This document shows, piece after piece, positions 1 to 64,000 of a DNA stretch of 64,000 bases. Position 1 is the stretch's first letter. Each line of letters begins with the position of its first letter. This DNA is from Bolinopsis microptera (Eukaryota > Ctenophora > Tentaculata > Lobata > Bolinopsidae), in NCBI RefSeq assembly GCF_026151205.1, contig NC_087075.1, forward strand, positions 10,152,303 through 10,216,302. Reading direction: 5' to 3'. A program made the position numbers and the translations under genes. Below the pieces are notes generated by a model. That model made no database searches. It was not told the DNA's origin and saw only the letters and a list, made by a program, of their open reading frames with translations.

Positions 1-2017
<2,017 letters not shown>

Positions 2018-2533
2018 GAGGATCGTCTGAATGTATAATGTTAAAATGTTGTATATTGGGGCCCTTATCTGAAATATTTGTGTTCTGTAGGTTGATAATT
2101 TTCAGATAGCCCATTTTCGAACATTTTTCTTTCAATGTTACATAGTTTCCAGCAAACATTCCGTTGTAGGGTGCTAACTATATTGTCGCGCTGTTAAATC
2201 ATATTGTTACCAATAGATCAGATTTAAGAATGATTAAATGTAAGCTGTAATGAATGTAAACCTGTTCCGACTATCAAATTGCTTGCAGTATTTTTTTCGC
2301 ATTCTTTATTTCAGTAAAAATAAAGTTTAAATTTCGAATTTGCTTGAATTTGATAACCTGGGGATTGGGGTTGGCATTTCTCGCCTTTTTCTCGACATAA
2401 AACTGCTTTGCTGTTCACATAGAAGAGGACAACGAGAGATGGTCGAATGTGGTTGGGGTAGAGGCAAATGGGATTTGGGATAAATTCTTTCTTCTCCGTT
2501 AACCGTATGAACCATTCAGGAAGGGAGCGCAAC

Positions 2534-2636
2534 ATGGCTGCAGTGATAGCACCAATGACTGGATCACTCTCCGAGGACAAAAAGTTCAGCACCAGAGCAG
2601 CACTTCAAGACAAACAAAACGGCTCTGATAACCTTG
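2534..2636 (+). CDS. ETS gene coding exon 1
   Basis: Codes for 34 residues starting [17 protein letters not shown] and ends phase 1 at a strong donor (G|GTAAGTGG). In-frame ATGs at 2468 and 2507 lie upstream. An acceptor-like CAG at about 2517-2519 means the true exon could begin there, leaving 2534 as the first usable start. Confidence 0.72.
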
Positions 2637-5600
2637 GTAAGTGGTGGTATTTTTAATTGGTAGTTTTAATTAGTTACTATTAGTTAGTTGTAGTTAGAGT
2701 TTAATATTTTCAAAATAATAGGATTAATATCTTCATTTATAGTTTATTGGCGAAGATGTACGTTTGAGATTTTCATCCTCTTGCGCCTGCCAAAACATAT
2801 AAAATTCATTTAAAATTATGTAGTTCGATTACGGGAGATATTCCAAGCCAAATGTGGCTACCTCTAACTTGTTATGTAGCAACGTTTTCCATCAATCTAC
2901 CACATTTTTAAACGTATGAATCTACACAGTGCAAATCGTTTTATGGCGTGGTTTCCCGCCATATTAAGACCATATATTACTGGTTATATAGTCACTATAC
3001 TCATTTGACTCCATTTTCTGCTTCTAAACAGCCACATTTGTAGTTAGGGTAGTTAGCCAGTAAAAACAGTGCAGTTTTTAAATTCTCAAAAACATCGTCA
3101 TCAATCTACCCAAAATCAAGTCGGTTACAATTAATAAACAATTTCACGAAATTTCACGATTTCTTTGCAAAGAAATCGTGAAATTTCGTGGCTGCTCTAA
3201 CCATTGACAGTCATGACAGTCAATGGTTAGAGCAGCCATAACCTTGTTTATTTAGCGAACTTTTATTCATACAAATCGTGTTTCAGTTTGTGTTATCGAA
3301 GAGTTCATAAAGCAAAAAGCTAGAGAAGTCCTCAAATCAGAGCCGGTAATTCCTTAATGTATATTTTGTAAACCTCTGGAGATTTGAAATACGATATCTT
3401 CATCAAGGACTCTTCTTGGAAATGGTTTATTCTTGGACCCATTCAAAAAGGGAAATAATAAACCCATCCCTGGATTTGATGAATGATTAAATTTCAGGAT
3501 GATGGTTTTACTAGTATAAAAGAAGATTTTACAGTTCCTAAACAGGAAGACTTGCCTAATAAGAGACAGAAAGTGGAACTGAAGGATGAAATCGAGGGTA
3601 AGTCATGATCCTCACACTTTCCATTATAATCATAATGTATATCATTATATATCATGATATATAATTGTATTGTATATGATATATAATATAATATATAATA
3701 GAATCCCTTATCGTTATTCTTAGCCTCGAACGTTAAATTGTAAGCTCAAAAGCAAAACCCTGGCTTTCTACCAGCGGTAGGGGTATACGTGTGTTTTAGG
3801 TTTTAATCTTAACTTCAGCTTTACCCAAAAACGCAAAAGATCATCTTTCGTAACATCTCTGTAATAACACTCTACATCACTTAGTATAAATGTCCGATGA
3901 TCGACACGCTTTGTTATTGTTTATCTACACTCGTGTTTAGCTGCGTACACTTACTCAAACGTGCGGTTTACTACACCTTTTTATACTATGTCTGTGTGAA
4001 AACGTGGTGCTGGGTTTTCTAGCGTATTTATTCAATTTTCTTCGTATTTTTCAGGGTTCTTTTCAGTTCACCTTTTTTAAATTCGCACATTTTCTCCTCT
4101 TTTTTTTGGTATTCTTCTATTACTCACGGAATATCACATTGTATTTTATTATCGATGTTTGTTTGGTAGTTCTGCGGTATCCATCATTAAACTATTACAC
4201 AATAAACATGAAGCTGTTTGTCACGTGATAGTGATTATCAAATTATCTCCTCCAAGTTGCTTTTTAGAAACTCTAAACTAGTGTCTCCATTCAGTAGTTT
4301 CGTTAATTCTGTCAGCTCATCTCCTCAAGCACTCAAGCAGAGTGTTAAGAAATTTTCTGAGAATTTAGCAAGATCCTGAAAATCCTGAAAACATTGCATG
4401 ATCCTGGTCATTCCTCTTGCTTGAAAATCAGCCATGAGCTTCTTTACAATCACGTTTTTTTCGCAAAAGCAAATCATCTCTTTAATTGATAATATGTTCC
4501 ATTTAGAATTAGTATTAAACTTAAAGCCATAAAGGTTAAATCGAATTTTAACATATCTTACGTTTTATTGAATTTTAACTTGGAGAATTAGATGAAACCT
4601 GTGCGCTATTATAGCAGGGGCACCTAAGCGTAGCTGCAGAAATTATCTTATCTTAGTATAAATGTTATGTGTTATATATCTTATTTGTATCTTATCTTAG
4701 TATAAATGTTATGTGTTCTATATCTTATTTGTATAAATGCAGCTCTCCGGGGCTTTATATATACTTCTAAGAAATATATAAGAAATTCTAAGAATTCAAC
4801 GAATGTACTAATCGATCAATATGATTTGATAGACTTTATGAGAAACAGCTTTTTTTTGTAAATATTCCAAGAAAATAGCGATCGAATGGTTCAGTAAAAA
4901 TGAACAACTGTAAAAGTGTAAAGCTTGCTAAAGTCATCAGTAGTACAGACGTTCGAAGGATCATCTATATGCCCATAAAAGGCATATATATAACATAATA
5001 ACTTATTTGCACCATCTATTTAGTTTTTGGATGTTGCCTCGCTGGACTCATTATATTAATAATAATTAATTTCAACTGCAGGTCGAACATAATGCGTAAT
5101 GTGGTGGTTGTTTTCGAGGTCATACCCCGTAATATATAGTGGGTATAATGTAGGGTTTCCACTTTCCAACTTTCATTGAAGAGCTTAGGTAATGATTTTT
5201 ATTTTTATTAGTAATACGTTGACACACGCTGCAACCCCTTTTGATCGCGCGCAAAAGGCCGGCCGAGAGGTGCAACGTGTAGTGTAGCAAGTAATAAGGT
5301 ATTATGACTTATGTTGTGGCAAGACGTTCTGATTGAATGGGCTTACAACTACAAAACTTTTCGGGAGAACTTAAAATTAATTATTAAAAATTGAAATCCC
5401 TTGCAAATAGTCGTAAATGATTAAGTACGTTAATGATGAAATTGAGCTTGGATATCTATGACTTGTATCACAATTGCAGAATGTGATTGTGCACTACTTT
5501 CAATCTGTACACAGAGTGCATAGTTGATACAGCGTGCAAGCGCAGCAGCTATAACTCGCAACTTAGTTTGTTAAATCATAATCTAAAAACATTTTTTGCT

Positions 5601-8600
5601 ATTCAAATCTTGCGATGAGTCGAACGTGCTGATTTGGTTGGTTGTTTAGTGATCACGTGACCTCGTTTCAAGATGTTCACAGGTGAGTTACATGAACGTT
5701 ACATTTTTATGTTTCATCGTTTCATTTCACAGTTTCATGTGTCATTTCATCTTTGTAGTTCGAACTTTATCGAGATAGACCTTTACTGACCCTGACTAGC
5801 ATTCTGTCAATTTTAGATCTAGTCGATTCTTTATATTTAGACCAAGCAGCATTTAGTCCAGATCCTGTCTTTTCGTTTTTTGATTAAAGAACGAATGCCG
5901 CCACTTTAACGAGCACGTTGGCACATGGGGCGGCCGAAAAGGTTCAAAGAGGTTCTTTCGCCTAATCAGAAACGATGAGTGGCACGTTTTACTGTTTTAG
6001 AGAAACTAAAAATAAATAACCAACCCACTTTCCCATATCTTCTACGCAAATTTCTTTCCCTAGTTTCTGCCTTTCCCGAAAAGTCGCAACTTTTGTTAAA
6101 TTGTGAAAGCAATTACCAATTAGGAACCAGCAGCGACCAAATCTAAGAATGGATGTCACGTTTCTAAACATATATTTTACCTCCCCACCAGTATCTAACT
6201 CATGTGTGTGACGCAATGTAACGTGGTTTTTCATAACAAGGGCAGCAGGATCTAGCTGAAAAAGTCTTCTTAATGCCTTATTATTTACACTACGATAATG
6301 CATGACCGGCTATTGTTTATCATATTATTACCTGCTTCATAAGTTTTATAAATATAGTTGACTTTTTTCTCTATTCATTTCTTCTCGTGATTTTTTCATG
6401 TTCATACCTTAAATTCTGCAGAATAAATCGATCAGAAAAGTTATTGAAGCTTTAATTAATATTTCCAGAGGATGAAGTTTTTCTTGCACTAATATTCTCT
6501 GCCAGGAAATTAAATTTTACGCTATGGAAACAAGCCCAGCACAAACTTTATATATGTCTGTGCTGGAACACAAGGAAACATATCCCCGCTTCTAAATGTC
6601 ATCATGCAGTCAGGTGAAAGACAGTAGGGTTATTACTTATTTGTTAGCACAGCGTGAAATATTGGAGTGTACAGTTTATGGCAGAAATAATAAATTAATC
6701 CCTTTCTAAAACTGGCTACGATCCTCCAACTGCACCGTTTAATGAGCTTTCTGAACAACTTTCCAACTTCGTACATATTACAGTTTGCGTCGCCCGGACA
6801 CGATGTCTGCTCATCAGCTTAGAAAACGATTGGTAAAAATAGTGGCAGATCATGAAACGCAAATAAATAGTTTAAAATAGAGTTAGAAAACTGAACAAAT
6901 GGTTTAAAATGGCCGTTTAGGCGTGGCCCACAATACCGTGTCACGTGACGCAGTCGGTGAGTGTGTTTTGCAATGTCTGCATTGCTTAGTACCAACTGAT
7001 TTTTGCTATTTTTACCCGGAACTTACATCCCATTAATTTCAGACCGATTACCGAGATAATTTTAAGGTTTTAGTACACTGTCAGTTTGTGTTTCATATGT
7101 AGGAAACGATTGCTAGCCGTTTGACCAATACAGGCTATTAAAGTCCCTAAGGGGACCACATCGTGACAGAATACGTCCCTTAGATTACAAGATACACTCT
7201 GAACCGGATATGAGACTGAGAGTCAGGGTGATGTGTAGTGAGTGGACAAGTTGAGGCAAGATCTCCGGCGCTGTCCCTTCTAGTATCCCTAAAGTCCCTC
7301 CTATAATTCTCCCCAACTTATCTTGAGCCCATACCTCTTCTGTTCCGTCCATCCCATCTCCATCTTCACTTCAGTATATTTAATCCAGTAGTAATGGCCA
7401 GAAATGTTAACAATAACATGTGATAATATAAAAGTGCACTTCTGGAGCCTTTTCAGCGATTTAAGAGCACTAAGCAACTACTAAGCACCATGCAGCTACT
7501 AAGCACTAAGCACCATGCAGCTACTAAGTTTATTTTCTCAGGCGTGGGTCCCTTGAGCCGGAACTAACACAGTAAAAACTTCTTCACAGACATGATGATG
7601 TTTGTAAAACTGTGGTTATTTGTGAAATTCGGCTAAAATAACATCGCTTAGTGTTAACCGAAAAGTATGAACAGGCCATTGGTATTGAATGGGAAAATCT
7701 TAAAACCCTCCGGAATCGGAAATCATTGGCGTGATTCAAGGCTTAGAACAACTATTTTTGGGCCATGTGCTGTGAATTTAAGAACATTTTATTTTTAAGC
7801 TCTGCCATAATTCTACCTGTTCGGTGAGCATAACTATTAACTAGTTATCTTTCATTTGTGTTTTTTTTGCTGTGCATAACTATTAACCAGTTATGTTTTG
7901 CTTTTATTATTTAATGTCGTCAAATTATGCCAGAAAAGTGTGATCGTTCTCATCGTAAACGTTATAAAATTGTTTATTACCTGTTTTGCGATTCCCCTAA
8001 CCTCCATTTTTATCACTTTAAATAATTCGCGAGAAATGATCACATCACCTAAATAAAGGCCGATTACTTGATTTACAAAAAGCTTTTTCTCAGAGGTACC
8101 ACAAGGCACAATTCAAGCTGGATCATGAGTCCAATCTTTCTTGGATCCTGGATCTTGGGCAGGGTTCTTAGCTAGCAAGTTTCCCTTACTTAAAGGTTCA
8201 TAAATTTATCGTACTCGCAGATTTATAAATCTGTGCTACTATTACTAAGGGATCTCGATTAAGATCTGAATAACAAATATTCTAATTTCTAAGACCAAGG
8301 CTTGTTACATTATACCTAACTTTTCACAGCATGTTCACGGTAAAATATGACGTGCAGGATTGTTTAATCTCCTTTTCTCAGATTTAAACACCTTATAAGC
8401 AAGCTTAATTACATTGACATCCGCTTCCTCGTCAATCTGTAATTAATTGTGAGCGCTGAGAAGTAACTTCGTTAAATTAAGGGTGAGAGGGTTGAGGCTC
8501 TCGGCCGTCAGGTCCAACCAATAAGAAAAGGTGCTGTTCCGGGGAACCAATGAGGGGATGTATTTTGCCCACGTGATTCGCTCGACCAGCAGTGCATATA

Positions 8601-11600
8601 CCAGGTGCACGGTCGGGTGTGGGTATATTTATAGCTCAATTCAGTGTGTCTAAGCAAGTACCTTTATAACGGTGCCAGATCTGCAACTAGCCAACATTTC
8701 CAGACAGCACGTGCGACTGGGTAACCAGTAGCAACCACCAGCCCTCACGTGCAACCAGGACAGCCAATCAGCTGGCCGGGATTCCCCACGTGACGCGAGG
8801 GTATTGCAACGGTCAGACCGGATGTTGCATCCTAGCCAGACAGACGTTATATGTACCCGAGCTATGTAGCAGTTACACGGGAGGGGAGCACCACGTGGTC
8901 CTGGAGATCACGTGACAGCAACCCCACCAAGGGACACTAACCTAGTGCCAACAATTCTAACAGCATACACCTCTGAATCTTAGCAAGGGCCACTGTACAG
9001 GTGCACCTGACCACTTCTGATGGTTCTGATCATAATATATGGGTAAAGGATGAACCATTGACGTTGAAAAATGGGAGGCTAAAAAGCTAAAAGATGCAAG
9101 AGGTCAACAAATGCTGGGTGCTTAAAGTTAACAAGCAGAAGACGAAGGGTCAATTCGAGACGAGAGAATGAACCATTCATTAGGATGGTTAAGACTTAAC
9201 CAGGTTCTAAGTACTCATCTCTGATCTCAATGAGATGACGAATTTATAATTGGGTATCAATCATCCTTTCGTATCTAAATTGGCCTTAAAATATTTGTGT
9301 CCAGTTCGATAGAAAGCAATTTGTGGCCTTTTTATTCCAGTTTGACCATTTGCTTCATCGTCCGTATCTCGCCAGAGCTTGATCTTCTTTTTCAATAAAC
9401 TGAATTTAGGGAAGATAGCAAATAATAATTAAGTTTTGAGTAGCCATTTACATTTTCATTCATCACCAAGTAGTGCATAATTTAATTAATAATACCAATA
9501 TAGTTCTAACAAATAACGACTTTCGTCGGGAACAATTTTGTAGATCAAATTATTTGAAAATCTTCTCCATAAAACCTTACTTTAATGCAAAAACTTGGGC
9601 AAATAACATAACGAAGAAAGAAATATTAAATAACATATCTTCAAGGCCGGGGGCGTGACACATAACTATTGTTGAAACGAAGTTCATTAAACTTAATTAG
9701 TGACGAAGGTTGGGTCAATTATCGCCTTCCTAAAATTAACAACAACTGAAATCATGTTCGCGCAGGTAGATATGAACACGAAATCATTAACATCTTACTA
9801 TACAGTATAGATACCTATAGTTGTGGAATGTGGATGACTACATCTTGCTTCAAAACCCCATACCTTAATACTTTAATAGTAAATACTTCGTAGCCTATAT
9901 TTTCGCGCGTCTGACTTTGTTTTCGGGTCGGAATCAAGATACAACAACAGATACAAGGGCAGGTCTCTCCCACAAGTTGGGATGGCCTGAGGTACTTATC
10001 TCCTTTTCGGTAACCTTAAGCCACTCTGTGCCGGGGTACTATACTAGCTGTAGGGGGTTAGTCCTACGAGCCAGAGAGTGTGTATCACCAGCCGAAGCTG
10101 TACCAAATCACAGCTTGGTAACTGGCCGACTTGTATCCGACCGGATTTGAACCCGGGCGTTCTGCTTGGGAGGCGATCGTGTTACCACTACACCACCCGG
10201 CCGACAAAAGAGATATAAATAGTAGTTTCGGAGGGGATTTATAATGTTGGACTATAGTTTGGGTTAAGGTTATGTTTGCGTTATTGAGATTTCAGTTATA
10301 AACAAAATAGTCATGTCCTATAAACATATCGATAAAATATAATATTGAAAAACTCTTATTTTGAGATCTTTAAATTAGATTTCATGGTTTGAAAAGAGAC
10401 TGCACTTTTATCGTTGTGCATTATGGGTCATGACTTTTCTCCATATTAAAACATTAGTTGTTGTAATACCAAAGCCTCTCCACATTTGACAACCTCAGCT
10501 CAAATGACGAGGAATCAAAACACAAACTGGTAAAATCTCTCGCACTTTAATAATAATCACTGATCGTCCTCGCTATGACGCTTCCGAAAACAAAACAGAT
10601 ACAAAATCATCTTAAAGCGCTCCTAAAGATGGGGTGTACAGAGAACGATTCCATTAGTTACCAAACAAAGTGACACGTACAGTAAAATGTGCTTTAGCCA
10701 CCACCAACCTACACTCTACAGGCTGTGTTAAGGAAAGGGAAATATACGTCCAATTGTTTTCCTACCACCAGAGACTCCCCCACACCATGTCGCACTTAAG
10801 GCCGCTGTCGGACGGTTCCTGCTGTCTGTCCTGTGATCCCTTAACCGGGGGTTTGTTCCTTAAATTAGGGGGTTCAACCCCCGGGATGTCCCCCGTACAT
10901 CCCCCTCACCATCCTTGTTCCTTGTCCACTACTTCTTGAACGTTTGAATTACATTCTCCCGCGCTCAGCAACCAACGAACGTGAGATAGCAGCTGGTTGG
11001 TCGGCTTGCTTTGCACGTGGCGTCAACTTCCTGCTCTCATTGGTCGCCTGGTAGCCCACGTGAAACTTGGTCCGGCCAATAGGAAACAAGTGCTGGGTAG
11101 TAGAGCAAGCAGCTCGGCAAGGTATCCTAATGTAAATTGAAGAGTACTCGAGCTGCTGTGGTATTAGCGGTATGATCTCTCCAGGGGACTTTCTCGACTA
11201 ACATTTTGTAATTTTTTTCTTTTTAGCTTTAATCAACACAATATCTTAAACGGAATTTTCGCTTTTAGAGTAGCTTGTTTTTTTCTTTCTGACGGCCACT
11301 TTTCCTTATTTTGGGTCACCGATTTATCAGCTAACCTCGTATTTGGTACAAAATTCACGTCTCATGAATATCAGATGGACCTATAATATTTTTAAAAAAA
11401 TAGATTTCACCTTTTGGAAGTTTTAACTTAGGTCCACCACAGTATCATATGGCTGTAGAACTGTATTTGATGTTACAAATTATACTACCGAATATAACAT
11501 TATATAACCTCAATTCTGACGAATCGATTTTAAAACTGATCTCCCAAAAAAATGGGCTGCGCGTCGAAAAACTACATCGCCAATTTCAGTTGAAAATTGT

Positions 11601-14600
11601 GCAAAGTTTATTAAATTTGGAAACTATCTCTATAACCACGAACTGATTTTTACTTTGTTGCAGATATGAACGAAGGTCTACAGATAAATGGAATAACGTT
11701 GGGAGGTAATTGGGATACAGAATCTACCCTCCAAAAAGAACTTAACATCGGTTTTGACGGTTGGTACTTTTTTCGGTTTATTTCTTTTTAAATTGTAGAT
11801 ATTAATTTGTTTATAATCTCCCGAGTTTTGCCGCACATAAAGCTGTATTACGGTTCTGCTGTTCCCAATTCTTTCATCAACTCAACATAATATATCGGTA
11901 ATTTAGAGGTTATTTGTACTTTGCCAGTATTAATGATGAATGTCCCAACTCTAATCTCTTTCTAGAAGATTCTTGATCTTCTCAAAATCAATTTCAATTT
12001 ATAAGTTCATACTCTAATAATAATGCTGTAGCTTTGTATCGCAAAAAACTCGTTTGCAAACATTTTATCGTTCACATGTCTTAATTCTCAATATTATAAA
12101 GTTTTTCTAGCTGACATCATAATCGACTCCTACAAATAACTTCATTGAATTTAACTCTGATAAGATTTTACATTTTGACTCAGACTCCCGTTGAATTTAA
12201 TAGTGAGGATATGCAGGAAGACTTTGTTGCACACTAAAATGCAGACTAGTGTATATTTTTGTGTGTACACTGAGAATATAAGCCAACTACTTCAAATATG
12301 GCTGCCAGCCCCGACAAAACCATGACTAGATCTGACCTTCACATCTATCCCTTTTCTTTCTACTTTTTTAAAGAGTGAAGCGATTTGAAATCAGGGTGAT
12401 AGGAGCACCCAACCGAAGAGTTTACCATGTATGGCTTATAATGTTTGGAGTGTTTTTATTGAACCCAGAGGACTGTTCAAATTTCTACTCCTTGTCACCA
12501 ATAAAGAGTGTTAAGTGTCCGAATAGTTGCTGGATTAATCAGTTTGGAAACAGACCTTAATCAGATTATTTTCGTCCCGACGAGTTTTTTCGTTCTCAAA
12601 CTTTTAAGGGCTCTTAGTTTTAACCTTTAAATTAGGATACTAGACGTAAAGAAGCTAACAAATATAAACGAAATATAAGAATAGGTAAAGATAATTGAAT
12701 GGCTAATAACCTCGGGTGATTGACGTGGCACCTTGTTTTTCTTAACTACTTCTTTAAACAATTTGATGTGTTTTGATTGCTCCTAACAGGCCAAAACACC
12801 TTATCTCAACAAGGCTCAAACAATGCTGAAATCTAATCTAATTCCAGTTCAGTGCCCGAACATCCCTTTGATTGGTAACCAGTCATTCTAACCCGATCAG
12901 CAAGCATTAAAACAAGTACCCCAGTCATTCCACCCAATCAGCAAGCACTAGAACAAGTATCTTGTCACCTAGAGCCCTGTCTTGTTCCCCTGCCAGGATC
13001 ACAATTGAGTCGGCACAACCCAATTGGGTCCTGAATTGAGTTTCAGCACGTGAACTTGGTCGCTGATTTGTGTACAAGCTTCTGAAGAAGTGATGTGAGA
13101 CTTGACAGACCTGTCTTAACTACTGCAGACTAGTCAGAGTGCCCTGTCCTGAATTTGAGAGGTGGTGGGATTGGGTTGCTTGTTTTCGTTCTCACTACTA
13201 TCTGCTGATTTTTGAAAGTTCAATCAGAATATTATTTCCCTCTTGTCGGAGTTGCTGGTTTATCGTAATAGATTTGTAAAGACTGTGCAATGTCTACTTT
13301 AATATTGTTCAATCTGTCTCTCCTGGGCTAAAATCTATCTGTTTTCCGACGTGAGCCATCATTCACAGAATATTATAAAACCACATATTCCATTTAAACC
13401 GCCGCAGGCAAAAATCACCCTTTTTTACATCCAGCATTTAGTTATTTGAGGCGAGGCCCAGTCCTTGAATCACGTTCAATACTGTCATTCTGTCATCTAC
13501 TGTTTCCCAGCAACTTCCTCCTAGCTAACCAGGTCACCTTATTGGTCGGTTCGGGTCAGGTGGTTAAAATCCTATACTTTCATTGGCTAATAGTCTAGTT
13601 AGAGGGCCTGCATATGTGGTTTTCCCAAGGCTTTTATTAAGAGGTGTGTTTTACGGATGTGGACCAGTTATTTGTTTTGGTCTATACTTACATTACTAGT
13701 GTGCTGTCTGACCTTGGCTTCAGGAAAATGCACTTATTTGTTTCCTATTACTTAAAATAAGTGTTAGACTCGCTCATATTTGGGCGTTGAGTACTTAATT
13801 CGGATGTAATGATTAATTTATTGATTTATTTTGGTAGAGGATTAGCTGACTTCATTGAAAAGGTTCAGCTTGAGAATAGGACACACTAAAAAGTTCCATC
13901 TGATTTACTGGATTCACGTTAAATTTAAGTTACTTCATAACTTAGAATTCCAATCTTAGATCGAATATCAAAATAATGAGAACATTTTATAGGCAATAAC
14001 CAGGTAAATAATTGGACTGCATTGTGTTCACGTGACAGATAATTACCTATTTTAAGAATAATTGGGTGTTTCAATTGATATTTAAAATCTATATTTATCG
14101 AGATCTGTGGACAAAGGATTTCATTTTCCAAAAATAGGCTCGACTTCAATCATTGTGAAACGTAATAACGGAGTTTTCATCTTATTACTCCAAGCAGGAC
14201 CAACCGGTATAATTAAGTTGAATAAACACTGAGCCCGTAAATTAGATTTCTGTAGAGGATTTTAATTTGCAGGACAAATTCCTTTTCTTCTTGGATATCC
14301 AGGGATTATTTCTGCTTCTCAAAGTATTTTTACGTAAGAAAAAAAGACTCCCAAATATGCAGACCCAAAAAACTATCCAACTTAAAAACTTTACTTAGCT
14401 CACCCATCACTTCCAGACGTTTTATGAACGTTTTGCGAATGCTTTTGATATTTACTAATGAATGAAATATGATGGCCGAGTTTCACATATCATGACCGAG
14501 TGTGACATACTATGACCGAGTGTGACGTTCACACTTATTTAACACCCCCTTCTCTCTCTCACGTGCCCTCTCACCATGGTCATGTTTTCTCGATCCTCAC

Positions 14601-17600
14601 AGTCTGTCCCTTACTTCAGAGTCTGTGCCAGCAAGCCCGACTCCCTCCATTTACACCTTATTAAATCTAATCCAGTCTACTGTGAAGCGATGTTGCAACC
14701 TTTGTCCTCTTCTGGGAACCCCAGCTCTGAAATTAGTAACAAGATTCCAGCTCTCAATTTAGGGGATGATTTGCACTTTGGCAAATTGAACAAGGGGATG
14801 AGTAGTGATTATGTCATGGTTTAAGGAGGCTGATCAACCTTCATCGCATGGGCAGTGGAGCTGCGTGAAAACGTGTTGGACTAAAAAATGGGATATCCTT
14901 TTAAAGTTAAAGTTGTCGGACAAATGTTGGGGATCAGTTAAATTTGGTTTCTTTGGTTTCGGCTAGACATGAGTAATGTTGGTTTTTAAAGTTAAACAGT
15001 TAACTAGTACAGTACCTTCCTACTGACATCTTTCTGATGTATGACAGTGGTTTCGTGATAAATTAGCGCTACAGTTAACAAGATCTCAGTAGCGTTTGTA
15101 AAATGTCACAGTCAACTTCCAGCCCCCTTAAATTTAGTGGTTTGTTAACCATTGGTCCTCCCTTTCAGTCCCACTCTGACAAATGCGCCCCTCCCCTCCT
15201 CTGACAGCTAGCCTCGTTCTTATTGGTCCAGCCTGACCACGCGGGACAGATTCTGTCCTCCGATTGGTGGGATATTTTTGGAGTCTCGCCGTCTGGGACT
15301 TTGAATTATATTTCAGTTTAGTTTGAAAATATTATACTATAAGTTGCGAAGTTTGAGAACATCAACTCGCTTGTCAATTTTTTAGATTCACTGGGAATGT
15401 ATCCCGCTTGGTTGAATTTTGAGAACGAATGACTGAGTGAAAGTCTAACGAAACAGTAATACTAATCTTCGGCAATATCGTCAGATATCTTAAGTTCAGT
15501 TGTCTCATTTATAATTTAAATAAAATCCTCCGATCGAGTACTACGACGAGTGTCAGATCTCAAATAAACCAATATCGGATCAAATCACTTCTAACCTCAA
15601 TAATTGCACATCGCTAATCACGTGATCCTTACCCCTAAATCACTTCTCATGACTATCCTCATTAACTACAAGCTACTTTTTCACGACCTAACAACATCAA
15701 CATTAACCATGATCAGATAACCAGAAAACCATATCCTAAATACCTTAAATACCCTGACAACACTAGCTCACTGTACTGATCACGTGACTCTTAAAGCGAA
15801 TGACTGGACGAACCTAATTTATAAAAGGTGCCTTAACTTTGATTGTTTACTTTAGGTAATCTCATTGATAGTGCGAGCACCGTCACACACACTTCTTTTT
15901 GTTTATGATTTGTAGTAATTGTAATTCAAGATCATTAAAGGAAGCGTTGCTGCCACTTGTACCGGAATAGATTTTGCTTCCAATCTTTAGTTGAACCCTT
16001 TACCTCAGTTATATTGTGGGTGGAGATAAATTTTGATATTTTCGTCAAAAGTTTGTTCTGAATCGCGTCACTTTTATAAACGATAATAGTTTCAATTTTG
16101 CGATGTATTAGTTAACCGCCTAACGACTTGTGTCTCAGCAATTCATCTCGAAGTAACTATAACTGTGACTACTGGAATTAGTCCTGGTGAGGTGCTGTGT
16201 TTGTCAGCCGTCACTCAGGCAGTCTGACAAACGGTGCCCCATTATCTACTTTTAGTATCAACTTTTACTTTCTCTCGTAACCTGTCAAGTTTTAGTTACT
16301 TTTACCTGTGTTTCCTGACCGTGTCCAGACTTTGTATTTGTCAGGTGATGTGACATCACCTCCATTATTCTGCCCTTGATTGGGTAATGGGTCACTGACT
16401 TTACAGTTACTTCACCGAGTTGAGGTAACTTCACTGCTATAACAGTCGGAGTAAATCATTCTTTTGATTCCCACAAAAGAGGCCGCGCGACTGTTCTCCA
16501 GTCTTATAGTTGCTACAAATTAGAAACGTGCCTTTTATATAGTAGGATGGTGGATGCTATTTCATTCAGTAACTGATTTTGTGATTCATCTTCCTTTATC
16601 TGTTTCTAATGGTCGTAGGTTCCAGCTTGCCATGGGTGTAGTTAGGCAGGAGGACCAAAAGATCATACAAATTTATCGAGGGAACTGTTTCTTGGCTAGC
16701 ACCCATAAAGAAATATAACTCGGTACAGCCCTGCCCTTTGTCCATGAAAACATAAATCTCCATCAATTGTCAACACAGCTATTCTGTCTACCCCTAACTT
16801 GAACAATACTTCCTATTATCCCGATACTGAGTAACAAACCCACAGTTCCACCACGTCTGTCCCAGAGTCACGTCTGTCCAGTCTAAAAGTGACAAGTTAC
16901 CAACCAGGCGTGGCCACCTCCCTCACTCCTCTCTTCAGCTGTCCGCCTGTTTGTTGTTTTAGGAGGAGTGGTATTGGTTTCTGATCCATGTTGTTTATCT
17001 TATGATAAGGGTTGCGCGCTGTGTTGAGAGGTAGTTAACATTGTTAGGATTGTTTCTAGTTCACTGTTCAATCTAGGATTCGATTAAATCCTGGCTTCTA
17101 TGCGTATTGATTTCTGATTCGGTTTTGATTTCTGCAGTAAGTTGGTTTTTACTTATGATGAAGATAATGACCTCGATTTGAAAACTGGTCATTCAATCAT
17201 CCTGATGTATATTGTTAATAACCGTCACTTTCATCTCGTTACTGATGTCTTACTTTCTAAAATATGGGTAGCCGGTAATGGAACCTTGCAAGTATCTCCA
17301 TCGTTTAGTTTAATCCTTTCTTTAGGACCTTTTACCTTAATCAGGTTATTTCCTCCCTACCACAACTAATTCGTATAGTATGAATTCTCCTATTCATCTG
17401 AATGCATTCCCCTCTAATTTTACCAATAAATTTAGTACATAAATTTATCAATTAGCAAATATTATCATTCGAAAAGAGCAGGCATCTGTTTTAACACGTG
17501 ACTTAAATAACTGATTTTTATTGGCTTACGTTAGCACGAATCAATTGACTAAAACCTCAGCCGGGGCTCGTTGAGAAATATACGTACTTTTACAACAGAG

Positions 17601-20600
17601 GTTGTGATAGTTTTCTTAATTTTCTTCTCGCCAATTAGACTCTTTCCTAACTGCTTTTGTTGCGCTGAAATGAAATTTCATTTTAGCATATTTCAATTCT
17701 CTGACTTTCCAATCGTGAAAATATATGCCGTACGTTTCGGATCTTGGTGTTTGAGAAAATATTTTGGGTCCCCGTTCCCTCCACAGATAAAACTCTCAGG
17801 CTTGTTATAACTGTCCATTACAAGTTCCCTCCTCGACTTCTCTTCTCACATCTCCCCATTACACCTCCGTGGGTCCCCCAACTTTCTCATACCCACACCA
17901 GCTGTAGATTAACGGACATCCGGGAACCCTAATTAGGACTGAAATCCAACAGTTGCAAACTAGTCGCAAGCTAATTAACAGGGCGACTCTCATGTTTCAT
18001 CCGGCACGAGCATATAGCTGTATAAATAGGGTAAATATAGAAATACGGTTAATGAACATCACGTTAATCGGTAAATATTTTAGGTTCAGTCAGTGTGGCT
18101 TGGTCATTATTTTGGTCTTCAGGATATTTTCCGTTTTTAAAACGTTTAGGTTTAGTGTCCTGACGGCGCGGTCATTGTAAACCACGACGTCAAAATTGCC
18201 TGATTCTGTCCGGACAGGGTCTGAACAGTGATCAGATGCTGATTTACCTGGGCTACGGCACTGCCAATTATCGGATTTGCTAGATTTTATTACTTTTAAT
18301 TACCCTCGTGAAACACGCCTAGTGCAGAGTTTTCCTTGTATTTTATACTCACGACTCACCTGGTATTCTTGGTATTCCGACTTGTGCTGCGACGTTTCAG
18401 GGATCCGTTTTATTTCCCTGCCGTAAATAGCTTTCATTGTTTAAAAGTTGATATTTTGTTTGTTTGTCCATGCAGGATTATGAAAGTGTTGGTAGCTATG
18501 TACTCAACCGTCCAAACCTTCTTAATCGCCGAGTAAACCAAATTTAACTTCCACTAGTTGTGACCAGATGTTGTGATTATAATACATCGTATAGACCCTA
18601 GTTGTATCCGGATGTAGATAATAACAGCCTGCCTCCCCACTTCTAATCCCCACATGCACACATCACGTTGTCGGCCCGGGCCCTGTACCACTAGCAGGAA
18701 ATGACTGCTCCTCCGGTAGACGCTTTGGAGCCCCGTCCCTGCGTTTGCACCTCCCTTTATTCTCCATCACGTGGTGTTTTAATCGTGCCACGTGGTGCAT
18801 TTGGTTAAAGAGTTTGTTTCGTGTTCATGTGATTGAGTTAGGTCATATTGGGCACATGTCGTCCTAGTGTTAATAGTCACTAATTTAGGTTAACTTGTGA
18901 GTGAAAATTAACAAGTTTCACAACTCCCACTACTTGGCCTAATTTCTGCTCCAAGTACGGAACTATTGCTTGCGTCTAGACTTTTTAATTATTAACCACC
19001 TTCATTTGTTGCGAGATCGCCAGTTAGGGCATTCATTTTTATTTGTTCTCTTTGAATTCGATCTTGGTTTTTTTTGTTCCCAACATTTTCCATAAACTAA
19101 GTTTTATTTTAAGGGTTATTCATCTAACTGTCAGGTTCATCCAGTCTCTTTAGACTTTGATACAAATTGTAGAGAAATATTTAGTAAGAGTCTTTTGATC
19201 TTTATTCTACAAAATATCTAATCCCCTTCTGTCTACTAGTAAACAATGACAGTATTATTCAATACTATGCCTCCCAGCCTTTCATCATTTTGCGGTAAGT
19301 TCCTATGTAAGGGTACCAAACACAATAGTTCCCAACATCTATTTAGTATTATTTCTACCTCACTTGAACATTAACAGAGAGGCTGCCTCCGGAAGACAAC
19401 CAGAATGGTTATTCTCACCTTTTAGCCTAAACAATAAAATATTTCCTTGTGTTTGACATATCACTATATTTCAGATAACAAGTTGATGAATGGCTCCAGT
19501 TCAAGTTCCCCAACATCAGACAACAACACCAGCAGTGTCAGCACCATGTTGGAGTCTCTCCGCTCCAATCTCTCCCAGATATACTCAGGTTATTTGAAAT
19601 TTTATCTTTTAAACATATAAAAGCAGATTAAAACCCTATAAATTGGTAATATAAACACTGCTACTCCAGCCAGCTTTCCTAATAATTCCCATATCTAACC
19701 CTGAAATTTCCCACCAGGTGAGTCCCCAATGGAAACCCCGGCATACGTAAAAACAGAGACATACGTTAAGACAGAGAGCCCGCAACGAGGAGCGGATTTC
19801 TGTAACGATGAGAACAGTTTCAACCACCAACGAGATCAGGCTCTAAATGGAGGAGGTGAACAACAGTTCGATAACATCTACAACCCTGCAGTCACTTCTC
19901 TATCGTAAGTTATCAGATTCCGTTTTCTAATTATATTCTGACTACGGCGTTCAATGAAACTCAATTTATCGTTATTCGACCTGTGAACTTTGATTTATAT
20001 CATTGTGATTGGGATTGGGATTTCATTACTTTAAGTCGTCCGTCTATTGCTACGATTGTTTTTATTTTTTATAAGTGCCAGTGGTTATCAGTTGTCAGTT
20101 TAAACAATAATTGATGTGTTATTAGAAGTTTCTGATTGGACGACAAGACACCCTCATGACACTTAAATTGATTTCCATACATCAACTATTTGGGCAGCTT
20201 GCCAAGGGTGAAGGTGTACCGGATGTAAATGGGTGCTGTAACGGACTCGTTAATGTCACTTAAAGTGGTGCAAGGTGGTAATGGGTGGTAGTTGTACGCG
20301 ATATGTAGTACAGTTCAGTGGTGGTATCCTCAGAGGGAATATTAACGGTGTGGTGGAGCCATGTTGATCATTATTGTCTTGGCAACCATGAAGACCTGGT
20401 CAGTTGGTTCAGGTTAGGTGACAAGTGAAAATATTGGATCGGTTAAGGACCGAAGATGTTTCCTTGTGGTACACCATAATTCCCCATTTGCTTGTATATT
20501 GTATTCAGTTGATCTGCAGTTATTTAATGGTAACACTCAACTTAAGAAATCTGGGGAACATTCATATCTTTTATCGAACAGACTGCAAAAATTGCACATT

Positions 20601-23600
20601 ATAGCCGTGCACATCTAATTGTATAACCCTATCTGTGTGACTGTTATCTATAGTACATTATACAGTGTATAACACACGTAATAGTACATTATACAGTGTA
20701 TAACACACGTAATAGTTACGCGTTACATAACTGAGACATCCTAGTTTTTTACGCTCTGTGACATCAAATGTTGTTAAGGTCAATAGCAGCAGGTTGCATA
20801 TAATATCTTTCTCGCTGGGCCGTTTCCTAATACGGCCCTGCTGTCGCAATTTCCTACCTACGGTGTATGGAAAGCTAGCTCGAGGATTTGTCTCCTGCAT
20901 TAATTTAGCTGTTAAAAATAGTTCACTCTTGTTGCTCTCACTCTCTTTCTCTCTCTGCAGACGTTTGAGACAGTTGTTTTTAATCCTGCAATTTTATTGG
21001 ATGACGTCTGGTTTTCCTGCGTTCTGATTGGATGCCCAGTATGGTCGTGGTGTCGTGATTGGTGGACCAGATTGCATGTGACAGTTGCTTGGTAACGTGA
21101 CTGCTCACGTGCAGTTTGTGATAGACATACACTGTTGGTATGGTCACGTGGTAATGCCAATACTTCCTGGTTTACACATATAGCCACTTTATAAGATGTT
21201 GCTTGTCCCGAACACACCAATAGCTGCACTCAACAAACCCACGTGATTTAATGTCCACCAATGAGAACTCTCCATTCCAAAACACGTGAGCGGTCACGTG
21301 TCTCTCCAAAGTTTTATTCGACATAGTGCGTCTCCATTGTAAACCAGCGCACCAATCCCACATCTCCTCAAAACTGCGTGTCTCCTGCTCAACCAATGGG
21401 GGCCTTACTTGATAGTCATGTGACGCACAGCTCCAGAGGATTCCTCGAGAATATTGCTGTGCTGATCGTTCACAAATAGAATGGGAGCTCGTCTGTTATT
21501 GGACCAAATAGTGGAGAAATATTGTCCTAGCCGTACAGTCAAATAGTGGGACGGGTAACAATAACATTCTAGGGAGAATGACATTCTAGGGAGTCATATG
21601 AGCGTGCTCACGGGCTCTCTATCAACCAGATGATGATGAGTTTCATAGTAACCACCCCTGATCCATGCATGCTAATTAAAGTAACAATATCAGCAACCTG
21701 GTTCATGAAACCTTCATAACACTCCTTGATCACATGATCTTATCAGATATCAGCTGACCCAATCAGTTGACCACACGACCACTCTCCCACCCCATACAGA
21801 CCCATTTCTAGCCGTCTTAACGACCTTACTTCTAGCCGTCTCAAAGAAGACCAGCCCACATGAACTAGCTTGTTGTTGAGGACTCATTGTAGGGTTAGCC
21901 CGGGAGTACGATGTCTGGGTATAAAAGTGTGTTTGGGGATCAAGTAACAACTTACGTCTGCACTTGTCTGGTTTATTGTTCATTGAAGGTTGTGTTTGTA
22001 AAGAAAACATTGATAGTCTCAGTTGTGTCTCTCCAAGAAAACATCCCTTTTAACGAGTGCCTCATGGTTGAGCTCATTATCCGGTGAGAGAGAATTTTAA
22101 TTTTATAGAAATTTCTACAGAAAGAAATTTTGATATAGGTAAATTTTAGTATAGGTTTTTTTAACCTGTGCAAAAATTCAAATTATAATGAACAGTTTAA
22201 CAATTAACGCCTTGGTCTGAAGAATTTAATTTTAAACTGACATAACAGTTAGTCTTGAAAAAATGTTTGATTCATTCCATGTTTGGATCAAGATCCCACA
22301 ATCAATAATATCTCCAAGGCTCCAAACCTACCCCAACGGCATTTTCTCACATCTCCTATCTAGGCCTCTGACAGGAAATAGTTATCAGTAAGCAGGCGTA
22401 CTTTAGAGGGTGCTTAAAAGCTTTAAACTTTTAAACAATAGAGCCTACCCCGAGTAATAGTTCCTGGTTGCAAATCATTACTGCCTGAGTTAAGGGGTTT
22501 TTGAATCGCATAATCCACGTACTTGTTTCCGTGCATTTGTTACTCTCCGTGTTCCCGCTATTTGTTTGTATTCGATCTTTTGATGGAGAATGAGTTATTA
22601 AGATGAGCTTCACTGGAATGGACTACAGATTGTTGAGTCATGTAGCGGCCGGTTTGAACCAGTCTGCGTATCCTAGTTGTGCGAAAACGGCCAGTTTCAC
22701 CAACTGTGCTTTTGGTGGCGTACAGGCTTTCAAAACACAACAGAATAGCCCCGATACAAATGAAGTTTTAGATGTTGTCTCTGATCACAAGTGGTGAGGA
22801 CTAATGGGAAGAGTTTGTTGCTGTAATCATGTTGTTGATCGGTTTGGTTTGGTTTTATATCATGCCCTCACCCCCAATACTTTAATATCAGGTTTTAATC
22901 TTTTCCATCCCCCAGGTCATCAACAATGCAGAGACAGTTCTCCAGTAATCCCTACGACACGAACAACGTCAATATGATCAACAACGCACTATTCTCCCAG
23001 CAACATTCCCCCTATCCGACATACCCTCTGCCAGTAAAACCAGAACCCTCGTCCCCTAACTCACCTTACCAGCTCAACCCTTATTACCTGTCAAACACCC
23101 AGGGTATTTACCCCCCTTCCTCCATGAACCTCAATCAGATCGACTACCAGGGATACAGGTACGAGAATTTGCCAATTAAATGATTAATTAATTAATTAAA
23201 TTATGTTTTATTTTGGTGTTCATTGTTAAATGCGTACGATGTAATGAGTGAAGTTTTTCACATGTTAGGATATCTCATTTGACTATCACTCTTTTGAAAC
23301 GCAAGGAAATATTTTATAACGTTAATATTTTCAGGTTATCAGACATGATGCTGCCCTCCTTCGGTAACCATGGTAACCACGACCAGTTAATAAAGCAGGA
23401 GAAATATCCCGCACTGTAAGTACAGTTGTTCGTTTTTTAATGTTTGTTGTAGGAATGTTGTAATAGTAATGTTGTGGTGTGATGTGTCATGTTGTTTTAA
23501 GCACCAGTGTGGTTTGCAGTGGTTTTGTAGTGGTTTGCCAATGATAATCCTGGTGATTTTTTGACTGCTGGCTTTCATTTTGTGAAATATTTTTGCTCAA

Positions 23601-26600
23601 AATAGCATAATATAAGATTTAAAACAGCTTTTTGGCCTCGGCTCCATCATTTGTTCATTTGCTATCGACCATGTTGATAATTTTTCAAAACGAATAAAAA
23701 AGGATGTTGAGTGAATTCACTCCTGAATAGGTCCTTTATGGCAATCTAATTCCGTGTTGATGATACATATATAGGTTTTGATCTTGCTAAGTTAGATTTC
23801 TGCCCAAATGCTCTCAGCGATCGCATAGTTTGTCCCTAGTTGTTGTCGTCTGTTTTATATTTCGATGTTTATTATTTATTGTATCATTACCGTTGACATA
23901 AACAAATACAATCTACACACCTGACAATACTCTGACAACTACGAAAACACGACAAAAATGTCCGTTGTCATGACAACACTCTGGATATCTTGTAACATTT
24001 TACATCGGCTGAACCAAAAATTTGGACAAATTTAGTGGAGGAATTTGAAGTGTGAACATGTGTGTGTGTGTGAAGCTGACCGGCGCGCGGCGCAGTGTAT
24101 TGTCATGGCAACAAACATAATCACACCCTCTCATGTAATAGTACTGACACTACCTTGCGTTTCAGCACGCCGGAAAGTGACCCGGTGTTGACTCACCAGC
24201 TTCTCGGCCTCAATCCCGCTGTGGAGACCGACAAGATCGACTATCCTGCCCAGACCGATGTTACCGGGCCTATGAGGATCAGAAGGATAAAACGACCCAT
24301 TCCTGCAGGTTCGTAACCAGTTTCACCCCTTCATTTCACCCTTCATTTTCATATACATTCGCGGGTGTGAACGACCGAAATTCTGGGAAATGCCAATTTT
24401 TTCTAAAGTTAAAAAAGACGGAGTCAGCCGATGTTTATGTTATGATTTATCCGCAGGTCCCACCTACCCCGTGCATTTGTGGCAGTTTATTTTGGAACTG
24501 TTGGGCGATCACGCGTGTAAGGACATCATCGCATGGACTGGCAATGATCTGGAGTTCAAGGTCCTGAACTCTCGGGAACTGGCTAGGAAGTGGGGAAAAC
24601 GGAAAAACAAACCGCGAATGAACTTCGACAAGTTGTCACGTGCCATGCGGTATTACTACGAGAAAAACATTATCAAGCACATTCCCGGACAGAGACTGGT
24701 CTATCGGTTCTGTAGGAATCCTGATGATATCGTGTTTACTCAGTTGTTAAAAACTGCAATGGGAACTTTGCCTCCAGAGGCCAGATTAACGGCCCCTGTC
24801 ACAACAAATCCTTGCTTTGCTTCACCTGTAGACCAAACTCCGACCATACCCGACGGGTACTTTAACCCACAAAACTCTCAGACAATGACCCACCCTTTTA
24901 CTGTGAAGCAGATTGTGTACTGAGCGTGCGCGTGAGGAGTGTTGAAGTTGCGTGAGAAATTGCGTGAGAATTTGCGTGATATGGCGCGGGAAGGCGCGTG
25001 AGGGATCACGCAAATCTCCCAACAGAGTTATTTTATTGTGCAGTGTTTTGACAATTTCAACCAACTTTTAATTCTGAGCGGGAATGAGGAGGGGAAATAA
25101 TTTATACTCGTGATATATCAGAGTTAATTTACACTAAAAGCCTTGTAAAATATGATAAGGTCATTTGGATAACAGTTTTAGTTTATTTATTGATTTGTAA
25201 CATGGATTTACTTATTTATTCCATTTTCAGCCATAAAACAGATTAACAATAATGTCGCCTTGACACTAACTCATCTAAGGCTATGTCTAATATCCGACCG
25301 ATGTTTTAAACTTTTTAACCTAAAAAAATGGGTAGGCATGTTTTAAGGAAATTGGGAGGGCAAATATATTTTACCAGATTTCTATGGTCGCCCCCTGAAA
25401 CCCTTGTGGTGCTACTTTTTACCTGTTTAAGGGGCTGAGCCCCAGATTGAAATGTCAAAGTATTTTTACTAAATCGTTAATTATCACTCCACTTATTTAC
25501 ATATGATTTGTCAATATTATGTAAAAATTTATACAAAGTGCATATAATCTATTGAGAATGCAGAGAAATTGTTCGTTAGTTTTATGAGAATATCCCAGTT
25601 GTATGCATGCGCAGAGGCCAAAAGGACATAACTTTTAGAAAAGCTTGATGTAAAATAAGTAACATAGAAAATAGGGAAGCATATCTCGAGTTTCGTGTCC
25701 GTATAGGGCAATCTTTAAATGTGTCCCTTTCGGCCTCTGGTTTTTGGTTTAAGTTGTTGAAATATTAACTTTAATAGCTTCGCGATTGTATGGTTTAATT
25801 GATAATCAGGATAAAGATAAAAATTGAGGGATTTTCAATGTCCACATTATGTTATTTTCTTCTTCAAATCTTTCATTGATTTCTAGAAATCAAATGTATC
25901 ATTTTGAAATATTACAAAACAGAAAATCCAACAAAATTTATTAAAAAATACGCGAACTCATTAATTTTGAACTTGCCATCACCCTCTCCACAATCATGAA
26001 GATACCACAATACAATTCTTAAATTCGTAAATATCTATTATAACTAACATTATCCTTACAAATTTTCGTAAATGTTTCTATAATCTATATGACTCCACCT
26101 CAATCTTACCAAAGTTTCCCCTTAGGTCCCTCCTACCCAGTTCACCTGTGGCAGTTCATCTTGGAACTACTTGGAGATCACAGCTGCAAGGACTTCATCG
26201 CCTGGACGGGAAATGACCTGGAGTTCAAAGTTATTAACAGCAGAGAGCTTGCACGAAGGTGGGGAAGGAGGAAAAACAACGCCAGAATGAACTTCGACAA
26301 GTTGTCACGTGCCATGCGGTATTACTACGAGAAAAACATTATCAAGCACATTCCCGGACAGAGACTGGTGTACAGGTATTGCAGGAATCCTGATGATATC
26401 GTGTTCACCCAGCTTCTGAAGACTGCCATGGGAACCCTGCCCCCAGAGACCAGACTAATAGCCCCCGTGACCACTAACCCCCACTTCAACAACACTCACT
26501 CTCTGGGAGGGGGGTTTAATCCCCTTTCTAACGGAGCCCCCCGCTCTCTCTCCTTCAGCTCAGCCAGCTCGTCCTGTTCCTCCCTCCTACAACAGTCCTC

Positions 26601-26952
26601 ACCTCTCCAGACCCACAGTAGTCTTCAACACTCCTCTCTGGGTAACCTCTCCAATGGCAATATGTCCAATATATCTCTGGGTTCAGGATCTCTCGCCACA
26701 GGATCTCTCGGCTCAGGATCTTTAGGAACCAGCAATTTGGGGTCAGGAAGCCTGGGGTCAGGAAATGTGGGCTCCGGAACTAATGGACAGACTTCCGGCC
26801 TGGTATCCTCCACTGGGCTCCTGTCAGGACCCCGACCTTCAGACAACAACATGACTGAATATATGTTCAGTGCAAACTGTCTCACCCAGGTGCAGCAACA
26901 TCTCCAGTCCAACGGAGAGGGTGTCAAACAACATCATATGATGGCTAGTTAG
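2534..26952 (+). CDS. ETS-family transcription factor (spliced, two ETS-domain isoforms)
   Basis: A sequence-specific nuclear DNA-binding protein of the ETS family. I rebuilt it from exons 2534-2636, 3287-3345, 3498-3597, 11664-11759, 19475-19588, 19718-19904, 22916-23158, 23335-23415, 24166-24308 and then either 24457-24923 or 26126-26952. Every junction is AG/GT and keeps phase, giving about 530 or 650 aa. The N-terminal two thirds is polar and low in complexity, with acidic-flanked lysines such as VKTE and IKQE that resemble sumoylation sites. No Pointed/SAM domain is visible. The ETS domain shows [18 protein letters not shown] or ARKWGKRKN, and [19 protein letters not shown]. By eye the domain is closest to ETS1/2, but its end (PGQRLVYR) recalls ELF/TEL, and the whole domain on one exon after a phase-1 junction resembles ERG/FLI. 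Subfamily is left open. An in-frame ATG at 2468 could be the start; I chose 2534 because an acceptor-like CAG lies between them. Confidence 0.88.
3145..3190. repeat. Perfect 46-bp palindrome
   Basis: A perfect inverted repeat centred on TTTGCAAA; both arms read CACGAAATTTCACGATTTC. It sits in intron 1 about 100 bp before the exon 2 acceptor and abuts a second hairpin. It could form a cruciform or an RNA hairpin near the splice site. Confidence 0.95.
3189..3238. repeat. Second hairpin, 20-bp arms
   Basis: Arms TGGCTGCTCTAACCATTGAC and its exact reverse complement flank a 10-base loop. It shares its first bases with the end of the preceding palindrome. The two form a back-to-back pair just upstream of exon 2. 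Confidence 0.95.
3287..3345 (+). CDS. ETS gene coding exon 2
   Basis: 59 nt between acceptor TTTCAG and donor GTAATT; phase 1 in, phase 0 out. It encodes [24 protein letters not shown] and LKSEP are lysine-rich, with a sumoylation-like look. Confidence 0.75.
3498..3597 (+). CDS. ETS gene coding exon 3
   Basis: 100 nt between acceptor ATTTCAG and donor GTAAGTC, phase 0 in and phase 1 out. It encodes a charged stretch beginning [11 protein letters not shown] and ending VELKDEIEG. The open frame joins exons 2 and 4 without a stop. Confidence 0.78.
3624..3700. repeat. AT-rich microsatellite
   Basis: Repeated TATAT/ATATAA runs including partly self-complementary segments, directly after the exon 3 donor. 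Confidence 0.85.
4644..4734. repeat. 46-bp tandem duplication
   Basis: Two adjacent copies of a unit that contains CTTAGTATAAATGTTATGTG, differing by a couple of bases. Confidence 0.85.
8500..8940. promoter_or_regulatory. CACGTG-rich candidate enhancer or alternative promoter
   Basis: Six CACGTG E-boxes lie at 8570, 8708, 8746, 8787, 8892 and 8909, with CCAAT boxes near 8518, 8547 and 8764. A TATA-like TATATTTATA sits at about 8624. The block is clearly more GC-rich than the surrounding intron. CACGTG is the site for MYC/MAX, USF, TFE-type bHLH-ZIP factors. Whether this is an enhancer or an internal promoter cannot be told from sequence. Confidence 0.5.
9915..10206 (-). mobile_element. tRNA-Gly-derived SINE
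   Basis: On the - strand the segment 10206-10130 reads like a tRNA. It has an A-box (GGTGGTGTAGTGGTAA), an anticodon loop CTCCCAA giving CCC (Gly), and a B-box (GGGTTCAAATCC). It is followed by about 215 bp of unrelated body, ending near 9915. tRNA head plus non-tRNA body is the SINE plan, with an internal Pol III promoter. I did not find clear target-site duplications. It could instead be an isolated tRNA pseudogene; a functional tRNA is unlikely because the acceptor stem does not pair well. Confidence 0.62.
10970..11120. promoter_or_regulatory. CCAAT/CACGTG block in ETS intron 3
   Basis: CACGTG motifs at about 11015 and 11059 alternate with CCAAT boxes in both orientations (ATTGG at about 11039, CCAAT at about 11077). 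This resembles the 8.5-kb block and lies about 0.55 kb before exon 4. Regulatory function is inference. Confidence 0.4.
11664..11759 (+). CDS. ETS gene coding exon 4
   Basis: 96 nt between acceptor TTGTTGCAG and donor GACG|GTTGGT, which is weaker than consensus. Phase 1 to phase 1. The encoded segment starts [17 protein letters not shown] and ends NIGFDG. Because both sides are phase 1, skipping this exon would keep the frame. Confidence 0.68.
12870..12960. repeat. Diverged tandem duplication in intron 4
   Basis: Two adjacent copies of a unit built around CAGTCATTC, a CAATCAGCAAGCA-like stretch and AACAAGTA, with several differences. Confidence 0.7.
14470..14526. repeat. Short three-copy tandem repeat
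   Basis: Three successive units of about 20-28 bp of the form ATGACCGAGTGTGACATA, the first more diverged. Confidence 0.75.
19475..19588 (+). CDS. ETS gene coding exon 5
   Basis: 114 nt, acceptor ATTTCAG, donor TCAG|GTTATT, phase 1 in and out. It encodes a serine/asparagine-rich stretch including [16 protein letters not shown], then a short amphipathic piece [15 protein letters not shown]. Symmetrical phase means it is skippable in frame. Confidence 0.8.
19718..19904 (+). CDS. ETS gene coding exon 6
   Basis: 187 nt, acceptor CCACCAG, donor TATC|GTAAGT, phase 1 in and phase 2 out. It encodes two adjacent [13 protein letters not shown] motifs, which fit the sumoylation consensus (hydrophobic-K-x-E), followed by a polar linker. 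Such sites are common in ETS repressor or regulatory regions; the role here is inference. Confidence 0.82.
20651..20714. repeat. 32-bp exact tandem duplication
   Basis: Two adjacent copies of a unit containing AGTACATTATACAGTG and TATAACACACGTAAT. Confidence 0.92.
21060..21450. promoter_or_regulatory. CACGTG/CCAAT cluster upstream of internal first exon
   Basis: CACGTG at 21106, 21145, 21240, 21283 and 21295 is interleaved with CCAAT-type motifs (ATTGG near 21028 and 21059; CCAAT near 21219, 21259, 21353 and 21394). It lies 0.5-0.9 kb before the TATA box at 21920. The arrangement suits a proximal enhancer of an internal promoter. Confidence 0.5.
21920..21927 (+). promoter_or_regulatory. TATA box of candidate internal ETS promoter
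   Basis: TATAAAAG in a GC-richer context, with the CACGTG cluster upstream and the ATG of the alternative first exon 0.68 kb downstream. Transcription would be expected to start near 21950. Confidence 0.45.
22603..22793 (+). CDS. ETS gene alternative first coding exon
   Basis: Starts [17 protein letters not shown] and stays open for 63 codons to the donor AAGTG|GTGAGG. It ends in phase 2, exactly the phase needed to join exon 7 at 22916. It therefore offers a short isoform lacking exons 1-6, driven from a promoter near 21.9 kb. The alternative is an internal exon, but I see no good acceptor before it. The predicted N-terminus is cysteine-containing and unlike the long isoform. Confidence 0.6.
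22916..23158 (+). CDS. ETS gene coding exon 7
   Basis: 243 nt, acceptor CCCCCAG, donor ACAG|GTACGA, phase 2 in and out. It encodes a proline-, asparagine-, tyrosine- and serine-rich region including [14 protein letters not shown], typical of an intrinsically disordered activation or regulatory segment. Both the long and the internal first exon can splice to it. Confidence 0.85.
23335..23415 (+). CDS. ETS gene coding exon 8
   Basis: 81 nt, acceptor ATTTTCAG, donor CACT|GTAAGT, phase 2 in and out. Encodes [18 protein letters not shown] followed by IKQEKYPAL, which contains another IKQE sumoylation-like site. Confidence 0.83.
24166..24308 (+). CDS. ETS gene coding exon 9
   Basis: 143 nt, acceptor GCGTTTCAG, donor GCAG|GTTCGT, phase 2 in and phase 1 out. 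It encodes a stretch beginning [15 protein letters not shown] and ending with the basic run [13 protein letters not shown] directly before the ETS domain. That basic run could contribute to nuclear import or DNA affinity. Confidence 0.85.
24457..24923 (+). CDS. ETS gene terminal exon A (ETS domain, short tail)
   Basis: Acceptor ATCCGCAG, phase 1 in, TGA stop at 24921-24923. It carries the complete ETS winged helix-turn-helix: [45 protein letters not shown] and [16 protein letters not shown]. The two arginines of RAMRYYY in recognition helix 3 contact the GGA core in this family. After the domain comes [17 protein letters not shown] and a short proline/threonine-rich tail ending VKQIVY. It is interchangeable with exon B: same entry phase and closely matching sequence. 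Confidence 0.93.
24924..26125 (+). other. 3' UTR of exon A and intron before exon B
   Basis: Directly after the stop comes a run of GCGTGAG-like words (24926-25010). The rest is AT-rich with no coding exon. No AATAAA close to the exon A stop was evident. Confidence 0.5.
26126..26952 (+). CDS. ETS gene terminal exon B (ETS domain, long S/G-rich tail)
   Basis: Acceptor TTTCCCCTTAG, phase 1 in, TAG stop at 26950-26952. The ETS domain matches exon A closely but differs at scattered positions, for example DHSCKDFI for [20 protein letters not shown] for [12 protein letters not shown], and VYRYC for VYRFC. The nucleotide sequence over the core (about 26287-26368) is almost identical to exon A. The tail is about 140 residues, serine- and glycine-rich with repeats of the type LGSGSL, ending in a glutamine/histidine-rich segment. 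No stop or frame damage is seen, so this looks like a working alternative exon rather than a pseudo-exon. Confidence 0.92.
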
Positions 26953-28256
26953 AAACATTTCCTTGTGTTTTATGAAACTATAATTTGTTCATAGTTCGGG
27001 GTTTATGAGATGTTCAAGGTCGAGCGAGAGGAAAGACTTGCAATTCTGTATTTAAAGAATAAGGATGACCATTTAAGTTTGCCAACATCAATTTGACGTT
27101 TTTGATGATTAAGATAGGCATCTTTTATTGATGACAGTCTTGATGACTGACTTACATTTGGAAGCGTTCTGTGTGAGTTACATTTTATTTGATTTTCTCT
27201 GCCGGGAAACTGAAAGCTTGAAGATACAACTTTTGCTCCAACATTATCATATTGGTGGTACTACTACAGTTTTATTTATATTTATATTTTTATGACAACG
27301 TTAATTTATAAGCATATTTAATATGGTTGTAATTTATATCTCATGTTTTTAATTTTTGCACGTTCAGTAGGGTGAAATTGTTACCCCCCTGCACGTTATT
27401 TTCTACTTGTATCTGGGTATGCATTGCGCGGTGGGCAGTTCTCATGTGCTGCCTACGGTAAGATTTCACGCTCTTATAAACTGGTTTTTGTCCATAAGTA
27501 TCGAGGCAACTATAATAAGATTTATTAAAGTTTTGTGTATTAGAGTAATTCAAGTTGGTCACTGGGAATAAAACTAAAAGTCCCAGGTGTGCATCATGCT
27601 GGACATTCTGTTGATCTGACAATATAATTATTAGGATTTAAAGCTTTTAAAAAATCAAATCATTAATCTAAAGCATTGACCATGGGACCGATATTAATAT
27701 TCCTAAACTTTTTGAATGTTTTATAAATTTTGAACGTTTTACGCTTTTAAAACTGAAATTTTATCTTCAAAGTTGGTAGCTATCTAGGTCAATACATAGT
27801 AGGACTTCAATTTGTTTTGGAGTCGAGTTGATGATTGTATGGTATTGATGTACTGTTGACGCTTGCTTCATGCAGCATATTTTAAGTCGAGTGTGTTGTA
27901 TATGTTTTAAAGTTCATTATTTATATTCCGTGTTTACCTTGTTGTTTTACCAATACAAACCTCGGCTGCACGGGTATCTGGCTCAGTCACTCGCCACTAG
28001 TGTTAGTAATACTACGTATGTTGTATAATTATATACTTTTAGTATTACTATTACTAAATAGTCACACAGTAAACTTGATACTAAAAGTAAAACAGCCGAT
28101 TTAGTCAACGTTCGAACGTACATCTATTATTTTGTAATTTGTTGAAGAACATGGATAGCTTTCAGGAAATTTATATTCACCAGATGCAGCACACGTTATA
28201 AAACACAAAAACAATTAAAATTTATCAGTAAACTCATGTGAGTAAGAAAAGGAGGA
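26953..28256 (+). other. ETS 3' UTR and flank
   Basis: AT-rich, no coding exon recognised. An AATAAA at 27567 may end transcripts that use exon B. Nothing else is visible before the LINE monomers. Confidence 0.5.
27567..27572 (+). terminator. Candidate polyadenylation signal
   Basis: Canonical AATAAA 0.6 kb after the exon B stop. No downstream element was checked. Confidence 0.4.
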
Positions 28257-29160
28257 ATAGTTGTGGACACAACAAGAAAATTGAGAATAATCTTGTGCGA
28301 GGGTAGGGACCCAGATGTCGTTTCTAACCCAAATAAACTTTAAGGAGGTTTCTCATCAGTAGCCGCACCTCCTTACTCGGTTTCTGAACTGGAATTCTAT
28401 GGGCTTCCAGACGGCCAGACCGAGTATTACCATCCCATCCTTCTAGAGTTCATCACAAGTAGCACCCACCTTGAAGATCTTTGACACCCAGACACACCCC
28501 ATTGGCGAACAAACTTTGGATATAATCTTACATGCTCCCGAAGGAATCCCTGGTTTATGGTCTTTCTCATCGTCACCAGCACTTTCACTAGGTCACCAGC
28601 TCTTTCACTGAAGTCATCAGCCCTTTCACTGAAGTCATCAGATGTGACTCTGATCAACGGTATAGTTGTGGACACAACAAGAAAATTGAGAATAATCTTG
28701 TGCGAGGGTAGGGACCCAGATGTCGTTTCTAACCCAAATAAACTTTAAGGAGGTTTCTCATCAGTAGCCGCACCTCCTTACTCGGTTTCTGAACTGGAAT
28801 TCTATGGGCTTCCAGACGGCCAGACCGAGTATTACCATCCCATCCTTCTAGAGTTCATCACAAGTAGCACCCACCTTGAAGATCTTTGACACCCAGACAC
28901 ACCCCATTGGCGAACAAACTTTGGATATAATCTTACATGCTCCCGAAGGAATCCCTGGTTTATGGTCTTTCTCATCGTCACCAGCACTTTCACTAGGTCA
29001 CCAGCTCTTTCACTGAAGTCATCAGCCCTTTCACTGAAGTCATCAGATGTGACTCTGATCAACGGTATAGTTGTGGACACAACAAGAAAATTGAGAATAA
29101 TCTTGTGCGAGGGTAGGGACCCAGATGTCGTTTCTAACCCAAATAAACTTTAAGGAGGTT
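28257..29160 (+). repeat. 405-bp tandem monomers at LINE 5' end
   Basis: Two complete units (28257-28661 and 28662-29066) that read as identical, plus the first 94 bp of a third (29067-29160). Each holds an internal short duplication TTTCACTGAAGTCATCAG. The third unit breaks off exactly where the LINE reading frame opens. This resembles the promoter monomers known at the 5' end of mouse L1. The open frames inside each unit on both strands look incidental. Confidence 0.9.
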
Positions 29161-29302
29161 AAGAAGGATTTCTACCAGTCTTGAATCACCAGATATCCAA
29201 GATGCTCCTAAATCTTTTAAATGGAACAGATCAGAGAACCTCTCTGCCGATACAGCGACTAAGTTCCGGCTAGCACAGAGTGATCAGTCATTCAAAGACA
29301 AA

Positions 29303-31858
29303 ATGGACTGCCTCCTTAATCAACCTGTGGATACGGCAAACGAAGCTGCACAGCTTAATGAAGACTTAGTCGCAACATACCACAATCTTGCGAATTCTGT
29401 TACTACGACCAAAAGCGGCAAACGCACCAGCAAGAAAAAATGGTTTGACCGAAGCTGCAAACAGGCTAAAAGGGAAGCCAACAGAGCTGACAGAAATGCT
29501 AACAGTAACCCACACAGCAACTTCCTACGTGACCAGCACTTTCTCAGAAAAAAGGAGTACCGAAAAATCAAGAGGATGAAAAAGGGGAAATTTCTGTACG
29601 AGATGAACCAGAAGATAAACGAATGTGGTGAGGTTAACTGGGCAGCGCTCAAACGGCTATCTGACCAGCACAAAGATGAGGAACCCTTCGACATTTACGA
29701 TCTTCTCCTTTTTCACAAATTCTTCAATGATCTCTACAATCGAAAGTGTGGCGTGAACAATCACTCCAAGGATGATGGCACTCCTACTCCTACGTCCAAT
29801 GATTCGCAGCCTATCAAGGAACTGGTCGATGAACTGAATCGCGACTTTACCTTACAGGAGATCAAAGATGCGACCAAAAAACTCCAAAACAATAAGAGTG
29901 TGTCCGATGACCTGATATCCAACGAGATGTTGAAAAACTCCAATGAGACACTTCAACTCGTCGTGGTAAAACTCTTTAATGCCTGCCTCCAGCATGGGAC
30001 TTACCCCTGGAACAACTCGATCACAACTCCCCTCCATAAAAAGGGTGACCGGCAAAACCCTGATAACTATCGTGCTATTACTATTGGGAGCTGTCTCGGC
30101 AAACTCTTCTCGAACCTTCTCCTTAAACGGCTAATCGAATTTAGAGAAATAGCCTGTCCGGACCGACCGTATCAACTTGGATTCAGGAGGGGAGCCCAAT
30201 GTAACGACCACTTACTCACCTTGAATACCATTATTGAGAAATACACCAAGAAAGAGAAGAAGCGACTTTTCGCCTGCTTTGTCGACTACCGCAAGGCTTT
30301 CGATAGCGTATGCAGGGAAGCACTCCTGTTCAAGCTGGGCAACATGGGCATAACAGGCAAATTCTTCGATTGCATCAGCCACATGTACAATAACTCTTCA
30401 ACCCGAGTCAAGCTGATTCAAAAGCTATCCGCAGCCATCGACGTCACCATCGGCACAGAACAAGGACATCCAATGTCCCCCGAGCTCTTCAAACTCTATA
30501 TCCACGAGCTCTCTATCAGACTTGAACAAATCGAGGAATTGGATGTACCTTTATTAAACGGTGTAAAAGTAAGTCACCTCCTATGGGCAGATGACCTGGT
30601 ACTCTTAGCGCTGGATGCGGGCAGCTTACAGAAACTGCTCAATTGCTTGCATGACTATGCTGAAAAGTGGGAGCTGTCTGTGAATATCAACAAAACCAGC
30701 GTGATGGTCTTTAACACAAGCTCACGAATACTGAAATGTGCTTACGGCTTCAAACTAGGCAACTTGGACATCGCACCTGTCAGAAAATACTGCTATCTAG
30801 GAATCCAATTCTCCCTGAACGGTTCCTTCAAGCAAGCAATCGATGAACTTAGGAAGAAAGCTCTTCGCTCATTCTTCTCTCTGAGACGAACTATTGACAC
30901 GAGAGCCCTTACCACTAGCACGATGCTAAAACTCATTGATAGCCTAGTCAAGCCAGTGGCCACATATGGATGCCCTATTTGGCTGCCATCAACCAACATC
31001 GTGAAAGCCATCCTCTCGAAAAATCAAGAAGCGAGTCTTCCCAAAGCAGCAGCAAAAGATGCTCTTGAAACTACTCACTTGAAAATTCTTAAATGGATAT
31101 TGGGTGTCCACAAAAAGGCAAATAACAACTTCTGCTACGGAGATACAGGTAGAACCCCCTGGACAGTAACCGTCCTCCCTCAATGTATTGCCTACTTCTG
31201 TAGAACATCACAAGCGGTAGTAGGTAACGTGAATACCCTCTTGCACCATACATTTCAGGAACAGAAACAGCTGAACCTTACCTGGTATGATGCATGGTCT
31301 ACTATCATCAAGACGAGCACTGTCGCTAAGCCACACCTACCCCACACCCTTGCGGCTCGTGAACACATACACGAAACATTTGTTAACCACTGGAAGAAGG
31401 ATCTTCACAACCAGCCTAAAATGTCATTCTACACTGCGGTCAAAGCTGAGTTTGGTGAAGAACTGTACTTACAGCTCCCATGCAGGGTCAAAAGAGCTAA
31501 CATTGCGAAACTTCGATCTAGCAGTCACGATCTGAGAATTGAGAAAGGTCGCTACACTGGAGATCGCTACAACACAGCACTGAAAACATGTCGCTTTTGC
31601 TGCTCGTCAGACACCGACGTCATGCGGTTCTTCGAAGAACTACCATTCTTTGAAACACCTATCCTTGAAACCGAGGACCACGTCATAAATGAATGCCCCA
31701 GCTACAACTCCCTCCGGTCCAACCTCTCAGACAACCTTAAAAGCCTCATAATGCTCAAAGAATATGGGGCCATCATGAACTCATTCCATGTAACTGAATT
31801 TGGAAAGTACCTCACAGAATCCTTTCACCTTCGACATCCTCCTGAAAAGAAGTCCTAG
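29303..31858 (+). CDS. LINE reverse transcriptase ORF (non-LTR retrotransposon)
   Basis: An uninterrupted 851-codon ORF; the frame is open from 29147, so translation could begin earlier. It starts in a basic linker (KKWFDRSCKQAKREANR) of the kind that joins endonuclease to RT in APE-type LINEs; no endonuclease is seen upstream. RT motifs are in order: HKKGDRQNPDNYRAI (about residue 246), the catalytic aspartate in VDYRKAFD (327-334), GTEQGHPMSP where most relatives have a QG-x-PLSP form, and WADD (428-431) where F/YADD is usual. A thumb region with YCYLGIQFS follows. The C-terminus has a CCHC-like cluster (CRFC ... EDHVINEC). Clade (CR1, L2, RTE or jockey-like) is unresolved. An intact frame implies a young copy, 5'-truncated or lacking its endonuclease. 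Confidence 0.92.
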   Translation: MDCLLNQPVDTANEAAQLNEDLVATYHNLANSVTTTKSGKRTSKKKWFDRSCKQAKREANRADRNANSNPHSNFLRDQHFLRKKEYRKIKRMKKGKFLYEMNQKINECGEVNWAALKRLSDQHKDEEPFDIYDLLLFHKFFNDLYNRKCGVNNHSKDDGTPTPTSNDSQPIKELVDELNRDFTLQEIKDATKKLQNNKSVSDDLISNEMLKNSNETLQLVVVKLFNACLQHGTYPWNNSITTPLHKKGDRQNPDNYRAITIGSCLGKLFSNLLLKRLIEFREIACPDRPYQLGFRRGAQCNDHLLTLNTIIEKYTKKEKKRLFACFVDYRKAFDSVCREALLFKLGNMGITGKFFDCISHMYNNSSTRVKLIQKLSAAIDVTIGTEQGHPMSPELFKLYIHELSIRLEQIEELDVPLLNGVKVSHLLWADDLVLLALDAGSLQKLLNCLHDYAEKWELSVNINKTSVMVFNTSSRILKCAYGFKLGNLDIAPVRKYCYLGIQFSLNGSFKQAIDELRKKALRSFFSLRRTIDTRALTTSTMLKLIDSLVKPVATYGCPIWLPSTNIVKAILSKNQEASLPKAAAKDALETTHLKILKWILGVHKKANNNFCYGDTGRTPWTVTVLPQCIAYFCRTSQAVVGNVNTLLHHTFQEQKQLNLTWYDAWSTIIKTSTVAKPHLPHTLAAREHIHETFVNHWKKDLHNQPKMSFYTAVKAEFGEELYLQLPCRVKRANIAKLRSSSHDLRIEKGRYTGDRYNTALKTCRFCCSSDTDVMRFFEELPFFETPILETEDHVINECPSYNSLRSNLSDNLKSLIMLKEYGAIMNSFHVTEFGKYLTESFHLRHPPEKKS

Positions 31859-32513
31859 TAATCACCTCCTAAGAAGTCCTAGTAATCACCACCTAACAGA
31901 CTCTTCAAACCTTCGAAATCCTAAGTTTAAGTCCTAATACTCGCTTCACGTCCCGACTCCCCTACTATACTCATCTCCTTCATCGTCCTATCAAGTAGTA
32001 TTTGAGTTTAACCTATCTCCTTGGACTTGCTTTTATGCACACATTCAGTATTTTTACTAGCATTTAAATTATTATATTTGATTTTATTTCCACTTCGTGA
32101 TATTGTAACGCGGTTAAATTTTAGGATTTTATTTTCATACTTTTATTCGGCTTTTATTTTATATCTGAACTTATTTATTTATTTATGATTGATGTATAGC
32201 CAAAACGAGTTCGTTAGTGTTCTCCTTGGTAATTTCAAGTGTTCTCCTTGGTAATTTCAAGTTTAATTCCAGTTTAATTCCTGGCCTGCTATCACCTAGG
32301 TGTGAACCCCACTTGACCTGCCCCGTAAGGTGTGAACCCTCCTCGGTGTCCCTCTGTTTCCCCATGGTGTGAACCCCACTTGACCCATGCCCCGCAAGAT
32401 GTGAACCCTCCTCGGTGTCCTTCTGTTTCCCCATGGTGTCCAACATGGAACTGAGTTGCGTGACGTGAACAGGTCGAGTATTCATTACGTTATATTTTAC
32501 GTTTTTTATAACC
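31859..32513 (+). other. LINE 3' region and minisatellite
   Basis: The first about 300 bp, including a near-repeat of AAGAAGTCCTAGTAATCACC across the stop, is probably LINE 3' UTR. I see no poly-A tail or target-site duplication that fixes the end. Then a minisatellite (32299-32437) follows. Confidence 0.45.
32299..32437. repeat. Two-copy minisatellite, about 70 bp unit
   Basis: Two units containing GGTGTGAACCCCACTTGACC and TCCTCGGTGTCC, differing at a few positions. Confidence 0.85.
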
Positions 32514-32599
32514 TTACTGGGCCGCGCTCAGTTTGTCATTCCGCCGAATCTCTATTCAGTATGTTTATGAACATGATAGCCTGACGTCCCCAGGTAAGT
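32514..32599 (+). repeat. 85-bp dispersed repeat, copy 1
   Basis: Matches 34402-34482 in the same orientation. Shared words include GCCGCGCTCAG, GTCATTCCGCC, TATGTTTATGAACAT and GTCCCCAGGTAAGT. Both copies stop at the same GTAAGT. Confidence 0.85.
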
Positions 32600-32657
32600 T
32601 TAACGTCGACATCCATTCTCGACAGTACTTCATAATTATATTATCAAAAATTCAGAA

Positions 32658-33407
32658 CAGTGAGTAACCGCTCTTAGTCCTACTAAATCGCTCGCCCAAA
32701 TTTTAAGAAAATTCTTGTGAAAAGGCCCCATGGCCATGGGTATGAAATTGATCTGAATCGGTGTATTTTTGGACGTTGATTCCGAATCACCCCCCATGAC
32801 GTAGGGTGAAAATGCTTCCCTGGACAGTTATGGGCAAAAAACCCTTTTGGTCACGTGACATGACAGGCTAGTTATAAAACATGAATTCGATTGTTTAGGG
32901 CTCGGGTTAGGGTTAGGGTTGTGGTTGTCATACGTTGTATGAGGCCCGCCGGCTCCCCTTGTATCGTAGAAACTCCACTATAGTGAAACGACGATGGGAG
33001 TCACGACGTGATACAAGGTTGTGGTAAGGGTTATGGGTAGCTTCGGGGTTATGGTTAGGGTTTGACCATTGTTAATGATCTGGCCCGGCGCGCGCTACTT
33101 CGTACCACTTGCCATCCCGCTACTTCGAAGAAATTTAGACGAGTAACATCGCATCCGTCAAGGTTAGGGTTAGGGTTGGGTCGTTGGGATTAGGGTTTAA
33201 TGTATAGTATTGACGGATGTTACTCGTCTAAATTTCTTCGAAGTAGCGCGCCGCTTTCTTCTCGCCGGGTCAGATCATTAACAATGGTCAATGTATAGTA
33301 GCTTGTTTATGTTAAACCGTTTTGTACGGCTGCAAAACCATAAAAACCAAAGTCACGTGAAATTTTTGGGCGAGCGAATTAGTAAAACTAAGAGCCGTGA
33401 GTGACCG
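32658..33407. mobile_element. Foldback element with TTAGGG-containing core
   Basis: Terminal inverted repeats of about 50 bp: left 32658-32707 and right about 33358-33407 share CGGCTCTTAG-like and TCGCTCGCCCAAA words. A second inner inverted pair (33063-33159 versus about 33207-33290) shares GACCATTGTTAATGATC and GACGAGTAACATC. Blocks of TTAGGG repeats lie at about 32905-32920, 33050-33062 and 33160-33200. No coding capacity. Flanks are AT-rich, so no target-site duplication could be fixed. Confidence 0.75.
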
Positions 33408-33621
33408 TATAATTATATAATTGATAATTATATAAGTGAAAAATACATGCTGTATGTAAGATCATTGTAGCGCGATGCACTACTGGGTCGCGCGCGCATC
33501 CAATAATGCTTCTCGCAACCACAGATCGGCGAGATGCGAAGGCAGAAGGATTGACATCGTGAATCAAGTAAGATCATGGCCTGACCCCCCCCACAGGGGT
33601 GCCATAGTGCAGAGAAACTGC

Positions 33622-33712
33622 ACTGCTAACTGCTGCTGCTAACTCCTGCTATAAACTGCTGCTAACTGCTGCTGTCGCGCGCGCGCGCCGCTAGCAGCAG
33701 TTACTGTTAGCA
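33622..33712. repeat. CTGCTG/CAGCAG hairpin around (CG)n
   Basis: CTGCTGCTAACTGCTGCTG on the left and CAGCAGTTACTGTTAGCAG on the right flank a (CG)n run near 33676. Strong hairpin or Z-DNA potential. Confidence 0.8.
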
Positions 33713-33991
33713 GCAGTGACAAGTGACTTTTTCCTAAAAAACATTTTTCTCTACGTTTCATGCTACCCTGATTATGCTATCATGATGAGCCGAAATCATT
33801 GTTATGAAATCTAATCAGGCCAAGCACTTTCTAAACTACTTACTATTATGTATTATAGCCGGATATTCGATCAATGTCTAAATTTTATTACTATCAGAGT
33901 GAAATTTGAATTAAAATATTGTCAAATTGTTATTATTCTAGAGGGTAAAAAAGAAAATTCTGATTACGCAATCAACGACCAACCCACCCTT

Positions 33992-34262
33992 GTAGGTTTA
34001 CAACCTACTAGGACGCGCGCCGAGTTGGACTCGTCGACGGTCCAATATATGGAACAAATATTTTACGAGTATCGCCCGTTAAACCCACCCCCCCCCCCCC
34101 CCCCCCCCCCTTCTCCCCTGTAATCGACCGTAAGCATTTGGAAGTCCCTTAATCAATGGGTGATACTCTTAAATTATTTGGGTGATACTCGTAAAATATT
34201 TGTTTCAAATATACCGTCGACAAGTCCAACTCGGCGCGCGTCCTGATAGGTTATAAACTTAC
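33992..34262. mobile_element. Small foldback element
   Basis: Inverted arms 33992-34077 and 34180-34262 share AGGACGCGCGCCGAGTTGGA and AAATATTTTACGAGTATC. The loop carries a run of more than 20 C (about 34086-34110). No coding capacity. Confidence 0.75.
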
Positions 34263-34401
34263 ATTTACAAGAAATCCCCCCCTCGGCTGATTACGTAGTA
34301 TGTGAACGACCCCTAATTGTAAATTTTTACAAGATGTGTAGGTAGATTAAGATAGTAACTCCGAAGAAGTGAACAAGGAAGCCGAAGATCAAGAAAAAAT
34401 A

Positions 34402-34482
34402 TTACTAGGCCGCGCTCAGCCTGTCATTCCGCCTAATCTCTATATGTTTATGAACATAATAGCCTGAGGTCCCCAGGTAAGT
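34402..34482 (+). repeat. 85-bp dispersed repeat, copy 2
   Basis: Direct copy of 32514-32599 with some substitutions and a short gap. The two copies bracket about 1.8 kb holding both foldback elements, as terminal direct repeats of a composite element would. Confidence 0.82.
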
Positions 34483-35407
34483 CATAATATAAATATAATT
34501 ATAATGTGATACTTAGAATATTTAAATTTTATAATAACCTGTTTTCCCAAGGATGTCAAATACGTATCGGTATAGCGTATCGTATAAACGTATGGCATAC
34601 GAATACGTATTTCTCAAACGTGTTTTTTACGTACTTCGTTCAAATCTGTCATTTGTCATTTCGTCCATCGATTCTTTAAATTGAGCATTTATGATTTAGC
34701 AGGAACGCGCTAAAAACGCGCGTTTACAAATATAAATATTACATTTCTTCCTGAAGCATTCGGGTTCTGGACCCGCCGACGATAGTTTTATTTTCACTTT
34801 TTGGCAAATTTGAATAGCTAACAATACCTCGGTAATATAATCAGCAAAGCTCACGATACAGTATATTATGGAATTGAACTTGAAGGTGAACATAGTCATA
34901 ATGAAATAGTCACCCGACCAAAAAATGTGCGGCCACTTTTTCCGCCTTAATCAGATTCTTAGTCACTTTTTATATTTATAAGCCATCGGGCCATTTTGGT
35001 AGCAATTTGTATTCGAGCAGATTATGATGCCGATTATGCTGGTTAGGCAGATTATGATGAAAGATGTGTGGCACATGGCAGCTGATCTTTTAACTTTAAC
35101 TACTTGCGTACTTTGCGGAAACGTTTATTGCAAGAAATACGTGCGTATTCGGACAAAATTTAACATAAAAAACATTTTTTCTGAAACTGCAAAATGGGCC
35201 GTATATCACGTTGACGTACTTCTTAGAATTTTGAAAAACGGCGTATTTTCGACCGGTTTTTCGGCGTATGCAACATCGATGTGTTTTCCATTGATCCAAT
35301 ATGATATAGTTTACTATTTAAGTCCGAATCCGATGATAGAAATTACAATTGACTGAAATTAAAAAGTTGCCATATCCTAAACATGAGTTCGCGCAACCGC
35401 AGTGGAA

Positions 35408-35525
35408 TAATTTTGTAAAAAATGTCAACGGACTTTAACTTTATAATTTGAACGGACATTAAGATTAACGCTATACTAGGAGTAGGACCTCCAGCGTTCA
35501 ATTAAGGTCCGATTATAAGGTATAC
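35408..35525. mobile_element. Degraded MITE of the GGACTTT family
   Basis: Contains GGACTTTAACTTT, TTTGAACGGACATTAAG and GACCTCCAGCGTTCA, and ends GTCCGATTATAAGGTA like the 60.4-kb copy. The left end is not clear. Confidence 0.55.
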
Positions 35526-36545
35526 AGTATACACCGGGGTTCAGTTTCACACTTAGTTGTAGTGAACGGTGGATTTTGACGTATTGAACGCGTAACACGT
35601 TCCAGTCATTTTGTAGTGAACGTTATTAAACAACTGATAATTATTAATGGACATCTATGAACGTTTGATTGTCCTCATACTCATAAGTCAATTGTTACTG
35701 TTAGTTAGCAGAATTGTAGACTTAGCGGAGAGATAAAAGACTAACGTAGTAACTCGTACTCCGTTTTATAGATCTAGATTGTAGAGTACGCTATATAAAT
35801 ATCTACCACATACTGCACACTTTATATTATCACAAACGACTAGTAACAGAGTACCGGTCTAGATGCTAGAGATTTGGCTGCTAAATCGAAAACAGTCGGA
35901 TATCAATCTATTTTCCTGTTAGCTAGACCAGAACTGAGTGGCAAACAGGAGAATTAAAACTATATTGAAAGGTTCTGGAATTTCTAACGGCTCATGGTTG
36001 CTAGATGTCAGAAAATTGTTTTATCATTTATCTGCCATTGAACCCTGTGATCCTATGATAAGGACCCGGCAATAGCCATTGGATCACAAGCAGAAACTAT
36101 TTGTCGAACTAGATAACACTACCTGGACTCTAGTTCGTCTGCTTCGAGTTCGACACGTACCGAAGTACGACAGGGGTGATATCTGGCGACTTTAATTTGT
36201 CGAACTATAGTACGTGTCGAATTAGATTACGTGAATCCTACTGAACACTACAAGTAATTTATCCATAACGTTCAGAACGTGAGATGAGTTTTAGTGAACG
36301 TTCCGTACGTGAACTACAACTAAGGTTTCACACCTCGAGGCAGTGGTGTCGAAATGAAAATGGGAGTTGCAACTAGACGTCAATTTCACAGGCTAGTTCG
36401 TTATTATTTTAAACTTGAACAGTAGCTTTATATTAAAGAAAAAACTCCAGCAACAGTTTTCAGTTTATTTAGGTGAATCCGTTTTCTTAACTTTTTAGAA
36501 TATGATGCACATTCTGTGACTTTAGTGTGAAGTTTAAAGAACACA

Positions 36546-36598
36546 TTGACACACGCTGTATAGTGTATACCTCTTATAATATAAGATAAGAGGTATAC
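36546..36598. repeat. Short imperfect hairpin
   Basis: ACACGCTGTATAGTGTATACCTCTTAT-type left arm (starting TTGACACACGC) and a complementary ATAAGAGGTATACAACGTGT right arm. A similar TTGACACACGCTGCAAC...GTGCAACGTGTAG pair occurs at about 5218-5280. Confidence 0.7.
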
Positions 36599-37542
36599 AA
36601 CGTGTAGCAATGTTTACAGCACCCAATGTCTATGGCAATTCATATCCATCACATTATTTTTAATTTAAAATTATGTTTTTATTTTCAATCTTTTATTCAT
36701 AACTGTTAATTTATAATTATTTATGTTTGATCATTTTTCCTCTGACTAAAGTTGAAAGTACAACTACAAGGTTGAAGTCTCAACTCTCAAACAATCATTT
36801 GTTTCTGAAAACAATAAATCGTTTATCAATATTTTTGCCAATATTCCTAAATGCTTTAACAGTTAATTTTAACAAAATCCCCCACGGCACACGAGATGAC
36901 AATAAAATTAAAACTCATTTATTTATCCAATAAGTAGATCAAACGGAATTAAAACAAATAACATATAAAATGGTGCTAAGATCGAGTTTGTGTCGGAACC
37001 TGCAGACTAAGCCATTAATTATTTATACGTCAAAAACTGCAGTAAAATAAGGTTAAAACTGTTGAAAATTAAAATTAAAAATTAAAACTATCTGCCAGTC
37101 TATAATAAACATGATGCTATCAAATTATGGCTACTTAAAAGTGGTCGTTATAGCCGGCTCATTGAGTAACAATCGTGAAATTTTTTACAGTAGCTTTATT
37201 AATTGAAGCGAAAGCAACAATACTGTCACAGATACATTCGAACATGAAAAGCGTACAAATCACTGCTAGTACTGGGGTTCAAGTCGGTGTATTTGCCCAA
37301 TAACTCAACAATTGTATAACTATACCTCAAATCACTGCTGGGTTTCAATTTTCAATGTGGACACAATTGCTTGTAATCTTCTACGTTACACACCGTATGC
37401 TATTATTGGGTTTCATAACCTAAACCATATTGGACTCGGAGATTTATCGTCGCTTCAGTAGTTTGTCCTTTTTTGATCTACTTAACTTTTTAGTTTTCTT
37501 GCTAATTTTACCGATCAAACATTGCTCTCATACAGTTTATTT

Positions 37543-37745
37543 TAGCGGACTTTATTTGAACGGACAATAGTTGGACTTGGACGCTGGAGGTCCTAGCGTT
37601 CATTTTAATGTCCGTTCTAATTAAGTCCGATAAAGTAGTTAAATTAAATACTGATCATGAATGCCTTCGAGCGTTCATTTTTATGTCCGTTCAAAATTAT
37701 GACCGTTGATCACGCTATGTTCGGTCAAATAACGTCCTATAACTT
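37543..37745. mobile_element. MITE of the CGGACTTTATTTGAACG family
   Basis: About 200 bp, closely parallel to 60369-60562. Shared words include CGGACTTTATTTGAACG, GTTAAATTAAATACTGAT and GAATGCCTTC. The terminal CCTTA motif is degraded. Confidence 0.7.
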
Positions 37746-38364
37746 TTAAATGTCATTTCCGTCTTTAGATAATCGTTGATAGATTGTCATCCCAGTCCAC
37801 ACCAATCATGTAAAAAATCCGGAAAATCGTGAAAATGTTGAAAAGTTGAAAATCTGCTGAATTTGGTGTATGGAATTGGAATTAAGCACTTTTTCGGAGC
37901 CATGCAATAAAAAATATACAAAAAGTAAATTTCGATGGAAATTTACTTTTATACGTCAATAAATGAGTTCCGTCAACTCCATCCAAAATGAAAGAATTGA
38001 CTCGATCCTCTTTTTGTACAACTGTCAGGATACCAAGACATAGTTCACAAATAAATAGTAGTTCGTAACAACTGAGACCACCAGGACCAGGATTATTGGT
38101 TTTAGTGGGAGGGCATCTGAAAAAATGGAAATAAATATATGGTAATTTTCTGAAATGAAATGTTCAAATTGAGGACGATGAATCAATCTTTCCTACTGAA
38201 TACTGATACAATATTGAAAATTTGCGATAGGAACTCCGAAGTGAAGGCAGGCCAAGTTTTTGACGGTGGTTATACCAATGCCACCGGTTATACCGGTTGT
38301 ACCGGTTATACCGGTTGTACCGACTACCGGACACCGTTATTGTGCTCTAGAGCACAGAATCTAG

Positions 38365-38973
38365 TCAGTTCTTGTTATGATCAATTTCATTAGAGAATGC
38401 AGCTCCTCCCTTTGGCCTGCCAGCCATGTCCACCTTTTTGCCTAATACTGATTTATTGTATGACTGTTTTGTAGCTTTGTAGAATCAGTAGTATCAGTAG
38501 ATTTACCCTGATATCCGTAAAGTACCGCCTCTCACTAGTCCAACTGGCTGTAACTGTAATACCAGAACTTACCGTTAACAATAACCCCTTCCTCCTCCGT
38601 TTTCTCTTCTTCCTCTGAGCAGGTGGAGTCAAACCGTGGCCTGACATCTTCTAAGGGATCTGAAGTGGTGAACACTCTTTAAAACATACTGGAAAGTATT
38701 TACATTGAAGTCTTTGGGCTTTCAATACTTAAATTAGGGCACATCTAATCTAACAATTTTCGCAAACTAGAAATTCATGAATTGCTGATCAACATTTAGT
38801 AAAATTAAATGGATGTAAGGAAAATATCCGTAAATGGAAATAAAGCCCCCCCCCGGCCCCCGTCGAGCAGTTACCTGGTTGCTCCTGAGGTGGTAAGTCG
38901 GCTGGTCTATCCAAAGAAAATCTAGCAGGCTTAAGACACGCCACATGTCGTCTTGTAGTATTTGGTGTCCTTT
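38365..38973 (-). CDS. Unrecognised gene, last four coding exons
   Basis: On the - strand, exons 38973-38875, 38650-38573, 38553-38507 and 38463-38365 join with consistent phases (1, 1, 0) at AG/GT boundaries and end in TGA at 38367-38365. The joined peptide of about 107 aa starts RTPNTTRRHVACLKPARF. It continues with an acidic segment (DSTCSEEEEKTEEEG), then WTSERRYFTDIR, and closes with GKKVDMAGRPKGGAAF and EIDHNKN. I do not recognise a family. Composition suggests a disordered, probably nuclear or cytosolic C-terminus. The 5' part must lie at higher coordinates, possibly beyond or within the neighbouring transporter gene; I could not find the preceding exon. Confidence 0.65.
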
Positions 38974-39117
38974 CTGAAGAAAGTAAATTGAATTAACGGG
39001 TAAATATGTTTTTAAAGATGCAGAACAGGGTATTTGTAATATTCATCTCTCTGCTCCTAAGATTACCTTATAAAAGTAGATAGCTTTTTAAATAAAAGTA
39101 TAATAAGTAATAGCAGG

Positions 39118-39172
39118 ATGGCAAAGCTGGGGTTGGAGGTTATTGGGGAAGACGACCTGCCCGTTCCAATGC
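39118..39172 (+). CDS. Possible first coding exon, partner unknown
   Basis: ATG followed by AKLGLEVIGEDDLPVPM, then a strong donor (ATGC|GTAAGT) at 39173. Without splicing the frame continues to a stop at 39387 (89 codons). I could not link it to the transporter exon that begins 0.3 kb downstream, since no good acceptor precedes that ATG. It may be a 5' exon of another transcript or chance. Confidence 0.25.
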
Positions 39173-39497
39173 GTAAGTTCTTTGTTTACTTAAAAAGAAG
39201 TTATAAAATCCTCGATAAGGGCCTTAACGGCTCCGACCAAGACCTTACCCTCGGTCCAACAGTGCTGCAGCACCAATCTGTATCACCAAACCAGTTGGCA
39301 TGGAGATTGGAGCTGTCACGTGCTTTGAAGTTATCAAGTGACAAAGAAAACACGCTTTGGTTAACCATTAGTTTGCTGGCTACGTGAAATACAGACCGAT
39401 AGAAACTCCAAACAAAAAACTTTTATGTTGCATTTGGGGGCAATTCCTCGAATTTATTGTTTCGTACCTCTATGCTGTATTGAGTAATATTTGAAAA

Positions 39498-40295
39498 ATG
39501 AATGAGAAAATTTCAATTTTAGATACTGGGAGCGATCCAGAAAACTCTAAAAAAGAAATGGGAACAACAAGAAAAGTAGTGGTGCTTGGTCTTCTTATGC
39601 TCTGCTGTATGTCATTCAGTATTTGTTCCTCTATAAGGTACGCATTCCTGACCGATGCCTTCAAAAGAAGAGGGGTCCCCGGGTCAGTATACGGGCCCAT
39701 GGAGACCAGCTGCTTCTTAGGTTTCATTATCATGTACTTTTCAGGAGTTACGGAGGCCATTATGAGGAGGACCAACAACAGGAACATCTTCGTGATATTC
39801 TTGGTGCCCTTGGCCCTGAGCTCGCTGGCGACCGGATTCGTTTACTACATTCCTAACACATATGTAATGGTCTCAGTTTCCTTTTGCTTGAGGATCTGCC
39901 AAGGTGCTCTTTTCTATTCCAACTCGATATATCCCGTAGATTTCGCTCATGCTCATTTTGAGGATATGTTCGATTTTGTGAATGGTCTGACAATGATTGG
40001 CAACTTCGGAGGTCATGGAATTGCGGAGTGCCTTGGATGTTTTATGTATGAACACTTTGGCTACATAACTCCATTTATCTTTTCATCCAGCTTAACTCTT
40101 GTAGTTTGTTCAGTTGCTTTCTTTGTCATCCCTAAGTCAAAGGCTTATCTGGCAACTCAAGACGAGGCATCAGACCAAAATACCGGATCAATCTATCCTT
40201 CTGAATCTAAGTCTAACCGCTCACGACTATCCAAACTGCTAGCTATCCCGATGATAGCGACTATGCTTATCAATGTCAACTACGGAGTTTTTCAG
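39498..40295 (+). CDS. SLC18B1-like exon 1
   Basis: 266 codons from ATG to donor TTCAG|GTGAAA, phase 0 out. Holds the N-terminal six-helix half and the central loop. The strand-opposite open frame at 39470-39787 is a shadow. Confidence 0.87.
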
Positions 40296-41688
40296 GTGAA
40301 AACCAAATTTTGTTGCATTAACTACGTCCTACACCTTCGATTCTAAATTAAATATGTGATAGTGGTCTTATATAAACATGTTTTACAAGTTCACCCCTCA
40401 CACTCCACATAGAATAACTCCCACCCTTATATTGCAGGTAGCTGTGGCTCCATTCCTTCATGAGACCTTCAACAAGTCCTTATCATACGGAGGCACAGTA
40501 CTAATAATGTTATGTGTTGGAATGGTTATCGGGAGTCTCGCAGCTGGGGTGCTACTCCAGAGGAAGATCCTCAACCACTACACTATTATGTTGTGTGGAG
40601 CCCTCTTGATTGGTGTTGGACTTATGCTGGCGTTCCCTCCTCAGTTTTTAACCTCGGTTTATAGCTTAGCCCCGATCTTAGCGTTTCCTGGAGTTCTTTT
40701 GGCGGGAATTGGGGATCCGCTTATGACAATCGCTACCCTTCGAGCGCTCTATAATCTTCAGGTTTACAGATTTAGAAACATATTTTTGTATCCTTGCAGC
40801 AGTTTTATTTTGCGGTTTTTTAAAGTCAGTCAACCATTGATGAAGCCTATAGTATAGCGGTCAGCTAATTTAAACCAGACAATATAACTTAATTCACATC
40901 AGTGCACGACTTTCGTTCGTTTTTCCTTGGCCAAAAGATGAATGTAATGGTCAATAAAGTTTTCCTAAAGTAACATCACAATCAGCGTTGTATCTAAAGA
41001 ACTGGAAGTGTAATACATTATTCAAATTGATTCTACAACTAATTTACTTAACAATTATAAAAGTTTCAGGATAGACCGCAACCCTTACTGAAACCCTTAC
41101 CCCCAATTTGAGGAGAAAACAATATGAAGCTATTTACACAGGCTAGGAGTAACAATAATTATCATACACAAAATAAATATTTCAGATTTCGACCCAATTA
41201 GTTAAAATTAATATCAAAGCTTTCAGGTGGAAAACTCTTCACACATTTAAAATTTAAATTAAAAACTCTCATAGGAAGAGAGAATCGGCAAGGCGTCCCC
41301 AGAAGTAGTGACGAGAATAACGGCAATGTGGCTGGTAGGGTACGAGACTAGTTACTATAATGGACCTTTCCTTGCAGGAGTGCTCAATGACATTTTCACA
41401 TATCCAGGTAATTCACGATGACCATTTTGCATATCCAGGTAAGACTGACAGTGACTGTTCTGTGTAAAAATAATCTTATTGACAATTTTAGAAAAATTTA
41501 TTTTTAATAGTATACTTTGAGGATCAAGGAATGTAAATATCTTATTTTCCATATTTTCAGATTCAGCTCTAATTCTGGCGGGACTATCTGTTCTGTCAGC
41601 TCTAATAGCTATTGGGATGCGGCTAATCACCTTTGACAAAAAATCTGATGACCCTGATAAGACACCTTTGAAATCAGTGGAGTACTAG
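39498..41688 (+). CDS. MFS transporter, SLC18B1-like (four exons)
   Basis: Exons 39498-40295, 40438-40761, 41275-41407 and 41561-41688 join in frame to about 460 aa, close to the roughly 456 aa of human SLC18B1, a vesicular polyamine transporter of the SLC18/DHA1 group. Predicted plan: cytosolic N-terminus, about six membrane helices in exon 1, a polar central loop (KAYLATQDEASDQNTGS), about four to five more in exon 2, and the last in exons 3-4. Family-like features include GSVYGPMETSCFLGF, FCLRICQGALFYSN, GHGIAECLGCFMYEHFGY and the exon 3 stretch FLAGVLNDIF. It probably moves an organic cation into vesicles by proton exchange; the substrate is inference. The gene looks intact. SLC18A or another DHA1 relative is possible. 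Confidence 0.85.
40438..40761 (+). CDS. SLC18B1-like exon 2
   Basis: 108 codons between acceptor TATATTGCAG and donor CTTCAG|GTTTAC, phase 0 both sides. Encodes VAVAPFLHETFNKSLSYG, then helices including MLCVGMVIGSLAAGVLL and a conserved-looking LLAGIGDPLMTIATL. Confidence 0.85.
41275..41407 (+). CDS. SLC18B1-like exon 3
   Basis: 133 nt from acceptor CTCTCATAG to donor TATCCAG|GTAATT, phase 0 in and phase 1 out. A near copy of the exon end and donor (CATATCCAGGTAAGAC) lies at about 41433-41448; using it would bring in a stop after four codons. Confidence 0.8.
41561..41688 (+). CDS. SLC18B1-like exon 4
   Basis: 128 nt from acceptor ATTTTCAG to TAG. Encodes the last helix (LAGLSVLSALIAIGMRLI) and a short charged cytosolic tail. 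Confidence 0.83.
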
Positions 41689-42988
41689 GAGAAGTCTTTA
41701 AATGTCATGTGTTGGTCGAATAACTTTGCCAACTTAAGAGCAAATAGGACTGGTGTAGGTGTAGACTTTGGTAGTCTGGTGGGAGGTGAGACATATTATT
41801 GACATGTGATAGTGATTCTGGGGTTTGATTGGTTCATAGTCTAAGCTGATTGGCTTCGTTATAACCATTAATGCACTATAACCATTAATGCAAAGCCCAT
41901 AATTTTTCGCCATCCCACTAATAGATAATATTCACCTTCAAGAGGAATTTTATTTTCTTGATTTACATTTTACACACCATAAATTTAAGAATAATATAGT
42001 GTAGAGTTTCTGTCACAACAAGACTGCAATCCTTAGTAACAACAATTTATTTCTCCCAACAATTTGTATCTGGTCCAAGTAAGAGCCTTGTCTCCAAGTA
42101 AGAGCCTTGTGTCCAAAAACTCATCTTTACAAACGTTTCAGTGTGTGCAAAAGCTTTCAGGCCCGCACATTCCTTGCCCCCGTTAGTTGCCTGTCCGTTT
42201 ACAACCCAATTAGTTGCCAAAGACAGAAAGTCATATGCCAAATGAGCATTATATTTTCATTTTTATAAATTTGTTGATTCTGTAAAATGTGCTAAAATTA
42301 AATTTCTTGTTTCATTGAATTTCTGTCACGTGTCAACAAATTATGATCCACTTTATTTTTTATTGGAAAGTTAAATCAACTGTGCTGTGTTTATTATGGT
42401 AGGGTTAATCTGTAACTCTTAGAAACTGACCCTTGCTTTAAGAAAATACAATTTTGTATTATTTTGTATCTATAATTATATATTCAGTATAACCCCGATC
42501 TACTGCAGCTCAGAGTTTGGGGGAAAGGAAACATTCAGGGTTAATCGGGGTTTGCGGTAAATCGGGGTTTTGTTTGTTAACATTATGCATGTTAAGCCCT
42601 ATTAAATAAATAAAAGGAGATGGCCGCGGTAAATCGGAGTTTGCGGTAAATCTGGGCACGGTAAATCGGGGATTTACTGTACTTGAACATTGGCCAGTAA
42701 GAAGTACATTTGTTCGATTTAATAAAAACGACCTTAATAAGCTTCTTAACGTGTCATTTAATACTTTATAAATATCTCCGGGATTTCGACGCGGGATCAT
42801 ATTATCACTCAGCCCGGCCCGCTGTTAGATAAACATCTCAAGGTGATATCATCCCGCCCCGGAAATTTGTATAAACCCGGCCCGCTTTTTAGTCGTAACT
42901 GATGTTTATCATTCAATTCTCCGACTTACAATAATCAATGATACTGCTGATTAGAACTCGATAATAGTAGAACAGTTAGACGCGCGAT
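41689..42988. other. Downstream of transporter, no gene
   Basis: AT-rich with a short degenerate GGTAAATCGGGG repeat (about 42535-42672). No coding exon recognised. Confidence 0.5.
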
Positions 42989-43072
42989 CACGTGGGCGCG
43001 TCACGTGCGTACCACGTGCCACCAATAGCATACGCCGAGTCTATACCACGTGACACGAAAGCGCACCACGTG
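42989..43072. promoter_or_regulatory. Five CACGTG boxes in 84 bp
   Basis: CACGTG at 42989, 43002, 43013, 43047 and 43067, plus a CCAAT at about 43022. About 130 bp further is a weak TATA-like AAAAATAGTATT, and a 15-codon open frame starts at 43280. No long gene follows, so this may control a non-coding transcript, a gene outside my recognition, or be part of a repeat. Confidence 0.5.
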
Positions 43073-45873
43073 ATATGAAACATCGTAACCGTCCACTTCT
43101 TTTACACGCAAATTCCTGGGAAAGTTGCCAAAGCAGCTAATTCTTGGAATTTCTCCAACGCGTGGCGTGAGAAGTTGGCGACTAGCCAGCTACCCTTGTC
43201 CGTGCCCTAAAAATAGTATTGTTTTGCTTGCTCTCCTTCCAGCTCTTGTTCCTGCTAACGTTCAAGCTATTGCTCCACTATGACAGATCGGTTTGACATT
43301 CAGATTGATGAACTGAATATACTCTAAAGTATAAATCCCTTGTCGAAATCGCCGGAGATAATTATAATCCATAAACACTTCACGCTCAGGGCTAAATAAA
43401 TGTAATCCCTCAGCTGGCGCTTCGGGATTACATATTAACACAAAACTCGTGCGCTGCGCGCACTCGTATGTGTTTATCAGATCATCCCGCTAGCGCGGGA
43501 TGATCTGTTATATAAACCCTTTGCGTGGCGGGTTTATGTTATTATAACATTATATTTAGTAAGTGGACACTGGACAATAAATTAATTTTGAGAATACCCG
43601 ATTGCAACTGTATGGCCGATCAATATGTGGAATTTTAAAAGTGCGTAAAGTACGCACAAACCAACTATGATTATTTTAGGTCAAAAATCCAAAATAGCGG
43701 TCAAAATTTGCCAGGCATAACATTTAAGTGCAAAAAAAATGTCGTGAAAAGTACGACTAATTGCTTAGTGTGTGTGGCAAGTTTGCCAAAGTTTGCTCGA
43801 GTGCAGTGAATATTTGGGAAATGTGTGGCAACTGTGCGGCTAATTTTCTTAAGTACGATTTTGTGTTGGAAAACTGCTCAAACTATTCTAAAATGATGAC
43901 GGTTGATTATAGACTAAGAGTGTAATCGTTGTGTTCATTGGAATCTTTCACCATAGAAGTTTGGTGTCCTATTACTCTGAAAAAGTTACACAATCTGAAT
44001 TCTCAAAATGAAATCTATAGTTACTACTCAGCACTCATATTTGATATTTCATCAAAAATAGCATACATTTAGAAAATGATGCTATGATTTGACGGCAAGA
44101 TTTTGTTCCATTTCTATAGTCAATATTTTCATTATGGTAGGTAGGTAACGCACCGAAATTGTTTAATGTTTATTGAGGTAGGTACATGAATAAGGCACCG
44201 AAAATGCGTGAGGAACAGCTTAAAGTGCAAATATGCGATTCCGCATTATTTTTTGCCTCTGAAATTTGCCCTCATCGTGTTTTTTCTAAATTATAACTTT
44301 CCGCGAAGTATCCACTTAATATACTTTATCGAAGTTTATTTATTTTCACTCCGCAAGCGTTTTTCCAAAATCTAGTTATGCCTTTAATCAATACTACCAT
44401 GCACCAAAAATAATATGGTAAACCAAGTTAGGACCACCTTACATGTTTGTTTGAAATTTCAATAGTCTTAGTACAAAGCCAATTATCAGTGCCAAAACGT
44501 CGTTTATTTTTTAGTTTCATTAGTTATTTTAGTTACTAAGTTTACTATTTTAAACTCACATTTTTTCCTTGCCATTGCAGAAGGCAAAAAGATCGTAGGG
44601 AATAAGTAATCGGGTTTGAATATATGAGGTGGCCCAACGCCGCTACGATATAGAGAAAAGTCTGCTCCTTCGTAATATAATCCACTCTCCCTTAATAAGT
44701 TAATACTCGAATTCAGGAGTATAACGTATTAATCATTTGAACGGAATCGTAAATGGAAGTGTTATTTTAGTGTTCAGCTGATAAACTCATGCAATGTATT
44801 GGCTGCAGGCTGATCATTAATTAGTATCGCACTGAATGGTAAGAATACATAATTGAAAACAGATTGTACTATGCATTAACGTTCAGGAAGCAAAGAAGAT
44901 TGTGGCATGCTGTTAAAGAATCTTATACAAAATCAAGGGCTCGATGGTGCCGTACGAGTGTCGAGTAAGCATCAAAATGTATTAATGAAAGTTAGATGCA
45001 GATAATATCTAAGATGAGACAGAATAACAGTCAATAAAGCTGGCATACGCCACACGATACAACACATGATGTAAGCATTATTTACATGAAACGAAACACC
45101 GCGCAAAATATAAAATGATCCACAACCTTACAACCAAACCACATACAGATCGACGGCGACACCTATACTAATCACTAATGCGCACAGAGTTTTTCAAGTT
45201 CGCAGGCCTAAATGAAAACGCGATTGTCACGTGCGTCACCGCGGCGAAATTCTTGTTATTCCAAAATACATAGAAATGCAATTAATATACGGCACAATTT
45301 TTGGTTCTGTAACCCGCTAGAAGGTTGCCTCACGAAACCCAACACTGGTAGTAGTAATAATATAATTACTCTGGTAAAATGAAAATACTTTTTTGTGTTT
45401 TAATTTTTCTATGCCTTATATAAGGTTATACTTTTGTTCACATTTTACACATTTGCTCACATCACTCACATTCAGCCGCTCTGACATGGTTAACCAACTT
45501 CCTTGTGTTGTTGGTTAATCATATGAGCGGGTTATAAATACTTCATTTCTTTTCATAATATGATACACCACAAAATAAGTGTCAACAATCTTTAGCGAGG
45601 ATTTATCGTTTAACATTTAATATAGCATCCGAAGAATCTTCTAGCAAAAGTTCGCCTGAATCGAATTTGGAGGAGTTTTCCCTTGATGATCCCCTCCCAC
45701 TTTGTCGAACTACTACTGTAGAGCAGTGAGAAATGGTGAATTCTGGCAAGGATGAATAAGAGATAAAGAAGAGATAAGAGAATATAGGAGAAGATAAGAA
45801 GAAGCAGACGTGGCTAGGGGGTTTACCTCAGAAACCACGTGGTGTCATTCCAAATCGATGATCAAAACCAGTA
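43073..45873. other. Intergenic, no gene seen
   Basis: Contains self-complementary GC-rich words such as ATCATCCCGCTAGCGCGGGATGAT (about 43481-43505, a perfect palindrome of which I quote only the core CCCGCTAGCGGG-like part) and AT-rich sequence. No coding exon or recognised transposon. Confidence 0.45.
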
Positions 45874-45879
45874 AATCTT
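45874..45879 (+). repeat. Target-site duplication, left copy
   Basis: AATCTT immediately outside the G-run end of the 2.5-kb element; the same six bases follow its C-run end at 48417-48422. Confidence 0.8.
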
Positions 45880-46007
45880 GGGGGGGGGGGGGGGGTCAAC
45901 CTCATTTTACCTCATTTTACCTCATTTTACCTCATCCCAATTTTGCCTTTTTGGCTGGCCGAATGAGGTAAAATGAGGTAAATTTCGGCAAACATTTTTA
46001 ACAGGTA

Positions 46008-46450
46008 AAATTCTCTAAATCGTCAATTTAGTCACGAAGGAGTATGGAAGGAGTTCTAAATGTGTGCTCCTCTAATATAAACAGTAGGAAATGGTTAACG
46101 TTAGTCGAGGTCTCAGGTCTCTACAATGTCGGAAAGTTCCTGCAGGAATTTGCGCATTGCGCTTGAAGCGCAAGATTCACAGCGCCAAAAGCGAAGGTCG
46201 TAGAGACATGAGACCTTGACTAAAGTTAACCATTTCATACCATTGCTATAAGAGTATGCCACATTCAGAGTCCTGAACACACTCCCATATCTCTTAATCG
46301 TCAATTGTATGAATTTTACCTGTTAAAATATATCATCTTTTACTGATATCAATTTAGTTTAACAATGTTAGTTTTTAAAAAGAAAATAATACTTCACACC
46401 AAACTAACACACAATATGAGAATATAAAGAGTAAGGTTTTCTTGGAGACC
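46008..46450 (+). repeat. Left arm of internal long inverted repeat
   Basis: Complementary to about 47130-47575. It includes TTAACAGGTAAAATTC, GGAAATGGTTAACG and TGCGCATTGCGCTT. The arm is itself partly palindromic around 46095-46240. Confidence 0.88.
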
Positions 46451-46699
46451 TGGACAATCAAAATAGTGTACATTGCTGCTGTCATTGTCAAGACTCCAGA
46501 ATAAGAGGGTCTAGTTGTGGGATTATGCTGGATAACAGATATGATAAGTGATAACATCCTACAAAAGAATGTTAGCTAAGTTCCTCCTAGTCCTAAGCAT
46601 TATCTTGTTTCAGAGGGAATGAGTGATTTAAAAAGATGAGGCCAAAGAGTTAGTTGTGAAGAAGGCATTTGTACTCTGTAATTTCTAAGCTAATTTTTT

Positions 46700-46930
46700 T
46701 CGATATTTATAGCTATTTACTGATCTTGTTTTGACGTATCAGCAAGAGATCACTGGACCTCGTTAGTTGTTAGTCATGTTATGCTGATCCAGTTAGTGAC
46801 GAGCTATGAAGTAATCATTCGACCTCATTTAATACTGATCCTATCAATGACGAGCTATGTAGTAATCAGTGGATCTCGTCAATGCTCATCCTGTCCGGAC
46901 TGTCAGTGACGAGTTATGAAGAAATAAATG
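46700..46930. repeat. Degenerate tandem repeat inside the element
   Basis: About three units of roughly 75 bp marked by GTGACGAGCTATGAAGTAATCA-like words (core GACGAGCTATG), in the loop between the long arms. Confidence 0.7.
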
Positions 46931-47129
46931 AAGACCTCATTAATTCCATGTTCCAAGAAGATATTCCTCTGGTAACAACCCCTTTTGGCCTGCTTCTGAA
47001 CATAATATGAAGATTCGAAAACCTAGTCTACCTAAATTGGAACTTGCTGACTGCATTGGAAAATGGAGAACAATCGAGAAATGATAATCAGTGCCAGGAT
47101 ATAATCAAAGTTGAATTCGGAATCCAAGG

Positions 47130-47575
47130 AAAACCTTCCTTTTTTATATTATCATATTGTGCGTTAGTTTGGTGTGAAGTAATATGTTCTTTTTTAAAAC
47201 TAACAGTGTTTTAAACTAAATTGATATCAGTTAAAGATGATATATTTTAACAGGTAAAATTCATATAATTGACGATTAAGAGCTGTAGGAGTGTGTTCAG
47301 GACTCTGAAAGTGGCATACTCTGATAGCAATGGTATGAAATGGTTAACTTTAGTCAAGGTCTCATGTCTATACGACCTTCGCTTTTGGTGCAGTGAATCT
47401 TGCGCTTCAGCGCAATGCGCAAATTCCTGCAGGAACTTCCCGACATTGTAGAGACCTGAAACCTCGACTAAAGTTAACCATTTCCTACTGTTTATATTAG
47501 AGGAGCACACATTTAGAACTCCTTCCAAACTCCTTCGTGACTAAATTGACGATTTAGATAATTTTACCTGTTAAA
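47130..47575 (-). repeat. Right arm of internal long inverted repeat
   Basis: Reverse complement of about 46008-46450 with scattered differences, so the arms are diverged by age rather than freshly made. Confidence 0.88.
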
Positions 47576-48416
47576 AATTGGTGAAAAATATGGGCGTGGC
47601 CCAAGTCAGTAGTATACGAAACCGTAGACACAAAAAATTGTTTGGTTGTTCCTGATCCTATAGAGCAACTAATTAGAGGTGATATCTAATTATTTGAACG
47701 AAAAGTGGTTTTGTGAACCGCCCTTTATACTACAGCGAATCATGAACATTGAACATGTACATAAGAACTTAGAATTGTATGAAGTATGAGTTTATATGAG
47801 TAATTTATTATGAAATGACCTTTCACTATGCAATTTCGACTAAATTCATGTAGATATCCAATCCAGTTCCATGCACAACTGTTGTTTACATTTGGTCTAG
47901 TTAGACACAATTTGTTTCAGAGTGACTCGATAATCGCAATATCAAACTAAGATATTATTTAAATGGTCCATGTCATGCAATGCGGAAATATCCCCATAAA
48001 TTGGCAACTGCCAAAGTGACACTAAAGTTATTGCTAATTCCTTTACAAAACTTAGCAAGTGCTATTAACAATTTCCTAATGGATTATGGAAATTGAAACG
48101 TTCAATTTTCTTTTCATAAATAATAATTATAATGCGAAGTTTTATTAACCCCAAGTTTGGAGAGTAAGTAGGTTAAACTGGGAATGCCCCTTCCCAGGGA
48201 CCACATCACCCCTAATAAACCATTAAATATCATGGGAGACCATGCACAGCCTCGAATTATAGTATAATGACTTCGAATAAACCTTTTTTGTCTCTAAAAA
48301 AGGCTTAGAAAACTAGATTTATTTACCTCATTTTACCTCATTTTACCTCATCCCAATTTTGCCTTTTTTGGCTGGCCGAATGAGGTAAAATGAGGTTGAC
48401 CCCCCCCCCCCCCCCC

Positions 48417-48422
48417 AATCTT
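48417..48422 (+). repeat. Target-site duplication, right copy
   Basis: AATCTT directly after the C-run end of the element. Confidence 0.8.
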
Positions 48423-49203
48423 CAACTGTGATGAGAGCATCTCTTCCACGGCAAATAGCATTTCATCAATCATCTATAGTTTCTACGAAAAAAATGTTCC
48501 ATTATCTCTGTAACACGCAATACCATGTTGGTCGTAGAGGTGAACAGAGTTTTCACAGTTATTCACAAATAACAGGTCACTGAAACACAAAAGCTGGAAC
48601 TTCTCCATTCTTCTGACTTATGGTTACCCGATGAGCTCAGCCTCATGCTGCGATTCTATTGGCTAGTGAAATGGCCACACTATCTCCTCATTCGATAATG
48701 AACGTAATGTCCGCAATGGCTAAAACGTTATCTTTGAGTGGTAACATTTTTTGCATCATTTCTTTCTATTTATTTTGATAATGTCGGATGTTGGATTTTT
48801 AGGGCTGTTAAATTTTTAGGGCTGTTAAATTCGCCAAGAAATGCGCGGAAAATTTGGTAAAAAATGCGGCTGTGGGAACGCACAGCATTCTCGAGTCTAT
48901 AATCTGTAATCTAGTTGGATATATGACGTTATACTTCAAGTCTCAAACATACAAATCTCAACAAGTAGACTGTGGAGGAAATTAAGTGATTTCAAGTTTA
49001 TTATGAAAAGTTAGTTTACTCCATGTGCGATCTTGGTCAGTACCCACGTGTTGCGGGAAGCACATGTTTGGCAATAGTCCACCATACAAAACCAACTATT
49101 GTGAAACAACTACCGTATTTTCTTTTAAATGCGGCAATTTTCAGAGAAAAATTCGTATGCGAATTTAATTCGAATAATACGTTTAGTGTAAATTTCACAG
49201 CAT
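48423..49203. other. Intergenic, nothing recognised
   Basis: AT-rich sequence without coding exon or repeat I can name. Confidence 0.4.
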
Positions 49204-49660
49204 TGATTATAAAATTCAGATAACATTGCCGGCTACTCTTCTGTGCAGTGTTCAGAATTTTCAAGTAAATTAGCAGGACACAATCTAGCTGCACTGTGAG
49301 CTGGCATGAACCAGAAATGTGATAATTTATATTACATATTCTGATATTACATGTCAGGATTCATCAGAAGTTCAGGAACCGAGAGATTATAAAATTCAGA
49401 TAACATTGCTGGTTACTTTTCTGTGCCGTGTTTAGTATTTTCAAATAAATTTGCAGGACACAATCCAGCTGCACTGTGAGCTGGCATGAACCAGAAATGT
49501 GATAATTTATATTACATATTCTGATATTATATGTCAGGATTCATCAGAAGTTCAAAAGCCTATAAGCGATTATAAAATTCAGATAACATTACTGATTATT
49601 CTTTTATGCGGTGTTCAGTATTATAATAATTATCTAGTAAATTAGCAGGACACGGTTTGC
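49204..49660. repeat. About 181-bp tandem repeat, 2.5 copies
   Basis: Units begin GATTATAAAATTCAGATAAC at about 49205, 49386 and 49567. They contain GCTGCACTGTGAGCTGGC and ATGTCAGGATTCATCAGAAG. The third unit is partial and more diverged. Confidence 0.9.
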
Positions 49661-50264
49661 CCCTCGTAGTCCAAATTTACATTCCTCGTTGCTAGAATTC
49701 ATTCCTTAAAACAAATTTTCCAAAGATTGTTCCAGATTCTCCCTTCTTGCATGTTGCACCCTTTTTGAGAGTAAGACCTATTACTGTAAGCATATTTTTC
49801 AAAATTTGCAGGACTTTTCCTTTGACCCTTAAATTGGCACAACAAAATCTTGCTGGATTTATCATTTCACATTGCTAGATTTCAATTCTGGAAGCAAATT
49901 TCCTGAAATTGTTTTCGAGAGAATACAATATGCATCCCTTTTTCGAACTACACTTATTTCGCGAGAGCTGCTTACAGGACCTAATATGCATTTAAAATCG
50001 TACTGTTTTAATCGTTCTTGAACTGTGTTTGAAAATGATCTCTATTGCCAAATTGCTCAGCTAGGCCTTTTACACATTTTGATGTTTTTGAAATTCAGGC
50101 TGTGGCCAAAGCGTGCGCTAAATTTGAAAAACTCAAAGATTTTGGCCCCTCATGAAGAAAATCATTCCTACACCCCTGTTCGAGTGACATATTATATACG
50201 TCATGTAAATAATAGTAATGTTCATTTCCTTCAAATTAAGGCCCATCTTGGCATCTTTGTTTAA
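49661..50264. other. Intergenic, nothing recognised
   Basis: No coding exon; a 79-codon open frame at 50025-50264 has no recognised similarity. Confidence 0.4.
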
Positions 50265-51260
50265 GGGCCCGACCATACTATGACTGTTGTCATCATGACT
50301 AATGTCATAGTGTGGTCAGATGTAATGCCAACAGGCACGACAGTCATGACCAGAGGCACGTAGTGTGATTAGAGGGCGAGCCAAGGATACGTGACAAGTA
50401 CAACTCCTTAGGCACGGCTTTTCAAAAGCCGTGCCTAGCTAAAAATCCGTGCCTGACGTGACTGCAGGCACAGTCTGTTCAGAACTCATGCCAACTGTCA
50501 TGGATAACGTGACGTCACGATTACCTTATAAGGTCAATATTTGGCGTGACATGGACATTCACACAGGCAGTGCAGAGTGCAAACATAGTACAGACAGAAA
50601 TAGTACAGACAAATCCGGCTGAAAAATCGATCTACCGACGTATTTATGACGTTTTTAGGTTCCATTTTTAGGTTCCATTCGGCTGACCAACTTTTCCAAA
50701 ATTTCCCACGTGTCTTAAGGCCACTTTTGCCACTTTTTACCACCTCTCCTTTTTGTCAAATATCTTCAGCTGTAAACATCGAAGAAGGTTACGAATTAAT
50801 TGAGGGTGTTAACTGTTTCTCTTATCGACGAGAAAAACTTTTGTTAGACAAATTTTCACGTCAGACAATCAGATAATTGGATAATTACTAATTAGCTAAT
50901 TTTTTTAAATCATAAAAATGTTTATTGGCTCAAAAATATCGATATTGCTTGAAACCGTGGAAAAGTAGTTTTTATAAAAACTTCGAAAATTTTCACTCAG
51001 AAATTGTTTGAGACTACTTCACTACTTTTGCTTCCCACGCGGACGGCCTGGGAATCGAACCCCGGCCGTCCGCGTGGGAAGCAAAAGTATTAACCACTAC
51101 ACCACCCCGCCGACGTGACAGCACTCACTTTTTACTATTTTCATGCCAATTGTCATAGTAAGTTTAGAGGTCGTGCTTAAAATCATGACAAATAGCATAG
51201 CTCAGTGTGTTTAGATGGCGTGCTTGTACTCGTGACAACAGTCATAGTATGGTCAGCCCC
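50265..51260. mobile_element. PIF/Harbinger-like non-autonomous element
   Basis: Ends GGGCCCGACCATACTATGAC and its near complement GTCATAGTATGGTCAGCCCC, flanked by TAA on both sides (50262-50264 and 51261-51263). A 3-bp TWA target site with GGG-starting inverted repeats is the PIF/Harbinger pattern. Internal GGCACG and GTCATGA words recur. No transposase is recognised; a 76-codon frame at 50646-50876 is unassigned. Confidence 0.62.
51035..51116 (-). repeat. tRNA-Gly(CCC)-like sequence with hairpin
   Basis: On the - strand 51116-51045 carries an A-box (GGTGGTGTAGTGGTTA), an anticodon loop TTCCCAC (CCC, Gly) and a B-box (GGGTTCGATTCCC). Its anticodon region is exactly mirrored downstream (CTTCCCACGCGGACGGCC), making a long hairpin. 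Likely a tRNA-derived relic inside the Harbinger-like element, not a working tRNA. Confidence 0.6.
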
Positions 51261-51263
51261 TAA

Positions 51264-52367
51264 GAGCGTTAAAGATGACTTGCATTCTATGCCTTTGATA
51301 AAAAATGTGTCCTAAGCACTGATCACGATTAATTAATACTCGCCAATCCGGAGGCGCAGCCTGATGCTTGTTTATGCATCAGGTAATTTGTTAAACTCAC
51401 CTTAAGAAATTTTGCGATCCTATTGGCTAATGAAAGGGTCACACCCGCTCTCTTCATTCGATAACAAATTTTAAATCTTTACTATTACCGCTAAGCCGTA
51501 ATTTCATACCGCTGTGGTTTACAACATTCTTGTTTGTTTGTTTTGTTGGTCTTGGAATCTTACTTACAAATACTAAAGCGCATGCTGTAAAATATTTAGC
51601 GCCATAAGTTTCAGTTCCTAAATATCCTGCACTGGCTGCTATCCAACAATTTAGGAAACAGCTAAACGGAAAATACATATAATTCTTTTCGATGTTATTT
51701 TGGTTTTCATTTAATTACGTGGAAGGTTTCGGTTAAGTTTCGTGCACGCACGAACGCATGACTTACGAGCATGCACGAACGTCGCACTAGCGTACACAGC
51801 ACGCACATTCCAGTATCATGATCTAAGAAAAGTAGCTCTGTTATTGTTTTGGAATGTGAATTATGTAATACCGGGAGATGAGCCGTGTTAGAATTAGTGA
51901 GTGTAACTTTTCGTGTAAGATAAAATTATTATTTCGAGTGTAACTTTTTTGTCATTTCTCTTCGTGCTCTCTGTGTTACGTGAGGTATATTTCTTGGCGT
52001 TATTTGATTATCTTACGTTGTAAAGTTACTGATATAACTTAGCCGTAGTTATTAAGATCTATATGGTAGAGATGAAATGGTATGTGAACTGGTGTTAACA
52101 ATAACACATAATATCATACTAATTATATACGTTTCTATAATAGGTACATGTTGTGGATCGGAGATATAATTCACGAATAAAGACACTCGGCAGCTGTGTA
52201 CCAACTCGTAAGTAAGACTTATATACCTTTGTATTGTTTTTAGAATCTATCTGAAAGCCGCTGAATAAGAACCCCCAAATGCCCCAATATCAATTGCATA
52301 ATTTTAGAAATAGAAGTTAGAACCCTTGTTCCGTATATCTGCGCTATGTTTACATTTTCTCAATCTA
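51264..52367. other. Intergenic, nothing recognised
   Basis: No coding exon or named repeat. A 74-codon - strand frame at 51454-51678 looks incidental. Confidence 0.4.
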
Positions 52368-52873
52368 CCTTACAAGACATATTTATAACGTACGAAATGT
52401 GGCGGTTTTCCGAAAATTTCGCCATATTTTCGGACCGCCAAAATTTCGGTCGTCGTAATAGAATCCGTCGCATTATCTTTTAGCTTCTTTCAATGACTGT
52501 GCCTTCACTGCTTTATTTTGTTTCTAAAAAGTAATATCAAGTAAAATAAATAAATAAATTCTGGCATCTTGGGACAAATTATCACCACACCAATGACGAA
52601 TTGAATGTCAAGCAATACAGTTTAAATTTGCATTAAAATACATGTATGAGCTAACATGAAAGTCTTACAGTCTTAATACAGACTAAGTTTGAACATGATT
52701 TTACCGAATTTCAGAAATTTCCTTACTGCTTACTGTCACAAAAAATGATGAAAAATACCCTTATTTTCTGTGACGTCCGAAATTTGACGGTTTTTGTTCA
52801 ATTTCGCCATATTTTCGGACCGCCAAAATTTCGGTCGTCGCAAATTAGGCCGCCATAAATATGTCTTGTAAGG
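52368..52873. mobile_element. TA-flanked inverted-repeat element (MITE), 506 bp
   Basis: Ends CCTTACAAGACATATTTAT and its complement ATAAATATGTCTTGTAAGG, flanked by TA. Two direct internal copies of TTTCGCCATATTTTCGGACC plus GCCAAAATTTCGGTCGTCG lie just inside each end. No coding capacity. TA target sites suggest Tc1/mariner-type mobilisation. Confidence 0.78.
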
Positions 52874-53705
52874 TAATTGATTGATTTACACGACGTGTCT
52901 TGCGTCTGTGGATAAAGAGTTTAGAGGGGAAATGTATGAAAGTAGCATGTTGTAACTATATCTGATATCGCCGTAATTTAAGCTGTACTTTTGTTCGGTG
53001 ACTTTGTGACTGAACCAATTGGGTTAAACTTTAAAGCGAGATTTAGTTTTAAGAGAAATATAATTAATGATCCTTCTCCTTCTCCCGTGGTGATATCAGC
53101 CGTCTAATGCTACTTTTTATGCATCACATTAACGCGGTATCAATCAATTAACACACGGCTAGTAGCCAGCTAGTGACCGCTTTTAAGTTATCAGCTAGTT
53201 ACCACATAGTAGCCACTCTTAATTTGATAAAGAAGCTAGTAGCTGGCTAGTGACCGGTTAGTTGTCACTAGCCAGCTAGTAGCTGGCTAATGACTGCTTT
53301 TGAAGAGCCGGCTAGTGACCACTTTTTAGTTGTGACTTGGTTATGACACGGTTATGACGCCTGTCTGCCCTGGTTATGTCATGTTTATGTCCTGGTTATG
53401 TCCTGGTTATGTCCTGGTTATGAAGTCGGGATTCTAGTCTATGAGTTATGATCCTTATTAAAAACTGTGCACGATTACAATTGTGGTTACAATAATTGTG
53501 GTTACAATTCTGCATACACCGGTCGTTTTTATTTACAACCGTATTAATGTCAACCGTTATTAATTTCCTCTCAGGACGCTATTGAACAAGTTAAAGACTA
53601 AAATCCAACTCTATCACCTTTTTTCGGACCCATCATCCGAGGTTTGTGAAGATGATATTAGTTTATAACCCAAACTGCAAGATGTGGGAATTTTCTTCCT
53701 CATAA
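52874..53705. other. Spacer with minisatellites
   Basis: Includes GCTAGTAGCTGGCTAGTGACC-like repeats (about 53155-53325; core CTAGTAGC) and TCCTGGTTATG repeats (about 53375-53420). No coding exon. Confidence 0.6.
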
Positions 53706-53815
53706 AAATTTATTTGAACGGACACACTTCAACGTTCATATTTATGTTCGTTCAGAATTATGTCCGTTCATGCATTGTTTATGTCCGGGCAAATTACGTC
53801 CGATAAATTATTTAA
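53706..53815. mobile_element. Fragment of the GGACTTT-family MITE
   Basis: Contains TTTATTTGAACGGACA, TATGTCCGTTCA and TTACGTCCGATAAATTA, matching the 37.5-kb and 60.4-kb copies, about 190 bp upstream of the 5' UTR exon of the armadillo-XKR gene. Confidence 0.6.
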
Positions 53816-53997
53816 ACTAATCAATAAAGCAGAAAAGCAAAGAATAGTGTTTCTGAACATTCATATGAAGTTTATCACTGCGACTTTCAGTTGAAGATTC
53901 GCAAACTATTTATTATCCTAGAACCTTGGTGATACATTAATAAGTGCAGTGAAAAGACGCAGATCGGGGAAATTGAGAACGAATCACCAGGTGGCAG

Positions 53998-54213
53998 GTA
54001 AAATCTAAAAAACAATTAAATGTTTCCAAATGTGAGCAAACACATAACTTAACTAAAAGAAATTATTGCTACTTACATTCTATACTATTTCATAATCATC
54101 AATGGCACGCATAAGGAAATAAAACCCACAATCAACCGATAACTTGACTGGCTATTCCCATTTAAAAGAGCGTATTTTGAATTCCTAAACAACATTAAAA
54201 CAATCAATTTCAG
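53998..54213 (+). other. 5' UTR intron of the armadillo-XKR gene
   Basis: Donor GGCAG|GTAAAA at 53998 and acceptor ATTTCAG ending at 54213 bracket a 216-bp intron 30 bp before the ATG. It implies a non-coding first exon ending at 53997 and argues that this locus is a transcribed gene rather than a processed copy. Confidence 0.55.
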
Positions 54214-54243
54214 GAATACTGCAGCTCGTACAAATTTGGAGTT

Positions 54244-57200
54244 ATGACAGAATCTGATCAAGTAGGTGACATTTTCCCTGTAAATTGCAAGCTGTTAACT
54301 AAAGAAGAAATAACTTGTGTGGCGGATAAACTGCGTGCTTATATACCAGATGATGAAGCTGATTTGGTTGTTCCCGAAGTCATAGAGAGGATACTTGGTA
54401 CGGAGTTCTGTGCTAATTTTAGAGACTTCTACACCGATAATAACGAGGTTCAGTTCAGACGGGACATGACATTCTTGACAAGAAGAATCGGTTTTCATGG
54501 GACGCAGCAAGATCGGAAATGTCTTGTAGATAATGGGATTTCCCAGTTCATACTGGAAAACTGTAGAGAATCTGACGACTCAGACACAATACTGAACATG
54601 GTAACAGTTCTCAGAGACATATCACGTAAAGATAACATGGTACATCTACCAAGTCTTGTAAAAGATGGGTTGTGCAGCAAGATAAAACAATTACTTGTTA
54701 AGTGGAGAAGTAATGATGATATTGTGAAGAGGTTGCTCCGCATGATAGGAATAATTTGCTCTGATGGGACGCAACAAGATCGACAATCTATAGTGGATAG
54801 TAGAATCTCCCAGTTCATACTGGAAAACTATACAGAATCAGACGACTCATACACAATACTGAAAATGGTAACAGTTCTCAGAGACATATCATGTAAAGAT
54901 AACATGGTACATCTACCAAGTCTTGTAAAAGATGGGGTGTACAGCAAGATAAAAGAATTACTTGTTAAGTGGAGAAGTAATGATGATATTGTGAAGAGGT
55001 TGCTCTACATGATAGCAATAATTTGCTCTGGTGGGACACAACAAGATCGACAATCTATAGTGGATAGTAGAATCTCCCAGTTCATACTGGAAAACTATAC
55101 AGAATCAGACGACTCATACACAATACTGAACATGGTAACATTTCTCAGTGACATATCACGTAAAGATAACATGGTACATCTACCAAGTCTTGTAAAAGAT
55201 GGGTTGTGCAGCAAGATAAAAGAATTACTTGTTAAGTGGAGAAGTAATGATGATATTGTGAAGAGGTTGCTCCACATGATAGGAATAATTTGCTCTGGTG
55301 GGACACAACAAGATCGACAATCTATAGTGGATAGTAGAATCTCCCAGTTCATACTGGAAAACTATACAGAATCAGACGACTCATACACAATACTGAACAT
55401 GGTAACAGTTCTCAGAGACATATCACGTAAAGATAACATGGTACATCTACCAAGTCTTGTAAAAGATGGGTTGTGCAGCAAGATAAAAGAATTACTTGTT
55501 AAGTGGAGAAGTAATGATGATATTGTGAAGAGGTTGCTCCACATGATAGGAATAATTTGCTCTGGTGGGACACAACAAGATCGACAATCTATAGTGGATA
55601 GTAGAATCTCCCAGTTCATACTGGAAAACTATACAGAATCTGACGACTCAGACACAATACTGAACATGGTAACAGTTCTCAGAGACATATCACGTAAAGA
55701 TAACATGGTACATCTACCAAGTCTTGTAAAAGATGGGTTGTGCAGCAAGATAAAAGAATTACTTGTTAAGTGGAGAAGTAATGATGATATTGTGAAGAGG
55801 TTGCTCCACATGATAGGAATAATTTGCTCTGGTGGGACACAACAAGATCGACAATCTATAGTGGATAGTAGAATCTCCCAGTTCATACTGGAAAACTGTA
55901 GAGAATCTGACGACTCAGACACAATACTGAACATGGTAACATTTCTCAGAGACATATCACGTAAAGATAACATGGTACACCTGCCAAGTCTTGTAAAAGA
56001 TGGGTTGTGCAGCAAGATAAAAGAATTACTTGTTAAGTGGAGAAGTAATGATGATATTGTGAAGAGGTTACTCCGCATGATAGGAATAATTTGCTCTGAT
56101 GGGACGCAACAAGATCGACAATCTATAGTGGATAGTAGAATCTCCCAGTTCATACTGGAAAACTATACAGAATTAGACGACTCATACACAATATTTTGTG
56201 TAGTACAACTTCTCAGAATCATATCATGCGAAGATAACTTGGTACATCTACCAAGTCTTGTAAAAGATGGGTTGTACAGCAAGATAAAATATTTACTTGT
56301 TAAGTGGAGAAGTAATGATGATATTGTGGAGACGTTGTTCGACATGATAGTAAGTATTGTTTCTCATGAGACACCTGATTCCAAAGACTGTGGGGAGAGT
56401 CATGCAGAAAAATTAGTCAATACTTTAAGAAGCAGCTCGGATATTGTCAGAGACATTATTAAATCTAGTACTACAAGAAGTAGTGGAGTAATCGTGCTAG
56501 CAGCGATACTCCTTCATAAATATCTTAACCCCGTGAAGAGCTCAGAACTGTTAGAAATACTTGTACCTATAAACAATTTTACCTCACAAGAGATAAGCAA
56601 GTTAGCTGACAATATGAAAGAAATACCTGCAAGTGAGAAAGATTTAGAAAAACAAGTTATCAGTGAACTAGTAACAATCAACTTTATGGAAAAGTTCTGT
56701 GAGTTGTATGAGGATAACACTGAACTACAGTATCGGAGGGACCTTACCTATGTCATCAGTAGAGTAGCGGAAGAAGGGAATGATAAAGATAAAAGATTAC
56801 TGGTCAGGAAAGGCATCGTTAAACTCTTAATTACAGAGTGTAAACAATGCACTGATAAAGAGGTAGTGCGCAATATCACTGCTACTTTAAGGAGTATAGC
56901 TTATCCTAACAACACTAACAGCCTCTACCTCGCTAAACACGGTGTTATCTTGTTAATACCAGCACTGATAGAGACCTGGAGCGGAGCAGATAATAATATA
57001 GTGAGTAACGTGTTGGGGATGTTACAGAACATAACAAGTAGTGTTGATATCAAGGAACAGATAGCTAGTGTTACCAGTGAACAGGGTATTAATATACCTG
57101 TACTACTGACTGACTTATTAAACAATTGTGCAGATAAGGTAGTGTTGGAGAGGACTGTGGGTTGTATTAAAAATATGCTGCTTGACAGCTTGATATTACA

Positions 57201-58905
57201 CGAACATTTCTCTACACAACAGTTTATAGACGCTTGTTTTAGGTTGTTAAAATCTGATATACTATCAGAGGCATGTCGATATAGAATATTGGAAAGTATT
57301 GTTTTACAGCTCACGTGTAACAACCGTCAGTTGGTCACCAAGTTACTAGTAAAACATGTTGATTATATGAGGGAGTTATCTGTACTGGGTAACAATGAAA
57401 GGTTATCTAAAATTGCTGCTGGTATCATAAACAAATATTTTAGCTGCGTGGAAAAGAAGCACAAGTGTCGAATGATAAGCAGTTTTGTGTTGCTAAGTAT
57501 AATGAAATTTGTGTTGCTGTATATCGTTGATATTGTCTTAGATATAAAAATAGGTCTAGATTCAATATTTAACGATAGTGAACATATACGTTACGAAGGA
57601 TACGGGATATTAGTGTTTTCTATTATTCCGCTGTTTTACATTAACTATCAGTCGTTATTACGGTATTATAAGTGTTGTTTTGGACTATGTACTGTTGATC
57701 CAGTCATCTCATTACAAGGTAGTTCTCGGGGACAATATCTTAAATTCTTGGTACCGTGGAAATGTGACTCTCTTAAGAACTTTTTGATGAATGTTATAAC
57801 CGTGTTTCAGCTCCACCCGGTCATCACTGCATTTGAGTTGGCTCTACACAGCAGGCAGAAGTTGAGTCAACTGATCGATAAGAAGTTTCAATTTGCCAGG
57901 TTGACCGTACAGGAGAAGATTTTAGAAAATGTACCGTGTACATTAATAAAAATAATCATACTCTACAAAACGTTTGTTCCAAAGGAGGGACTGAGTCAAG
58001 AAAACTACTTGACGTATTGTTCGACAGTGTACGGCATCGTCACTTTAACTTACAAAATATCTGGGTTTGAAAAGTTATGTCGTGCAGCTGATGGTAAATG
58101 TAGTACCCTCACCGGGATACAGACGAATCTTGTTTTCATAGCAAAATTTACTGCTGTATTATCTCGCATCATGATGCGCCTAATTCTGTACACCTTATCA
58201 GCGTATATCAACAAGACTTGGATATTTGCTGCTGGTATTGGACTACACATGATTATTACACTGATAATTCACTTATCAGCTTATCACAAGAGATTTGATG
58301 CATATGAATGCGAATCCACTCAGAGGAAGTGTGTAACATGGGACTACTTATTGGAAGAGGGTGGTGTCAAGAACTCAACATTAGTCACGTTAGGACGATT
58401 TGTGCTGATACTGTGCTTATCGTGGAGTGAAGGCTTCATTGTCAATCTAAGACATCCCATAGATTTACTGTCTGGTAGTACACCTCACACAGATCACCTG
58501 AGATCACCACTGTACTTTTTCAGCATCTACACGTTTCATCTCGTTGAAGTTATCAGTGTGACAGTGTTAGCAAGTATCGGCGTGCTAGAAGCTAATAGTG
58601 ATTGGATAAAGTACCTGGGCTATGTATCAGTAGCACTGTATCTGATATATGGTGCTCTGCTCATTATTTACTTCACAGTACTAAACCCAGACAAGAAAGG
58701 AAAGCCTCTATCGGCGAACGTAAACACTCGATTTAAACACATGGGACACACTATACAAGTTAGTAAAGTGGAACAATACTGTCATGTCACACCTAAAAAG
58801 GAGATGAAGATAAACGGTAAAAAGATACTTCTCTCAACGGACTTGAACTTCCGACTTCAAGTCATGAAACCTTGTCTCTACTGTGTGCTAGGAATAAAAA
58901 CATGA
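54244..58905 (+). CDS. Armadillo-repeat / XK-related (XKR-like) membrane fusion protein
   Basis: 1553 codons in one exon. Residues 1-85 form a helical module (KEEITCVADKLRAYIPDD, FYTDNNEVQFRRDM). Residues 86-708 are seven 89-residue armadillo-like units. Residues about 765-1060 are a second armadillo-like region whose start (SQEISKLADNMKEI, LYEDNTELQYRRDL) mirrors the N-terminus. From about 1078 a multipass membrane domain of eight to ten helices follows. It carries XK-family hallmarks: D1096 and D1100 in VDIVLD of helix 1, FQLHP at 1188-1192, and EKILENVPCTLIKIII from 1224, the place of E-x-x-PQL-like motifs. XKR proteins (CED-8, Xkr8) scramble phospholipids in the plasma membrane; function here is inference. 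The XKR domain lies C-terminal, so the repeats would face the cytosol. No signal peptide. Confidence 0.78.
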   Translation: MTESDQVGDIFPVNCKLLTKEEITCVADKLRAYIPDDEADLVVPEVIERILGTEFCANFRDFYTDNNEVQFRRDMTFLTRRIGFHGTQQDRKCLVDNGISQFILENCRESDDSDTILNMVTVLRDISRKDNMVHLPSLVKDGLCSKIKQLLVKWRSNDDIVKRLLRMIGIICSDGTQQDRQSIVDSRISQFILENYTESDDSYTILKMVTVLRDISCKDNMVHLPSLVKDGVYSKIKELLVKWRSNDDIVKRLLYMIAIICSGGTQQDRQSIVDSRISQFILENYTESDDSYTILNMVTFLSDISRKDNMVHLPSLVKDGLCSKIKELLVKWRSNDDIVKRLLHMIGIICSGGTQQDRQSIVDSRISQFILENYTESDDSYTILNMVTVLRDISRKDNMVHLPSLVKDGLCSKIKELLVKWRSNDDIVKRLLHMIGIICSGGTQQDRQSIVDSRISQFILENYTESDDSDTILNMVTVLRDISRKDNMVHLPSLVKDGLCSKIKELLVKWRSNDDIVKRLLHMIGIICSGGTQQDRQSIVDSRISQFILENCRESDDSDTILNMVTFLRDISRKDNMVHLPSLVKDGLCSKIKELLVKWRSNDDIVKRLLRMIGIICSDGTQQDRQSIVDSRISQFILENYTELDDSYTIFCVVQLLRIISCEDNLVHLPSLVKDGLYSKIKYLLVKWRSNDDIVETLFDMIVSIVSHETPDSKDCGESHAEKLVNTLRSSSDIVRDIIKSSTTRSSGVIVLAAILLHKYLNPVKSSELLEILVPINNFTSQEISKLADNMKEIPASEKDLEKQVISELVTINFMEKFCELYEDNTELQYRRDLTYVISRVAEEGNDKDKRLLVRKGIVKLLITECKQCTDKEVVRNITATLRSIAYPNNTNSLYLAKHGVILLIPALIETWSGADNNIVSNVLGMLQNITSSVDIKEQIASVTSEQGINIPVLLTDLLNNCADKVVLERTVGCIKNMLLDSLILHEHFSTQQFIDACFRLLKSDILSEACRYRILESIVLQLTCNNRQLVTKLLVKHVDYMRELSVLGNNERLSKIAAGIINKYFSCVEKKHKCRMISSFVLLSIMKFVLLYIVDIVLDIKIGLDSIFNDSEHIRYEGYGILVFSIIPLFYINYQSLLRYYKCCFGLCTVDPVISLQGSSRGQYLKFLVPWKCDSLKNFLMNVITVFQLHPVITAFELALHSRQKLSQLIDKKFQFARLTVQEKILENVPCTLIKIIILYKTFVPKEGLSQENYLTYCSTVYGIVTLTYKISGFEKLCRAADGKCSTLTGIQTNLVFIAKFTAVLSRIMMRLILYTLSAYINKTWIFAAGIGLHMIITLIIHLSAYHKRFDAYECESTQRKCVTWDYLLEEGGVKNSTLVTLGRFVLILCLSWSEGFIVNLRHPIDLLSGSTPHTDHLRSPLYFFSIYTFHLVEVISVTVLASIGVLEANSDWIKYLGYVSVALYLIYGALLIIYFTVLNPDKKGKPLSANVNTRFKHMGHTIQVSKVEQYCHVTPKKEMKINGKKILLSTDLNFRLQVMKPCLYCVLGIKT
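54499..56367 (+). repeat. Seven in-frame 267-bp coding repeats
   Basis: Units start at 54499, 54766, 55033, 55300, 55567, 55834 and 56101, each 267 bp. Units 2-6 are nearly identical at the DNA level; units 1 and 7 are more diverged. Typical unit words are GTQQDRQSIVDSRISQ, DNMVHLPSLVKDG and LLVKWRSNDDIVKRLL. The pattern implies recent unequal exchange or gene conversion, with the edge units older. Confidence 0.97.
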
Positions 58906-58930
58906 GAAGATCGAGTCAGAGGAACTAAAC

Positions 58931-59401
58931 ATGTGTTCATTGAAAGGGTTCATGAGGGGAATTAAAGACTGTTTTACCCACCAGTTTAAAAGACAGCTGG
59001 ACTTGAGCGGCGAAGACAGTGATATCATTGATCAGCTCCGTTTTCAGAATCGTAGTGAAATAGAGTGGCTGATGAAAAAAGTTACAAACTACCACAAAGT
59101 GCACAGTCATCTGTTATACTTCTTCCCTGGTATTGATTTCATTGTAGAGGACAACACTGACTTTATCAATACTTGCGAAGAACTTGGTGTGTTTCGCAGT
59201 ATTGACGCTATCACTGATGATGAGCTGAGTCCTGGTGTTGTAGCTAATTGTAGTAAGGTGGAAAAGAAAATAAAAACTTTGTACGGTACTTTAGTTTTAA
59301 GGAAACTGATGAAATTTCCGACACACAGTTTAAAGAATTTGATAGACTCTGTGAAGATTATTTCTTTCTACAAGAAGCTGCGTGGGAAAAAAAATGTCTG
59401 A
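58931..59401 (+). CDS. ORF following the XKR gene, probable continuation (frame 2)
   Basis: 156 codons starting 25 bp after the XKR stop. The frame is already open from 58896, so the ATG may not be the true start. It encodes MCSLKGFMRGIKDCF, DIIDQLRFQNRSEIEWLM and YFFPGIDFIVEDNTDF. From about 59275 the coding-like signal moves to another frame (next entry), and the last 40 codons here look non-genuine. I do not recognise the domain. Either a separate small gene or the C-terminal part of the XKR fusion protein displaced by a frame change. Confidence 0.55.
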   Translation: MCSLKGFMRGIKDCFTHQFKRQLDLSGEDSDIIDQLRFQNRSEIEWLMKKVTNYHKVHSHLLYFFPGIDFIVEDNTDFINTCEELGVFRSIDAITDDELSPGVVANCSKVEKKIKTLYGTLVLRKLMKFPTHSLKNLIDSVKIISFYKKLRGKKNV

Positions 59402-59805
59402 TTTGGTGCACAATAGCTCCCACTAAGATTCTCACTAAATACCATCATTCTAAATGGGACACCACTCAGTGTAAACAAGAAATCGAAAAATGGATTGAAT
59501 CGAAGGAGAAGAAAAAAACTGTGAGTAAACACGCAACATTCCACTTTCACGGTAAACATGTTGCAAGTTCAGAAGGAGGGCCACTTGAAAGAGATCATAA
59601 TAACAACGAGGGTAACCCTGAAAGCAACAACAACACAGGAGATCCCATAACACAGATGATTGTTGACAAACACTCATCATTCTACATTTATGGGGAAACT
59701 ACTAGACAACAGTTGTGGGTCACTAGAAGATGGAGGGACTTGAGAAACTGTTGTCGTATTAACACGGCGTATCAGCCTGTTCAAGTGGAACTGGAAAATA
59801 TTTGA
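59270..59805 (+). CDS. C-terminal coding segment (frame 1), probable continuation
   Basis: Open from about 59256 to TGA at 59803-59805, in the same frame as the big XKR ORF. It reads NFVRYFSFKETDEISDTQF, EDYFFLQEAAWEKK, a lysine/glutamate-rich stretch (EIEKWIESKEKKKT), a polar linker rich in N and G, then QQLWVTRRWRDLRNCC. It looks coding and would extend the upstream protein by up to 300 residues. Family unknown. Confidence 0.5.
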
Positions 59806-60368
59806 TTTACTGTTTATTTATATTTTGTTGTTATATTGCTATTTTGTATGGAAGCTTATACAAATATTATCACCTCATTCGTTACCTGGTGACGTAGTTT
59901 GTAAACGCTTCCAGTAAAAATGTCAGATATCAAGTTATCAACTTGTTTATCTTGTAACAGTAACCTGGACATTGTTACACTTTAAGATAAACTTTTTTAA
60001 ATATCATTGAATAATTTGGTAGCTTAATTAAGTAGTCCGGTAAAACCAAAAGGCTTCTGAAACTGATGTTCCCCGGTCAACTCTTTCCCTTTGGTATCAT
60101 GTATACTTTACTAAGGAGTTTTAGTGCAATATTGCCAGGTTACTGTTTCTACAATTTACATGTTATGTGAATATTATTGTTATGATATATTATCTCACAC
60201 AACTGCAAATCACAATCACCGTAGACTGCATCGAAATTCAAATGATATGATGTAATGATACGTAAACAAATGCGTAAAATTTGAATTTAACTTCACAAGA
60301 TAGGTATCGTAACGTAAAACATAAAAACAGGATATCTTATTGGTGTCAGAACAAGGTAACGTGAAATA
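59806..60368. other. 3' flank of XKR locus
   Basis: AT-rich, no coding exon, no AATAAA close to the stop. Confidence 0.4.
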
Positions 60369-60562
60369 CCTTATCGGACTTTATTTGAACGAAGTTTAAT
60401 TGGAGGCTCGAGGCCCTAAATTTAATTTTAATGTCCGTTCAAATAAAGTCCGATCAGATAGTTAAATTAAATACTGATTATGAATGCCTTCAAGCGTTCA
60501 TTTTAAAGTCCTTTCAAAATTATGTCAGCCGTTCATGTCCTGTCAAATAACGCTCGATAAGG
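60369..60562. mobile_element. 194-bp MITE flanked by TA
   Basis: Left end CCTTATCGGACTTTATTTGA, right end complement CCTTATCGAGCGTTATTTGA, flanked by TA on each side. Best-preserved copy of the family also seen at 35.4, 37.5 and 53.7 kb. No coding capacity. Confidence 0.78.
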
Positions 60563-62205
60563 TATGTGATGGAATAGCTTATATAGTCAGCTATTTGCTT
60601 AAAACTGCACAAATAAGTACCTGACAAGATCAGAAAGCTGGACTATAACAGTGGGCGTCACATCACCAATCCACGAGAAAATTAGGGACGATAGTTCGAT
60701 CGTTGATATGAATAGGTAGTATTTGTGCAGTATGTTATACAATATACAGTATGCACCTTATTATCTTAATCAAAAGGAGAGGGTAACCGTGGTAACAGTG
60801 ACCAAACCCAAATAATGAACTCATTACATATTGCTACACTAAACTTTAAAAAGGGTTTTATAAAAATATGAATTAGTTCAGGATTAGATGATAATTTTGA
60901 CTGTTGTAAATTGCAGCTGGCCCGATCTTAAATTTGATGTGGAATTTGCAAGTATTAGTAATGGTCGCAAAAAATGAACAGATTTTTCATTATACAATAT
61001 CATTGGCTATGCGAATCACTAAGAACAAAAACAAATTCTGTAACATGATGAATGCAGGGTTTTACAGGTAAACTAATAGCAAATATTGACATTTGCATTT
61101 TTATGAATTTTACCGTAAAAAAAAACAAAAAGCAGATGACTTACCAAGTTTCAAACCATGATGTGGCTGTTATCAAGGTGCAATAACTTCTCCAGAGTGA
61201 AATTTTGTCAAAATTCTAAGTACTGTACGGACCGGGATAGTTAAATTACGTCGAAAAAACAATTTCCTTCTAAACCCACCACTCATCTCATAACATTTTC
61301 AAGATATCCACTGATTTTAAAGTTTAAAGATAGACTTTACTGGATAGATTTAATCAGGTATTGAAATATTCTGCTAACTCATCAAATAAATTTATACAAT
61401 TAAACACTAACATTAACCAAACTTCTAAGTTAATAAGTTTAAATCTGTCCAGGTAATTAAGTGCCTTGTTATTAAGTGTATATTTGGAGATTTGTATTTA
61501 ATCAACACGAAACTGCTGATGAACTAAAACTGTGTGTCACAGGAAGAATATGAGTACAAACCTGCTTGAAGCCAAATACCACACGTTTTACAGATTGAAC
61601 ATTTTAAAATTATTTGAACGACACTAAATTTTCATTCTAATGGTTGAGGTTCTACAACAAATATTCCGGTCCTGAATATTTCCTCATCAGTTCACTGTGA
61701 CACGCAGCTTAGTATCAGTCTGCTTAGCTTCTGATCACAAATTAATCAGCCAGAATACCGTTACCAGTCAATCGGTTATCCTTTTATTTCATCACCGTTC
61801 TTAGTTACTAATTACATTACAATTAGTAACAGAGTTGAGGGCTAGTTTCTTCTTCGTAGATAGAGCATTGGAGCCCTGAGGACTGGTTTATACAGTCGTG
61901 AGGGTTACAGCAGCTCTGAACCATCTCAAACCATGATAAAATAACCTTGACTGGTAACCCATAAATACGCCTGATTGTGACAAATGAAGCTGCCTAAATT
62001 AATCGAACAGGTCTTATAAAAAAGAAATGATTTGAACTTGTAACAGTCTTGTCTCCAGTAATACTATATAAGGAGGTTGTTATCTATCACTACTTAGATA
62101 ATACACATGATCATTCAAATAGCGCTTTTAATGAACTATTCAAATAGTTAGAAAAGATTATTGATTGTTAGAAAGTGGTGGTATACAGCTATTAAAGCTC
62201 ATATA
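60563..62205. other. Intergenic, nothing recognised
   Basis: AT-rich sequence without coding exon, RNA gene or repeat I can name. Confidence 0.4.
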
Positions 62206-62989
62206 CCTTACTCGGGATTATTATGACCGGGATAAAGTGGCGGGTTTAGGGTAATTTCGCCATATTTTTCCCGAACCACATTTTCACCGGTCGTTAATAA
62301 ACCCGCCGTCTCAGCTTTTAGGGTTCCCAAGGGGTAAGGGTGCTCATATTTTAATCGTTGTCTTATATTCACTAAAGAAGACTATTGGGACACTTGTAGG
62401 TTTTTCGACTTTATTTGGCTAAAATTGCAAAAAATTCACCTTTTTGCCCAATTCTTGTCATATATCCTTATTGTCAAAGTTGATTTAAATAGGCCAATTT
62501 TCAATTTCTTAGGTATTGACTATCTCTACATAATGAAATAGGACTCAAAGTAAAAGTAACAGTTAAATTAAAACTTGAATTAATTAAAACTGTCAATAAC
62601 ATGAATCAGTTTCATCAGTCATTTATTCATAATTCTAAACAATGTGAACGATGCATTCTTTCGAAGATTTTCTACAAATTGAGTCATAATGGTTATTTGA
62701 TACACGTAAACATTTAATGCTAATTCAAAACAACGAATTTGCTAGAGTGCTAGACTACCAACACGTTACTACAAGCAGAAAGGGGATCACAAAAAATTCC
62801 TATAAGTAACAACAATCTCACTATCAATTACATCTGAGACAAAATTTTTGAATCTAAAATTGAAAGGTTGGACACCGGTAAAATGGCGACCGGGAAAATG
62901 TGGTGGGTTTTGAGCAAGTTCGCCATATTTTTCCCGAACCATATTTTAACCGGTCGTTAATAAACCGGTCGTAATAATCCCGAGTAAGG
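62206..62989. mobile_element. 784-bp TA-flanked inverted-repeat element
   Basis: Ends CCTTACTCGGGATTATTA and its complement TAATAATCCCGAGTAAGG, flanked by TA (62204-62205, 62990-62991). Near each end is a direct copy of TTCGCCATATTTTTCCCGAA plus ACCGGTCGTTAATAAACC. Same plan as the 52.4-kb element with different sequence. No coding capacity. Confidence 0.8.
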
Positions 62990-62991
62990 TA

Positions 62992-64000
62992 GTCGTATTT
63001 ACTAACTGTCACTTTTATAGACTTCATATGAGAACCAAATCACAGCAGATATTGATCATGCCGGTGTTAAAAGGTACATCACAGTGATAGTAGATATCGG
63101 AACTAAGCAATTTCACAAATACAATACGTATTTTATAGTGGTGGATAAAAATTGGAAACAGAAATCAGCTCCTAATGGAACTTTTGTGTCTTCAATTCTG
63201 TTTCAAACCAAAATCTCTGTATTATTCGACCTGTTCGGCTAAATTACACTTTGTGCTATTTTTCCACGCAACTGTTCGGTTAATTTAAAGTGGGTGTCTT
63301 TTGCAATATATTCAGAACTTTTTAATAAATTGTGTTACTCACAACAATCAACATCAAGCAAAATATTCGAATAATTTGCTAAATTTGAATACTCTCAAAA
63401 TATAGGTTCTGCTAATTAGATACATGGACACCTAGGACCCACTTTGATAATCGATTTATAGGTATTTACTTGATCTTTTATAATTACTTTGTTGTTATAT
63501 GTAAACTAGATAAGAGTCCTGTTAATAACGGTATTTACACTTTGACTTAGATAGTGTTACTTTTCGCATGTACACATTACATAAGTCACTGAATAATATA
63601 ATAATGTTATCACGTGATTTATTTAACCTGCTGTACTATTCTTTAAATTTGTTTTTATTTAATTGACATTTTTATAGCTTTTGTTAACTGACATAAATGT
63701 CAATTACAATATTGCTATGACGTTTTGTAATTGTTGGACTCAAGTAGAGAGTTCAGTGTGATCAGCTTTTTTACAAAATGATCATCGTGTGGACTGACAT
63801 ACAATGCTTGATATAACATGGGGGTTAACAACCAAATTGCTATTAGCAAAACTTTCAGATATTGTATTTCTATTTGTTGGTTCAATTATCATCATACTTA
63901 TGAATTTTTATGAACAGTTTGATGCGTCTATTACTCTTCGTTAAAACCAGATTTTTTCAAAATTTGAATGAAAGTAGCAAAATAGAATACACTCTATTAA
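62992..64000. other. 3' end of window, nothing recognised
   Basis: AT-rich sequence; no coding exon, RNA gene or repeat that I can support. Confidence 0.4.

Follow-up and report, generated by a model that had tools for sequence, protein, structure and literature searches.

The XK-related (XKR) family consists of membrane proteins with eight membrane helices and two partly inserted helices, arranged in two repeats. To our knowledge, its known members are about 400–700 residues long and carry no armadillo (ARM) repeats. Importin-α and designed ARM proteins, on the other side of the comparison drawn here, are soluble. Rat XKR9 is a 43 kDa protein whose C-terminus fills a cytosolic pocket (PMC8298096), and the C-terminal tails of both XKR8 and XKR9 are described as acting as a plug (PMC10938166, PMC8298096). 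Acidic residues, mainly on TM1 and TM3, are named as a hallmark of the family (PMC8298096). In Xkr8, scrambling is reported to depend on six charged residues located in helices 1, 4 and 5, and inter-helix salt bridges are described as conserved across the family (PMC8500837). XKR activation beyond caspase cleavage is incompletely understood.

Here we analyzed a window of 64,000 nucleotides of Bolinopsis microptera (contig NC_087075.1, positions 10,152,303–10,216,302, forward strand; assembly GCF_026151205.1). One of its genes encodes, with near certainty as judged from homology, an ARM solenoid in front of an XKR-type domain. The original prediction of a single uninterrupted reading frame agrees with the ORF list and its translation, which run from an ATG at 54244 to a stop at 58905 on the + strand (1553 residues). 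The features of the gene are as follows, with the basis of each in brackets.

53998–54213, +, candidate 5′ UTR intron with GT...AG ends by eye, shortly ahead of the start codon (inference from sequence)
54244–58905, +, whole open frame, ARM solenoid and XK-related-like membrane domain, 1553 aa (ORF list)
54244–54498, +, N-terminal cap, residues 1–85 (homology to other places of the genome)
54499–56367, +, seven 89-aa units, residues 86–708, two ARM repeats each (Tandem Repeats Finder, protein repeats, register of the ARM alignment)
56368–57450, +, diverged ARM repeats, residues 709–1069, kept in paralogues (PF00514 at 846–886, homology)
57451–58698, +, XK-related-like membrane domain, residues 1070–1485 (homology via bridging relatives)
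58699–58905, +, first part of the C-terminal tail, in frame, with the stop (comparison with paralogue tails)
58928–59284, +, second part of the tail, in a shifted frame, with a separate 156-aa ORF at 58931–59401 (37.6–37.7% to the C9:310k and C2:10.94M tails)
59257–59802, +, third part of the tail, again in frame with the main ORF (35–37% to three paralogue tails, the pieces starting at 59257–59311)

Elsewhere in the window, 2.2 perfect tandem copies of a 405-bp unit (100% matches, 28257–29160) are directly followed by an ORF of 851 residues that is reverse-transcriptase-like by eye (29303–31858), and the two together look like part of a LINE-type element. Two neighboring ORFs (24390–24923 and 26089–26952) encode closely similar ETS-type DNA-binding domains, also by eye, and a TC dinucleotide run occupies 1664–2015 (176.5 copies, 98% matches).

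Armadillo repeats of the N-terminal part

The N-terminal part had been described as armadillo-like repeats, and this stands, given its matches to Pfam Arm (PF00514) and to designed ARM proteins, with the correction that each repeating unit comprises two ARM repeats and that residues 86–708 are a recent tandem amplification. Tandem Repeats Finder reported a 267-bp unit in 6.9 copies at 54498–56350 (95% matches), and the protein contains seven units of exactly 89 residues, starting at residues 86, 175, 264, 353, 442, 531 and 620, each with two ARM repeats when aligned with designed ARM proteins. Sequence differences among the units gave pN/pS = 0.48 within units 1–6 and approximately 0.73 when distinct changes were counted across all seven. 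Eight further places in the genome are matched, at 38–47%, by query stretches lying inside residues 4–173.

At a cut-off of 20.6 bits, PF00514 was recovered at residues 846–886, with 25.0 bits for the N-terminal part alone and 21.5 bits for the whole protein; at the same Pfam cut-off, Arm was without a match in four relatives scanned singly (L010, L018, L021 and L001). A PDB sequence search with the window protein matched designed ARM proteins (best 1.9e-8). As scores may be inflated by tandem sequence, a separate profile was made of the non-tandem part, using six sequences (residues 790–1069 of the window protein and their counterparts). This profile found 56 PDB chains, with the designed helical repeat protein 5h7c at the top (1.7e-13), followed by designed ARM (4d4e, 1e-10) and importin-α (from 8e-4). 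TPR_CCP1_N, RAD24_helical and DUF2811 (the last with the N-terminal part only) also exceeded their Pfam cut-offs on the tandem units, and we read all three as helical-repeat look-alikes and not as identities; TPR_CCP1_N and RAD24_helical were rejected despite high scores, because the sequence fits the ARM register and its hits in the PDB consist of ARM or designed helical repeats.

The XK-related-like membrane domain

The C-terminal part had been assigned to the XKR family from motifs, and these are all present, namely the paired Asp of helix 1 (D1096 and D1100), FQLHP and EKILENVP. The assignment itself holds by way of bridging relatives, but not by a direct match to the XKR family of Pfam (PF09815). 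The profile search that had been suggested for the C-terminal part returned no PF09815 match at E ≤ 10, under filters that remove the bulk of weak hits, and the window locus is absent from the 13 places matched by PF09815 in a scan of the genome. Among nine aligned relatives, L001 was the sole one with a direct match.

Taken at its word, the first refuting case named with the prediction thus arose, but it is overturned by two bridges. L001 aligns with window residues 986–1485 (BLASTP 4e-39) and matches PF09815 over positions 6–337 of 337 (1.8e-17). L003, whose 459-aa frame contains no solenoid, aligns with the membrane domain of the window protein (BLASTP 7e-23) and lies above the PF09815 cut-off in the genome scan; as a protein, it reached 2.4e-5 and 23.9 bits over positions 1–332 of 337, just below the cut-off of 24.8. 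Through L001 and L003, the domain is, by sequence comparison, homologous to PF09815 members. A third relative, L008, aligns with the window family over the second half of the domain with an hhalign probability of 97.1%; its frame has no Pfam match, and an adjoining exon does match PF09815 in the genome scan. Alignment A1 against L007, a PF09815 member, gave an hhalign probability of only 7.1%, and the negative control, another multipass ORF of the window with no relation to this family, gave 0.2%. Profiles of the window family did not reach XKR4, XKR8 or XKR9 among solved structures, and neither did L001, L003 or L007 match a solved XKR structure; weak similarity to XKR4 (0.016) was seen for a 74-aa exon belonging to L002, another XKR locus. 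Four XKR-type frames lacking a solenoid were also aligned (A3), but this alignment was too poor in quality for use.

Seven hydropathy stretches exceed the threshold between residues 1074 and 1483. The residues D1096, D1100, E1228, R1308 and E1435 are invariant in 9/9 relatives, and E1224 is kept in 8/9; the acidic ones of the N-terminal half (D1096, D1100, E1224 and E1228) agree with the family hallmark of buried acidic residues on TM1 and TM3. We paired these charged residues with Xkr8 positions by pattern, and on this assumption R1308 and E1435 are the likely partners of the Xkr8 salt bridge R214–D295, while the bridge R98–D129 appears, in this register, to be absent from the window family. 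The spacing of four in D1096/D1100 and E1224/E1228 is that of D26/D30 and E137/E141 in Xkr8 (numbers from PMC8500837).

Related loci in the same genome

The genome (264.65 Mb, 232 contigs) was searched with the membrane part as query, yielding at least 33 matches. Nine places, including the window, have a stop-free XKR domain that shares one frame with upstream sequence:

C4 (window), C5:2.68M, C2:10.94M, C2:10.98M, C9:154k, C9:310k, C3:5.53M, C9:3.89M and C9:3.90M

Counted from the first Met, the nine frames span 761 to 1614 residues, and that of C2:10.98M starts only ~150 residues ahead of the XKR domain. The upstream part is ARM by homology in seven of the nine, which were found by the ARM part of the window protein. 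C9:3.89M and C9:3.90M were not found in this way, and their ~300–450 upstream residues are helical by eye only. The same domain order, which it had been proposed to look for in related animals, was thus met with at other loci of this genome, and the gene belongs to an expanded family. Chance does not account for the arrangement, since other loci show the same order in one frame.

A comparison of the window gene with its nearest relative, at C5, gave dN/dS = 0.305 in the ARM part (residues 790–1040) and 0.128 in the XKR domain, rough values because synonymous sites are near saturation. Over the joint (residues 1041–1110, 70 codons), the two differ at 24% of nonsynonymous and 93% of synonymous sites, and this conservation of codons across the joint indicates one coding sequence running through it. 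The predicted fusion of ARM and XKR parts in one frame is therefore upheld by nine loci, seven of them with ARM by homology, and by the conserved joint. Architecture, homology, copy number and constraint are all observed at these loci. Several copies lack an intact XKR domain: C13:10769310–10772741 (C13:10.77M) stops after the ARM part, C9:72390–76688, with L044, is an ARM copy followed by a decayed XKR remnant, and an ARM copy at C3:16.9M is broken.

A second family of the same genome combines ankyrin repeats with an XKR-like domain. A locus on C11 matches PF09815 with 28.7 bits in the genome scan and 23.1 bits, below the cut-off, as a protein, and carries ankyrin repeats ahead of its membrane part. 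The latter finds 18 places including itself (on C11, C13, C2 and C3), as well as two short fragments on C12; in 13 of the 18, a single match covers no fewer than 450 of the 521 positions, and two of these 13 contain stops. Pfam ankyrin repeats lie in the XKR frame in five of seven examined places (L031, L033, L035, L037 and L043, the last being C11:12.08M), the L035 frame ending within the XKR part. In the remaining two (L032 and L034), an ankyrin-like stretch, recognized by eye, is in a separate upstream frame.

The membrane domains of the ARM and ankyrin types are homologous by profile comparison (99.6%, 8e-25, 387 columns), with the homology beginning at a common His-x-Cys motif. A common ancestry of the two solenoids found no support, as hhalign of the extended alignments starts at the membrane domain and leaves the solenoids unmatched. 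A tree was built from nine ARM, six ankyrin and three solenoid-free rows, leaving out L002, L004–L006, L035 and those of the 18 ankyrin-type places that were not fetched. The ankyrin type forms one group (100/100) and the ARM type one group with weak support (69/76). Since the solenoid-free rows have long branches, only these two groupings were used.

Proposed mechanism, alternatives and comparison with known systems

Together, these data lead us to a best explanation that we hold at about even confidence as a whole, namely that the window gene encodes a membrane protein in which an ARM solenoid, fused ahead of an XKR scramblase-type domain, controls that domain. Solenoid-controlled scrambling as the mechanism we put a little lower, at somewhat short of an even chance. 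The XKR domain would be the effector, providing a route for phospholipids through the bilayer by itself or together with a lipid-transfer partner. The ARM solenoid, which we take to be on the cytosolic side from the orientation of the termini in known XKR structures, would keep the XKR domain switched off or positioned until binding of a partner or ligand. One polypeptide might in this way do the job of the caspase-cleaved tails or partner proteins of mammalian XKRs. A caspase-like motif, D..D[GSANT], occurs at three places in the window protein, all within the ARM array, and none was found in its XKR part or tail; among eight relatives, the C3 protein has one in its tail, and C9:310k and C9:3.89M have two and one, respectively, before the domain. 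As the XKR part and tail of the window protein are free of this motif, we propose the solenoid, and not a caspase-cut tail, as the candidate control element. By extension, the family members are probably solenoid-regulated scramblases, and the two solenoid families suggest lipid scramblases with putative built-in sensors. Such control may, as originally suggested, serve cell death or engulfment. Scrambling and ligand control by the window protein are inferred here.

A possible alternative, to which we give distinctly less weight, is that the XKR-like domain does not scramble on its own, and anchors the ARM scaffold or recruits a bridge-like lipid-transfer protein, comparable to XK and VPS13A. 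A cytosolic loop of XK is described as binding the PH domain of VPS13A (PMC9436381), and XK is reported to scramble jointly with VPS13A (PMC13178662). Three of the nine human XKRs (XKR4, XKR8 and XKR9) are named as found to scramble (PMC8298096), and the window sequence is distant from the solved XKRs. A mere anchor, however, would not need the charged membrane residues, whose invariance in 9/9 relatives opposes this reading and speaks for our best explanation.

The state of the window copy raises a different question, because the tail is broken by frame changes and the copy may accordingly be truncated. Measured from the NPDK motif in the three paralogues examined, the tail is 373 residues long at C2:10.94M, 371 at C9:310k and 237 at C5. 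The window holds its tail in three pieces, at 58684–58893 in frame, at 58928–59284 in a shifted frame and at 59257–59802 in the original frame, and the stop at 58905 cuts off what the paralogues retain. This split reflects either an assembly error or a recent truncation. It is conceivable, though again we would not expect it, that the family works while its member in the window is decaying or dead, which would be compatible with our best explanation for the family. The two frame changes in a conserved tail fit such decay, as do copies that are plainly broken (C9:211k, C5:9.46M and C9:76.3k). The 1553 open codons and the XKR dN/dS to C5 of 0.128 speak against it, and errors in the assembly may have produced both frame changes.

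Copy number, clustering and changing array lengths make a recognition role attractive, and such a role would be a special case of solenoid-controlled scrambling: the arrays would act as receptors for varied ligands, from pathogens or self, opening the scramblase for an engulfment mark or cell death. We consider this unlikely, and its extension to both solenoid families as one receptor class equally so. Many copies exist, several of them clustered on C9, C2 and C13; the number of ARM blocks, by motif count, differs between paralogues, and the tandem array of the window is recent. In a pairwise comparison of C9:154k and C9:310k, dN/dS was 1.18 in the ARM part and 0.47 in the XKR domain. Against this stand weak results from tests for faster ARM evolution and groove-face variation. 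Across four copies and 125 ARM codons, the rates of the ARM and XKR parts did not differ significantly (29:8 vs 58:32, p 0.15; p 0.24 with the tail added to XKR), and faster ARM evolution, as expected of a recognition part, was dropped as not significant. Differences between the repeats fell on the groove helix in 18/36 vs 12/53 positions across all seven units (p 0.007), and units 1–6 showed no such enrichment (8/36 vs 10/53, p 0.45), so that groove-face variation was set aside as a signal carried by unit 7. In its boldest form, which we again consider unlikely, the proposal would be of one-piece sensor-scramblases whose variable ARM or ankyrin solenoids sense cytosolic ligands and gate the XKR domain directly, as an arm of cell death or innate recognition that does not depend on caspase cleavage. 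Finally, that two adjacent genes, one ARM and one XKR, were read as one, the refuting case named with the original prediction, is highly improbable: ARM copies without an intact XKR do occur (C13:10.77M; C9:72–77k with a decayed XKR), but nine loci have an unbroken frame across the joint, whose conserved codons are under constraint.

The XK-related family is already known, and its ARM- or ankyrin-fused architecture seems new. In a literature search, no title or abstract among the matches listed described either fusion; predicted proteomes of related organisms may show such a fusion already. A covalently attached solenoid, occurring with two repeat types, makes control of scrambling by a partner or ligand directly testable, and the window family illustrates that many scramblase-like genes escape Pfam.

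The window protein shares with XK, XKR4, XKR8, XKR9 and CED-8 a homologous domain, the paired Asp of helix 1 and the charged membrane residues; unlike these, it has ~1070 residues, mostly ARM repeats, ahead of the domain, and its paralogues, where examined (three), carry a tail of 237–373 residues after NPDK. As in XKR8 and XKR9, a cytosolic extension would lie beside the scramblase domain and could likewise serve as a plug. Control of XKR8 and XKR9 is ascribed to a short, caspase-cleaved C-terminal peptide (PMC8298096, PMC10938166), whereas the window protein has a long N-terminal solenoid. In the XK–VPS13A pair, as described in PMC9436381, an XK-type domain cooperates with a large cytosolic protein, similar to what is proposed here; those are separate proteins, with a lipid-transfer bridge as the partner, while the window protein would be one chain with an ARM solenoid. 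Importin-α and designed ARM proteins resemble it in repeat sequence and register, and none of the matched chains has a named membrane domain, whereas the window protein has one. Its closest counterparts in architecture are the ankyrin-XKR proteins of the same genome, in which a solenoid likewise precedes a homologous XKR-like domain in one frame, with ankyrin repeats in the place where the window protein has ARM.
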